Source: Tubulanus polymorphus (taxonomy: Eukaryota > Nemertea > Palaeonemertea > Tubulaniformes > Tubulanidae). Taken from it: a stretch of 64,000 bases of DNA. The notes beneath the pieces are model-generated. The model searched no databases. It was not told where the DNA came from and was given only the letters and a program-made list of their open reading frames with translations. Positions 1-64,000 of the stretch are shown here, piece by piece (the stretch's first letter is position 1; each line of letters opens with the position of its first letter). A program made the position numbers and the translations under genes. The stretch lies in the NCBI RefSeq assembly GCF_964204645.1, contig NC_134027.1:8606485-8670484 (forward strand), in the 5' to 3' direction.

Positions 1-1
1 G

Positions 2-3000
2 TTGTCCCCGAAGAAAGTTGCGTCTACAAGCCTGAATAATGGTGCTTCACCGAAAAAGGCTGAATTCCAAAAATCAAAAGAACCTGTTATGGAATCAGAA
101 TCAAGTAAACTGGCATCATCACCAGTAAAACAGATGTCACCGAAGAAAGCTGCGAATGCAAATTCAATGAATGTATCTTCACCAAGGAAGGCTGTTATCC
201 AAAAATCGAAGGACACGATGACACCGAAAAAAACTTACAAATCCAAAGAAATTTTATCGGAATCAGATTCCGACTCTGATGATGCAGCCCCATCGAAAAT
301 ACCAACGCCTGCTGCGACTATTCAGGATTCAAGGTTTCGTGACTCGAGGGATGGAAGCAGTGACAGCGATGACTCAGACAAAAATGATACTGCACCGGAA
401 AACCAATCAACGTTGAAACGTGGCGGGGACATGTCGCCTTCGAAATCTCCATCGAAGAAATTAAAATCGTCATTGATTGATGAAGACGACATCCATATTA
501 CGCATCCATTGACGCAGTTAGATCCTAAAACTAAGTACGTCTATGTTCAGACTGTAGGCTAAACAAAACTGATACCTTGTTTCTCCTAATCAGCGGCGTA
601 AATAGTAAACTGCGATAAGATTTTTAATCAGTTTGTTTCTGTAAGTGCTGGGTCAGTTTAAGTTAGCTTGGTCATGATTTAGAAAAAAGTTGTGTTTCTG
701 GGTATATAGGTGGCTGGCCGGGTCTTTTAGGCTCAGCAGAAACAAGGTATTAATTTTCTTAAGCCTTATTCTGAATTTAATTTGCAATGTTTGCTGTGAA
801 ATATCCTTCAGTGTTCATTGTTGAACTTAGTAAACCCTTGTTGGGTGTAGCGCCTGATTTGAAATCAAACTGAAGCTGATTCTGTTTGTAGAATGGGATG
901 CTTCCCTTAATGACCAATTAATTTCTTCCTTGTGTTGCTAAGTTGACTTACCGTCAAATTGATTTTGTTAGCCATGAACACCTTAAAGACCGTGAAGACA
1001 TTACAAATATACTTTTAATTTTCCCTGTAACTGTGATATCCCTGCGGATAGGTAATGTTCTAATAATCATTCATTTATTGATTGCGTTATGTTATTCAGG
1101 TATGACTGTCCAGACGATTTTGAGAGTTTGTCAGAAAAATCTGATATACTAACTGTTGAAAATATGGATGAGCATTCTGATTTATGGCTGATACGAGTTC
1201 CCATTAATGTAAGTATTAGCTGTTAAATTCATCACGCTTTTTCAATTTTCGTTGTGTTTATTTTTAATTGATAAACAATAAACTGGATTTGAACTTAGGC
1301 TCAGTTTTGGCTAACTTAATTGAAAATGAGTCAAGCTCTGGGTTAAAGATAATATACGTCAATAAAACTGGGCCCTAGAGTTTAAATTCGAACAACCCCA
1401 TCAGTGCATGTAGCGATTTTCTATCTTACTGATATACCAGTTTGCAATTGTTTTTTAGTTCGATATCAAAGCATTAGACAATGTCTCCTTATCCACCGGA
1501 AAAACAATTACCCTCGAAGTAAGTATTTGATAACGTAATGAAAAAACCGTTAAATGAATACAGTAAACCTTGCATAAGTCGGATCGAAGTCGGAAAATCC
1601 ATTTACAGAAATTAATTCTCAAGGCGTAGTTTTCGGATAAAGTTTGGAAATCTGACTTATTCTGTCGGAAGATTTTTCTTGGTCCCAAAAGATCTGACTT
1701 ATGCAAGGTTTACTGTAATCAATTCCGATACACGCTAATCGATTTTAAACACTGCTTTTTCAAACTGCAAAAATTATGCTTTCATTCGAACATTTCAGAA
1801 CAGCGGAGAATTTGAGGCAAATAAAATGCGAGGGGCTGTGGTACGTTGAACTAGATTGTTTAAATGGATTGTTTAATCATAGAACTTGAGTTTATGAGTT
1901 GAGAATTTAATGAACTAGATTGTTTAAATTTGTCATGTGAAATATGAATTATTGATGTTTCGAAATTTCTGTATGAAAATCAACTCTTAACATGCAATAT
2001 ATGAATGTTTTATTTTTAATTAGCCTACTCATCTAAATCATGGCTATGAAAATTTTAAGCATAGTTACCGAACGAACTCATTCGATTTATTTTCTCATTT
2101 TAGAACTCAACGTTGCTTTTACCAAGTGGCAAACATTCCAAGCAATTAAAACCTGGTACGCTTTGATTTGTAGTGATTGAAATATTTGAAATTTGTTGAT
2201 CTCTTTCTCTGTTTACTAGAACCCATGTAGTTTTTCCTTGTTGACAGTGCATCAATTCAAAGGAATCATTTCTATTACGGAGAAGATAGATGTTCCGGAG
2301 GCCAAACTTCCGAAGGTGAAGCCGAAAATGTGTTATGATATTCCAGCCGGATTGAAACAGCGCCACGTTGCATTTGGATCAGGTGTGTATTTGCAATAGA
2401 TTTCGGTTTCGTAATTTCAGCCAGTACTGATTAACATTGCCATGATTCATTATCTTATTTATCTGTATCCATAGATAAACCAACTAAGACGCCTGATCAA
2501 CCAGTGAAAAAACGTAAAAGGGCTTCAACATCTGCAGGTTAGTATGTGAAATACAGTTGGAACTTGAAAAATTCTGTTTAAATTGAAACCTTCTTATTAC
2601 AATGATTTCCAGCATGTGAGATATTTATGTCAATCAAGATTTGGATAATACGAAACCTGTTTTCTTTGTTGGTTAGATGGTGCAGGTTGGAACTAGATGA
2701 ATGTTGGCATTTGCCATTGAGATCAGTAGAGACATGTAGTATGTCTGAATATTTGCTAGGTTGATAATGATTTTTAATCTCTAGCTGAAGGAGCAAGTAC
2801 GACTCTGCCTGAAAAGCATGCTAAAGTAGAGATAACTCATAAGACGACCAAGCCCAAACCGACTCCTGTAGCTGATCAAGAAAAAGCAAAAAAGAAGAAA
2901 AGAAAAGATAAAGAAGATAAGAATAAACATAAAGTAGAAAAGCAGAAAGAAAGTAAAGGAGAAAAGAAGCAGAAGGACAAAAATAAGGATGAGAATGAGA

Positions 3001-3319
3001 AAGCTGCTAAGATTAAGGAGAGAGATATGCTGGAAGCTAATGCTGCGGATTCACAAGGTAGTGTGTTGTCTTAAATGTGTATTTTGTGTTTGGATGCTAG
3101 GGCTTCACGAATGGAATTGAAGTCTTAACTCAGATGAAGCATGATGAATATATTGTACCATAGTAGATGCTAGCGACATTGACACTAGTGCCAATACCTC
3201 GTTCATGAGACTGATCTAAGAAAATTACCATATTCAAATTTTGATGTTTCTCTCTTATTACCTTTGCAGAGAAGAAAACGGATAAAAAGAAAAAGAAGAA
3301 GAAAAAGAAGGCGGAATAA
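2..3319 (+). CDS. POLR1G: RNA polymerase I subunit RPA34 (POLR1G/CD3EAP-like), 5' end outside window
   Basis: Nucleolar RNA polymerase I subunit that pairs with RPA49 in rRNA transcription. Exons by splice signals and phase: up to 534, 1100-1208, 1459-1518, 1799-1840, 2104-2155, 2248-2382, 2475-2537, 2785-3057 and 3270-3319 (stop TAA). All joins keep frame. Family marks: a YDCPDDF start followed by SDLWLIRVP, matching the animal RPA34 core, then KPKMCYDIPAGLKQRHVAFG, like the LRPRFCAFG segment of the human protein. A long Lys-rich tail ends in KKKKKKKKKAE. The first exon is odd: about 178 residues of Ser/Lys-rich sequence with SPKK, SPRK and TPKK repeats and acidic serine runs sit ahead of the core, where the human protein has only a short leader. 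Reading past the donor at 535 reaches a stop at 560-562, so this exon could instead be the end of a separate gene. The phase-2 donor (TAA|GTACGT) joining the phase-2 acceptor at 1099/1100 argues for one gene. Confidence 0.78.
535..1099 (+). other. Intron 1 of POLR1G
   Basis: Non-coding stretch between the SPKK-rich exon and the RPA34 core exon. It starts GTACGT and ends with TTATTCAG. I saw no coding-like segment, no clear polyadenylation signal and no repeat in it. If the SPKK exon belongs to a separate gene, this would instead be its 3' UTR plus an intergenic gap holding the true POLR1G start. Confidence 0.6.
1561..1715. mobile_element. pogo/Tigger-like MITE, 155 bp, in a POLR1G intron
   Basis: Inverted termini of about 25 bp: the left end begins CAGTAAACCTTGCATAAGTC and the right end is its near-perfect complement. 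The element is bounded by TA on both sides (1559-1560 and 1716-1717), as expected for Tc1/mariner/pogo insertions. It has no coding capacity. Confidence 0.85.
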
Positions 3320-5079
3320 ACATCGAAAGGTTGATATTTATTTTTCATTTAGTTCATATAATATATTCTCTCTATTTCATGAATAACTGCACTGCGGACA
3401 GAACAGACAGAACCCGACAGAAATGTGTAAAAATACAATTCTTTTTTATCCACATACATTGAAAGCCATCAATTTTGCAGGAAGTTCTTGCGCCTCATAG
3501 ACCTGTCTGAGCTAGGATTTGGATTTTCCAGACTGTGAAAATCATTTGCTCTTAATTACATCATCTCATCGAAAATTTATGTGCTGTGTGTTGTGGTTAA
3601 ACGGTCCAGGATTTTATGACCAGCAATCTCAATTGATTCCATCCTAGGTTAGATAAGGCCTGATAAGATTTGTAAATGCATCAAATTAGCTTCCTCCATT
3701 TGAATTGACTTGAACAGGACAGTAACACTTGCAAAGTATACAAATATATAAATTCATCACTTTAACTTTACGAACGCAAACGTACAATGCACATTACATA
3801 GTATAAAATCTATTTGAAAGCATAACTAAATTAAAATTTTTCGTAAGCAGATATTTGAAACTAATAGCCATTTTCATTGTATATCAAATATACCGTAACA
3901 GTACCCTCCGCTCTCAAGTAGGATCTCTCGAATCCTATTCAATTTGGCCAAATTCCTGTTTGAATCTTAAACCAATTTTCAATGAAAATTTTCCTGTAGA
4001 CTTGATAAATATAAAATTATGGTAATAAAATTATTGCCTGGACAATTTGATGCCTTCATCATGCATCCAATTTCGATGATATTGTAGTTTTCATATCGAA
4101 ATTTAAGGAAATACACTTATTCATTCCATGGCATACAGTTTATTTCCTAGTAGGCATTTGCGAATTGTTAGCGTGTCTCAAGCCGGATATTTTGTACGGT
4201 ATGTACAAATGACCATCGAATAAACGCAGTGTGAATCGCTAATTTAATTTCTACTAGGAAATACATGTATATATAAGAAAATTCTTTTAAAGTAGTCCTT
4301 GATATAATTTGGTAAATAATCTGACTAGATCGGGTCTGACTTTTTAGCAGTCTACCGTAATATGCACAGTATGAAAATTTAAGGTTACACCAACTTACAA
4401 GCGATACATTGAATGTATCCGCTTATTGCCCTGATTTCTTTGAGAAAATGAAGAATGCGAAGAATAAAGTAATTTTACTAGAATTACTGATAAAGATTTT
4501 GATAAAATATATACCTGTAGTCTGAAGAAGGGAATTATTTTTAGGAAACTTGTTTAAGGGATACCTACTGTATACATTTGCATATGGTTACATTTCCTCC
4601 TGTCTGGGTTTGAATGGTGTAAAAGGCTTAGAATAATTCCGTTCCTTTCCCTTGAGATTGAGGTTCCTTTTGAGCCTTTACAGATGGTGGAAGGTAGAGG
4701 TTTTCAAAATGTGGTTTACTAATTATTCATAGCAGCAAGCCCGCTTCCCTCAGTATATTTTATTTTATCAGGGGCTGATCTAGGGGGTGGTCCCAGGGTT
4801 GGGACTCCTGTCCTCCAACTGAGGTTGCCCTTATCGTCAAGCTAGAGGTCGTTCTGCAAATTTGACACTAATCTTTTTGGAAATTGCACATTTTCAGATG
4901 TATTTCTTCACGAATATCTAACACCGGGAGAGGGTTCCGGCTAATTAGCCTATGAAAATGCCTCTTCTTATCTGGACCCTGGCCTACCAATTTTTCTAGG
5001 TGCGGCCCTGCTTATGACAAAAGCTGCGTCATATGGAAAGAGTCAGGTCATTTGAAGGAGATCATTGAGTTCCTATATT
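3320..5079. other. Convergent intergenic region and 3' UTRs
   Basis: Lies between the POLR1G stop and the PPHLN1 stop, which converge. Candidate plus-strand AATAAA signals occur near 4024 and 4216; a TTTATT near 4758 could serve the minus-strand gene. A hAT-like MITE (4769-5010) is annotated separately. No other coding signal was seen. Confidence 0.6.
4769..5010. mobile_element. hAT-like MITE, CAGGGGCGGATC family, copy 1
   Basis: Begins CAGGGGCTGATCTAGG and ends TCTAGGTGCGGCCCTG, an imperfect inverted pair. Its interior matches, in inverse orientation, the copy at about 24781-25060: the segments around GGTTGCCCTTATCG, GGTCGTT and GCAAATTTGA line up in the same order. No ORF of note, so it is non-autonomous. 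Confidence 0.8.
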
Positions 5080-8000
5080 TCATTGATGATTTTGACACGC
5101 ATCTTTTTGCTTGACTTTGTCCACATAGTCTTGAAGCTCTTTGACGCACCTTTGTCCGATATCTCTGAGGTTTTCGCGCAGACTATATTCTATGCTTTCC
5201 TCCAGTCTCGAGTCTTTGCTGACAAGCATTTTCACTACGGTCGCAAACGTTTCGCAATCCTGTTTATAGGCCTGTTTGAAATCGAAAAGATGCTTGTAAG
5301 TGACTGTAGAAAGAACTTTTTCTGAAATTTCATGTGATGATTGTGTTGGATTCGAATTGGTTTGAGATCATTTGAATAATTTCATTTGAATGCAACCGAA
5401 AGAATTCGAATTCATCGCTACTTTTCTATATTTATTTTGAATCATTTCTTTCTTACTGTACCTTTTCGATTTGACGTTTTTTCATCATGATGGATTGCAA
5501 GCCTTCCTCGGATACTGTTTTCGCGTTACCGTTGACATACGGGATTGTTTTCGTGGTGACAGTTTCTCGTTTTTGGTGCTGCAAACCGTTTTCAGCTTAT
5601 AAAAGAAGAATAGGTTCTTAAAACGATTGGAAAGATTCTTAAAAAGAAAGTGCTTGGTCCTTTCCTTTCCGGGGTCGGAGCTGTGTTTGTGTTCATTCCT
5701 TGCACTTACCTGGTTTTGCCGTATCTTTAGGAATGTTGAGATTATGAGACAAGGCGCTGCTCGATTTTGAGTCATTAGTTTCACTAACAGTTACGCCATT
5801 TACGCGAACCGAATCCTTTTCGTTTCCATTAATTTCGAAAGATTGCCGATCACCGCTTTTTGCCGCAGGTACTATTTCGGCTGCACAACTCGCGCTGGTA
5901 ACTCGTTGCCATGGCGACAAAGAAATCTCGGATGATTTGTTGCTTGCAGCCACAATGGGAAGAGACGTTTGTCGTTGAGATCGTTCATCGCTGTGACAAC
6001 GCTCAGTCGACGCGGTTGTAACCGGCTGTTTGCTGTTGTTGCTCGAAGTTTCGGTCGTCAAGTCCAACTTGATATTATCGCTGAGACAATTCGAACTCGA
6101 CGACTCAAGCGAATCGTCGCTCAAGATTTCCGTATTGTACGCCATCGCTATATTGTTGTTATCGGCGAGTCGAGCTGTCGTTGGACTCGCGTCGAAGCTG
6201 CGTTGACCGGACGATAGAGGACTAGTAACGGTGCTGCCCTGCTGCGTCTGACTGCGATAGTTCTCGATGATCTTGTACAAGTCGATGTTGTTGTCGACTT
6301 GTTTCGCGTTGTTGTCCGCGTCGTCGTTGCCGGTTGTAGGTTTCGTCACGACGGTCGATGTCGACGCGACGAGCTTTCCGTTATTGTCTGGTTTATCGCC
6401 GCTGCGAGTACCGCCGCTGCTGGTACGGTGGCGGTGGTGGTGGTGGTGGTATCGCGATGATTGCGGACATCGTGGCGAATGCGTACGGCGCTCGTGGTAG
6501 CGACCGCTTCGATGCGTCGGCGACAACGTCGTCCTTCTGCTGCCGTACGACGGCGACTGCCGCGATGACGACGACTGGCAATTTCGCGATTCTCTTGTCG
6601 ATGAAGATGACGACCTCGGCGAACTCGTTCTGCTATGTGAATCGCTTCTGAAATATTACAATGAGCGCCTAGTTTTTCAGTATTAGTTCATTTGAGTGAA
6701 CACCATCTGTTTCAGGAATAGCAATTACTGTCTGATGCAGTTAAAACCAGAGAATGGCCATTTGTAACAAGGTCCCTACAACTCCTTGATTCCTTAAAAA
6801 CTCCTTATAAACAGAAATTGCTTTTAAAAGTGCTTGAAACTCCTCTAATTTGAGCTAAATGTCCAAAACTCCCCAAGAAATCCTTCAATTTTGAGAAATA
6901 GGTGTCTAGAAATATTTGTCTAGTTAGTAGTTGTACGGTAAACTACACTTTAATCGGTACACTCGGGACCATGCTTTGTTTTTACCCAATTAGGTGTTTA
7001 CCAAATTAGAAACCGAGTTTAAGTAATGTTAAGGGAAAAGATTTGTTTACAAGACAACAGAATTAATGGTTTACCAAGATAAATAGTACCGATTAAGAAG
7101 GAGTCTTCTGTAATTGGGAAATGGAAGTGATGCACTTCTCGAAATTTGAAATGTTCTCATTTAAAACACCTTGAAAACTACTTATACCTGTATCCTGGAA
7201 TGGCTGATCTGTAGGGACCCTGTGTTAGTTCGGCTCTTTTGATTGATTGATTGATATTTTATTTACATAGAACATATACAATAATACAGAGACAAGAATT
7301 ATTAAATACATAATGAAAATACTAATTTAATACATTAAGTAGGAGATGGTTCTATGAAGGACTGACCCAAAGCCTCAAGGCTGTATCGCAAATGCGAGGG
7401 CCATACCTTTATTAAGGGATGATAATGATGATAAGATATGGATGGATGGGTGAATGGATGGAGTGATATGGAAATTAATTGGATGAATTAGATATACATG
7501 TATAGCATTATTCTTTGACTGGACTTCTAGACCTCAGTCGCTTACCCTGGTTCTTTCTTGATTCTGTCCGCCGTGCTGCTACTGCTGCTGCCTTCGCTTT
7601 CCTTCTTGATCGCTTTTTCGTCGGATCGTCCTCTCTTTGAGAAAAAGGAGAATAATCAGTTTCGTTTTCGGTGATATGTCGGCTTTTGAATATTTATCGG
7701 CTGAATTCGTTAAGATACTTGAATGTCGATGACTCAAAGCACACAATGAAAATCGATGATTGTGCATGTGTGAATATATTATTCAAACAGATTTAAGAAC
7801 ACTACACCTGCACAAGCCGGATAATTACCGGGATACATTTGAATGTTTCTAGTAATAGGCTCTAAAAGGCCTTCCTTCAGATTGCGAGAACAATACAGTG
7901 GTGATTATATTGTATGTATAACATGAATTGAAGGAATATTTAGGCTAAAGAAATGGATACCTTATTTCTCATTTCTGCTGAGCTTAAAAGTTGACCTTCC

Positions 8001-11000
8001 CTGCCGCCTATCTACCTACCCTGTACACTACTACATTTTAAAAAATCATGAATGAGCTAAAATTAACAGACCCGGCAGCTATAGAAATCAACTGATTACA
8101 AATTTTATTGCGATTTACCAGCCGATTAGGAGAAACGAGGTAATGTTTTTAGCCTTAATTCACAGTATTCTTAGGAGTGAATTTAATTTCACTCGCGAGC
8201 GATGCTTTTTCTTGTCGTTCGAATTTTTTTCGATTTTTACCCTTGAACTTTCTTGCGATCGGGATCGGCTTCGGTTGTGCTTGTTTTCCGTCGGTCGGCT
8301 TCTAGAACGCGAGCGTCTGTCGTGCGATGATGTTTTCGTGACCGATCGCGACCGGCTGCGGTCACGCGTCGTCGACGACGTCAATCGCATCGTTCGCTTA
8401 GCCCTTACTCTACGCTTCCATTTCTCGGACGGTAGCAGGTTGTCATCGTCGTCGAAGTCTGAAAAATTTCAATACATAACAATTTGAAAAGTCTACGTCA
8501 TTTAACAAGGTGATCGTACGTTGTAGTTTGAACTATATCCTGTTGTAATTTGTTCATCAATGACATGATGAATGCAGAGAAAAGTCATCATAGCTAAATT
8601 TTCGTACCACAGTAGAACTCACTTAATTCGGACGACTATGGACTGCCCAGATTTCTCCGAATGAAGTAAAATCCGTATTATGAATAACAGTTTACATGGT
8701 TCCAGGTTGAATGGACCAAATATTACGTCCGAATTAGATGAAAATTGCGATAGAGAAAACCGAATCAAGCGATTTGTAGTGTAGTGCGGAAAATTTAGCT
8801 ATGCTGCCTCTGATACTTGTCTCAGTTCAGGTTTGAGATTGACAGACTGATCAGCTGCCTGTCTCCTGCTGTTCAAACAAAAACACTGGAAATCTCAACC
8901 ATTTCACGCTATAGGTAGATCCACCTGTTTCGATTGAACAGTCCTCAGTATGATCGCGATAATCCTTTCGCCTATATAAGACCGCTGCTGGTGCTATCGT
9001 TAATTCTGTAACGGCTTCGAGAAAATCGTATTGTCATCAGACTCGGCAGTATATCGGCGGCAGCAGCGTTGGATGGATGCATATCAACGCATCTCTTTTA
9101 CTAAGCCAATATCGAATACGCATAGACGGTTACTATGGAAACTGAATACTCTTATTGAGAAAGGTGACCGCTGATCCATTTAGGAGTTTCGTCGCATTTT
9201 ACGTACCTTTCGTCGAGAGGATTGACATGTGTGTGTATGTGCTGCGCAATCTGTGCGTTCGAAGATGTATCTATGAGATAAAACTACACGCACTGAGTCT
9301 CTACCGAGAGACACGAGTATAGCGTTCTTTGTTTTGATGTTGTTTCTGCGTATATCGTAATAAACTGTATTGATTCAGCGTGATATTTTCCATTGTATTC
9401 ATTTGGTGTTTTGTGGCACAGATGTCTACACTCGCTAGAAAAGAGTTGAGAGCGCTTTTGTTTCTGTAGTGAATGCTGAAAAGTGCAGTGCGGATCTCGC
9501 TGTATCCGGCATTGTGATTGTAATGTATTCTCTCATACAAAATCTGTATAACCCGGATCAGTTTGATATGGATTTCTAATCGTAGATTATCTTCGGTCCA
9601 GTCCGCTGTGCTAGGTTTATGAAGAATATACTTTTATCTGGATTTCTCATAACTGAATTCATTTCATCGTATCCAAATGATCCTGACTAAGTCTAATCTT
9701 CTATGTATTTGTTTTTGGTTTACCTATGTGTTTCCGATAGTTGGTTGGCTGTTTGCCAAGGTGTTATGTCAAATTGTACAACAAAATTTAGCGGTAATAC
9801 CTACGAGAGTGTACTTTTTTTTCGAGGTGAGGCCAGAAGATAGGAACGGACGATGCAATATTTTGCGAGAAATACGCTAAAAACTTCAAAAATCCTTCAC
9901 TTTCTGTAACTAAAGTTTTCTGATCATTTTCAAGACCAACCTCTACTGCATGCAAGTTAACACTACCAAATGAATATTAATTATACGTACCTCTAGATAC
10001 TAGAAAAGAAACCACTTCGCTGGTGAGAAGTAATTTGTACACAATTACTCATAGGCTGTTTATAGATAAGTGGAATTATCATTTTTTCCCATTTTATTTG
10101 ACTTCCGTCTTCGTATATGGAAGCATAGCAGTCTACATAGTATGAGTTTTTAGATGAGGATAATGTAATCCGCGTCGACACTGCCATAGTTAAACCGTTC
10201 TAAAGGGGACCGGGCAACCGCCAAATATAGAACGGAATAAAGCATTTTTGAATTCGCTACAGCTTGTTATCACTGGTTACGCGTTGCCATGAGTATTTCA
10301 TGTTCAATACAAAATAATTATTTTCACTCGTTTCATGCCTTGTAGCAATTTAGGCTAAATTCTAAGCCTGTTCTTTCAAATAGTCGGATATATTAAATCT
10401 AGCAGTCAGATGCGTTGTTTTGATAAAGCGAATCTGCCGATGAAAAACAACAACACATCTGACTGGCTTAATAGATAGACTGCCGCTAACAGGGGTTGGT
10501 TTCATGATAGAGTTTAAGCTTAAATCAGTTAAGTTTGAATTGTTGTCCTCATTGAATACATGAAGTAACCAATGGCAATTAGCGTAGAAGCACAGTAGGA
10601 TACTTCGTTATTTTCACTGACTTCAATTCATTATCCCACCCTTAATTCCCTCCCCTTTTCTTATGTAGAAAATTGTATACATTCGTATTGGGTGTACTTA
10701 TTTGTGAATGTTGTCACATCATATGATGAATTATTTGGCGATTTTGTGGCCAAACTTTTCGCTAAATATATACATGTATGTTTCAATTAGCAACAATTTT
10801 GTAATAAACTTAGTTTCATCAGTCATTTATACTAATAAATGACCTTTATCAATCATCTACATGTCTTGTTTATTTTGCTTCAAACAATGCTTGTCGTTTT
10901 CCATTTCTTACGGAGCGGGGATATCATAAAAGATTTTAGTTTAATTTTTTAGTGAAACTGAACCCTGTTCGCCCAAGAAATCTTGGGCAGTGTTATAGAC

Positions 11001-11414
11001 CAATGAAGGAACTGCGGTCAGGGTTTGTGTCAGCTGGAGGCAAGTGAGGATGGCATAGTCTTTCTACCAGCTGTCTGTTGTTTTGTAATTATTTTCAAAA
11101 AGTGTGAAAAATCCATTACCTTCGTCGATGTGGCGGTCTCTAACGCGATTTCTACGAAACGCTGCTCTTACGAGATGTCCACTTCCTCTGAAACCTTTTA
11201 GTCTACCGCGGGACGTCCATCGCGAAGGAAATCCACATTTGGGAGCGATTACTTGCCGCGGCCACGGCGGTCGTGACGTTTGTGAACTGTGTATCATCAT
11301 CCAAGGCTCGAGTAGTTCTCTGTCTTGGTCGACGGTCATACTTTGCTGCATCACCGTGTTCACATAAGCTTGGTTCATCAATTCGAGAATTTGAATAGCT
11401 TCAAAATCCTCCAT
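5080..11414 (-). CDS. PPHLN1: Periphilin-1-like protein (HUSH complex subunit), complete, 637 aa
   Basis: Minus-strand exons 11414-11120, 8458-8193, 7634-7546, 6647-5710, 5595-5462 and 5271-5080 (stop TGA). They total 1,914 nt, divisible by three, with all junction phases agreeing (1,0,2,1,0). The diagnostic part is the last about 65 residues: QIEKAYKQDCETFATVVKML followed by LRENLRDIGQRCVKEL, which aligns without gaps to the helical Lge1-like C-terminal domain of vertebrate periphilin-1. Upstream are an Arg-Ser dipeptide region (about residues 125-180), a long Ser/Thr/Asn-rich low-complexity middle encoded by the 938-nt exon, and a His run. This matches periphilin's plan of disordered N-terminus plus C-terminal helices. 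In vertebrates periphilin joins TASOR and MPP8 in HUSH, silencing intronless transgenes and retroelements. Whether HUSH exists in this animal is inference. The start at 11414 is the first ATG of exon 1; a 5' UTR exon further upstream is possible. Confidence 0.88.
6945..7097. mobile_element. Small MITE with AATCGGTAC termini
   Basis: The outer segments ACTTTAATCGGTAC and GTACCGATTAAG are inverted complements about 125 bp apart inside an intron. No coding capacity. The outer boundaries are uncertain. Confidence 0.5.
7239..7425 (-). repeat. Retroposon fragment with (TTGA)n end
   Basis: Starts with GATTGATTGATTGAT, then TTTATTTACATAGAACATA, and later CTATGAAGGACTG and CCTCAAGGCTGTA. The same motif order occurs at 33925-34075, so this is a dispersed repeat. 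A simple-repeat edge of this kind is typical of CR1/L2-type non-LTR elements or SINEs that use them, which would make it minus-oriented here. Class assignment is inference. Confidence 0.6.
7635..8192 (-). other. PPHLN1 intron 2
   Basis: Intron between the RS-rich exon and the 89-nt exon. The donor is GTGAAA (weak) and the acceptor CTTTTTCTCAAAG. I saw no repeat or coding signal. Confidence 0.55.
8610..8740. mobile_element. pogo/Tigger-like MITE remnant
   Basis: Left end CAGTAGAACTCACTTAATTC continues into GGACG; an inverted CGTCCGAATTAGATG lies at about 8726. The leading CAGT is typical of pogo-type ends. The right terminus is degraded or truncated. Confidence 0.55.
10385..10500. mobile_element. 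Foldback element fragment
   Basis: Carries TCAGATGCGTTGTTTTGA, GCGAATCTGCCGATGAAAAA and CACATCTGACTGGCTTA. This matches the core of the long inverted-repeat element at 36058-36391 (TCAGATGCG, GCGAATCTGCCGGTGAAAAA, CGCATCTGATTGGCTAG). Confidence 0.65.
10965..11050. mobile_element. Foldback element right-arm fragment
   Basis: Contains CGCCCAAGAAATCTTGGGCA, then ATAGACCAATGAAGGA and CAGGGTTTGTGT. The same series occurs in order at about 12575-12640 and, diverged, at 36290-36350. Confidence 0.65.
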
Positions 11415-11651
11415 TTCAACTATACAAACACATTACCCGTATTCATGTTGTGAAATGTGCAAGTTTTCCTTTATCAGCAGTTATACGTGTGTGTATCAAT
11501 AATTTCAACCTAAATCATAACAGATAATACTTAATGATAAAACTAGATATTGTCAACACACACTGTGAGTGGTCAATTAACGTATACAGAATTATTGAAT
11601 TCATTGAATTTTTGATGCAAGTTGTAGATTAATTTACGATTTGCCACGTTA

Positions 11652-12223
11652 CATTAGAACCTCGTTAATAACGAGCTCGGATATAAGGATTAATCGGTTA
11701 TTGAAACCCTTTCAAATTTCCCCCCGAAGTACGAGACAATTCTGATGACTTCATACCACATATAACTTTCAATTTTAAAAAATTCCCTCAACCCACTGAG
11801 CACTGGCACGCAGGGCAATATTTGTGGGTTTGATGTTTCTTTTTCCCAACTGGAGAGAGACTCGACAGGTGCGTTGGAAGCAATGTTTTATTGCTGCGGC
11901 CGAATGCTGATTTTGGACGGGCTCTTAATATTGCCGCCGCAAATTGACTTCATTTCTTCACTGAAAACGTGGTATTCAAAAAGAAAACGTCATTCAGTAA
12001 ATTATTGGCACGGCTTTCGCAGCTGCAGTGGCTGCACTTCTAACGCCACTGCTCATGAAGAACCTTCGACACCGGGTTCCATCCCATAAACCCTGGATTG
12101 ACGAGACCAGTGACTGGCGGCTAAAACAACTCTACCACTGCGTCTCTCTGCGTATTACCAACTATCGGATATGACGAACAGATTTCCTGTTGCCCTGAAG
12201 TTCGTTGTAACGAGGTTCCACTA
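11652..12223. mobile_element. Non-autonomous pogo/Tigger-like DNA transposon, about 570 bp
   Basis: Left end TAGAACCTCGTTAATAACGA and right end TTCGTTGTAACGAGGTTCCA are inverted complements with few mismatches. They resemble the GAACCTCGTTATAACGA-type ends common in pogo/Tigger elements. No transposase ORF is present, so it is an internally deleted copy. Confidence 0.75.
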
Positions 12224-12479
12224 CTAATTGTAATTTGCGTTTCGTATGGAATTAATGTCTTAATCATTTGATTATTTTTCAGACCTGATGCTCGAGGAAA
12301 TGGCGAGGCTACACCTCATTGATTGAATGCGATTGTTTTTGTGAACGATGAATATCCCGTAACCCAGCACAAACGACCAAAGTGTACACCTTCGATTGAG
12401 ATTAGGGAAAAGACTGACAGTGTATACAGAAACAATAGTCCAAAATGTCTATATTATGCAAAGAATCATCATTAAGATA

Positions 12480-12690
12480 TCTTAAGTGACCTCATCCTCA
12501 TCCCGCAAACCCTTCATTGGTCTATTACGCCATCCAGTCTAGATGTATAGACTGGTGCCTGAGCGGCAACCTGTCCGCCCAAGAAATCTTGGGCAATGTA
12601 ATAGACCAATAAAGGGTTTGCGGCCAGGGTTTGTGTTGGCGTGTGCTTCGGTGCGCAGCAACCAAACCCTGACAAGTGAGGATGAAGTGA
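12480..12690. mobile_element. Foldback element copy
   Basis: CGCAAACCCTTCATTGGTCT and its inverted partner AGACCAATAAAGGGTTTGCG flank a core with CTGAGCGGCAACCTGTC and CCAAGAAATCTTGGGCAATG. It ends near CAAACCCTGACAAGTGAGGA. Shared with the copies at 10965-11050 and 36058-36391. Confidence 0.75.
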
Positions 12691-14257
12691 CCTGGGCTCT
12701 TACTGCTACTGTTTTGTTATATTATAATCGGAATCATGTATTTCAAGAGTTTGTATTTTGATCATGCGATCATCTACAGGAGAAACTAACAACTAATATT
12801 CTTATCATTACTATTAACTTGATATTGTTATTGAACAAGAGATGTTTCATTTGCATTTTAGTTATGTTTCGAAAAATCGAGTCTTTAAGATATTCTTATA
12901 GGAATGAGAAATGTTTCATCAGCATTCTAGAAAAATCAAGTCTTTAAGTACATCTTAAGACTCGAGCGACCGCCTGTTCCCTAACTAGAGATTGTTTTGC
13001 GTTAAGTATGTATATTTTTAACTTGATACTGTGGAAAGAGAATTTCATATGGTGGTAATTAAGTATATTTCTATAACAGTAATCTATAGTATACTTGTAC
13101 TTGAAGGAGTATTTTGAATGTGAATTAGTTTGGTTGAATTTCAATGGCTGCTATGTAATTGTGCGTTGAGACTGCGCATGGACGTACAAACTAGATCTAG
13201 TTTATCTAGTTTATACGTCGAATGGACTGGGTAATGATTTCAGGGATTAATCACTTTCCAACCTTATGTAGATATGCGCATTTATGTAGATACATGTATA
13301 CGCTGTAAGACCTAATAAGTAAACCTATGTATTTCTTATAAATAGAAGAACACTTTAAGTTTGATGATGAAGTGAAATCTGTGCTATATTAGTTCAGGGA
13401 TCTGCGAGATTTCCTTTGAAATTGATTGTTATGAAATACAGAAATTGTCGAGGCCGAAGTCATCGAAAAGCTGTTACAATTTGCAACCAATTATCATGCT
13501 GAGAATACTGTAGGTACTGTGCTTGGATGCGTTGTTTGTACAGTTACTCGTATACCTTTTAAAATGTTTTCCCGATGAATTTTATATCTCTATTTCATAA
13601 CCACACTGGCATTATTAATACTGCTATCAGTGATGAAGGCATGTTTGATTTATGAAAATAAATTCAATAATTCTTTTCATATAGAATTTCGTGTTTAGTA
13701 CATTCGTATTTCCTACGGAAGATTTTGGCTCATGACTGACATGTACCTTTCAAACTTACGCACGGCCTGGGACAACGATGTGTAAGGCAACTCTTTTTCG
13801 TGAGACTTTCTAAACTACCGCCCCAAAAAGGCATCCGTTCATATGAGATCTAAGGACATCTGATAACATGAACAACCTTATCATGTTCTTTTGATAATAA
13901 ACTATTTGACAATCATCAGTGACATAAAAATTTATACATACACATACATGTATACGCTATGCAAAAATTCGTTGAATTTTCCTCTTCATTGTGGAAAACA
14001 CTGAGAAATAAAACTTTTAAGGTTGGTTTGAAGATTTACTTTCGTAAATCGTCCACGATTGCAAGCTTTATACCTAATAATGTCAACTTGATTCTTAAAT
14101 GATTAAAAGAAACACGCTTATGTATCGCAAATATTATCTACATACGCATTAAGATTAAAACTGGTTTGGAAGCGTTTAAAGTTCACACTGTCATTACGCA
14201 GTACTTACTGTTCAGTAGGTTCCCCTTCAAAGACGTTTGAGTATATATAATGCCAAT

Positions 14258-17241
14258 ATGTTGACGAATATACCTTGGAAGATATGGTTTTCGACCCTCG
14301 GAAAACTAGGGGTCATAGCAACACTTTGGAATGTATGGAGGCTCGTGAAAGGGGTTTACTATCCTAGCGATGATTCGGTTTTGATTGCCGGTAAGAGTCT
14401 AAAATAGTAATCGTATATAGTCTGGGGCGGGTCCAGGAATTTTGAATAAAGGGGCCCAAAAATCCGAGGCCTGTACACATGCAACATTGCACAACATGGC
14501 ATGGACGGAAAGTCCTTAAGAAGGTATTGGGGCCACCAGAAAAGTTTTGAAAAAATGGATCATTTTTTGAGCATCTACATGTAGATCGATTCTAGAACAA
14601 AATAACCAGCATTAATTTTCCACTTTAAGTGTAACTTTCTTAAGCCATAGGTTATGAAAATGATATTTTTGGCAAAAAAAACAGGGGCCCTGGATACGTC
14701 CTGGTAGTGAGCCAACATTTTGGCGATTCCTTTCTTGGATTGTGTCGTTCCGCACTGATCTTAAATAATACGTTGTATATACATGATATTTACAGGAGTG
14801 TTAGTGGTAGGATGTCTTTTGTTTTGCCTTGTGTGTTTTGATATAGCCAGCAGTCGACCAAGTGACTCAGAATCTTTGAAGTTCATCTTCGGTTGCTACC
14901 TCATTGTCAGAGTGTTATTTCGATTCGTAGGTTGGCGGCGTTACAAGTCTTTAGTTCGGATGTCGAAAGACGTCGAAAATACACAAAATCGTCTGCTCAT
15001 GAAACTGATCGCAAATTCGAAAAACACAAAATATGGTTTAGATCACGGGTTTAAACGGATAAATTCAGTTAGCGATTTTTTCAAGACTCAACCATTAACA
15101 AATTATAAAGATTACAAACCTTACATCGACTACACGTTTGAGACCGGGGATCTGAAAGACGTCACGTTCAAAGGAAAGATTGCCTTTTATGGAGCTACAT
15201 CGGGAACCACTGGAAACAATAAGATTTTCCCTTTGTCCGATCAACATATTAGTGAAATGGGCCACTTGTTTTCGGCAACATTCTCGCGTGCATTTCAATG
15301 GATCCCTGCATTATCACATCTCAATCTCCCGTTTTTTATCCGTATCGAACCAGAATTTAAAATGTCGCCACAAGGCATCCGGATAGGACCGCTATCATGC
15401 GCTAGACCATCAAATTTCTTCATCCCGTACAATATCAACAAAGCAGCGTCTGAGGCAGGCGAAGAGACAGTAATGTACGTCCATGCCCTTCTAGCATTAC
15501 GTAAACGCGATGTGGAGTGTTTCTGGTTGGGATTTGTTGGACTTGCGAAACTTTTGATGACAGTCATGGAATCCAAATGGAAACAATTATGTACCGATAT
15601 AGAAAGGGGCGAAGTTTGTCCTGTACTCCCTCTATCGTCAGAGATACAAAGGGAACTGAACGGGCTCCTAAAACCTGATCCAACACGAGCAGATGAACTG
15701 AGAATAGAATTCGAATCTGGCTTTCAGGATATCATCCCTCGTATTTGGCCAAAAGCTAGCTGTATCGGCCTCTTGACATCCGGGTCATTTAAAACCAGTG
15801 CAGAATTATTAAAGAAGAAATATTTCGGCCAAATTCCGGTTTTGTCCAGTGCTTATCTTGGAACAGAATGTAACTATGGATGTCAGACATTTGCTATTGA
15901 TAACAAATTTGAAGATAATTACACTCCGGTTGCTGACGAGGTTTTCTTTGAATTCATTCCCGCTGATGAAATGCATAAAGGCCAACCTCAAACTAAAAGG
16001 ATTCATCAGGTACGGAATTGATAATCTTAAGTAAATCACTTTTAGTTCAAAACAATTCCTATTGATTTCTTTTGTATTCGTAGTTGGAAATGAACGAAGA
16101 ATACGAGATAGTTGTAACTAATAATAGGGGACTTTACCGATATCGCTGCGGTGACGTCATCGCAGTTGTAGGATTTTTCAACGACTTGCCACTTATCAAC
16201 CCATCTTACAGGTTTGTGCCGATACATATTCAACCTTATCATATGAAAATCGTTTAGAAATATCTGTATTCATCTCATTTTTGAAAACAGATCAGGCCAA
16301 ATTTTAAATGTGGCTAACGAAAAATTGACCGAAACCGCCCTGGCAGAAGGATTAAGCATCGCTGCAGATTCTTTGGATATCTCCATCGTAGACTACACAG
16401 CCGTCGAAGGCCCATTGTTTGAAGAGGCTATAAAAAGTAGGTCTATTGAAAAAAAATATTTAGGCTTCACTGACGTCCATAATGATTCCTATTCAACCCG
16501 AAAAGAGCGACTGTAAGACAAAACACTTTTAAAAAAGTCGTCTCTCCATAAGTCAATAACGTTAGGCAGATAATTACGTTATCTCATCAAAAAATCTACA
16601 AATGATTTGATTGATTCTTAATGAGATTCTAAATTTTTTGGGGTATCTTTATTCATTTTTAATTTTCATAGTATGTTCAAAGGCTTTTTAGTTGCCCATC
16701 TCAGTTTAGCATATTTCTGGCGAAGTGCGGAGTTGTTGGCTTGCTCGCTAATATCCAAGTCACAGTTGGCTTGTTTTTGTTAAAATGTAACTGTTAAGAC
16801 ATCATTCAAATTTTCTAGTTGCGCAGACTGGTAGAATGCAAGGCCTTTATGAAGCCATTTTCATCGAAATAACTACAAAATCTGGAAAATCTCGGATGTT
16901 AAAGCCACACGAGAAAGCTAAGGTAACGCCAGGTCAATTACAAAAAGGATATACCTGGTACATTTGATTTATAAGGTTAAGATTAATTCTTTCAGTTTGA
17001 CGGAAGTTTGATGGAAGCTCATGAGTGCTATCGCGCGTGTCGGAATAACGGTATTCTACAGCCGATGTTGGTGTACCAGGTTAAAGATGGAACTTTTCAT
17101 AAATTTCGACAGTTGGTGACCTCATCGAATCCGTTAACGAGCGTGATGCAGTTCAAACAACCTAGATCACTTATAAAGCATGAACATATCAGGTTCTTCA
17201 TAGAAAACGTTTACAATGAAGCTGAAGATTCATCCATATGA
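14258..17241 (+). CDS. GHDC: GH3 domain-containing protein, copy A, intact, 656 aa
   Basis: Exons 14258-14390, 14796-16009, 16084-16211, 16291-16436, 16819-16922 and 16996-17241 (stop TGA), 1,971 nt. All junctions are GT..AG and in phase. GH3 proteins belong to the ANL adenylating superfamily; plant members join amino acids to acyl acids such as jasmonate. The animal substrate is not established. Seen here: a hydrophobic segment (VLVVGCLLFCLVCFDIA, about residues 46-62) and a second one (about 74-91), suggesting a membrane-anchored N-terminus. The adenylate-binding motif GATSGTTGNNK is at about residues 177-187. RYRCGDVIAVVGFF, the GH3 YRxGD motif, is encoded by exon 3, followed by SGQILNVANEKLTETAL. 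Exons 3-6 (208 aa) form the C-terminal acyl-transfer part. AATAAA near 17589 may be the polyadenylation signal. A hAT-like MITE sits in intron 1. Confidence 0.92.
14422..14704. mobile_element. hAT-like MITE, CAGGGGCGGATC family, copy 2 (GH3-A intron 1)
   Basis: Begins CTGGGGCGGGTCCAGGAATT and ends GGGGCCCTGGATACGTCCTG plus G, inverted relatives of each other. Non-coding. Copies B and C have much shorter first introns (18079-18230 and 20957-21089), consistent with insertion in copy A only. Confidence 0.75.
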
Positions 17242-17948
17242 ATCCATAGTTCAACTATATTCGAGACTTTTACTTGGGGAAGTATTTTTAAGATTGCGTT
17301 GGATCTATGACGATAGATTAATTCATTTCTTCTCGTTGCACTATAGAGAACTGTAACGTAATGATTATACATTAATCTGTTTAATGATTATGTAATGTTG
17401 TTCGGATCATTTATACGTTAGTTTGTATTGACCGAGATTTCACAGTAAAGCCTGTTAAATGAAATATATGAATATAATTGATTTTCTAATGGATTTTGCC
17501 AGCTGCTCTCATTCGTACATGCCTGTTTGCAGGGAGCATCTCACTTGTTTTCGAAATTTTCGAAATGTCCAATTTCGTTGCGAAAGTTGAATAAATCGTC
17601 ATATCTTAGAAACTTTGTGAGCAGTAGTTGGTTCTAAAATACCAGGAAGCCTGTAACTGTAGAAGGATTTTGTATAAAAACCAACTGAAATGTAATAATT
17701 TGAGAGAAGGTTCCGAGGAGCACGAATATAAAAACAAAGAAATGAAACTTTTCTTGGTTTAGCTATTTATATCTTTCGCTGAAAAATGTTTTTCCTACCA
17801 GCGCATTGCTTGGTATTGAACAGACTGTGACCCTGTTCAACGCGTCCTAGGACAATGTTATATCTAATTCGTATTTACTGATATCATAGAACTTGTATTG
17901 TCAGCTATATCGATAGGTCTTCCGTCGAAGACGTTTATAAGAACTAAT
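17242..17948 (+). other. Spacer between GH3 copies A and B
   Basis: Holds the 3' UTR of copy A with AATAAA near 17589. From about 17815 it is similar to the DNA upstream of copy C, marking the start of the 2.9-kb duplicated unit. A conserved block CTTCCGTCGAAGACGTTTAT precedes the start codon. Confidence 0.65.
17919..17944 (+). promoter_or_regulatory. Conserved block upstream of GH3 copies B and C
   Basis: CTTCCGTCGAAGACGTTTAT followed by AAGAAC is kept at 17919-17944 and 20797-20822; copy A has the related CTTCAAAGACGTTTGAGTAT at about 14226. It contains a TATA-like TTTATAAG but lies only a few bases before the first ATG. It may be 5' UTR, or mean that the downstream Met (MTWEKW) is the real start. 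Confidence 0.4.
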
Positions 17949-19700
17949 ATGTTGAATATGACTTGGGAGAAGTGGTTTTCGAGGCTAGGAAAATTAGGCG
18001 TGGTAGCAACAATATGGAACGTATGGAATCACATTAAGGCGACGCACTATCCTAGTGATAATTCGGCAACAATCGCAGGTAACTTTCTATCCCGCTATCA
18101 GCCTTGGCTATTGATGATATTCCTTCTTGTATTGATTTCATTACGCCGTACGTAAATATTCTGCGGTACCTTTGCATAGCAAGGTACTAAAATATTTTTT
18201 TTTCAAAATATTTAAAATCTTTATTTACAGTTGTTTCAGTGGTGGTATGTGTGCTGTTCAGTTTTCTATGTTTCGATATAGCTCGCAAACGACCAACCAA
18301 TTCCGAGTCCTTGAAATTCGTCATCATCTACTATTTTATCGTTAGAATATTGATTCCCTTGGGAGGTTGGTGGCGTTATAGGTCCTTAGTTCGAATGTCG
18401 AAGGATGTAAAAAATACGCAAGATCGCCTTTTGATGAAGCTGGTATCAAGCGCGAAAGACACTAAGTACGGTTTAGATCATGGATTTAAGAATATAGATT
18501 CAATTGGTGAATATTTCAAGACGCAGCCGATAACGAATTATAACAATTACAAACCCTACATCGACTACATGTTTGAAACAGGGGATCTAAAAGACGTCAC
18601 TTTCAAAGGGGCAGTTGTGTATTTCGGAGCTACATCGGGGACCACCGGGAACAATAAAATATTCCCCGTGTCCAATAAACATATGATCGAAGTAAGTTAT
18701 GCATATTTGGTAACATTTTGGCGCGCATTCAATCTGATACCAGGGTTTGATAATCTTAATCTTCCATTTTACATCCGCGTTGAACCAGAATTTAAAATGT
18801 CACCACACGGTATCCGAATAGGGCCGATATCATGCTATCATCAGGCAAACATCTGTGTGTCGTACAAAATCAACAGAGCTTTATCTGAGGCAGGCGAGGA
18901 GACTGTGTTTTACGTCCACGCTCTTCTCGCGTTACGTAAACGCGATTTAGCTGTTTTTTGGTTGACTTTCGTTGGACTTACAAAGCTTTGGATAACAACT
19001 ATTGAAACGAAATGGAAACAACTATGTACCGATATAGAAAGGGGTCAGGTCTGGATTGCGCTCCCCCTATCGACGGAAATAAAAGCTGAACTGAACGCCC
19101 TTCTGAAACCTGATCCAAAACGAGCAGATGAGCTGAGAATAAAATTCGAATCCGGCTTTCAGGATATCATCCCACGAATTTGGCCAAACGCTAGCTGTAT
19201 TGGTCTCTTGACATCCGGGTCATTTAAAACCAGTGCAGAATTATTAAAGAAGAAATATTTCGGCCAAATTCCCGTTTTTTCCAGTGGCTATGTTGGAACA
19301 GAATGCAACTATGCATGTCAGACATTTGCTATTGATAACAAATTTGAAGATAATTACACTCCGGTTGCTGACGAGGTTTTCTTTGAATTCATTCCCGCCG
19401 ATGAAATATATTAAGGCCAACCTCAAACTAAAAGGATTCATCAGGTACCTATAGAAATGAAACACCCGCGTTATCTATTTGGCTGAAAACTATAATCATT
19501 ATTTCTTGTAACCGTAGTTGGAAATGAACGAAGAATACGAGATAGTTGTAACCAATAATAGGGGACTTTACCGATATCGTTGCGGTGACGTCATTCAAGT
19601 CGTAGGATTCTTCAATGATTTACCTCTCATCGACCCATCTTACAGGTGTGCCATCGTTTTCTCTTCATTTTCGTCCAAACTATTCAAAGACAATTCATAT

Positions 19701-19787
<87 letters not shown>

Positions 19788-20499
19788 TTTTAATAGATCT
19801 GGCCAAATTCTAAATGTGGCTAATGAAAAATTGACCGAAACCGCCCTGGCAGAAGGTCTGAACATAGCTGCAAATCATTTAGATATATCTGTGATCGATT
19901 ACACAGGCGTTGAAGGTCCCACGTTTGAGGAGGTTATGAAAAGTAAGTTAATTTTCTACGGAAAAGGAAATTGAGGTGTTCCGCAAGAACACGTTATGAC
20001 AAACTCGCTGCTTTGAGAAAAAGACAAATGTGTAGTTTATGATTTTGTGTGACTGTGTGAATATAAGCTTGTTTCTATTTCCATTATAAGTTGCAAGAAA
20101 CGATGAAATGCAAGGCCTTTATGATGTCGTGTTCATCGAAATAACTGCAAAGTCTGGACAACCTCGAATATTGAAGTCGCATGAGAAAGCGAAGGTAAGA
20201 CCAAGGTATGCACCTGAATCATTTTTCAAACATGTAAGACCCATAACCTCATAAACATAATGTTCATTTAGTTTGATGGTGGTTTGATTGAGGCTCACGA
20301 AAACTATCGTGCCAAACGGAATCAAGGCATTCTACATACTATGTTGGTGTATCAGGTCAAAGATGGGACATTCATAAAATTCCGACAGATGGTGCTAGCA
20401 TCGAATCAACTAACTAGTGCGATGCAGTTCAAACAACCTAGATCACTTGCAAAACACGAACACATCAAATTCTTTTTGGACAACGTTTACAAGGATTAA
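17949..20499 (+). pseudogene. GH3 domain-containing gene, copy B, with nonsense codon at end of exon 2
   Basis: Same six-exon layout as copy A: 17949-18078, 18231-19444, 19518-19645, 19797-19942, 20091-20194 and 20272-20499, with exons 2-5 identical in length to A. The reading frame is open except for TAA at 19412-19414, where copy C has AAA (Lys) and copy A also has AAA. It therefore encodes about 438 residues ending after the adenylation half: GATSGTTGNNK is present, but the RYRCGDV motif and the last about 200 residues are cut off. Exons 3-6 remain open with normal splice sites, so decay is recent, or the short protein is used, or the base is an assembly error. Intron 3 carries a long TA microsatellite. 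AATAAA lies at 20633-20638. Confidence 0.75.
19703..19786. repeat. (TA)n microsatellite in intron 3 of GH3 copy B
   Basis: About 80 bp of nearly pure TA between exons 3 and 4, ending shortly before the acceptor. The matching intron of copy C (22504-22586) is short and lacks it, so the expansion arose after the duplication. Confidence 0.95.
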
Positions 20500-20835
20500 A
20501 TTACAACGACATCTTGTATCATAAAATGCAAATATACTATGTAGCTTAAGAGTTAGCTATGTCACGTAAGATTATGCATGTATATGGGTATAATTGGGAC
20601 ATTGTATTCATGTAAAAAACCCTGTTGTCACCAATAAAGATAAAGTTTTTTTTATATCTTACGTTGGAATATGTTTTGTCTTAATAGTGCGTTGTTTAGT
20701 ATTCAATAAATTGCGTCTCATCAAACAAAAACATATATAGGACAATTTTATATCTAGTTCGTACTGGTTACTATCTCAGAATTTGTACTGTCAAGTCTTC
20801 CGTCGAAGACGTTTATAAGAACAAATACGTTGAAT
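20500..20835 (+). other. Spacer between GH3 copies B and C
   Basis: 3' UTR of copy B (AATAAA at 20633-20638), then sequence similar to the region upstream of copy B including the CGTCGAAGACGTTTATAAG block. No gene. Confidence 0.7.
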
Positions 20836-23290
20836 ATGACTTGGGAGAAATGGTTTTCGATGCTAGGAAAATTAGGCGTGGTAGCAACGATATGGAACTT
20901 ATGGAAGCTCATTAAGACGACGTACTATCCTAGTGATGATTCGGCAATAATCGCAGGTAACATCCTGCTATCTTTCTTGGCTATTGATGTTTTCCCTTTC
21001 TTATTGATTTCATTGCTCCGCACGAAAACTTTCTGCGGTACCTTTGTTTCAAGGTACACGTACATTCATTCAGTAATCGTTATTTACAGGTGTTGTAGTG
21101 GTGGGATGTGTGCTGTTTAGTTTTCTATGTTTCGATATAGCTCGCAAACGACCAAGCAATTACGAGTCTTTGAAATTCACCATCATCTGCTATTTTATCG
21201 TTAGAATATTGATTCCATTCGGAGGTTGGTGGCGTTATAGGTCCTTAGTTCGAATGTCGAAGGATGTAAAAAATACGCAAGATCGCCTTTTGATGAAGCT
21301 GGTATCAAGCGCGAAAAACACGAAGTACGGTTTAGATCATGGGTTTAAGAATATAAATACAATCGGTGAATATTTCAGGACGCAGCCGATAACAAAATAT
21401 AACAATTACAAACCCTACATCGACTACATGTTTGAGACCGGGGAACTGAAAGACATCACTTTTAAAGGGGAAGTTGTGTTTTTCGGAGCAACATCGGGAA
21501 CAACTGGAAACAATAAAATGTTCCCCTTGGCCAATAAACATGTGTACGAAGTAAATAACGCATTTTCCGCAACATTTTTTCTTGCATTCAAACTGATACC
21601 AGGGTTTGATAATCTTAATCTTCCGTTTTACATCCGCGTTGAACCGGAATTTAAAATGTCACCACAAGGCATCCGAATAAGACCGATATCATGCTATCAA
21701 CAGGCACATATCATCATTTCATACGAAATCAACAAAGCTTTGTCTGCAGCAGGTGAAGAGACTGTGTTTTACGTCTACGCTCTTCTCGCGTTGCGTAAAC
21801 GCGATTTGGCGGTTTTTTGGTTGACTTTCGTTGGACTTACAAAACTTTGGATTACAACTATTGAAACGAAATGGAAACAACTATGTACCGATATAGAAAG
21901 GGGCCAGGTCTGGATTGCGCTCCCCCTATCGACGGAGATAAAAGCTGAACTGAACGCCCTTCTGAAACCTGATCCAAAACGAGCAGATGAGCTGAGAATA
22001 GAATTCGAATCCGGCTTTCAGGATATCATCCCACGAATTTGGCCAAACGCTAGCTGTATTGGCCTCTTGACATCCGGGTCATTTAAAACCAGTGCAGAAT
22101 TATTAAAGAAGAAATATTTCGGCCAAATTCCGGTTTTGTCCAGTGGCTATGTTGGAACAGAATGCCACTATGGATGTCAGACATTTGCTATTGATAACAC
22201 ATTTGAAGATAATTACACTCCGGTTGCTGACGAAGTTTCTTTGAATTCATTACCGCCGATGAAATATATAAAGACCAACCTCAAACTAAAAGGATTCATC
22301 AGGTACCTATTGAAATGAAAAGCCCTTGGTATCTATTTGCCTGAAAACGATAATCATTATTTCTTGTATCCGTAGTTGGAAATGAACGAAGAATACGAGA
22401 TAGTTGTAACCAATAATAGGGGACTTTACCGATATCGCTGCGGTGACGTCATTCAAGTCGTAGGATTCTTCAACGATTTACCTCTAATTCACCCGTCTTA
22501 CAGGTGTGCCATAGCTTTTTCTCCATTTTGTCCGAACTGTTTAGAGAAAATTTCTATCCATATTATTGGCTTTTTTTGTTAAAAAGATCTGGCCAAATAC
22601 TAAATGTGGCTAGTGAAAAACTGACCGAAACCGCGCTCACAGAAGGTCTGAACATAGCTGCAGATTATTTAGATATATCTTTGATCGATTACACAGCCGT
22701 TGAAGGTCCCTTGTTTGAGGAGGTTATAAAAAGTAAGTTAACTTTCTACAGAAAAGGAAATTGTGGTGTTCCCCAAGAACACGTTATGACAAACACGCTG
22801 TTATGAGAAAAAGATAAATGTGTAGTTTATGATTTTGTGTGACTATGTGAATATAATCTTGTTTCTATTTCCATTATAAGTTGCAAGAAACGATGAAATC
22901 CAAGGCCTTTATGAAGTCGTGTTCATCGAAATTACTGCAAAGTCTGGACAACCTCGAATATTGAAGTCGCATGAGAAAGCGAAGGTAAGACCAAGGTATG
23001 CACCTGAATCATTTTTCAAACATGTAAGACCCATAACCTCATAAACATAATATTCATTTAGTTTGATGGCGGTTTGATTGAGGCTCACGAAAAAATATCG
23101 TGCCAAACGGAACCAAGGTATTCTGCATACTATGTTGGTGTATCAGGTAAAAGACGGGACATTCATAAAATTCCGACAGATGGTGCTAGCATCGAATCAA
23201 CTAACGAGTGCGATGCAGTTCAAACAACCTAGATCACTTACAAAACACGATCACATCAAATTCTTTTTGGAAAACGTGTACAAGGATTAA
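20836..23290 (+). pseudogene. GH3 domain-containing gene, copy C, with two frameshifts
   Basis: Exons 20836-20956, 21090-22302, 22376-22503, 22587-22732, 22881-22984 and 23062-23290. Exon 2 is 1,213 nt rather than 1,214: one T is missing where copies A and B read GTTTTCTTTGAATTC (about 22232). This shifts the frame and gives a stop just after the exon 2/3 junction. Exon 6 is 229 nt against 228 in copy B, with an extra base in CACGAAAAAATATCG (about 23090), so two indels break it. The first Met codon used by copies A and B is ACG here; the next ATG (MTWEKW) could serve. The AATAAA of copy B is AATGAA here (about 23423). The adenylation half with GATSGTTGNNK is intact and very close to copy B. 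Best read as a decaying duplicate; homopolymer assembly errors are the alternative. Confidence 0.8.
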
Positions 23291-23733
23291 ATTACAACCA
23301 TATCTTGCATCATAAAATGCAAATATACTTTGTAGCTTAAGTGTTAGCTTTGTCGTGTAAGATTATACATGTATATGGGTATAATTGGGACATTATACAG
23401 TCATGTAAAAACCCTTTTGTCACCAATGAAATGTAGAGCATTGAATTGATCGTATTCTGGTTTCGACTTAAAATGCAAGGAATGCAGAAGTATAAGCATA
23501 AGGAATAACCCAAATTGCTACGATGACCATGTACATAGGTGTTTTCTAGAAGATTATTTACATTTCAATTTATTCATCAATTTTTTTCTATATTTTCATA
23601 TATTTACATACATACCTTTAGTATTCCATAATATTTCGAATATTGATAATTTTCTTTTCATGCCTTTGATGTAAAATATGATTGTTTAATGTAAACTGAA
23701 ATGCTTGCTTTTGAACATATTTGAGTTACAAAA
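23291..23733. other. Convergent 3' ends of GH3 copy C and the SLC7 gene
   Basis: Only 443 bp separate the two stop codons. A minus-strand AATAAA (TTTATT on the plus strand near 23570) fits the SLC7 transcript end. Copy C has AATGAA at its expected site and a later plus AATAAA near 23764, which would lie inside the SLC7 last exon. Confidence 0.6.
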
Positions 23734-26700
23734 CTATTGGAGTTTGTCCGGTTCCTCTTGTGTACAATAAAGTAATTTCTGCGATCGAACTGTGGCCTTC
23801 TCTGAAATATACGTAAGACTTAGATCATTATCTTCTAAAATACTTAAATCTGACAAATTTGCTTATATTTGAATTTACAAATTCTCTTTAGATTGAGTGG
23901 GATCACATTATGTATGGTTATTTATACTATTGATAATAATAAATTGTCATTTATATAGCGCAAGGTTTCTTTACAAAAGTTCAAATGCGAGAAACATTGT
24001 AGAATCTAGATACGCACTTACTTATAATTTTTTGGAGACCAGACGGTTTGTTTTTCCAACGTACACCGATCAGAAAAACGGGTACCCCCGATGCGACAAT
24101 CGACGCTCCAATAAGGCATTCCAATGGCGTATCGAACAGCGGAAACATTACCAGGAACACGCAAATACACAGGAAAAGAATCGGAAAGAACAGATTTATC
24201 TGCAACAAAACAACAAAGCGAAACTCTCATATGAATCATGAGAAAGTCTGGTTTATAGGGATTCTCAGTTCCTATTATTTTCTGTAATTTCGGATACCGT
24301 TTAGAAAATAGCTTATCCGTTATACCAAAAGTACATAACTTCATGAATTTTCGGTTATACCTTTATTGGACGATGAAGGTCTGGCCTCTTCCATCTCAAG
24401 TAAAGAAGTCCCATGATTGACAAGCCAATAAAGGACGACTCGACAAATGTTGTATAGTTTATTAGCTTATACACGTCATTGGTGCACAGGTATACCATTG
24501 AAATAACACACTGAAACCAGGAACACAGTTGTTTTGATTAATCAAATAGCTGTTCATGAGCTTGTAAACATCAACTTTCATATCAGTTAAGATAAACTGC
24601 GAACGTAAGATTCCAGGCATGATGATTTGAAAACTCCTAATCATATAGGTGCGCTTGGAAGATTACCACCCGAAAACTTTTGTTATTTTATATAAACTAA
24701 CTTGAACTTGAACTGCATGCTCAATCGAAGAATGAATATTTTCACATGCATCAGTAACGTTGTCTCTTTAGACTTTTGGTCTATTTGCACGCGACTGCCG
24801 GGGAAATTTAAAAGGCAGGGGTCCAGAGGAAAAGAAAATACATTTTTCGAGGTCCCTCCTCGGTATTAGATATGTTTGAAGAAAAATATCAGAAAGTATG
24901 CAATTTCCGAAAGGACTAGTTTTCAAATTTGCAGGGTTTAACGACCTTTCTTTTAACGATAAGGGCAGCCTCAATGGAAAGGCAGGAATCCAGATCCCCG
25001 AGAGCACCCCAAATTAGCTTCTATGGGCTGAGCTGCAGATCCAGATTTCCCTAGCTGGTACTTCAGTCAGGAAATACACATAATCATCACTTAAGTATGC
25101 GTAGCAATACTAACATTTATACTAATGTACACAAAAATAAATTTTAGCTTACCCCGAATAATAATGATGGTATGGGCGTATAGTACTTGATATTGATTAA
25201 AGCCAAAGCATCTGGTAAATGACCAGAACGCGCACCAACGAAGAATAACCTGCAAATGAAAATATGTGTATTGTAGTAATGACCTGACGAAGTCGAGCAT
25301 TGAGATTTTCTAATTCAAGCATATATGGTATATATATACTGCATGGAACAAAATTGTTTTGAGATGGGTCTTGAAGCTAGTGAATCTTTCGGCAATCTTA
25401 AATACAAATACGTTTGAGGAAAATAATTTCTTAACGTTGATAGTCAGGAAAATTCAGCCAATGACTCAATCAGTCACTTGGATGACGTCACTGCAGTCCA
25501 CTCAAGTCAAATTTCGATTGAATCTGTATTCTCAAAAGGTATATTCTGAATCTAGGATCTACAAAACTAAAGAGCTACTCGCAGTTGATATATTTACCTA
25601 GCCGATGCAAATATTCCTCCGTTCAGACCACCAAAAGTGGAGCAAGCAACAAATATCGGCATGACCCATGACATAACCCCGAGAGTTTTATCTGCGAATG
25701 TCTGCAAAATATCCAGAAATTGTTATTTATCGTCGAGAAAGAAGATGCTTTGACTTCCGAAAATGGATTTCTCGGAAGAAGATGCTTACTTACAACTGCT
25801 ACTGCATTCGATTCTAATAATTCCTGGGGAGTGAGGACCGTAAAATACGCTACATTTGCCAGCACATAAACTGTCGTAACTAACGGCATTGATATCCATA
25901 TAGCCCGGGGTAAATTTCTAAAATACAGGAGAATAACTACGTGAAATGTCGTTAAGTGGAAGAAGTCAGGAAAATCTTAAACACTTTATTCATCGGCTCG
26001 ACAATGATCCGTAATTTCGTTTCTAATTTTGCTAACTTACTTATACGGTTCAACTAGTTCCTCTGTTACAAAATTTAGATAATTCCTGAAAAATCAATTC
26101 ATACCTCACATTTTTAATGACGCGGGGTTTGCGGCTACATTGGCCTGTCATCGAGCAGGGTTCGAACCCGTTTAAAGCAATCGTTTAACAGAATTTTTAA
26201 GATTGATTCAAACCACTCAGGCAATTATCATCAAATTGATTGGAATTCAAAGACCTGACCACTGGATAAGCCATGAGAACTATCTAAGATCAGAGAAAAC
26301 ACCCGAATCACACAGGCCATCCACAGATTTACTTAAATATGGAATTGTAGATCGGCGAAATATTTCAAACTTACCATCCAGCATAAGAAAATAAACCGGA
26401 ATAAAATGCTACTGCGTACGAGCCCGGAGAACTGGCAGCACCTTCGAATGGACTTTTGAAATTTTGTACATGACCTGAAAACAATCCGTATGTCTAAATA
26501 TTCAATTCGTATCATGTCTAAAAGTTGCCAAGGAGAATGGCGATAGGTATCTCGAAGATTTTGCATCATTTTAAGTGAGAGAATCTTTCGTTTACGATAT
26601 CTATCAATTGCATCCATAACGAGTAATTTACCTTGGCCCATCATCACGAATCCAGTAATGATAATGACCAGAAGAGCGAAAACTTTTGTTACGGTAAAGA

Positions 26701-28967
26701 CATCGGTTACTCTCGCCGCCAGTTTGACATTGTAACAATTTATGAAAGTTAAAAGAGCTAAAACAAAAATCAAAAAGAAAACATTGATTGGATTGATTGA
26801 AAACGAAGAGAAATGTAGGCGGTATGTAATAAAGCCAACCTTTCTACTTTCTATAATATGTATATATTAAACAGACCTCAATTTCAAAATCGATTCATCT
26901 ATATAGTAGAATATGCGTGCCTAATTGGCCGTATAGGTTAATTTTTTCCTGAATAATAGGGGTCAGAAATGCAAAGCTCGTGATTATCGACAGCAATTAT
27001 CGTATGTATTTTCATCTGTAATAATCGTCCACGATCGAATGAGAAATATCCCGAGTATTACGCCGTTAGATGATCAGTATAGTTCCCTTCTTTTCCACTC
27101 TTTCCACTTCCACTTCCACACTATGTTTTCGGAAACAACCTAAGCTATTTTGTGTTTGCACCTCTCACATAAAAGAAATTAACTATTCTTTTGTATTAAG
27201 TGTGTGATTTTGACACTGCAGAACTGGATTAGATTTTGACATTATCTATGCGATTTAATTCTTTAAACTGAAAATTTGTTAGGTTGATAAGCGCTAATTT
27301 CATCTGAAGAAATCTATACTTAATCAATGCAGGGCCGTTGCGATAGATTTTTTATCAGTCCCTATATCTCATGAAACAAATAAGTAAACACGTATGGGCC
27401 GCATCAACTTGTTATGTTCCCAAGTAATAACGGATAATTTACCGTGATCCAGAAAACAGACAAAAATTGAAAATTACTACAATTAGCCACACGGATGATA
27501 GCTCTTTTAGCATTCCCAGTGGAATGATGTATCGGTGAGGTATTTTTTTGTCAAGCAACAAATCAGGTCAAATTCTGCTTAATACTATGAAAAACATTTA
27601 TCATTACTGAGGCTGGTAGCGTATACTTCATTATCGAAAATAATAATGTGTATCTTAATTCATTATACGTTATCGATAACATAAAATGATTAAATGTGAT
27701 AAAAAGGGTGAGCACTTTTTTCACGGGTTCCAATTCGCCGCAAGGATGGATTTAAGTTTTAAGGGGACGGGCCTTGTGGACTGGTCCAATCCCCTTCAAA
27801 ATTCGAATGTGCCCTCAGGAAAGTCGGAAAAAGATTCTGCTGCAAAGAAAATCTTAAAAAGAATGGAAATAAATACAAATAGACCCCTTTTTATCCCAAC
27901 ATTTTGTGACAGGACCACCAGACCCCCGCATTGCCAAATCTGCCTTTTTCATATCAAGTGCCCATTCCAATACCCCCTTCAGTCGAAGAATCTTAGATCA
28001 GCCCTGGATATGGACAGGACCAGCACAAATTCTATAGAAATTTTCATTACCTCCAAAAATCGTCCGGATCATTGCCTTACCTATACACGACGCAGCTATC
28101 AATCGAACCGCCTCGTCGGGGATTTCGCATGACGGAAAAAACGGCTGTAGTATGTAATTGGCGAAGGTCAACGCCGTGATTGCATTACCGACGGGTACAA
28201 TAATCAATACGGCCACCCACAGATACAAAAAGGCTGGCAACGCCCCGAAAGCCTCGTTGATGTAAGCGTAGTCAGCTCCTGACTTCAGAATACACGTTCC
28301 CAGTTCTGCATAGCATAGCGAACCAATTAATGAAATGACGCCGCACGCCGCCCAAATGACCAGTGATCCGAAAACGCTGCCCGACTTCTGAAGAACTCCT
28401 TTCGGTGAAACAAATATCCCGCTTCCGACTATTACACCGACAATAATACCAACTCCGCTTCCTAGACTGATATTTTTCTTTAGCTTTACCTAAAACGATT
28501 CACCACGCAAACAATACAAAACAAAATTCCGATTTGTTTCGATTTAAAAGTAGACTGAAAAAATTCTCAAAGCGTTTTTCAATGTTTACGTGATTATTTT
28601 TTTCAGTTATAAGTTGGTTAGATACATTCCCTGATCTGTAAAATGATGAACGTGATCAAGAAAATGAAAAATTCGAAATGATATTATCATCCTTGAACAC
28701 TAACTTTTGGCTTTTGATAAAACAGTCATAGTTAGAACTGTATATATAGCTCATACAACAGTAGCATTTGCTTTTAATTAAACCTAAAATATATCCCTAA
28801 TACACTAGCGTTGAATTAGTTGATGAATTATTCATCATTCTCAGTATAGTGTCGAAAATATGAAATAGCTATGCTAGCCTATGACAGTGACGATATCATA
28901 AATATACCTGAGTGTCATCCGATTCGGCACTTTCGCCATTTTCTCGGCTGCGAACGTTTTCCGCCAT
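23734..28967 (-). CDS. SLC7 heteromeric amino-acid transporter light chain, complete, 486 aa
   Basis: Minus-strand exons 28967-28908, 28489-28081, 26757-26632, 26474-26375, 26085-26041, 25917-25794, 25701-25598, 25249-25153, 24510-24361, 24199-24022 and 23801-23734: 1,461 nt, every junction in phase. Twelve-helix APC-superfamily exchanger of the LAT/b0,+AT/xCT group. Seen: [10 protein letters not shown] in helix 1 (residues 42-51), [17 protein letters not shown] in helix 3, and [14 protein letters not shown], whose Cys141 sits where light chains make a disulfide with the SLC3 heavy chain. Also [59 protein letters not shown], and [13 protein letters not shown] before the last helices. Length is normal for light chains. 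Which amino acids it carries cannot be read from sequence. It needs an SLC3 partner for surface delivery, by family knowledge. The last exon ([15 protein letters not shown]) resembles light-chain C-termini. Reading on without the last splice would add about 13 residues to a TGA at 23981. Confidence 0.93.
24781..25060. mobile_element. hAT-like MITE, CAGGGGCGGATC family, copy 3 (SLC7 intron)
   Basis: Contains AACGATAAGGGCAGCCTCAA, GGCAGGAATCCAGATCC and GATATGTTTGAAGAAAAATA, the inverse of the interior of the copy at 4769-5010. The right end GCAGATCCAGATTTCCCTAG is a worn terminal repeat. The left end is unclear. Confidence 0.7.
26758..28080 (-). other. SLC7 intron 2, holding a MITE
   Basis: Intron of 1.3 kb between the helix 1-3 exon and the [11 protein letters not shown] exon. 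About 270 bp at 27741-28016 is a hAT-like MITE. I saw nothing else of note. Confidence 0.6.
27741..28016. mobile_element. hAT-like MITE, CAGGGGCGGATC family, copy 4
   Basis: Left end CAAGGATGGATTTAAGTTTT, followed by AAGGGGACGGG; right end TCTTAGATCAGCCCTGG, the complement of the CAGGGGCTGATCTAGG start of copy 1. The open frame across it is not protein-like. Confidence 0.7.
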
Positions 28968-30367
28968 TGTCAATGTCGATGAAATGATATGTATCAGATG
29001 ATGAAAATAATTTTTTTCATGAACATGTATATGCACATATGCGCGTCAAATTATCTAATCTATATTCATTAGCCAGTGAGTATCACAAGCCTATTTCCAT
29101 ATCCGAATTGTTTTTTCCTCGTCTGGGATGTTTTCGAGGGTGTTTTCCTGTCAAGTCGACACCATTGGCTAAAATTACCACGCAGGCACTTTATCTTTTT
29201 CATGCCAGGTTCGCGGCAAAATTAGGTCGTATATTTATCGGCAGGATATAATGGGCAGCTTAATATCTTTTGCTGGATTGATTGGCATACATATCAAAGT
29301 ATTTCGTGAACAATAAGATGAAAGTGAAGTCCTCAATATTGTGACCTAAGGCAATCGGAGAGGAAAATTTACTAAAACTGAGCCAACAACTGAGCCAACC
29401 ACTGGGCTCAGAACGTCAGCGAATGTATTCTATTTGAATTTTGAAAGTAACTTTCACTTTCACCACGTATTACCTTTTTATCAGCAGTCTAAGAAGTATC
29501 ATCGCTATTTCTAACTCGTATTTCTCTGTCTAAACAAGTTAAAAATATTTGGTCAGTTTGAATGTCCTTGTCTTCAAAACGAAGATGGATAAAGCGGTTT
29601 CAATTATCACACCAACTACGCAGCTTCTAAACACCCAATTATAAACTTCTATGCACGGTTCAATATGAAGGAAAGTGGATATGAATACTCACCGATCGTG
29701 TGAAAATAAGCAGTTTAAATTATCGCTCTGCTCATTAGTGCAATTATCTTATTATTTCGTTGCTGGCAGCTTTAGGCAATGGACCAAGTCAATTTATGGC
29801 ATCGATATATGAATATGTGATTATTATTATTACACAGTTTCGTGCGGGTTAAACAGACAACTTGAGAACTGGGCATGGCTTGTGTCGGTTTCATTCGAAA
29901 AGACGCGTTGGTATTCATGACGTCCTTGCCTGTCCACCATATTTTGCCCTTCCAACTACATCATTTCAAACATTGCTCACATGCATCATATTGGCGGTCA
30001 GATGAGAGTCAAATGGACCCTTTTACTTCAGGTGGCCACTTGACGGTCAATGTGACGCGCTGTGACATCACGCGCCAATGATTTCTATTGGGCCTGTACT
30101 GTCATTTTGTGTTGGAAAGATTTGGGCTCATTCGAACAAGGGAAATCACATGGATTATGAAAGAATGTTTGATTCATGTCCTAAAACATATCGGACAATA
30201 TGGGTACTGGTCCACGTTGTCCACATCTCAGCCATCAGACGACCATCGAATAGAACAGCTTTTGACATAAACAAACAAGTAAATTCAAATATATAATATT
30301 GACTTTTATTACATCTCAACGGCCGATATACATAAACGTAGAAACGGTTCCATTTATCAATAATACA

Positions 30368-30488
<121 letters not shown>

Positions 30489-30780
30489 TTGTACAAAATA
30501 ATATATAAGATTATTATCGGGTCGTCGACATACCATCACAATTTGTTTTATAAATGAACAATGAGCTTCTTTTAAATCAGATCAATATCAGATTGGCAAT
30601 GCTACTTACCCTGAACAGACAATTGAAAAAGTGTGTTTCATGCGGTTAATGGAAGGTCACACTACTAATCGAATCGTAACGTTATCAAGCAAATGCCTTA
30701 ATTCCATATTATTGAGAAAAGTATTTCAAATATCCCTATTGATTAGACGAAATTTCACTTTTTAGACAAATTCCCAAAAC

Positions 30781-30808
30781 CAGGGAAGTGTGTCATCACA
30801 CTTCCCTG
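30781..30808. repeat. Perfect 12-bp hairpin
   Basis: CAGGGAAGTGTG, loop TCAT, CACACTTCCCTG. The arms are exactly complementary. It lies in intergenic DNA with no U-run after it, so it is not obviously a terminator or a microRNA precursor. Confidence 0.8.
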
Positions 30809-32499
30809 CTAAAACTAAGGAAAAATCAATCTTGAAAAACTTGTTTTTAGACAATCTTATTGATCTTATTCCTTTTTTCAATGATCAATTTGCTGAAACG
30901 GGCTGTAAAACAAGCCGTGGACAACATTTTTCGGAAATGTCGAATGAATGTGGGCCAACTCTTCGACGTATATACTATGTATATGGCTAACTACACGTGG
31001 AATGCAGAACTAAAATCTCAGTTTAACTGATGGCCGTCAGCACATCAAAACATTAAAACTATCTAGCTCTGATTTCTAGCTCAAATATCGTTAAACATCC
31101 ATACTAATCTGATGAATAAATTGAACCTAAAAAAACAAACGAACGCAGAGAAGAGGATAGGTACATATACTTATCAAATATTTTGTGGCTATAATACTGT
31201 GCGGCGAATTTTTTCTCTTAATATCTTTTGGCGAGGGGTACCGGTAGTCAAGCGTCGCATTAAATTAAATACAACGATCTCGATGTAAGCAACGAATAAT
31301 TTGATGAACGATCAACGAAAATTCAGAATAACATGGTAATATCGTGATGAAGAATCGCGCGTAGAATATAACAAAGTTAAACACTTTTATTTGTATTGTA
31401 AGATTTTGGTTGTATAGACTATAACACGGCATCGAAGAACAACGTAGCCAATTGAACGGGCAATAGATGAACAACATACTCCCACATTAAAATCATTGTT
31501 TTTACAGTTGATAACGTAATAAATTCCCGCCTAACACTTAAAACATACGTATCTAAATAACAACCTGCCATCAACATTATAACTAATGAAATAACAAATA
31601 AATATAAATTTTTGAATTAAATGTCAACTGTTATGGTGTTTTTATCGATGAAGTATCAACAATATCCATCCACACTGTACGACGAATCAATATCGGATGA
31701 CTTTGTTCTCGTTCGTGGTGTTTGAAAAAAAATCCCTCGGCCCGAAGATACTCTGATGTAGGAATCAATACGCAAACAAAATTCAACATTTTAATACATC
31801 CTTTCATTTGTGGTGGCTGATTGATTAGCGACACTGTGCATTATCATTTTGTAACCGATTCACGACAAACGAAATTTTGGAAAAAGTTTCACGTGGTGTG
31901 AAAACAACGTTAAATCAACAAATAAAGCGTAAAATCAACGTTGAAACTTTGTCATTGTTTTTACATAGATTTTATGTGGCGTAAAAACAATCGATTTTGA
32001 GGACGCACTTTTTGTCACGAATCAGCTACAAAAAACAATGGACGATGTTACTCCTACTCTGCCACCTTATTGATTTGCTTAAATATAGCACATAATGATT
32101 AAACGATTGCATTTGAGTACAAATATATACGGTAAATGCCATTAATCGGACCAGCGGTGACAAGTTGAAATTCCTCTAACCTCCCGATATATAGGACCGG
32201 TTCTACACCCTAGTTATACCTCAAATATCGACTTAGATCAAGCTACGGAATCTAAAAAAGATCTAAAATCTAAATATCTATGATTGTTTTTCAGGAACCA
32301 ATACTTTTTATTACACCATTAAGGGGCCAAATATGTGAACACAACAATTTGGACTATATTTTGAACAGAAACTATTACAACGAAAATTACAGTATATCTT
32401 CATAGTAATGATTATTTCTTTGAGAATCATAATAATAACAATAATAGTAATAATTAAATGTAATAATGATAAACAATAATAAATAATGAACAGCGTGTC

Positions 32500-33212
32500 A
32501 TGTATCGTTTTTACAAATTTATTTCAATATTGAGCATTTAACAAGTCACACAAAATCAAATGATAGCCATTAGACGATCTATTTTCCCCACATGTAAATG
32601 TCTTAATACTGGCGAATGAAGTTTTATTTCTATTTGCATTAGCATTCATTCTGTAGAATTGACTTTTCAAACGTACTTCCCATCCCTGGCACCGTCTGGC
32701 ACCGGCGCCCGTTATTGAGATACGGTGCAATTGGTTTTTGTCGACACGTGGAAGTCAAACGAATATGGAGATGAAGAACGTACGTATACCATTACCTGAT
32801 CGAGGATAGCGATACGAATACATCTTAAAAACGTTGCGGTGTGTGGATATAATTAATAATCGGGTCGCCACCTCGCATATGCGTTCAATACAAATATAGT
32901 CCACGTCGAGTAGAAAACCATTCGGGTCGGTTGCGAGGTTCCACAAATGGAAGTGTTCTCCGTTTTATTTACAACACATACGTACATTACTATGATGCGA
33001 TCATTTCTTTTCGTTAATGTTTTTTTTACACAACAAATCGTCTTCGATAAAAAAAGGAAAACTAAATCACTCATTGTCGCGTTTGAAAAATGTCTCTCTT
33101 TAGCCGGTTCAAATCACAGTTCTCGCTTCTCCCGCTACCCGAATAAGTAAACGTTACCGCCATCAATACCGCCATGAATCATCGTTTCGTTTTGCACATT
33201 TTGCACGTTTGG
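32500..33212 (-). other. Probable 3' UTR of the Rho GEF gene
   Basis: Follows the TAG at 33215-33213. A TTTATT on the plus strand at about 32519 gives a minus-strand AATAAA, so the transcript may end near 32500. No coding signal was seen here. Confidence 0.5.
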
Positions 33213-36200
33213 CTATAAGTACACGGTGTCAACGGATTTTGATTTCTCGTGGCACTGTCTTAACGTTTGCAGTCTCGAAGCACGTTTCATTTGAGATTCG
33301 AAATTTGTTCGCGCCGACGATTGGGGAGATGGGGGAGGGGGGTCAGATGACACGGACGATGAGTGGCTTTCGACGAATTCTATCACACTCGGTACAACAT
33401 CATCACCATCATCGTCATCGTCATCGTCGGCGACAGACGGACTAGCATCTTCCGTTTCGGGACTAGACGAAACGATGTGGTTGCTGCTAGCTAGGTCTGC
33501 TGGAGATACTAGCGGACTAGACGTCGTGGATGGTTCGATTTGATTTAAACGCGGGTGATTCCCGATGACGTCAGACGCAAGCGGAATCACCGGTTCGACG
33601 TCCTCGTCGATATCACGCATTCCGTCGTTTCCTAAACTACTACTTCGACCGGTAAGGATGCTCGGCCCGTTTTCCTCGGGCGCCTTCGGTGTTTCGGGGG
33701 TTTGTCCCGGACTAGAGGTAGGACTAAGCGGAGGCGGTTGATCAGTGCTCTGTAGTTGTGGGTGTAAACTTAAATGCTTCAATAAAAGTCTCGGTGATTT
33801 CCTTTTCGTTTTAGGATCCTGTCCGTTGGTCGCTTGTTGCTGCTGTTGTTTCTGAACAGTCTCTTTGTATTTCTCTTTCGAGTCTCGTAAATGCGCAAGC
33901 CAGTTAACCTGCAGCAAAATGGAAATTGATTGATTGATTTTAATTTCATAGAACATAATACCATATTATAATGATTTCTCTTACAAAACTTATGAACTAT
34001 GAAGGACTCGTCCACCCTGAAGGCCGTAGGTCTGTATACAGAGTGGACGAGCCCTGATGACTATGAAATGGATGATGAAAAATCATTATCAAAAAAGCTT
34101 TTCATATTTTTTTCTTTAAGCATCAAGTAATGACTGAATATATATTCTACCTTTATGGACTCGGAGGTGGCTTGTAATGTGTAGACTCCTATTATCTGCT
34201 GGAAACGGCTTATCTGAACCAAAACAAATGCATGCCGCAAACCATTTACTAAAAAGAAATATTGCATCTAAAATAACTGACTCCACTTGTTTTATGTAAT
34301 ATTTCTGATTATGCTGTTTCTAAAAATGTCTATAAAAGAAAATTCGTACCCGCCGCTTCGTGTGGACCAACGTCATGAATCGTGAATCTATCTAAAGCGA
34401 TCGGTTGCCTGTAGACAATCAATGCGTTATCTGATCCAACTCTGCTGTTATTACTTGATTGCGTGTCGCTTGTGTTTGTGGTCATATTCGATTTCTAATA
34501 AAAAGAAATATGTGCATCGGTTGAAATGTATTACTAAGATGCCATTAAATCAAAATTCCTGCTTTATATTCAAATTCTTGAAATTATTTATGATTAGACT
34601 ATTATTCAGAGTTTTAGTAGTGGTTTCCGTGGGAAGCCACTCGAAACGAGTAACGAAAATATTTCGGAGATCCCAGGTAAGCAGTTTTCTATCCATGAGC
34701 TCACTGCCATGGATTATGATTTTTGAGTAAAATATTTGAACTTAACAATTGATATATCCAAATACGTACCTTTCTTGTCGGTTTTTTAATTTTAGTTATG
34801 AGCAAAATATCGTCGAATAGAAACACACAAACGTCGACTGGTTTTGAGTTATCTAATGTATAGGAAAAATAAGAAAAAAAACCTCTAGTGAGTTAAGTCC
34901 TGTATTTCGTTACATAACTAGAACCTGGTAGGAATCGATTTTAGGTAAATTTGGGATTTCATAATTCGAAAAGGTTATTTCATTCGGTTGACCGATTGAG
35001 GTTCTATTCCGAATAGAATTTCTAATCAAGAAAAGTCGAAGAATGGGATCTTTTAGTGGACAAGGTTCTTACCCATCATGTATAACTGGCCTTCGTATAA
35101 GAGTTGTCTCTTCGGGCTGGCTAACAGTCGTTCGCACGGCTGTCGACTTAACGTATGCTTCAGAAACTGTGATAAAATTTTCAATTGGAAGTTATCATAC
35201 ATATATACAAATAACTACAAGAAAAAGAGATGTAAACCATCAAAGTCTGTCATCGCAGGTAATCTTAACTTACATCTGGAATATATACGCGAGGGTCCAT
35301 CTCGGAGATTGGCTGCCACACTAGTTGTTGTTGGATTTCCTGGACACGTTCGAAATTTTTCAACCATTTCATTTTCTCTTCTAGGCTCTCTGCGAAAAGG
35401 TGAGAAATTTTTATAGATCTTAACGTGAGCAATAGCCGCGATCACACGGAAACGATTTTGCCCGGGCGAAAATCAGGCCCGAGTCAAATTTGGCCCGTAT
35501 CTAATTAGAGAGCGCGCTCATACGTAAACTTGATACTAAACAATGCTTAAACAAAGCAAAGTGAGTCACCTGCAACAATTTGACCCTTGTTAAAATTTGG
35601 CTCGGGCCTGGTGTCCTACGTTTTTGGTCGGGCCAAATTTGGCCATGGCCCATTGATCACTCGTGAGAACAGGTTGGACCGGGTCAAAAGTGCTCGCGTG
35701 ATCGCGGCTAATGAGCACAACACAGAAAATCAGTCGATGTAAAGATGTGCGGTATAATCATTCGAAAATAATTTGCACTGAAATGGCATCGAAATTTGAA
35801 TCTCGACATGCTCAAGTTGCGTGAAAAAGCAATATCCAAATTAAGCTACACGCGATATTTGCCGCTGAGTATTCTCAACGAGAATAAATTGATTGTTGCG
35901 ATGAACGGTCTTGTTTTCAATGCAGCACGAATTCGCCGCGGTGAATTTCAATTGAGTTGATTGTATTCAAACGAGCGCCGTGAAAATTGGAAACGCAACG
36001 AGGCGTCGACTGGTGTGATCAGGTGTTGTTGTCGGCTGTGCACGAGAAAATACATCTTCGCTTGCCGGGGTTTGATTGCCTTACGCCGAAGCTCACGCCA
36101 ACACAAATCCTGGCCCTTCATTGATCTATTATTACCTTACCCAAAATTTCTTGGCCGGACAGGTTGCCGCTGAGCGGCCACCAGTTATATCTAGCCAATC

Positions 36201-39200
36201 AGATGCGTTCGCGAATCTGCCGGTGAAAAACCACGCATCTGATTGGCTAGATATATACTGGTGGCCGCTTAGCGGCAACCTGTCGGCCCTAGAAATCTTG
36301 GGCAATGTAATTAATGAAGAGTCCGTGGGCAGTGTGTTGGTTTGTGTTGGCGTGAGCTTCAGTGGGAGGCAATGAAACCCTGGCAAGCGACGTAGGAAAT
36401 AAAGGAAAAAAAACTAATCAAACTTACTCAGAGACGTTTCCATTTTCTCAATTGATTCGGTAAGTTGCTGGCGCTCTTCGGCATCGATTGTATACTTTCG
36501 AATGTTGCTGATCATCAACGGCATTTTCGTGCAATGCTGCATCGGCGCCACGAGTAGATCGTTCAACTGTAATCTCTTACACCGCAAATCAAGCTCACAG
36601 TGCTGCATCGATTAACAACAAGAAAAATGAAGAAAAAAGACCGATTAGTTCATTCGACAATCGAGTTTAATGAAGTATAGTAACACATCGCGTAATCAAG
36701 ATAAATGATTGCTTTATTTCTAATAATTATCGGCTCTCCTGCTGCCCGAGGCTCACTCAGCGCTCAATTAAACGGAATAAGACACTAATCATAATTTCTT
36801 TAAGGCGAAGATATTAGAACAATTGTTATTTGCTTCGATCTGATGAAGCGGAGAGCACGGAATCGGCGAAACTGGCATAAAACCGAATTTTGATTGGAGT
36901 TTTTGCGCGTTAATTATTCACGGTTTCCAAGAAAATGCTCGCGTAAGCCCGCCACACGGCATATCATTCATAAAGTGAACTGAATAATACATATATAATG
37001 AACATAGATCTAGTCGTATTAAGATTCACGACCAATAGCCTACATATGCAACAACGCGCTTCCGAAGCTTAGAAAATTCTGAATCTTTGAGATTCCAAGT
37101 CGATTTCAACTGCAAATGAACTAAGTTTGAGAGAGAAACTCTGGCCACTTACACGCTCGAACTCGAGAAAGTCGTCGTTTTTCCTCAGTTGTTCCAAATA
37201 CGTCAGCGCATTCGTGTAATTAAGACAATAACTGTGGTACACTTCTGCGTTTTTGGAATGTTGCGATAGCTGCAATGAAAAAAAAAGACAACGATTAAGG
37301 ATGTTTTAAAGTTATATGCAGCAGAATATGAGAAATGATTTGAACTTATGGAAATCTTTTCGGCGTAACAAAATCACCAAAACTTTCACTCTAATCAAAG
37401 CTATTTTTGCGAGTTAGCATGCCAGTTGCAGAGTCTATGAAATTCCAGAATTCCGAAATTTAGCTATTGGTCCGAGATACAACATATCCAAAATACCATC
37501 GGAATTAATGCATGGTACGAGTTCGAACCTGAGTCCGAGAACCGTTGTCGCCTTTTTTTTCTGTATTATCACTCAGGTCACTTCCCTTGTACGAATCAAA
37601 CAAACAACATATCGCGAAAAGGTTTCAATTTGTATCCTGATCATTTCTAACGTTTCGAATCTCGTTTTAGGCCGCAGCCCGCGTTGCCTGCAGATGATAT
37701 TGACATAAAATATCATCATCCCAATTCTAACACTCGGCATTAATCAGAATCAAAAGTGAATGGCAAATTATCAATTCTAAGAAATGTGAACGACATCCAC
37801 CATGAAAAATTAATGAGCTTTTTGTCAACATAATTTAGTGACGGTTCCTAATGCACGTGGTATTTATACAATTTTACAAATACAGTTATTTGACGAAAAA
37901 AGCAGGATCTATGATTTTTGAAAGTGTCACATCAAAAACATATAAAACGTTATTTCTCCACCTCGATCCGCCCCTGGAAAGCGTTGTCATTTTCCCAGTT
38001 TTATGATGGACTCAAATTTTATTTTATACGTCATTAGGTTTCGCGTGTAAGCTTAGATGCTCAGATGCCCGAGTCCAAATCCACGTTGTAGCGTCTCTGT
38101 ATTTCGCATGCATATTTTTTTAATGGATGGTCAGGTAGAAACTTGTTCTGATTAGTCCGCGTACGTGGTACTCTTACAAACCAAGCAACGAGAATTAAGA
38201 CAAGGAAAAAGCGTCGAATCCTTCAAATACATCGATATTCCCGTATTTGGATTAAACCCGAACACCTAGGCGTTGTAGTTCTAATGACAGAACGTCTATA
38301 ATACGTGTCCTGTTTGTTAGCGAAGGAGCTTTGTCTGTAACCCGCACGGGACGAAGTTTGATCGCGCGCGCACACATATCAGACCACACGATGATTGATG
38401 GCTTAAATAATACACGATCTATCAAATTGACATTCAGCAGCGCGACGAGGCCCACGATAGATGCATCATATAGGATTACTGTACACGCTTCCGTCGAGTT
38501 CTTAAAACCGACAGAATTGCGAAAACAAATTAAAAACTTCCTTGCTCGTGTTTTGTGTCTCAGATGACAAAAATAGAGTCGTTGTAATTGAAAAGCTGAC
38601 AACCATTTTGAATCATCATATACTTTGAGATGGTTTTTGTATTCCAAATGCCGATTCCATTGCTAGAAGATATCCCAACGAACATCGTATAATTGGAAAA
38701 ACTACCAGAAATAGTTCCCCCACGTTTGGATATGCAGCCAAAGTTCGTTATAACGCCATCCATTTTAATGCCACTGCCCTCTTAACGCCAATATTTTTCA
38801 GAGAACAAATTTGCTCGATGCAACTCAAACTCAATGAAAATATCATTGTTTTACATCGCCATATTTTTCATCCGTTCCAACGGTGGCGTTATCAATGACT
38901 TTAACCGTACTACGTTAGAACCAGTATACATAGCATCGACGTCGCTTCGCTTAATGAATCCTCGTCGAGCGCCAGAAGAGTAAATAGCGCCACTGCTTAC
39001 CTTTTTAAAAGCTTTGATGAGAACGGCTGTGCTCCCAAAATGTGACGGGCTCATGTCCCTCAGCAGTAATGATATGAAATCACGACAAAACGTATAACTA
39101 ACCTGCACAAAAAAATATACATATAAACCATCAACGATTAGTTGGATTCGTTGCATACATTTGTTGAAGATGGAGAAAGTTGGTATCATCATTCCAGAAC

Positions 39201-42200
39201 TATAGAACGAATTGATAGTCCATGGTATTATCTACACGGAAAAATGACAAGGGAAAAACTGCTTTAGAAATTGATTTTTCTAAGTTTTGACTGGTGGTGG
39301 ATTTGAAATTGTTTTCTTTTCCACGACATCGCCCTTTATTGGTACAGCTTTTAGGCTTGGGAATGGCCTATGAATTAGGAGAGGGTGTTGTCGAATCAAC
39401 GATTATAGAAAATCGTAAATATTTTGATGACTAAAATAATATACATAAATCATCTAGAAACTTACGTAACACAATTCATCCAAATTGCCAAAAATGTCCT
39501 GAGGTTCGGCGAACATTAAGTGGCCGTCGACTTGTAATTGTTTTAGTGGTTCCATAAAACACTGCAAAAAAGTAAGAAATATTGCTACATTGATAATGTC
39601 TGAAAGGTACGCTTTAACAGTACCATCAAAACCAATGCGTATTGATATTTGGGGTGTTTCTCATTTAAGATCCGATATTGCCTTTCCCGAGCTCTGGACT
39701 TCGAATAACTGGAACTACTAGCTCCTAACTAAAGCTTTCGATTGACAAGGGTTTTTTCTACGACTATTAGTGGCTCTACCACGCTTAACACTTCAAACCA
39801 CAATTTGCTTAGAAAAACAATTCATTTTGTGGAATAGCGCGAATCGATACCTGAATGTTTTACGGGGAGGAAACTAGCTCCATTGCGAGTAGCTGCACGA
39901 GCTGTGAATAGGCGATTTAAGTGTAAGGCAAATAGTCGCCGGCGTTGCAACATTCCGGAATCGGGAAAACGACAAAAAAAATTCAACCACATCGATGTAT
40001 CTTTCTGCCGCGCTAGCACACAAAAGCTATCTCAGAAACGGATCAACAGATGGTAGAATTTATATAGAGCGTTGTCTCGCATACATTTCTTCATACATAA
40101 ACGTTGGTTATGTTACTCATTCCCAACGCACTCGAGTTTCGTTTGTTTGAGACAATCGAGACAGTTACAGGTAAACACGTAGCAATTCCCTATGCATTAG
40201 TTATTTGCCATCTAGTCTTACGCTCGTGTCCCAGGGGATAATGTCGGGACGCCCGTGAACTTCTTCGTTTTACTATCATCATGGTTTCCATGAAAATTTC
40301 ATGGCAGCTAAAACTCAGTATCCTATTTTGAGAAAACAGCCTACCATTTTTCATGATTTCGACCGTTTTCATGCAATATCTACTTATGAAAACTACATGA
40401 GCAATATTTCATGTGGAAGTCTGATGAAAACAAGTCATAATTTTAAAAATGGTTTTTCAAACAAAATTTCCCCTATAGTGACCACTAGGGGCGCTGGTGC
40501 TGCCAAAGTCATTGTTTATCATTTTTATTGGTGGTGCCAAAATCGTCAAGTTGGAAAAAATGGCTTTTGAAGACCCAAGATACTCAAGCAATGGAAAATA
40601 AGTGTTGCCAAAAATTAACATGAGGTGTTAGTCGAACAGGTTTGGCTCCCTGACTATTCATCTCCACATCGGAAACACCCGCAGTCTACCAACTGTTCCG
40701 GCGGTGTTCCGGCAACGAAATCATACCACACATGCTCGAAGTTTCGCCACTTTAATTAAGATGTATATTTAGTAATCCCCGCTGCAGCATCGGCTTAATC
40801 CGAGCAGCAAAAACTTGCTGCGCGTTTTTTTCTTGACAGAGCTTAAAATTATTCAATTTCGTACCAAGCAAATCTGATTGCGACCAGTATTCTGAATATA
40901 CATTTTCACTGTCTCCGTCTCCAGGGTATTATGTATTAGTAAGAAGCAATTTTCGAACATACTTTGGACATTGCTGTAGATAATTAACCATTCAAATTAC
41001 TGCTCGTCAGTGCAAAATACCACATTTTCAAAAGATATTTGCTATTATTGAAGTCCCTCAACTTTTGATGTGATAGATTTCATTATATTGAAACCACAAC
41101 GTTTCGGCTGTTGACTTACAGCCATCATCATCATTCCACCTGATCATAAAGAAATAAAGTTGATTTTTGAGAATAGGCCTAAAATGTTTTGTGAGATCAC
41201 GCGGAGTCACGTGGTGCTTATCAGTTGTCAATTACTCTTTGCCTCCGCCCCTCCTGACAACGTGGCTAAGCATTCCCTCGCAACCCTAGAGTGTAGAAGC
41301 ACGAGTAGGATACTTCGTTTTACCATGGTCGTATAAACTAGATTATACGTCCACGTTTATGATCATACGTTCTAGTTTATACGGTTATGGTTTCACTGAC
41401 TTCAATTATATCATATAAGAATTATATCTATCATAAAAGAATTGTTGGACTTCTTCAATTTTCTACAGTATACACGGAAAAAAAGTGTTTCGACTACTTG
41501 CTATGTTCAGCAAGAAATAGTTAGTAAAATACCTACATGCTTTAGCACCATCAAATGATCAATAAGAAAGACGCATTCGCTTTTGAATAATTCCCAGACG
41601 GCTTCGCGACGTTTCCGTTCGGTCTCGGGTATCATCGGCGCCGGCTCCACGTAACCTTGCTTATCACGACTAGCTATTAGATCCGACCAGTGGACATTCT
41701 ATAGAAAAACCAATTTCGAATTTGTTTGAATATAGTTTTCGAAAACTTGAAGAAATTTCCAAGTTTCATACAGAGAGAATCGAGCAATGATAACGGTAAG
41801 ACGAAGTCCGAAAATGTTTCCTAGAGCTGGTGTTTATTCGACTGTATTCTAATAGTCCTCTCAGGGATACTGAAATTGTTTTTTCCCCTAGTTTGTATCA
41901 CTTTTGATTACTTAGTAAGTCTCTTTGTTTTGGATTGTAATATATATTTCATAATTTCTGTTGTAACTCAGTATTTCTAAAGATGACTTAGACGTATGGT
42001 CATAACGTCCGATAAACTACTAGCGCTAGGAAACATTTTCGGAATTTAATTTTCGTCATTATTGTGGGGCTCAATCTATATTATCGTCACAACACAGTGT
42101 CTTATCAATGGTGCCCTAAGTTTCATGAATTTTCAATCGTTCATTCTTTTCAAAAAGTGTTTCGTATTTTCATCAGGATTTCAATCTCTCTAGTGCTCTC

Positions 42201-45200
42201 TTTCACATTTTGCTAAGCCGCTTTCAATGAAGATAACGTCATTTGTGAATTATACCGTGAATAGTTTGTTAACTTCTCGGATTACACAAAATATCCATTT
42301 ACCTTGTAGCTGGCTATGTGGTTGTCTTTGAATTCGGAAGGCTTCAATTTACCGATTGATTCACTCAGTTCGTGTAGACATTCCTTTGATCTGGTTCTTT
42401 TATCGATCTTAAAAAAGAAATTCTGGCGTAATTACATTTTCTGGTAAGAGCGAATGATAACCGGTTCATACGTGATACGCGTGGTACACCTCTCTAAGGT
42501 GGATTTTTTCGTCGTTGAGATATCATTTTACCAGTATCGATGATGCTAATTAACAGAAGCGCCAGTGAACTATTCGATTCATTAGCTATACGGCAATTGA
42601 TCAAGATATATCGGCTTCAAGATATCGCGCCAGTAGGACAGAGGGGAGAGTGAGATTGCAGTAAATCAAACTGTTACTCTCGTGGTATTGATCTAGCCCT
42701 CTCTACGCGCACTACGGCGACTAACACTTCCAATGTATCATCCACAACATCCAATTAGATCATGTTGGATAAACACATTATCAATATCAGATGTCGGGAG
42801 CCCTGGGAAGAAATTAATTTTCATCGATAGAGAAAACACTTTCCGAAGAACTTTCTGAAGTCACTCTACAGTGATTTAGACACAAATATATAGCATAGTT
42901 TGCATCTGATAACGTGGAAGGAAATTCATGGCATCCAGCCTTAGTGTACACCGGAGCGGCAAACGTGTTCATGCGAATGAAGTTGGTAAAGCTTTATTAT
43001 CTGGAATGGCAAACAGAAAGGCCAAATATGACAGGCCCGCAAGGTAAAATTAGGCGACAACCCCCGCAAGGGACTCCCACCTCCTTGGTCGAACTGAGCA
43101 GAACGATGACCGAGGAGATTGACATAAAACTAGTTGTATTGACGATAACGAGAATTTCATCGGGTTAGTCTTTGTATAGCTCACTAGCTATATATAGAAC
43201 GGCAGCGAAAAAAGTCATACTCCTAGTTAACACGTCCATCATTCTACGGAGGCCGGCACTCCACGACTGGTGACAGAAATGCAGTGTTGCGACATCCTAT
43301 GAAGGCGCACCAAATATCCTTATCTGGATTTTTGAGCTATGAGATTTCGAATCTCAATTTTCAATTGACTTTTTTTACAAGACGTATACCCGTTGGCGGG
43401 TCGATAAGACGTGTTGATTTAGAAGGCCAGTATCGAATTCATCATCGCGAACAGAAACTCATTTCTAGCATCTAACAGGTACAAATGTAAACAGTAAGGT
43501 AATTTATTAGGGCCATAAACCAAAGTTCATATCCGGCGGTAGGCTACTTGTTTATTGAGTGATCCAAACCAGTGACCAATATCACGGGAATTGCTTCTTT
43601 ACTGTATAAAATAGAGTCCTGATAAATTATTCGCCGGCACAGTGTAAACCGTCTTGAATACGAATCTGGGACTCGCCGCGTGTATTGCTTCATAGTTTTA
43701 TAGTTTATCGTCGCGTTATATTCCAACACCTATTCGCTCATCTTTTCCACCGATTAGAGACACTGGATGCACTCGCGGCTGTTTCTTTCTTTATATGCAA
43801 TTACCATTTCATATCGAATCTCCAGCCCACTGGCGATAGCGTACACCACAGTAGGTTTTGTTATGATTTTTGTTACGATTTTTCGCACGACACGACTGTT
43901 GTCGATCGGTTACTACGTCGAAAATCTGTTTTCACTGAAACAGTGTTAATACGATCCTAAATCTAGGAAATATAGGCCTATACATAAATATGTATAATGA
44001 TTGGTTATTTACGATGAAAACACGCGGAAAGATCGCCATGACAACCAGGCCAAACATAGCGTATAACCGCTAGGTTCCGACGAAACTTACCAATTTTAGT
44101 AACGAAAATGAGTTTCTATTTTTTCTATTCACCGAATCTGCGAACGACAAGAGAAATGAGAAAACATCGTTAATAAACTTAAAAGATAGATTCGTTAGAA
44201 AATACCGGTGAAATACCCGAAAGCTCGTCAATTTCATTTTACGATCCCCAGCCCTGTAAAGTCGTGTGTTTGGAGCATATTTTCATACGTGAAAACCAGT
44301 GTACAAATATTTGTTTTGTACCGCATGAAGCATCAGGCGAAATGATGCCCCTGAGTCTATAACATGGTTACTGGGGAAATCTATTTCGCTGTCAATAAAG
44401 TCGATTGAAAAACCGTATAGTTTTACAGAATGGTTGCATTTGTAGGCTATCATGTCTGAATTTTGGCTTTTTTTGGACATATATCATGACTTTCAACTAA
44501 AGGCAACCCTTCTCAAAAATATGGCAGGTAACCCCACGTAATAATATATCAAAACATTCGGTCCGTTCCCAAAGTATGTTCCATTGTTGCTTCCTCTTCC
44601 GTGAGATATTATTCTAACATGAAACGATTGCGAGCAAAACCACGAGATAAGGCGATAGCTTAATGAGATACACATTACATAGCTGTTAAACCCAGTTCTA
44701 CAGTGGTTATCATTTGACCATAGCGTTTGACAACTGAATTGGTTGCAAATGTATTTATCAATTCTTGACACTTAACTCAAATCTATCTATAAACTGTGGA
44801 ACTGTATGAAGAGAGTTAGAAGAAAATATTTGCTCATTATGATTTTAAGTGTAACGAGTAATTGCAGAAGCATTTCTGGGACAATACGTATGAGTTCAGT
44901 TTGAGATTTTGTATTTATCTTCAATGCATTAAGTCCCAATGACGCTTCGGTATATTGTAAGCATATATATGTATATTTTTAGGAAAAAGCCTGTTATTCC
45001 GTAATATGTAAATATATACTGAGAAAGGAATCTTGAGAACGAATGCAAAACGAGGAATATACGCTACCATGAGAACTGCGCCTGCCTTTGAACGCTACAA
45101 GACAACATAGGAACGGAGTGATATGGACACTTATGGAATTTAGCGCAGGGAATGGTAAATATGTAAATAAAATGCAAGTTGCTGAAAAGTTGGTTTTTAT

Positions 45201-48200
45201 AAAGGGGTAAAATCACGAAAGATGATTTCGTTTCCAATACTCCTGGCTTTCTCGATAGAATTCGCATTATCGTCTTGATTATCGTTGGTGAAAAAGACCA
45301 CGAATTCGTCGAATTGAAAGACAAATTTGCGTCGTATCCATTAGATTGGAAAACGAACTCCCAATAGCGTTGTCAGGATCAAAATCATTCAGCAGGGAAG
45401 CATTAGATATTCCGTTTTAATTTTCTGTCGAGACTTGCACTGGCGTTAATTCCCTTGTGCAAGATGGGGATCAATTTTGAGAATAGGAGTTGTAATTCAA
45501 AATAGAATGGTAATCAACAGCATATTATCGACAATATGCATGTATAACTCTCTAGTGTGATGGACGAAGAAGATACTGTGGCAAAGATTTTTAGAAATTC
45601 GGAATGATATGTAAGTTTTGAAGTTTGTAATAAGTTCAGTGCAATTTTTGTTCAATTTAGTTTTTTTCCACATTTACCACGATTTATATTGTTCAAATTA
45701 ATAGAGTGTAAGTCGTTTTGGTGGATACAACCCAAAGTTCATTGTGATTACTTTAAGCCACAGCTGTAGGACAGGTCCCGTTGGACAATACGCATAGGTC
45801 GGTTTATACATTCAAGATATCAACTTTAACCCTGTGTGAACTCAATTTGACTATGAAATGATTTCAATCCCGGGTTATAGTTCATACCAATCTATAAAAC
45901 CAACCCCTGGTTACTAACGAACTATTGAACATCGCGGTAAAAATGTGAGAATCGAGCAGAGTCGTTTTTTGAAAATCTTACCATCTGCCTTGTCTGAAGT
46001 GAGACTGGCTGTTGACCCATGGCATGGTTTATTGGCGTAGAAGTCAGCGATCGTGTTGCGTTTGATGAGCATCTTTTTGTGGTGGTCGTGCATGAGAAGG
46101 TCTCCGGGGTAGACCTGCATTCCGAGGTCAACGCTACTTCGCCGCCGCTGTAATCTGGCCGATTGGTTCCCATTCCTGCAATTGAACAAGTCTCTCCACT
46201 TACTCATAGCGTCCTAAAAACTAACACGTAAACCACGAACGAACGTGCGTCTTTTCGGTAGTGCGCGACTTACGAAATGCGACGATATTTCGTAATCTCG
46301 TTCTCAAGATGGATACGCTACTGTTAATTATCAATCCCAACCGACCGTCCACTTTAACTGTAGATAATTAGTCGGCGTAGCATTGAAACATTGATTTACA
46401 GATTCGGTCTAATTATATAAATGCGAAACTATTGAGTAATTCCTTACGGGTGTCGATAGCGGCAACGATCAATCCCATGTCCCGCCCGCCCTGCCCTCTC
46501 TAGAGAGATCATAACGTCACCATTACATCAGCAGGTGCAATTAGACTTTCAAATTCGAATGACGACACTTGTTTATGCAGGGGCGGATCTGGAAGGCAGG
46601 GGTCCAGAAAGAAGGCATTTTCTTTCAGCTGTAGCAGCCATGTCATAGACAAAAGGGCTCACTCAATGAGATGGCAGGAGTCTGGACCCCACGAGACCAC
46701 CCCTAAATACGCCCCTGTTATGGTAAATATACCTGCCACAAGTAACTCTATTTCATGCCGTGAAACTTGAAATCCGATTCATTAGGAATTTTTATTCCTA
46801 CCAACAAAGCAGTCGACAGATTAGCACAAAGATAATTCATCATGAGAAGTAGACACATAGGACGTGTCGTCTAATTATGACTTTATCCGGAGTAATTTTG
46901 GAATTAATCCCAGAAACTCGAGTTAGAAGTTTCAGTCAGGCAATCTCTTGTTTTTGATTCGAATTCGACAATTAGAAACTCACGCAGAAAATGACGAGTT
47001 AGACGACGAAAAAACTCAGCTGACGTCAAATCATTGCTTTAATGTTCATCGCGTGCTCGACTATATTATCAGCAGGTGAACTCTGCCGCGACACGGTGAT
47101 GCACGAGTATCGAAATCAAATTTCTGAATTTCGAATGTTGTTGGCACTCTACAGACGAGCCGTCCAAGCGGAAATTCGTCTGCCGTTAAGTGAGTTCGAA
47201 ATTCATCGCAGACGGATCGATTTCAAGTCTCCTCGTCGCAAATCGATTATTATTACCTTAATCGTCGACGATATCATCAAAAAACAACGCACTACACACG
47301 CATGAAGATTAACTAAATGCTGATTTGCACGCGCACAAGATCATAATTTCAGAAAAAAATAGAAAATCACAGATATTATACTTTTTAACTTTGAGACGCC
47401 CGTGAGATAAAGTTGATTTGCATTATTCAAAAAGAAGCTGTGAATTACAAGCAGAAATACTTAAGACCCATCTACACGAGGAGAAATTTTCAATCTACAC
47501 GAAAAAATTCCCAGAAAGCCGCCTTTATCGAGCCGTCTTCAAAATATGTCAATCTTAAACCAACCCATTTTTTGTTGTTTTCCTATGCGTTCATAAGTCG
47601 TGGGGGAAATGCGACAAAGATATCAAAGTGTGAAAATTAAATCCATTTAGCGACCTTAAACTTATTACGGTCGATTCGGAATTCGATGTACGCGTTCGGT
47701 TCTAAGCGACGAGATTCGTTTTCTCCAAATGTGGCAGAGGAAATGAGAATGAAATTGACTGTAACGAGCCTTTTCCGAGCAGTTCAGGTAAATGTACACG
47801 ACTACGCGCGATGCCAAACTGAATCGTATAGTGATTATGTGTAAGATTCGAAAGCTAGATTTAACGATCTTTGCATATCGTTACATCATCAGGTAACCAT
47901 CTATTCACTCTCATGACATTAAGTAAAGGATTTTGATTTCTGTGGTAAACGTAAAGAGTGTTGCACTTGTTCGCCAAAAATTGCCAAGAAATCTAACGTG
48001 GTTAGTGATTTTTTTCACATGCGCATCAAGAGAGGAAAGTGGCATCGCAATCTTTTTCATTAACCTTCATCATACATAATGTCAGAGTCGTGATAGATTC
48101 GGCGAAACGCACCACATCATTGACCGCATGTATGATCATGATTTCGAGCGACAGCTAATCTATGGGATTATCGAGCTCCTCCGATCATAGAGGGTGTCAG

Positions 48201-51200
48201 GTAACCCCGACGGCGAGCGAATTGGGAGCGTTCTGACGCACAAATGTATCGATCACATTTTTTGGTGTTAATGTTTTCGAGAAGGCGCGCTCACCGACTC
48301 TTAAAGCGCTATTATTTTCCAATTTATGTTCCGCCGTCTTTTTCCGAAATTCGATATGTTTAGACCACGTTATCCCGATGTCTGTCGCAAATGATGACAG
48401 AATATCGAACGATTCGAGAAACATGTGGTACGTCAATGCTGATTTGTGTGTACCGAGGGATATTCGAAGTGGCGAGTCCTTGTAATGTGATTATTCATCT
48501 CGTCCAAGCGCATTGCAGGCCTACGCATAAACTCATCACAGTCCTGGGCAGTAGTTATGCCGCATATAGACAAATACAAGGGTACACGCCGTTTACTTTT
48601 GGCTTAACAAGGAATTACATGCAAATCTACTTAAATGACGGTTCTGTAAACGGCGCGTGGTTTCCCACCCCGAGCTCAGACTCATGAGAGAACCTATGCT
48701 TCGTCTGGGAATTAATTAACTCAGCATCTTCCAGAACGTCATTTGAATTTTAAATGGAGCGTAATAATTATTGGGGAAAGCTCGGTTGCTATTGAATGAC
48801 ATCGTCTTTATATTATTTGCAAAGAAAATAATATCGATGACCGGGAAAAACAACAAGAAAATGCGCATCACAACAAGTTTAAGAGTAATGGAAGGCAACA
48901 GAGATGAGTTCAGTTCGGTATCTGTCGACGCGTTTATTTTAATTGAGTGTCAACGTGAAGTATGTCATTCGAACCTCCAGTTAATAACGTTCGTTTATTG
49001 CCAGATATTCGTAAGGCAAATAACGCTATTACTCGGGTCAAAAGAACATGCCATCATCACGGAGCGATAAACCCGGAGCTAACGCACCGTGAGTTAACTG
49101 TGAAATATAGCGTCTACATGCCGCCGCGCATAAGAACCTTTCAAACTTACCCGTTATCTTCGCCTTCGTCGCACGAGTTGCCAGGAGAAACATCAGGTGA
49201 GTAGCTGGATGGGGATACGTCACCAAAGTTCTTAAAAAGACAAAAGAGCGGAATATGAGCTAGAGGCCCATTAAGAATTATATCGGGTTAAAACGTAAAA
49301 TGCCACTTCGTCTTCACCACCGCCGGGTCCGTTATACCATCAACACGCGTGAACTGATGGCACGAAGTCGCCATCAGAGATGAAATTTGAAAAATACATT
49401 TAAGCATTTCGAATTGAAATTCGTCTAAGTTATAGCTATAGAGAATAGATCGACCCATTTCTACAGCGAAAAAAAACATGTTTAGTGGATTTAAATTATC
49501 TCATTTCCAATCATCTGAGTAAAGTTCTAACAGCGTTGCGCACGGCTGGTAAGTTACGAAATAAAAAATGAACTAAAGGACACGACGAAGATTATGTTTG
49601 AGCTACTTTCTTTTTATACATGCATCATGATAATCATTTCTTCTTTTTTTCCGGATAAACATGACGGATATCCCACAATAATTATCACAGACCCTGACAT
49701 TTTCTGTTTCCGTTCGCTGCGTGTTTGATGATTGGCGCCGTTGAGCCTCAAATTATAAGTAGGCGGGAAAACTGTCACTTTACTTATCTGGAATTTTCTT
49801 GGAATAGTAAACCTATTATAATCAAGGTTGCTGAGGAACCTCCTTGATAATTAATACATTAGGCCCTGTTTGTAACAACTGCGCGATGTTTCGACAATAT
49901 CGCCCGATTCGTTTAGAAAATCATAATGAAGTATACGTAATCTCTGTGTGTGCGATTACTTAGGCAAACCTCCCCTTACAATATAGTGAAGCAAAGTGGT
50001 AGATTTGAAATTCAATTCACAGATTTATTTCCGTAAATGAAATTGATCACCGTATGGTTTTACATTAAAATCGTTATTCAGCGTCAGTTAAACTGGTAAG
50101 GCAAGTTTTATGCGAAAGTGTTATGATATTGTCCTATAATTAGTAAGTATCGTTGCCCGTCCGTTTGAATATTAAAGTAAATTTTCATTCCATAACAAGA
50201 TAACAATGGAATTATTATTCTCTTTGATTCCACTGATTCACGTGAAACCTATTGTATATTTATCCAGAAGACCACCGGACAATGCGCTGAAGTAAGCATA
50301 AATCTGTTTATGCTCGCGGGGTTAGGTTAACGAGAAGGTCTCTTACGTAGTTGTGAGGCTTTGGTCACCAATTAACGCAATCCCGATTTATTCAGAGGCA
50401 ATCTATGGAGATTAAAGGCTTACTCTGGTAACGTGTTGCTGTTAGTTTAAAATGATTGATTCATTTTCGTTTCCTTTCGTTTTCGTGTCGTCAGGGTAAG
50501 GGTTGCAGCGCGGGGTTAGACGACGGTCACAATAACGACAACGGCAATTATCTGCTTTCCCCGGCGAATCGTAATTCAAATTCTCCGCGCGCAAACTACT
50601 CGACGGCGCCATTGTTTATGTTCCTCTAGAATTTTTCTTCGGTTTCTGACGTGTAGTTGCGTGACGCGAGGGATGAAAACCAATTCCAAAGATTTCTGCT
50701 TCGACAAGGGATTTTGACAGCGTTAGTTTTTATTCCATAAGTCTATAAATGGCAATTAACGGCGAACTAGATCGAATACATTTTGATACCGCATATATCA
50801 TTCTCCCTTGGCAAGGATTCGAACCTGCGCAACTTAGATGATGTATTATTAGCCAATCAGAAATGCTGTTTTATTTTAGCCCGTGTTTTTCAATTTATCG
50901 TTGAAATTTGCCTCACGAGCTATCTGATTGGTGCCGCAGTTTTCGCGCGGCAAACCTGCGCATGTACGTGTGGCCGGGTTTCGGACCGTGGCCGTGTCTA
51001 GCAGGTTCGAATCCTTGTCGGGGTAGGATGCGCATGTGGCCGTCAACACTGTGAATGCTACTTCAGTAGCCGTTTACGTTTGATAGCCCATATGACGCTC
51101 TGTGACGCGCTATGTGTCGTCGTGTGCAAACAAAAACGAGGTATATTCGTTTATTCAGTCAATCAGACGATCATCATCAAGGTTTAGATGAACTACTGCC

Positions 51201-54200
51201 TATCCCCTGCATCTTCCGTGATGCGTCCGCGACTTTTTTTGCTCGCCGGGCTTGAACTAAACGTTAATTGCGTTAACGGAAGCAATCAATTTCCACGTTT
51301 CAGCTCAAGCTCTGCTGGGTGTAACACGCTTCGCATAGCAAACTGCGCAATACTACTACAGGTTAGCGGGATAGATAAGAAACATCAAGCAAGTGTAAAT
51401 TACTATACAGCTTTTTCTGAATAATTCTCTTTTTTAAATCGCGTGCTGAAATCTACGAACAAGGATAATTGCTCGTAGCTGAAATCGACTCTTTTTCTGC
51501 CGGTTTTGTTCCTCGTCACGATGCGAATTATGATTGAGCGTGAAATATCAGGGATACCGACAGGAGCGAGAAAGGATCAAGACATAACAGCGGAAATGGA
51601 AGGGAGATGAATACCGAGAAAGAGTGCTGGAAAATACCCCAAGGAGGAGCGCGCCTTGTAAATCCCCATTAATTTAATTTCTTAATCCAACTCGAAACAT
51701 GCCTTGTCAATTTGTCTAACTGAATAACAAGTAACTGTGCGTAATTGAACTGAATTTGGTTCGGTTTTGCTTCTTGTAGCCTTATTTTGCAAAGCCCTTA
51801 TTGCTATCACCAAGATGCGTAGCTTGCTCTGAAAAACGGTAACAACTGCCTTTTTTTTCTGTTTGAGGGAAGTGAACAAATAGCGGGCCTTGTCTATCAT
51901 GTATAGGACCGGTAAGACTTCAAAAGAAAACACGAAAAAGTATGTAAAATCTTTAAGTGTACTCTGAAAAGCCAATGATTCACAATTTCTTTCCAGTTCC
52001 CCCAGTGGAACTGGTTTTTTTGCTTTCAAATTTTTATACAATTATCTGATCTTATTTCATCATTTATAAGTCTTCCTGTTAATGTCAAAGGCCATCATTT
52101 ATCATTCGGCATTATTATCTCCGATTAGAGCTGCCAGATGATCTCAGATATCTTCTCTTCCTATGAGGCGATAAATAAAAATTTAAAATCAATTTCAAAC
52201 ACGACATCGGGCATTGAATGAGTGCACCTCCGTAAGCACTAACGTTATCGACGTATAGAAGTTTAGATGCAAAAAATAAAAGCGGTGGCGTTGTATATAT
52301 ATGCGATATATATACGTCTTATTTCCGCGTAGTTATTGCTAGGCAGTCGAAGGATTATTCACCGGTAGCAGCGCTAATTAAAACCATGACGTCACATCCG
52401 TTCTACGAGGAACACCCTAATGGCCTCGTGTCGTCTGTCTGCTCGCTTTCCACAGGCGACAATTTACGAACGACCATCAACGGGCAGATAGTTGATACGG
52501 TTTGGGAATAATGACGATGCGCGCATCACGAGAAGGAAACTGTAACCGTTACCTCTCCAGGCTAATCTGGCAATAACATTTAGAGAAATCTACTGGTCTG
52601 TCAAGGCGTGGCCAGTCACCGTTAACGACTTCTACAGCCGCGCAAATCCATGTCGATGCTCTCGTATGGGCGATGCCAGGAACATTAGTGCTAAATGACA
52701 TGAATGTTATAAACGTTTGAAATTTCGAATCACGCATCACCACCCTTTCTAATGTTTACACGAGACACACCCTGTGTCATATGATACTGTATAAATGTAT
52801 ATACGAACAGATGAATTTAAATTCCCAGCATCCAGCAAGAAATACAGGATATGCAAAGCTACTCACATCTGTTGCTTTTTATTCGTTTAACGATTCGCCA
52901 TTAACTGTAAATTTCGCTTTGTTCGGAAAATTACTTATAGAAAATATCTTATATCATTTTCACGTTTCGACGTCATTTTATTCTACAAAGCCCGACAGTC
53001 GCCTGCCAGTTTCACGTTCTGGTGTGGTTGGTTTTTGAAGGAAGAACACACCAAATGATCAAAAGATTAACAGCCAAGCCTGGGATAGGGAATACTAAAG
53101 AACCCCCGTGCACAAAAAACCTACAAAAGCCTCTCACGGTTATCACGAGGGACTCTTGCATTCATGCATTATTCCGGACTTAACCCTAGAGACGGGTCGT
53201 CAGAACAGTTCCATCGGTAATAGGACAAAAAATGGCTCATGGCCTATATGCCTCGATCACACAAGCGCTTTTGGACAACAGTTCACGCGGGTGCCAGATT
53301 TAGCCCGACCAAAACCATCGGACCAGGCCCGAGCCAAATTTCAGCACCATGTCTGTAGGAATCTTTTACAATGCAAACGCACCCATGGACAAAATGTCAA
53401 CTTTCTAACGATGCTGTCAATGACCAGCCTCATGGTCTTCCCTCGCGTATAAAACTGGTATTAACGAGGTATACGCATTAGTATAGTCTTTCTCTACCGA
53501 TGGAATCACTCCATTTGAATTGTGAGCATGTCCCCGCGGAGCCGTTACGATGGCTGTAACAACAGGGGCGAAATCACTTAAGGATCAACATGGCCACAGA
53601 CAGAGGTTCAGAGGCCAGCGCGCACGTACACCAAAGACAATGTCGAATACGAATTTTCATTTATACCGAAAGAAAAAACCACAAAGGCGATACATTTCGG
53701 AATAAATATAGCATAACAATATTCAGATACCTTTTAGTGAGTAACGACCATAAAAGCGATTACTATTTCGAAGTAATCTATAGCAAAGTTATTTCGTTTA
53801 TTGAATAAAAGCGATTCCATATCCGTACGACGACCGATATCAAATTGCGCGAATCAGTTTTCCGACTCGTTCACTTACCTCAAAAATTGCCACGAATTCC
53901 TCCATGTCAACCATGATTAAACGAAACGCCAACTGACGAATCTCTCAGATGACGATTTTGACGAGATGCACACGCGTGCGTCTAAACATAATAATACGTA
54001 AAATTCATTGTCTCCGGTTCACAAGTCTAGTATATATCTATATACACGTATGTAAGGATCGATTTCCGTAGAACTATTTCCGGAATGTTATGATGGCATA
54101 AAAGTGCGACCGAAGAAATATGAATAAACAGTTTTGTCATGCGTGTTTATAATCCGTTAGTTTTACCTGCCGATACGTTTATAAACGCTAGCGCAATATC

Positions 54201-57200
54201 GAGAGACGACTGTCAGTTTTTAGCGAAGCGCGCGCGCGTGCAATCGGTGTTTATGCGGCGCATGAGTTAATTACTAACCGGTAGTGATGCGACGCGTGTA
54301 GTGTTGTCTTGTTCCGTTTCCGAAATGCGTGCGTGTCGGGTGGATGGCGGTGATTGTTTTCCCCCGTAAGTTTTTCGACGGCTCGACTGACAGGAGATCT
54401 AACTCTTCGTTCACGCGCGGTGACGGATAGCAAATAGAACGATACGGAGCTCGCTTTGCCGGCTTACGTGATCGTTATGCGGAAAAACGAATCGCCCCTC
54501 ATTCCCGAACTACTAACGCATTCGGTATGCGACACAGACGCCTAATCTGACTTCTTACACAGCCAGTTCGCGTAGCCGTTTATGTCGTATATTAAACGCT
54601 TTGTTCATAGAATCGACATTCACAAATGACCCCCGGGGAACGATTTTATGAACATTGCACACAAATTGGCATCTTTTACATAGTATCGATTTATCGCGAT
54701 TATCGGCCGACTTCGAAGAAACAAGCCACGCAACACGCAATAAACACCGCAGTATTTTCCTGATTATAGGTTGCGGATCTTTCGTGAATCCGTACGTCCG
54801 ATCATAATGTTCAGTCATTCATTCCTTGATTACCAAGAACTTGCACTTATTCATTCTGTATACCGCCGCCATGGCAGCCATTTTGATAGTTGATATCACT
54901 TAAAATGGTAGATGTCTTATCATAATGACAGTCACGAATTGGGTGGGTGTATAACGAAATGTATTTTGAATCAATAATGGTTAATTCAAATTGAACACGC
55001 TTTCTGGATGTCAAATTAAATTGAATATTCAAATATGTGAAGTGAGTTGATACAAATATGTACGTATTTGCTAAAGTTCCAATCTGACCCCCAATGTACG
55101 TAAGATGCAACGAAACAGCTTAAACAGAATATCGTTACGTAACAGCTCCAAAAAGCTGTTATAGATATAATTCCAAATTGCTCTTTTGTAGATTACACTC
55201 ATATTTAAGAAACAGGAAAATGTGCCATCATTCATAGATTTCAGACATTTCAAATATCGATGAATTCGCCTACACACACCTTCGACCTTCGCTGAAATAC
55301 CTATGCAGCTATACCCGAACCTATCATTAACCAAGACGTTCAATTAAACTATTAAGACATAAGCTACGAAGAAGAATCTGAAAGGTCAAACAGAATTTAT
55401 GCAAGCCGCCTTCCGCAGATAAAGCCGTGTTCAGTTTTCAACGATTGATCGTTACAATCCCCGTATAGTCGGGGCCTTTAACGAATGTATAAAACAGGCA
55501 TGAAAGCGATTTGATAATAGAACGGCTGAATGTGGATCTTAAGTCCAGGAATTAGTACACATATAGACATCGATGAGATTGATACACTAGGACGGTCTTG
55601 ATTTTCTGCTCAGCGAGAAGGCATTTGCTTAGAACACAGAAAAAAGTTTACAATATACGTGTAGATTTATAAATATGAGTAGGATTGACAATAATCGATT
55701 ACATATAGACATAGACATGTCCATAAATTACACTATAAATCTAATCAATTTACTTTACCCTTTTGCCTCTGGGCACTACTGATAGAGTGATATTTAAGAC
55801 AAAAGTGGGCTTGCCTTTTTCCAAAAGTAAACCAGATTTATCAGGGTTTTTCTATTATCTTCTGCGATAATCATTAATGCACCCTTCGCATGAAATAGTT
55901 TTCAAAACACGCAAGATGTCAACTACAGCTTGTTAAACTTCCTGCCATGATTCCGAGTTCGCTTTTTGTATACAGTTGTGTATAGGGGATGCGCCGCTTT
56001 TCGGCGAGAAAAACTCACGATATGAAGCGATAGAGCGCGCAAACGTGGACAACCGTGGGTGACAAGCGGAGAGATCAACAGGATAAATCAATCGAATATA
56101 AATGCAATGCAAAGGATGGCTTTATGAGGCCTTTTTCAATAAAAATATGTTTGGGGGGTTTGTGATGCGAAAAGATTCATAAATTTTCTTTTGGTTAGGG
56201 AAGTTAGGGAAAGTTGCTAGTTGTTGCGGTATATGTAATTGCGTTATAACTACTAACGACTTCTAAAATTTTCGAAAAAAGTAAACTCCATTATGGAATG
56301 GTATTCATCGTCGAGTTTCCCTAAGTTATATTCGGTACCGAGTCGTTCATTTTGGGTTGTGTTGATCAACACTCAAGGCCAAATTCGGTTTTCGTATCAA
56401 GTTGACTAGTGGTCGGATTCAATAACCGAATGCGCTCAATTTCCGAACTAATTCCGGAATATAGATCCGATTTACTGACATTCGGTTCCACTTAGTTCGA
56501 CTATTCGACTAACTCAGATAACCGAAGTTGGCCCAAGCTGACGAAGTCGTATATCGTCACATACTTATCGCACTAACCATGATTATTCGCTCCCGGTTTT
56601 ATATCATAGTATTCCGTTCATTCACTAGAGTTCACTTTAACTTTGAGGTATTTATATAAAGTTGATACAACCCGAGGGTCGTCGCTCGATAACTTTACAC
56701 TGCGTTATTGCATTCTGACGAAGTCTCGAAAATTCGTCGATGACGGAATCATGATTAGTCGCTTGTACAATGCGAAGCGTCTACTCAATTTTTATTGTAA
56801 TAAAGAGGATTTTATTTCATTGAAGAGTGACTTCAATCTGTCTTTGATGCTTTGATGGGCGAGCTGCTTCAAACGTTCAGTTGTACAGTTGCTTCTACGA
56901 GCGCTGTTGATAGCTGGCGGCTATGTTTCGAGATGGCTTTGCTGAATACCGAAAATCTACGCCAAGAAAACATGATTGGAGAATTTCGTATTATGTGGAT
57001 ATACATAATAGTTTTTTCGGGATCGAGCTTATACAACGAGAAGATAAGACCGGTCAACGGAGATATGGTCATCGCCCTAGGGGTACCGGACGAACCCACT
57101 AAAAGTGTAGAAAATAATTTCGGGTCAGGATTTTTCGAAATTTGGATACAATTTATTTTTTTGATAAACCATTCATAAATGATTTATTCGGGTACTTCGA

Positions 57201-60200
57201 TTTTTATAAATGAATCGAAACGTTGTTTATGTTTAGGTTATCGAAAAAAATCATATTTAAGATCTTTTTTCAATAGGAAAGTACCCCGTTTCTCGGTGAA
57301 AAGTGTCCTTTTTCTTTCCTTGAAAAACTACCCCTCAAGTAAGCTCGACACCAGGCCGCTGGAATTTATAACCGAACAACTGGTAAAAAACCCATTAATA
57401 CGCGATACACCCGACGTAAATGCCGTAGAAATCTACTATTTATTATCTTTTCCTCGGCAATAAGACCCAGTTGAGGAGGTAGGAGCGCCTATGCGATGTT
57501 TTGTTTTGTTACGCGCAAACCCATGAGCAAGCTTCTTGAATATAGCACCATCATACATTTTATACGAGAGATAAGTTGGGTATACGTGGTGTATCAGTTT
57601 TTGTCGACGGCATCATAAAAACAAACTACCTGCGATCCACTATTAAGAGCGGAATTCAATATTTCATTCAGTCCCTTACGATCGTTACCCTTGTGACATT
57701 ATGGATCGTAATATAGGTTTTTTTTTCGTGCTGAATAAAAGCAAAAAGTTTTCCCTCCGGACATGATGTAAAAAATAACACGTAGGCGGAACGTGGAAAT
57801 TTTCGACGAATAAAACGAATTCACTTTCCATATCGTTAACATTTTCCTAAAACCGCGTGGGTGACACGATGCAGTCAGTTTATTTCCTACCCTCAAATAT
57901 TCCCTCTAATTAGACCTAATTTCACTCAATGGTCTATCTAATGAGGGTTTCGCTGATAGTATGAAGGATTTAAAAAAAGAAAGCAAGTGGGCATCCGGTT
58001 ATACTTCGAATGCCACGGAAACAACAACGCGGTACGGTTTTAGGTGACTAACAGTGGTTGTTTATGACAGTTCAAATGCCTGAGGTTTCATATCTATCAT
58101 TTCTTTGCATTTATTTCGACAATCTTGAAATTAACACATTTTTACTAAGGAACTTACACAATTGATAAAACAGGACTATAGGGGATTCAAAAAATCCTAA
58201 GGAATCAGTCCAGTTGAATCCCCGTAGATGCAGATGTTGACCAGTCATTTTTTAGTTTCGCTGGCTATAAGAATATACGACTCGAATACAAAAATCTCGT
58301 TGGGTTTTAAAATGACCTGCTCTTTCCAGGGCGATACAGGATACGCCATTAAACTGTCTGTGTGTGTGCTTGGTCAACAAACCAATCGCAATCATGTTTA
58401 CGGACGTCTCCTCCAAACCGATGGTCGCCATGGCATATTGTCGATAGGGCCATTTACCATATGTCACTGGTGGAACGCGCATGAGTACGGTAATTTGGTC
58501 AGCTTCAGGTTGTGTCGACAAAACGGGCGTGCATTATTGACATTAAGCTTATTGTTTTCGCCCAGAGCAAATAGCCACTTGTCAGTCAAAGAAATACCGA
58601 GAGACGCACATTGTGCGGGAATTCGGATTTTTCTTTTTGGATTTCTATTTTACCAAGGAAGTATGATTTTACGAATTGATAAATTACTAATATCTCGTTT
58701 TATTGGAAAATTCAAATGCAGTAATTTTATTGTGAAATTGCAGAAAAAAGATACAGCACGAAGAATATAGAATATGTGATGGATGCTAGGTTTCAATATG
58801 ATATACCCGAAAGAAAAGTATTCCCAGAAGATGACTACAGTCGAAACGTTGAATCATAGCTCTAGGAAACATTTTAGGACTTAATTTTTCGTCATTGTCG
58901 TGGGGTTCTCTTTATATCATATTACAACACGGATATAGTGTCTTATCAATCGCGATGAGCCCAAAGAAACTTAAGCGTTTTGAGTATATGAATGGGAAAA
59001 TCTAGACAGAAACGGGAGTCTTTCGAACAAAAACTTAAACTAACGGAAATGAAATTAATAATCTTGAGTTAACAAAGGGGGCATTACAGCAAAATTATTT
59101 GTTAATGAGTACCGAGGAAAAGATTTAATCTTATGTTCTCCGGACAAATCGCATGCACATTGATAAATCATTAAGAAACAATATTGACTTACTTTTGACT
59201 CGTAAATAGCCGCTCTGCGTCCTCGCCGTGGCATTGGTGGAGATGGTTCGTCGTCACTTTCATCAGAGGTACTGTGTATGCTACCGATGCTGGCGCGGCG
59301 AAATTGCTGAAACGAGCAGAGAACTAATTACCTTTCGTAATATAAACATCATATAACGCTATAAGGGAGGGAGGGAGCGAAGAGTGAGCGAGGGGGAGGA
59401 AGAGTTGTAATATCTAGAACCGTGCCTTTGTAGTCGGGATTGCGGGGTTATGCGGAAAATCTGACCGTTATTGTTGAATGATTAACGCATAACAGTATGC
59501 TAACAATGTCTTTGATAAAGGTTCGTTGGCGATTACGTGTCGAAGGCAAGTTTGTGTTATTTCTTACAGCCATTATGCATTTCATGACGTTAACACGCAT
59601 ATACGACTGGTCACGGATGTTAGAGAGGAAAATGACCATCAGGGTCCAGTTCCACAGTTCCGAGTTTAGGATTTCACTAAGAGTTAACGCATCTAAAATG
59701 GACTAACTTTAACTCAGAGTTAACTCTGACTATCAACTATGGTACTGGGTCCTGTAACTTTATTCTTATGATACAAAGATTATGCGAACCTCAGTTCTTT
59801 TATGAAGCTTTGATTTTCAAGCGCACCCACAGAAATAAATGGCTATAATTTGTTGGTAGGCGATGACTATGATACGTAAAAAGCCCCACGAAATCGCGAT
59901 TTGTATTTTGGTGACTCCAGGCTGGCACCAGGATTCCCGACGATCATCATATCTTCATTAAGCTAGTATACCGGACACACCCATTGTGTCGAGGATCGAT
60001 TCGTTTAGACCCGTGGTCTCGCGAACGCGCAGAAAGTGGAGATTTTTGCTTCAATCTACATCGATTTATGACCATAAACGTTACTAAACAAGTTGGTTTA
60101 TACAGGACTCGCGTCTTCTCTATATCTTTTCTTCGTAAATTCCGTCTTGCACATATTCAACCCAATAATATGACAACATGACGTCAACCAAATCGATTTC

Positions 60201-61291
60201 GGACGAATAAAAAAAATGAAATCTGATATACAATCGTATTTTTGTCGTTCTGACGTAGGTTTCAGATTATAGAACTAGACAGAATCAAAATGAAATATAG
60301 CTGCGGGTAACGGGTTTTCTGCATTAACGATCCTCTTGCTTGGAAGCAATAAATTCTTAATGAATGGAATTGCCGAATCGTAGTCCGTAGCCCTGCCCTG
60401 TGATTGCAGAACCGAATCAAGTGCTGCCAATTCCGTTTATTCATAACAGCAAGAACATGCAACGATACGCAACAACGGCGGACTATTCAGTGCGGCAAGA
60501 CAGCTCGACGGTGCTTTTGTAACGTTGATTCGTCATAATACAGTAGGAGCCTCTAGTAAATACAATCTTATTCAAATTATCGTATAAAAACCCGCGAACG
60601 CCGGATGCGTTAAACGCGCTGAATAAATTGAATTTGACGTTGACTTGATTCCAGACGTGGCGTCTCAGCTAACAGAATGCAAATGGCGGATGATTCAACA
60701 CGGCGAAAGTGGCGATGTTTACAGGATTAGTTCGACCGGTACAAATATTCTGATGGATCTAATGCACAGTATTTGTGAATGCATCGGAATACCGATGACA
60801 CGTTAAATTTCATTGAGAATAGCAATAAAAACAGCAGATTATACACTTTTAGAAAATATAGTGTGGGGAGAAAAAATGATATCAATCAAGGGAATAACAA
60901 TAGGGTTTTCTGCCGAATAGTCAGGGAACCTTGACGAAAATCGGTATATTTTCGAATCTTGGCAGTAAAATAAAGCTTCCCTTTGACATACGAAGATTCT
61001 TTTTATTCATATGTGCTTTGAAGTTTGCCGACTTCAAATAACTCATTCACGTTCGTTCTCTGGCAAGATGACGATACATTCGTTTATCGAGTGACACAAA
61101 AGCAGTGATAGCGATAACGTTAATTAGTGAACACGTGAAACCAACGGCGGTGATATATCATAGACAACGTTGATAATCGTATATCACAACTTGGCGTGGT
61201 ATTTTTTTAAATTTCAAGCAATATACGACGGTGAAATAAGCCAACTTACGAAACTACGAAGGCTGTCGATATCAAATTCTTCGTCCGACTC
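33213..61291 (-). CDS. Dbl-family Rho guanine nucleotide exchange factor (DH-PH), PLEKHG7-like
   Basis: Minus-strand coding exons: 61291-61250, 59306-59193, 46213-45982, 44137-44091, 42407-42303, 41698-41537, 39561-39466, 39102-39001, 37269-37153, 36602-36428, 35389-35274, 35166-35073, 34852-34770, 34494-34350, 34248-34151 and 33908-33213 (stop TAG). Together 808 codons with every phase matching; exons before 61291 were not found. DH domain: REAVWELFKSECVFLIDHLM (helix 1), then KRLQLNDLLVAPMQHCTKMP, the conserved region that contacts the GTPase. PH domain: QLLYEGQLYMM, VDVCVFLFDDILLITKIKKP, HAFVLVQISRFQQ. The DLLVAPMQH form and LEEKMKWLKNFERVQEIQ linker recall the PLEKHG7/PLEKHG5 group; the paralogue assignment is from memory. 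The 232-codon last exon is disordered, with Gln-, Pro/Ser- and Asp-rich stretches. It should activate a Rho GTPase at membranes. Which GTPase is unknown. Confidence 0.88.
33925..34075 (-). repeat. Retroposon fragment with (TTGA)n end, second copy
   Basis: ATTGATTGATTGATTTTAAT, then TTTCATAGAACATAATACC, CTATGAAGGACTCG and CCTGAAGGCCGTA, the same motif order as at 7239-7425. It lies in the last Rho GEF intron. Confidence 0.6.
35433..35710. mobile_element. MITE with TAGCCGCGATCAC termini, 278 bp
   Basis: Left end TAGCCGCGATCACACG and right end CGCGTGATCGCGGCTA are inverted repeats of about 16 bp. The interior carries GGCTCGGGCCTGGTGTCC and GGTCGGGCCAAATTTGGCC; a worn copy of this part occurs in inverse orientation at 53280-53345. 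Flanks share TGAGCA on both sides. Located between Rho GEF exons. Confidence 0.75.
36058..36391. mobile_element. Foldback element, about 330 bp, long inverted arms
   Basis: The whole element is a near-palindrome. The outer pair is CTTGCCGGGGTTTGATTGCC with GAAGCTCACGCCAACACAAA on the left, and their complements on the right (TTTGTGTTGGCGTGAGCTTC, GGCAATGAAACCCTGGCAAG). The inner arms CAGGTTGCCGCTGAGCGGCC .. CCAATCAGATGCG pair with CGCATCTGATTGG .. GGCAACCTG around a loop of about 25 bases. It sits in an intron next to the exon encoding DLLVAPMQH. Relatives are at 10385-10500, 10965-11050 and 12480-12690. Confidence 0.85.
37903..37976. mobile_element. Short hAT-like MITE relic
   Basis: CAGGATCTATGATTTTTGAA at the left and CTCGATCCGCCCCTG at the right match the terminal pattern of the CAGGGGCGGATC family. 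Only 74 bp, so a deleted copy or a chance pair. Confidence 0.4.
41293..41410. repeat. Dispersed repeat with internal inverted pair
   Basis: GTAGAAGCACGAGTAGGATA .. TTCACTGACTTCAATT also occurs at about 10585-10640. Inside it, CCATGGTCGTATAAACTAGA pairs with TCTAGTTTATACGGTTATGG. The copy in PPHLN1 intron 1 lacks this inner pair, suggesting a nested insertion. Confidence 0.6.
44091..44137 (-). other. 47-nt micro-exon of the Rho GEF gene
   Basis: Bounded by TCTCTTGTCGTTCGCAG and GTAAGT. It is the only segment I found between 45982 and 42407 that converts the phase-1 end of the upstream exon to the phase-0 start of the next, adding SVNRKNRNSFSLLKL. Included in the gene model above and listed separately because automated callers may miss it. 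Confidence 0.7.
46578..46717. mobile_element. hAT-like MITE, CAGGGGCGGATC family, copy 5
   Basis: CAGGGGCGGATCTGGAAGGC at the left and AAATACGCCCCTG at the right, 140 bp overall, with GGGGTCCAG and CTGGACCCC as a second inner inverted pair. TTATG flanks both ends. The cleanest copy of the family in this window. Confidence 0.8.
50805..51025. repeat. Inverted-repeat element with tRNA-like B-box ends
   Basis: GCAAGGATTCGAACCTGC at about 50810 and GCAGGTTCGAATCCTTGTC at about 51001 are inverted complements; inside, GCCAATCAGAAATGC and ATCTGATTGGTGCC form a second pair. The GGTTCGAATCC core looks like a Pol III B box, suggesting two opposed SINE ends or a foldback element. Confidence 0.6.
53280..53345. 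repeat. Relic of the TAGCCGCGATCAC MITE
   Basis: Inverse match to the interior of the element at 35433-35710: its complement reads AAATTTGGCTCGGGCCTGGT then TTTTGGTCGGGCTAAAT. The termini are not preserved. Confidence 0.55.
53879..53914 (-). CDS. Candidate alternative first exon of the Rho GEF gene (12 codons)
   Basis: ATG at 53914 opens MVDMEEFVAIFE and ends at a strong GTAAGT donor in phase 0, the phase needed by the exon at 46213. Joined to that exon it gives a complete 767-aa protein that skips the acidic N-terminal exons at 61291 and 59306. Residues about 172-360 would be DH and 390-540 PH. Upstream on the same strand, TTTATAAACG near 54185 could act as a TATA box in a GC-richer stretch. 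The evidence is splice phase, Met and donor only; no transcript data. Confidence 0.6.
53915..59192 (-). other. Long Rho GEF intron, distal part
   Basis: 5.3 kb upstream of the alternative first exon. It may hold that exon's promoter. A possible GPCR relic lies at 58430-58630. A repeat at 58840-58935 (AGCTCTAGGAAACATTTTAG, TTTTTCGTCATTG, GTGTCTTATCAAT) matches part of 42015-42110 in the downstream Rho GEF introns. No exon was recognised. Confidence 0.5.
58430..58630 (-). pseudogene. Possible decayed rhodopsin-class GPCR fragment
   Basis: Two neighbouring minus-strand frames look receptor-like: SLTDKWLFALGENNK with PFCRHNLKLTKLPYSCAF in one, and RVPPVTYGKWPYRQY in the next. The GKWPY element and NLSLTDLLFAL-like text recall helices 2-3 of family A receptors. 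Stops and a frameshift break it. The resemblance is loose. Confidence 0.25.
59639..59755. mobile_element. MITE with TCAGGGTCCAGTT termini, 117 bp
   Basis: TCAGGGTCCAGTTCCACAGT at the left and ACTATGGTACTGGGTCCTGT at the right are inverted with a few mismatches. The inner AACTCAGAGTTAACTC segment is itself palindromic. Found in the intron between the first two Rho GEF coding exons seen. Confidence 0.7.
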
Positions 61292-64000
61292 CTGTTCGTG
61301 TAAGAAATAAATGATCGGATAAACATGAATAAATATTTTTTCTTGGAATCTCGTCTGATGAAGCTCGGCCATAATCAAACCACGCCGAGCGAAGTGACCA
61401 AGTTTTTTGTTGTTAATGTAGCCTGCCCGCGCGAGTACTTGACATACATAGACAAATACGAAGGTCGACAGGTAGACAGTTAAATGACGACGAGTCGACT
61501 CGGACGACGGTCCACTTCGCATTATTAGTCCGATAAAGTGTTAAATAAATCCGCAGCGCGTGATATGGCGTTGTGCGGGTATGTTGATTGAAATCGGAAA
61601 TTTATGTGGCTAATGCTCGGAGCTCTTGTCTGCCTTTTGAAATGGAAGCTATTTCCTTGCCGTCAGCGAAATTCTTAGCATGCCTTGTCTCTAGTGGAGA
61701 TTTCATTTAATACGTAAATATTCACCCGACGCGATGGATGATAATAACTCAGTTTGCGCGTGGTGATACATTTAAGCTTCGGTATTAAGATAGTTGAAGA
61801 CCAGCCAACTACGCCATGACTGGTCACGCCGGACGAAACAGCGTCATAAAAATCGCATGATCTTGACCCACACAAGTTGTTTTAGTAATACTAACAGTAA
61901 TTTGATTTCTCTAGCCCACTGTGATACAATGTTCAACGGCGCTTTCCATTGAATTGGTATTATCACCCTAGCCTTTATTCTAACCCTTTTTTCAGTCATC
62001 TCTCACTGGGGAAAAGTAAAACCCGAGCTAGGCGCTCAGGAGTCATCTATCAGACAAGGTACCCATTTGCTCCTGGGTGAGGGGAGACAATGAGAATAAG
62101 TGTCTTGCCCGGGATTCAGCGGTAATGTACGAGGGTTCGAACTCACAACCAGGCTTCTCAGAGTCGAACGCTCTAACCACTCGCCCATACCCTCGCCCAA
62201 GTCTAATTCGTAATGCTGAAGGGGCGGGAGATTGATTACGGTGACATGATCTGATACAGGAGTCTGTATCACTGTTTATGCATTTCTCCGGATAAATTAT
62301 AGGCCTGCGGCTGGATTGGTCAAAGTATTGTGATTAAGAAAAACAAATTACAAGCTTAACGGAAGATGTAATGTAGTTTTGCGAATGGAATGGTGGACCT
62401 TTCTCCCACCGGGGCTCGAGGAACGTTTTTCGGTGGCAACAACACCGGATAACGGATGTCTTCGCATCGATGAGATAGCGACACCGCAACAATCCACTAA
62501 CACATCATTATATTAGCATCACCCGTACAACAAAAATTACAAAGACGCATTAATAACCGGTTATAAATCATCATTGTTGGGCGCTCGAGCAAATCTGGTG
62601 AAGAAGGGCACGTGATATATTATAATCATAGCTGACAGTATAGTGTCAATAAAACAGCGTATCTGCAGCAATGAACGAACAAAGCCCGCCATTTCCTAAG
62701 CATTGGACCCATATTCGAAATAAAACCTCGGGCTCGGAAAAGTACGATTTAACAGACGATAAAAGAAATGAATAATGTCTTACAGAGACAGTAGATCTCT
62801 AACCAACCGACTAAGATTTCCTGACCGCACGAAAGTAGAACGACAACCTTCTTATTACTGCATTTATTGGTTTTACATCGGTTTTGATAACTTTTGCAAA
62901 ATAAATAATTCGATATACAATGAATTAACATTGAATGTAAATAATGAATAATATACATTGTTTTGCACTCTTGCGCCGAGATATCATAATTTGACATAGA
63001 AGCTCAGTTTCACAAAATGGTTTAAATTCCAAGAACAAAACTTAAATTTGATGGTATCAGCTAGAAAAACGAAATTGATCGGTTACCGCATGAAATAGAT
63101 TTTTCAATATTTACTTCGGACATTTATCCGTGGTCAGATCGGAAAGTGATTCAATATTATGCAGGCAATCAAATCCTGTACCGTAAAATAAAAATATCGA
63201 GTCGTTCGATACACCGTCGCCGACATCACCCGGTCGGCTACTGCTATAGCGAGTATGCCATCTATGACTCAAGCGCGTAGTCCGCAGATAGATTCGTGCA
63301 GTATTTTCCATATTACTGGCAGATTAAGTTCAACTCTCTCTCTCTCTCTGTCGCTGTATTACCATCGTTAACTGGATTCGTGAGTTAATCAATCGAGTCC
63401 TCACTTATTGAATTCGAAATTGAAATGAATATTGGCGACTCGGAGATTACTGCACATTGCCAAAACTATAAACTCTTAATCAGATAAAAACCAACGATCT
63501 ACAAATCAAAAGAATTCAAAAACAAGAAATTTATTTATTCGAACAATCTAGAATATATAAAATACACGACGTTTCGATCTCACGACACACTTCACACGAC
63601 AACAGTTGCCAAAACTAAACCTAACTCTTAAAATCAAATGTTTGTAAAATATCCGTGAGAACAGTATAAACAATCTATCTAAATCATCATAACGATTGTC
63701 AGAGATGACGTCACGATTCGATTGCGCAATACCAACGAATACGAGTCCCTAGCGGGGTTCACTTCGAACTAATTTATCCGGCATTCTAAAGTCGATATGG
63801 GCCAGAATCAATTTTCTATACATTTTCGAAAGATGTTAGAAGACATGCATTTATTATCAAAACAGCATTTTTTGGATTCGATGGCATTTGCCTTATAAGA
63901 AATATGATTACTTGCCTCAAACCTCGTGCCATCATGATTCATTGTCTGATCCATGACCCTAATTAGAGTCGATGAAGTTGATTATGAAAGAAATACATGC
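61292..64000. other. Region upstream of the first recognised Rho GEF exon
   Basis: Probably intron or 5' flank of the Rho GEF gene. It holds a SINE (62025-62205) and a CT run near 63334. A segment at about 63110-63170 (FDCLHNIESLSDLTTDK, minus strand) has a plausible acceptor and GTAAAT donor, but its phase does not fit the exon at 61291, so it is not called. Confidence 0.5.
62025..62205 (-). repeat. tRNA-derived SINE
   Basis: On the minus strand it reads GGGCGAGTGGTTAGAGCG, then GAGTTCGAACCCTCG, in the order and spacing of Pol III A and B boxes. This is followed by GGGCAAGACACTTATTCTCA and CAGGAGCAAATGGGTACC, a body type seen in SINEs of many marine animals. It lacks the folding of a working tRNA. 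Class is confident, family name is not. Confidence 0.75.

Follow-up and report, generated by a model that had tools for sequence, protein, structure and literature searches.

The genome of the nemertean Tubulanus polymorphus contains a cluster of ten tandem GH3 units (C10:12213733-12239346, by exon models) that is probably a single gene, in which any of ten acyl- and ATP-binding units would be spliced to a common C-terminal part, forming an independently evolved, UGT1-like generator of diversity. As far as the exon models can tell, its anatomy is that of the vertebrate UGT1 cluster, here found in another conjugating enzyme. The cluster lies outside the window, i.e., the whole 64,000-nucleotide stretch of DNA that was analysed, and the window holds an array of three GH3 copies that is a recent duplication and is mostly decaying. 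Confidence in the whole account, with a decaying array in the window and a ten-unit gene with a common tail on contig C10, is good though well short of complete. Much is known about GH3 chemistry from plants, but little about what it does in animals.

The three GH3 genes of the window stand head to tail on the forward strand (14258-17241, 17949-20499 and 20836-23290) with a matching layout of six modelled exons each, and the direct repeats, the DNA and the gene models agree in position with an earlier note, which had reported three tandem copies of identical exon structure. Copy 1 is intact and encodes 656 aa in a GT-AG model with a single open frame (exons 14258-14390, 14796-16009, 16084-16211, 16291-16436, 16819-16922 and 16996-17241). 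The model of copy 2 is interrupted by an in-frame stop (exons 17949-18078, 18231-19444, 19518-19645, 19797-19942, 20091-20194 and 20272-20499), and that of copy 3 changes frame twice (exons 20836-20956, 21090-22302, 22376-22503, 22587-22732, 22881-22984 and 23062-23290). The Pfam profile PF03321 matches the N-domains of copies 1, 2 and 3 at 1.6e-55, 1.1e-52 and 2.7e-51, and in copy 1 the GH3, GH3_M and GH3_C profiles all score above the curated cut-off (1.4e-56, 7.2e-22 and 9.4e-09), which bears out the GH3 membership that had been proposed. The adenylation motif GATSGTTGNNK, also pointed out before, is present in all three translations, and copy 1 carries the motifs TSGTTG, TE and YRYRxGD with residues of the ATP and Mg site. 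The N-terminal hydrophobic segments that had been described are likewise seen in copy 1, as peaks of 3.08 at residue 41 and 1.67 at residue 72 in 19-residue Kyte-Doolittle windows. By sequence, copy 1 matches plant GH3 structures, from 3.7e-41. Structure prediction, which the earlier note had proposed as a check, gave a model of copy 1 exon 2 of moderate confidence (pLDDT 69.6), and every one of its 30 PDB hits at E <= 0.001 is a GH3 chain, at TM scores (query) of 0.43-0.66. The neighbour of the array, on the reverse strand, is a set of exons for an SLC7-type amino acid transporter light chain (25626..28489, AA_permease_2), one of which (28001-28489) matches LAT1 at 7e-48. That the array might itself be a shared-exon cluster was rejected, each copy having its own 3′ exons.

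As assembled, copies 2 and 3, two of the three copies in the window, are disabled. Copy 2 has an in-frame TAA, created by a substitution, close to where its exon 2 ends (19412..19414, forward strand, in both the DNA and the gene model). In copy 3 the frame shifts by one base near 22236 (exon 2), and a second frameshift lies near 23090 (exon 6). Neither the stop nor the frameshifts had been mentioned in the earlier note. The lesions could be assembly or sequencing errors, with all three copies functional, a reading favored by the fact that both copy 3 lesions are single-base length differences adjoining base runs, and by the dN/dS of 0.33 between copies 2 and 3 (dN 0.053, dS 0.160), which points to constraint on both until recently. 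The copy 2 lesion, however, is a substitution to a stop, and three lesions in two genes of ~1.9 kb contrast with none in copy 1 and none in the ten ~1.2 kb exons of C10, so that errors are a quite improbable explanation and the two copies are better regarded as decaying. The low dS between copies 2 and 3 shows that they split recently. A candidate gene-conversion tract in copy 1 covers exon 3 and the last part of exon 2 (15692..16211, forward strand), where its exon windows are 91-96% identical to copies 2 and 3, vs only 69-81% in the remaining exon 2; over codons 351-450, the dS of copy 1 vs copy 2 and of copy 1 vs copy 3 is 0.08-0.25. This near-identical tract suggests that gene conversion has linked copy 1 with copies 2 and 3.

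A lineage-specific role had been read from the local expansion. For the local array the breakage of two of its three copies weakens the case for such a role; the expansion itself is much clearer at the level of the genome, in which the PF03321 search matched 19 GH3 N-domains, 10 of them in the single C10 cluster. In a tree with long branches, made up solely of 18 rows from this genome and two from plants, the 18 own rows grouped apart from the plant rows (100/100). This separation speaks against the genes being contaminants or having been acquired recently from a plant or microbe, an origin that might be thought of since plants are where GH3 enzymes are best known, according to the available part of PMC11253546. 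The genes also sit within a 27.8 Mb contig and have spliceosomal introns, and the gene adjoining the array is of the animal SLC7 type, all of which makes a foreign origin extremely improbable. A scan of the genome contigs with the exon at C5:1.86 Mb found no relatives, none of 13 pattern matches being confirmed. C77, the smallest contig, proved not to be a mitochondrial genome, and the loci examined contained no telomere array and none of the COX motifs sought. Among CC-licensed papers, no work was found on invertebrate GH3 function or on GH3 variable-exon clusters.

Each of the ten tandem units of C10 consists of its own ATG exon and an intact exon 2 of ~1.2 kb for the acyl- and ATP-binding domain, and in the 37 kb read at the locus a single set of 3′ exons lies downstream of the last unit; the next-best match of the 3′ query in the same 37 kb has an E of 0.59. 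Exons 1 and 2 are open in all ten units with splice signals in the correct phase, and all ten joins of a unit to the 3′ exons are open as well, giving proteins of 642-644 aa, the first of which (isoform 1) has the Pfam GH3 N, central and C-terminal domains above cut-off (2.6e-50, 2e-15 and 6.5e-13). The length of exon 2 is 3n+2 in every unit, so that two exon 2s in one transcript would cause a frameshift (a stop was shown for one pair). From this anatomy, the ten units presumably use the 3′ exons in common.

The alternative is that the last unit alone makes up a complete gene, the nine before it being partial duplicates that are dead or encode short proteins of the N-domain only. Truncated copies can indeed result from tandem duplication, and the donor sites of exon 2 match the consensus weakly, at 5-6 of 9 positions. 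Dead duplicates, however, would not be expected to keep open exons and in-phase splice signals in ten of ten units, nor the dN/dS of 0.17-0.36 found across 45 pairs of exon 2s, a range that indicates purifying selection on the large exons. Neutral decay at 0.10 substitutions per site adds ~4 stops per exon, and in the simulation just 5 of 500 exons were stop-free, vs 10 of 10 real ones. A short protein would in turn have an N-domain without the M/C-domain part, which in plant GH3 enzymes pivots during the reaction (PMC11253546, in the part available). Partial duplication is accordingly rather unlikely, and one gene with ten alternative units is the preferred reading.

Among the C10 units, the surroundings of positions that align with part of the plant acyl pocket show an excess of amino-acid variation (odds ratio 3.1, p = 2e-4): 44 additional amino-acid types stand against 16 additional synonymous codon types there, vs 135 against 153 elsewhere. 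Six of the eight most variable sites fit the pocket pattern; the circular-shift control was weaker, 18 of 402 positions equalling or exceeding the clustering of sites with >=3 residue types. Since structure prediction gave no usable model of the C10 exon (pLDDT 35.3), the pocket was mapped by aligning sequences, and the alignment is uncertain from plant residue 118 to 190. Two of the seven published pocket positions, V174 and L175 of OsGH3.8, align to residues invariant among the ten units, and at two more all changes are conservative (L/I and L/F). Units 1, 4 and 5, for example, do differ at pocket-aligned sites, and residues 153-160 and 352-353 of exon 2 are candidates for lining the acyl pocket. 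Positive selection on the pocket was rejected, as no full 20-codon window had a pN/pS >1 (highest 0.55, with a 2-codon end excluded); silent divergence is raised too in codons 141-200. Copy 1 and every one of the ten C10 units keep the equivalent of OsGH3.8 Glu342, which binds Mg according to the available part of PMC10747189, and they have Thr in place of Ser341.

A history can be proposed that starts, in the window, from one gene of six exons encoding a membrane-anchored GH3 ligase and continues with two tandem duplications. Copy 1 most likely still encodes a working ATP-dependent ligase which, going by the chemistry of the family, would adenylate a small or fatty carboxylic acid and then pass it to an amine, e.g., an amino acid. 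Copies 2 and 3, one having arisen from the other recently, would have been constrained until recently and now be pseudogenes, with gene conversion connecting all three copies. The family has also expanded elsewhere in the genome, and in C10 the repeated duplication of exons 1 and 2 may have led to the ten variable units, most likely spliced singly to the single 3′ exon set. One gene could thereby yield ten ligases that differ in the acyl pocket but share the C-terminal part, in the way that UGT1 does in glucuronidation; their purpose may be detoxification or the production of a set of signalling or defence conjugates.

This genome, whose 19 N-domain matches include the ten-unit cluster and an intact gene next to two recent pseudogenes, offers a tractable system for the targets of GH3 conjugation in animals. 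The ten natural pockets of C10 would, if the reading is true, be a ready series for mapping acyl specificity, and if splicing of the cluster follows what its anatomy suggests, two unrelated families of conjugating enzymes would have converged on exchanging the substrate domain and leaving the rest unchanged.

The plant GH3 enzymes OsGH3.8, VvGH3-1, AtGH3.12 and JAR1 share with these genes the N, M and C Pfam domains, the adenylation motif, the Mg-binding Glu and the fold of the N-terminal part, at about 20% identity in the structural match; they differ in that hydrophobic N-terminal segments precede the enzyme here and in the aligned acyl-pocket residues. Vertebrate GHDC, like the products of the nemertean genes a GH3 domain-containing protein of animals, is usually described as a single gene. 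In UGT1, according to the available part of PMC3325998, tandem variable 5′ units for the substrate-binding N-domain are followed by constant C-terminal exons. C10 is alike in its tandem 5′ N-domain units before one constant exon set and possibly in its variation near the acceptor pocket. It is unlike UGT1 in its unrelated enzyme family and in having two exons per unit, with a splice acceptor on exon 2, so that extra units would have to be suppressed; the units of UGT1 have promoters of their own and are alternatively spliced, features that in C10 are putative. Clustered protocadherins (PMC3325998, same part) and Dscam likewise put one of many similar exons into each transcript, as C10 would, but these are adhesion or recognition proteins, and the product of C10 would be an enzyme.

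Three GH3 acyl-amido-synthetase-like genes had been described in the earlier note as a head-to-tail array, and this was borne out, the copies being direct repeats in the same direction on the plus strand, each with six exons of matching phase (hand models with GT-AG introns). Copy 1 occupies 14258-17241, copy 2 follows after 707 bases (17949-20499), and copy 3 after another 336 bases (20836-23290). Copy 1 is open throughout (656 aa), and the Pfam profiles confirmed its membership in the GH3 family (N-terminal 1.4e-56, central 7.2e-22, C-terminal 9.4e-09). Among solved structures it is closest to plant GH3 enzymes, with ten distinct sequences matched, the best at 3.7e-41, and a structure model of its exon 2, built from 16 sequences of this genome (pLDDT 69.6, pTM 0.61), agreed, with 30 of 30 PDB chains at E <= 0.001 being GH3. 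The motifs TSGTTG, YLGTE and YRYRCGD lie at residues 179, 398 and 467. The N-terminal hydrophobic segments that had been proposed were found in copy 1 as windows at residues 41 and 72, which are compatible with a membrane anchor; a third window (1.67 at residue 284) lies within the enzyme domain. Exons of an SLC7-type transporter adjoin the array on the minus strand (25626-28489; exon 28001-28489 matches LAT1 at 7e-48), and (AT)n repeats of 41 and 58 units are found at 19703-19783, inside an intron of copy 2, and at 30371-30486.

The three tandem genes are thus real, but the array is plainer than had been claimed, consisting of one intact gene and two recent pseudogenes whose lesions had been overlooked: an in-frame TAA close to the end of exon 2 in copy 2 (19412-19414), and frame shifts near 22236 and again near 23090 in copy 3. 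The last duplication was recent, since copies 2 and 3 differ from each other by dN 0.053 and dS 0.160, as against dS of 0.78 and 0.74 from copy 1, and the low dN relative to dS argues that constraint acted on both over much of the period after their split. Identity between copy 1 and the other two is 91-96% in the last part of exon 2, beginning at 15692, and in exon 3, whereas the remainder of exon 2 shows 69-81%. In this tract the silent sites match closely too, with dS dropping to 0.08-0.25 at codons 351-450, which favours gene conversion over constraint alone.

The value of the array lies in its pointing to a second cluster, on contig C10. A profile search for the GH3 N-domain across the whole assembly (267.8 Mb) gave at least 19 matches, every one above the cut-off: at least ten on C10, four on C3 (the three copies in the window and one at 9.18 Mb), two each on C5 and C1 and one on C4, with an in-frame stop in the C4 match and in one of the two on C1. 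A 20-row tree with long branches (18 rows from this genome, two from plants) gave 100/100 support both to a group of the window copies with the 9.18 Mb gene and to one of the ten C10 units with a gene at 24.3 Mb on C5. The C4 match (24935500-24943500) is a diverged GH3 gene with one TAG within its large exon. On C1, a fragment with a stop, covering profile positions 232-304 only (8150000-8159500), lies about 14 kb from a minus-strand relative (8161000-8170500) with an open large exon and a degenerate ATP motif (VAGNKSSK instead of TSGTTG), possibly a pseudo-enzyme. The smallest contig, C77 (15646 bases), was rejected as a candidate mitochondrial genome; an ORF in it looks integrase-like by eye.

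The C10 cluster (12213733-12239346) was modelled over 37 kb of contiguous sequence. It holds ten units, each made up of an ATG exon of about 42 codons, whose donor is strong (CAGGTAAGA or CAGGTAAGG in all ten), and a large open exon 1205 or 1208 bases long. A single set of four 3′ exons, encoding the end of GH3_M and a complete GH3_C, follows the last unit; no second set was found in the 37 kb with a 3′ protein query (next best E 0.59). Joined to this set, every unit gives a single open frame of 642-644 aa, and isoform 1 contains all three GH3 domains. All ten exon 2s are 3n+2 long, so that a transcript with two of them would lose the reading frame, and with units 1 and 2 both included the first stop falls at codon 452. 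The exon-2 donors read CAG|GTT in all ten units and GTA or GTG in the seven others examined in this genome, although the two sets differ little in their number of consensus matches, at 5-6 and 6-8 of 9 respectively. Phase, donors and the lack of another 3′ set nearby suggest that the units use the common exons. Directly downstream of these exons lies a tandem repeat array open in several frames (about 3353-4606 of locus L012).

Constraint on all ten units is well supported: pairwise dN/dS is 0.17-0.36 (45 of 45 pairs), and neutral evolution simulated under a simple scheme left 5 of 500 exons without a stop at 0.10 substitutions per site, and none of 500 at 0.135, whereas the real units, at 0.073-0.160 from their consensus at four-fold sites, are all stop-free. 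PMC10747189 reports that seven residues set the acyl specificity of OsGH3.8. In the ten units M, G, L, E or V aligns to M337, G or W to A339, L, V or K to Y344, L or F to L137 and L or I to R130; V174 and L175 are invariant in an alignment that is poor there. With these two excluded, six of the eight positions with at least four residue types are no more than four residues away from one of the five pocket positions (hypergeometric 4e-6); in a circular-shift control with the 36 positions having at least three types, 18 of 402 shifts equalled or exceeded the observed clustering. The ratio of extra amino-acid types to extra synonymous-codon types was 44 to 16 near the aligned pocket and 135 to 153 elsewhere, so that amino-acid variation is enriched near it (odds ratio 3.1, p = 2e-4). 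The pattern points to relaxed or diversifying change around part of the pocket; it does not amount to proof of positive selection, since no full 20-codon window of the C10 exons had pN/pS > 1 (highest 0.55).

In GH3 enzymes the acid is adenylated in the N-domain pocket, after which the C-domain pivots and an amine accepts the acyl group. Of two reciprocal N/C chimeras made from a pair of Arabidopsis GH3 enzymes, one could carry out adenylation and the other could not (PMC11253546). This makes the arrangement proposed for C10, in which the pocket-bearing domain would be swapped and the C-terminal part kept constant, chemically plausible. Vertebrate UGT1 uses this scheme for glucuronidation: its variable first exons, each with its own promoter and acceptor pocket, are followed by common exons (PMC3325998). 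Own promoters are a feature of UGT1; the likeness of C10 to it lies in exon anatomy. The variable part is a first exon in UGT1 but two exons per unit in C10, because of which splicing would have to bypass the acceptors of downstream exon 2s. What the C10 cluster shares with UGT1 is a series of variable, pocket-bearing 5′ units followed by a single set of 3′ exons.
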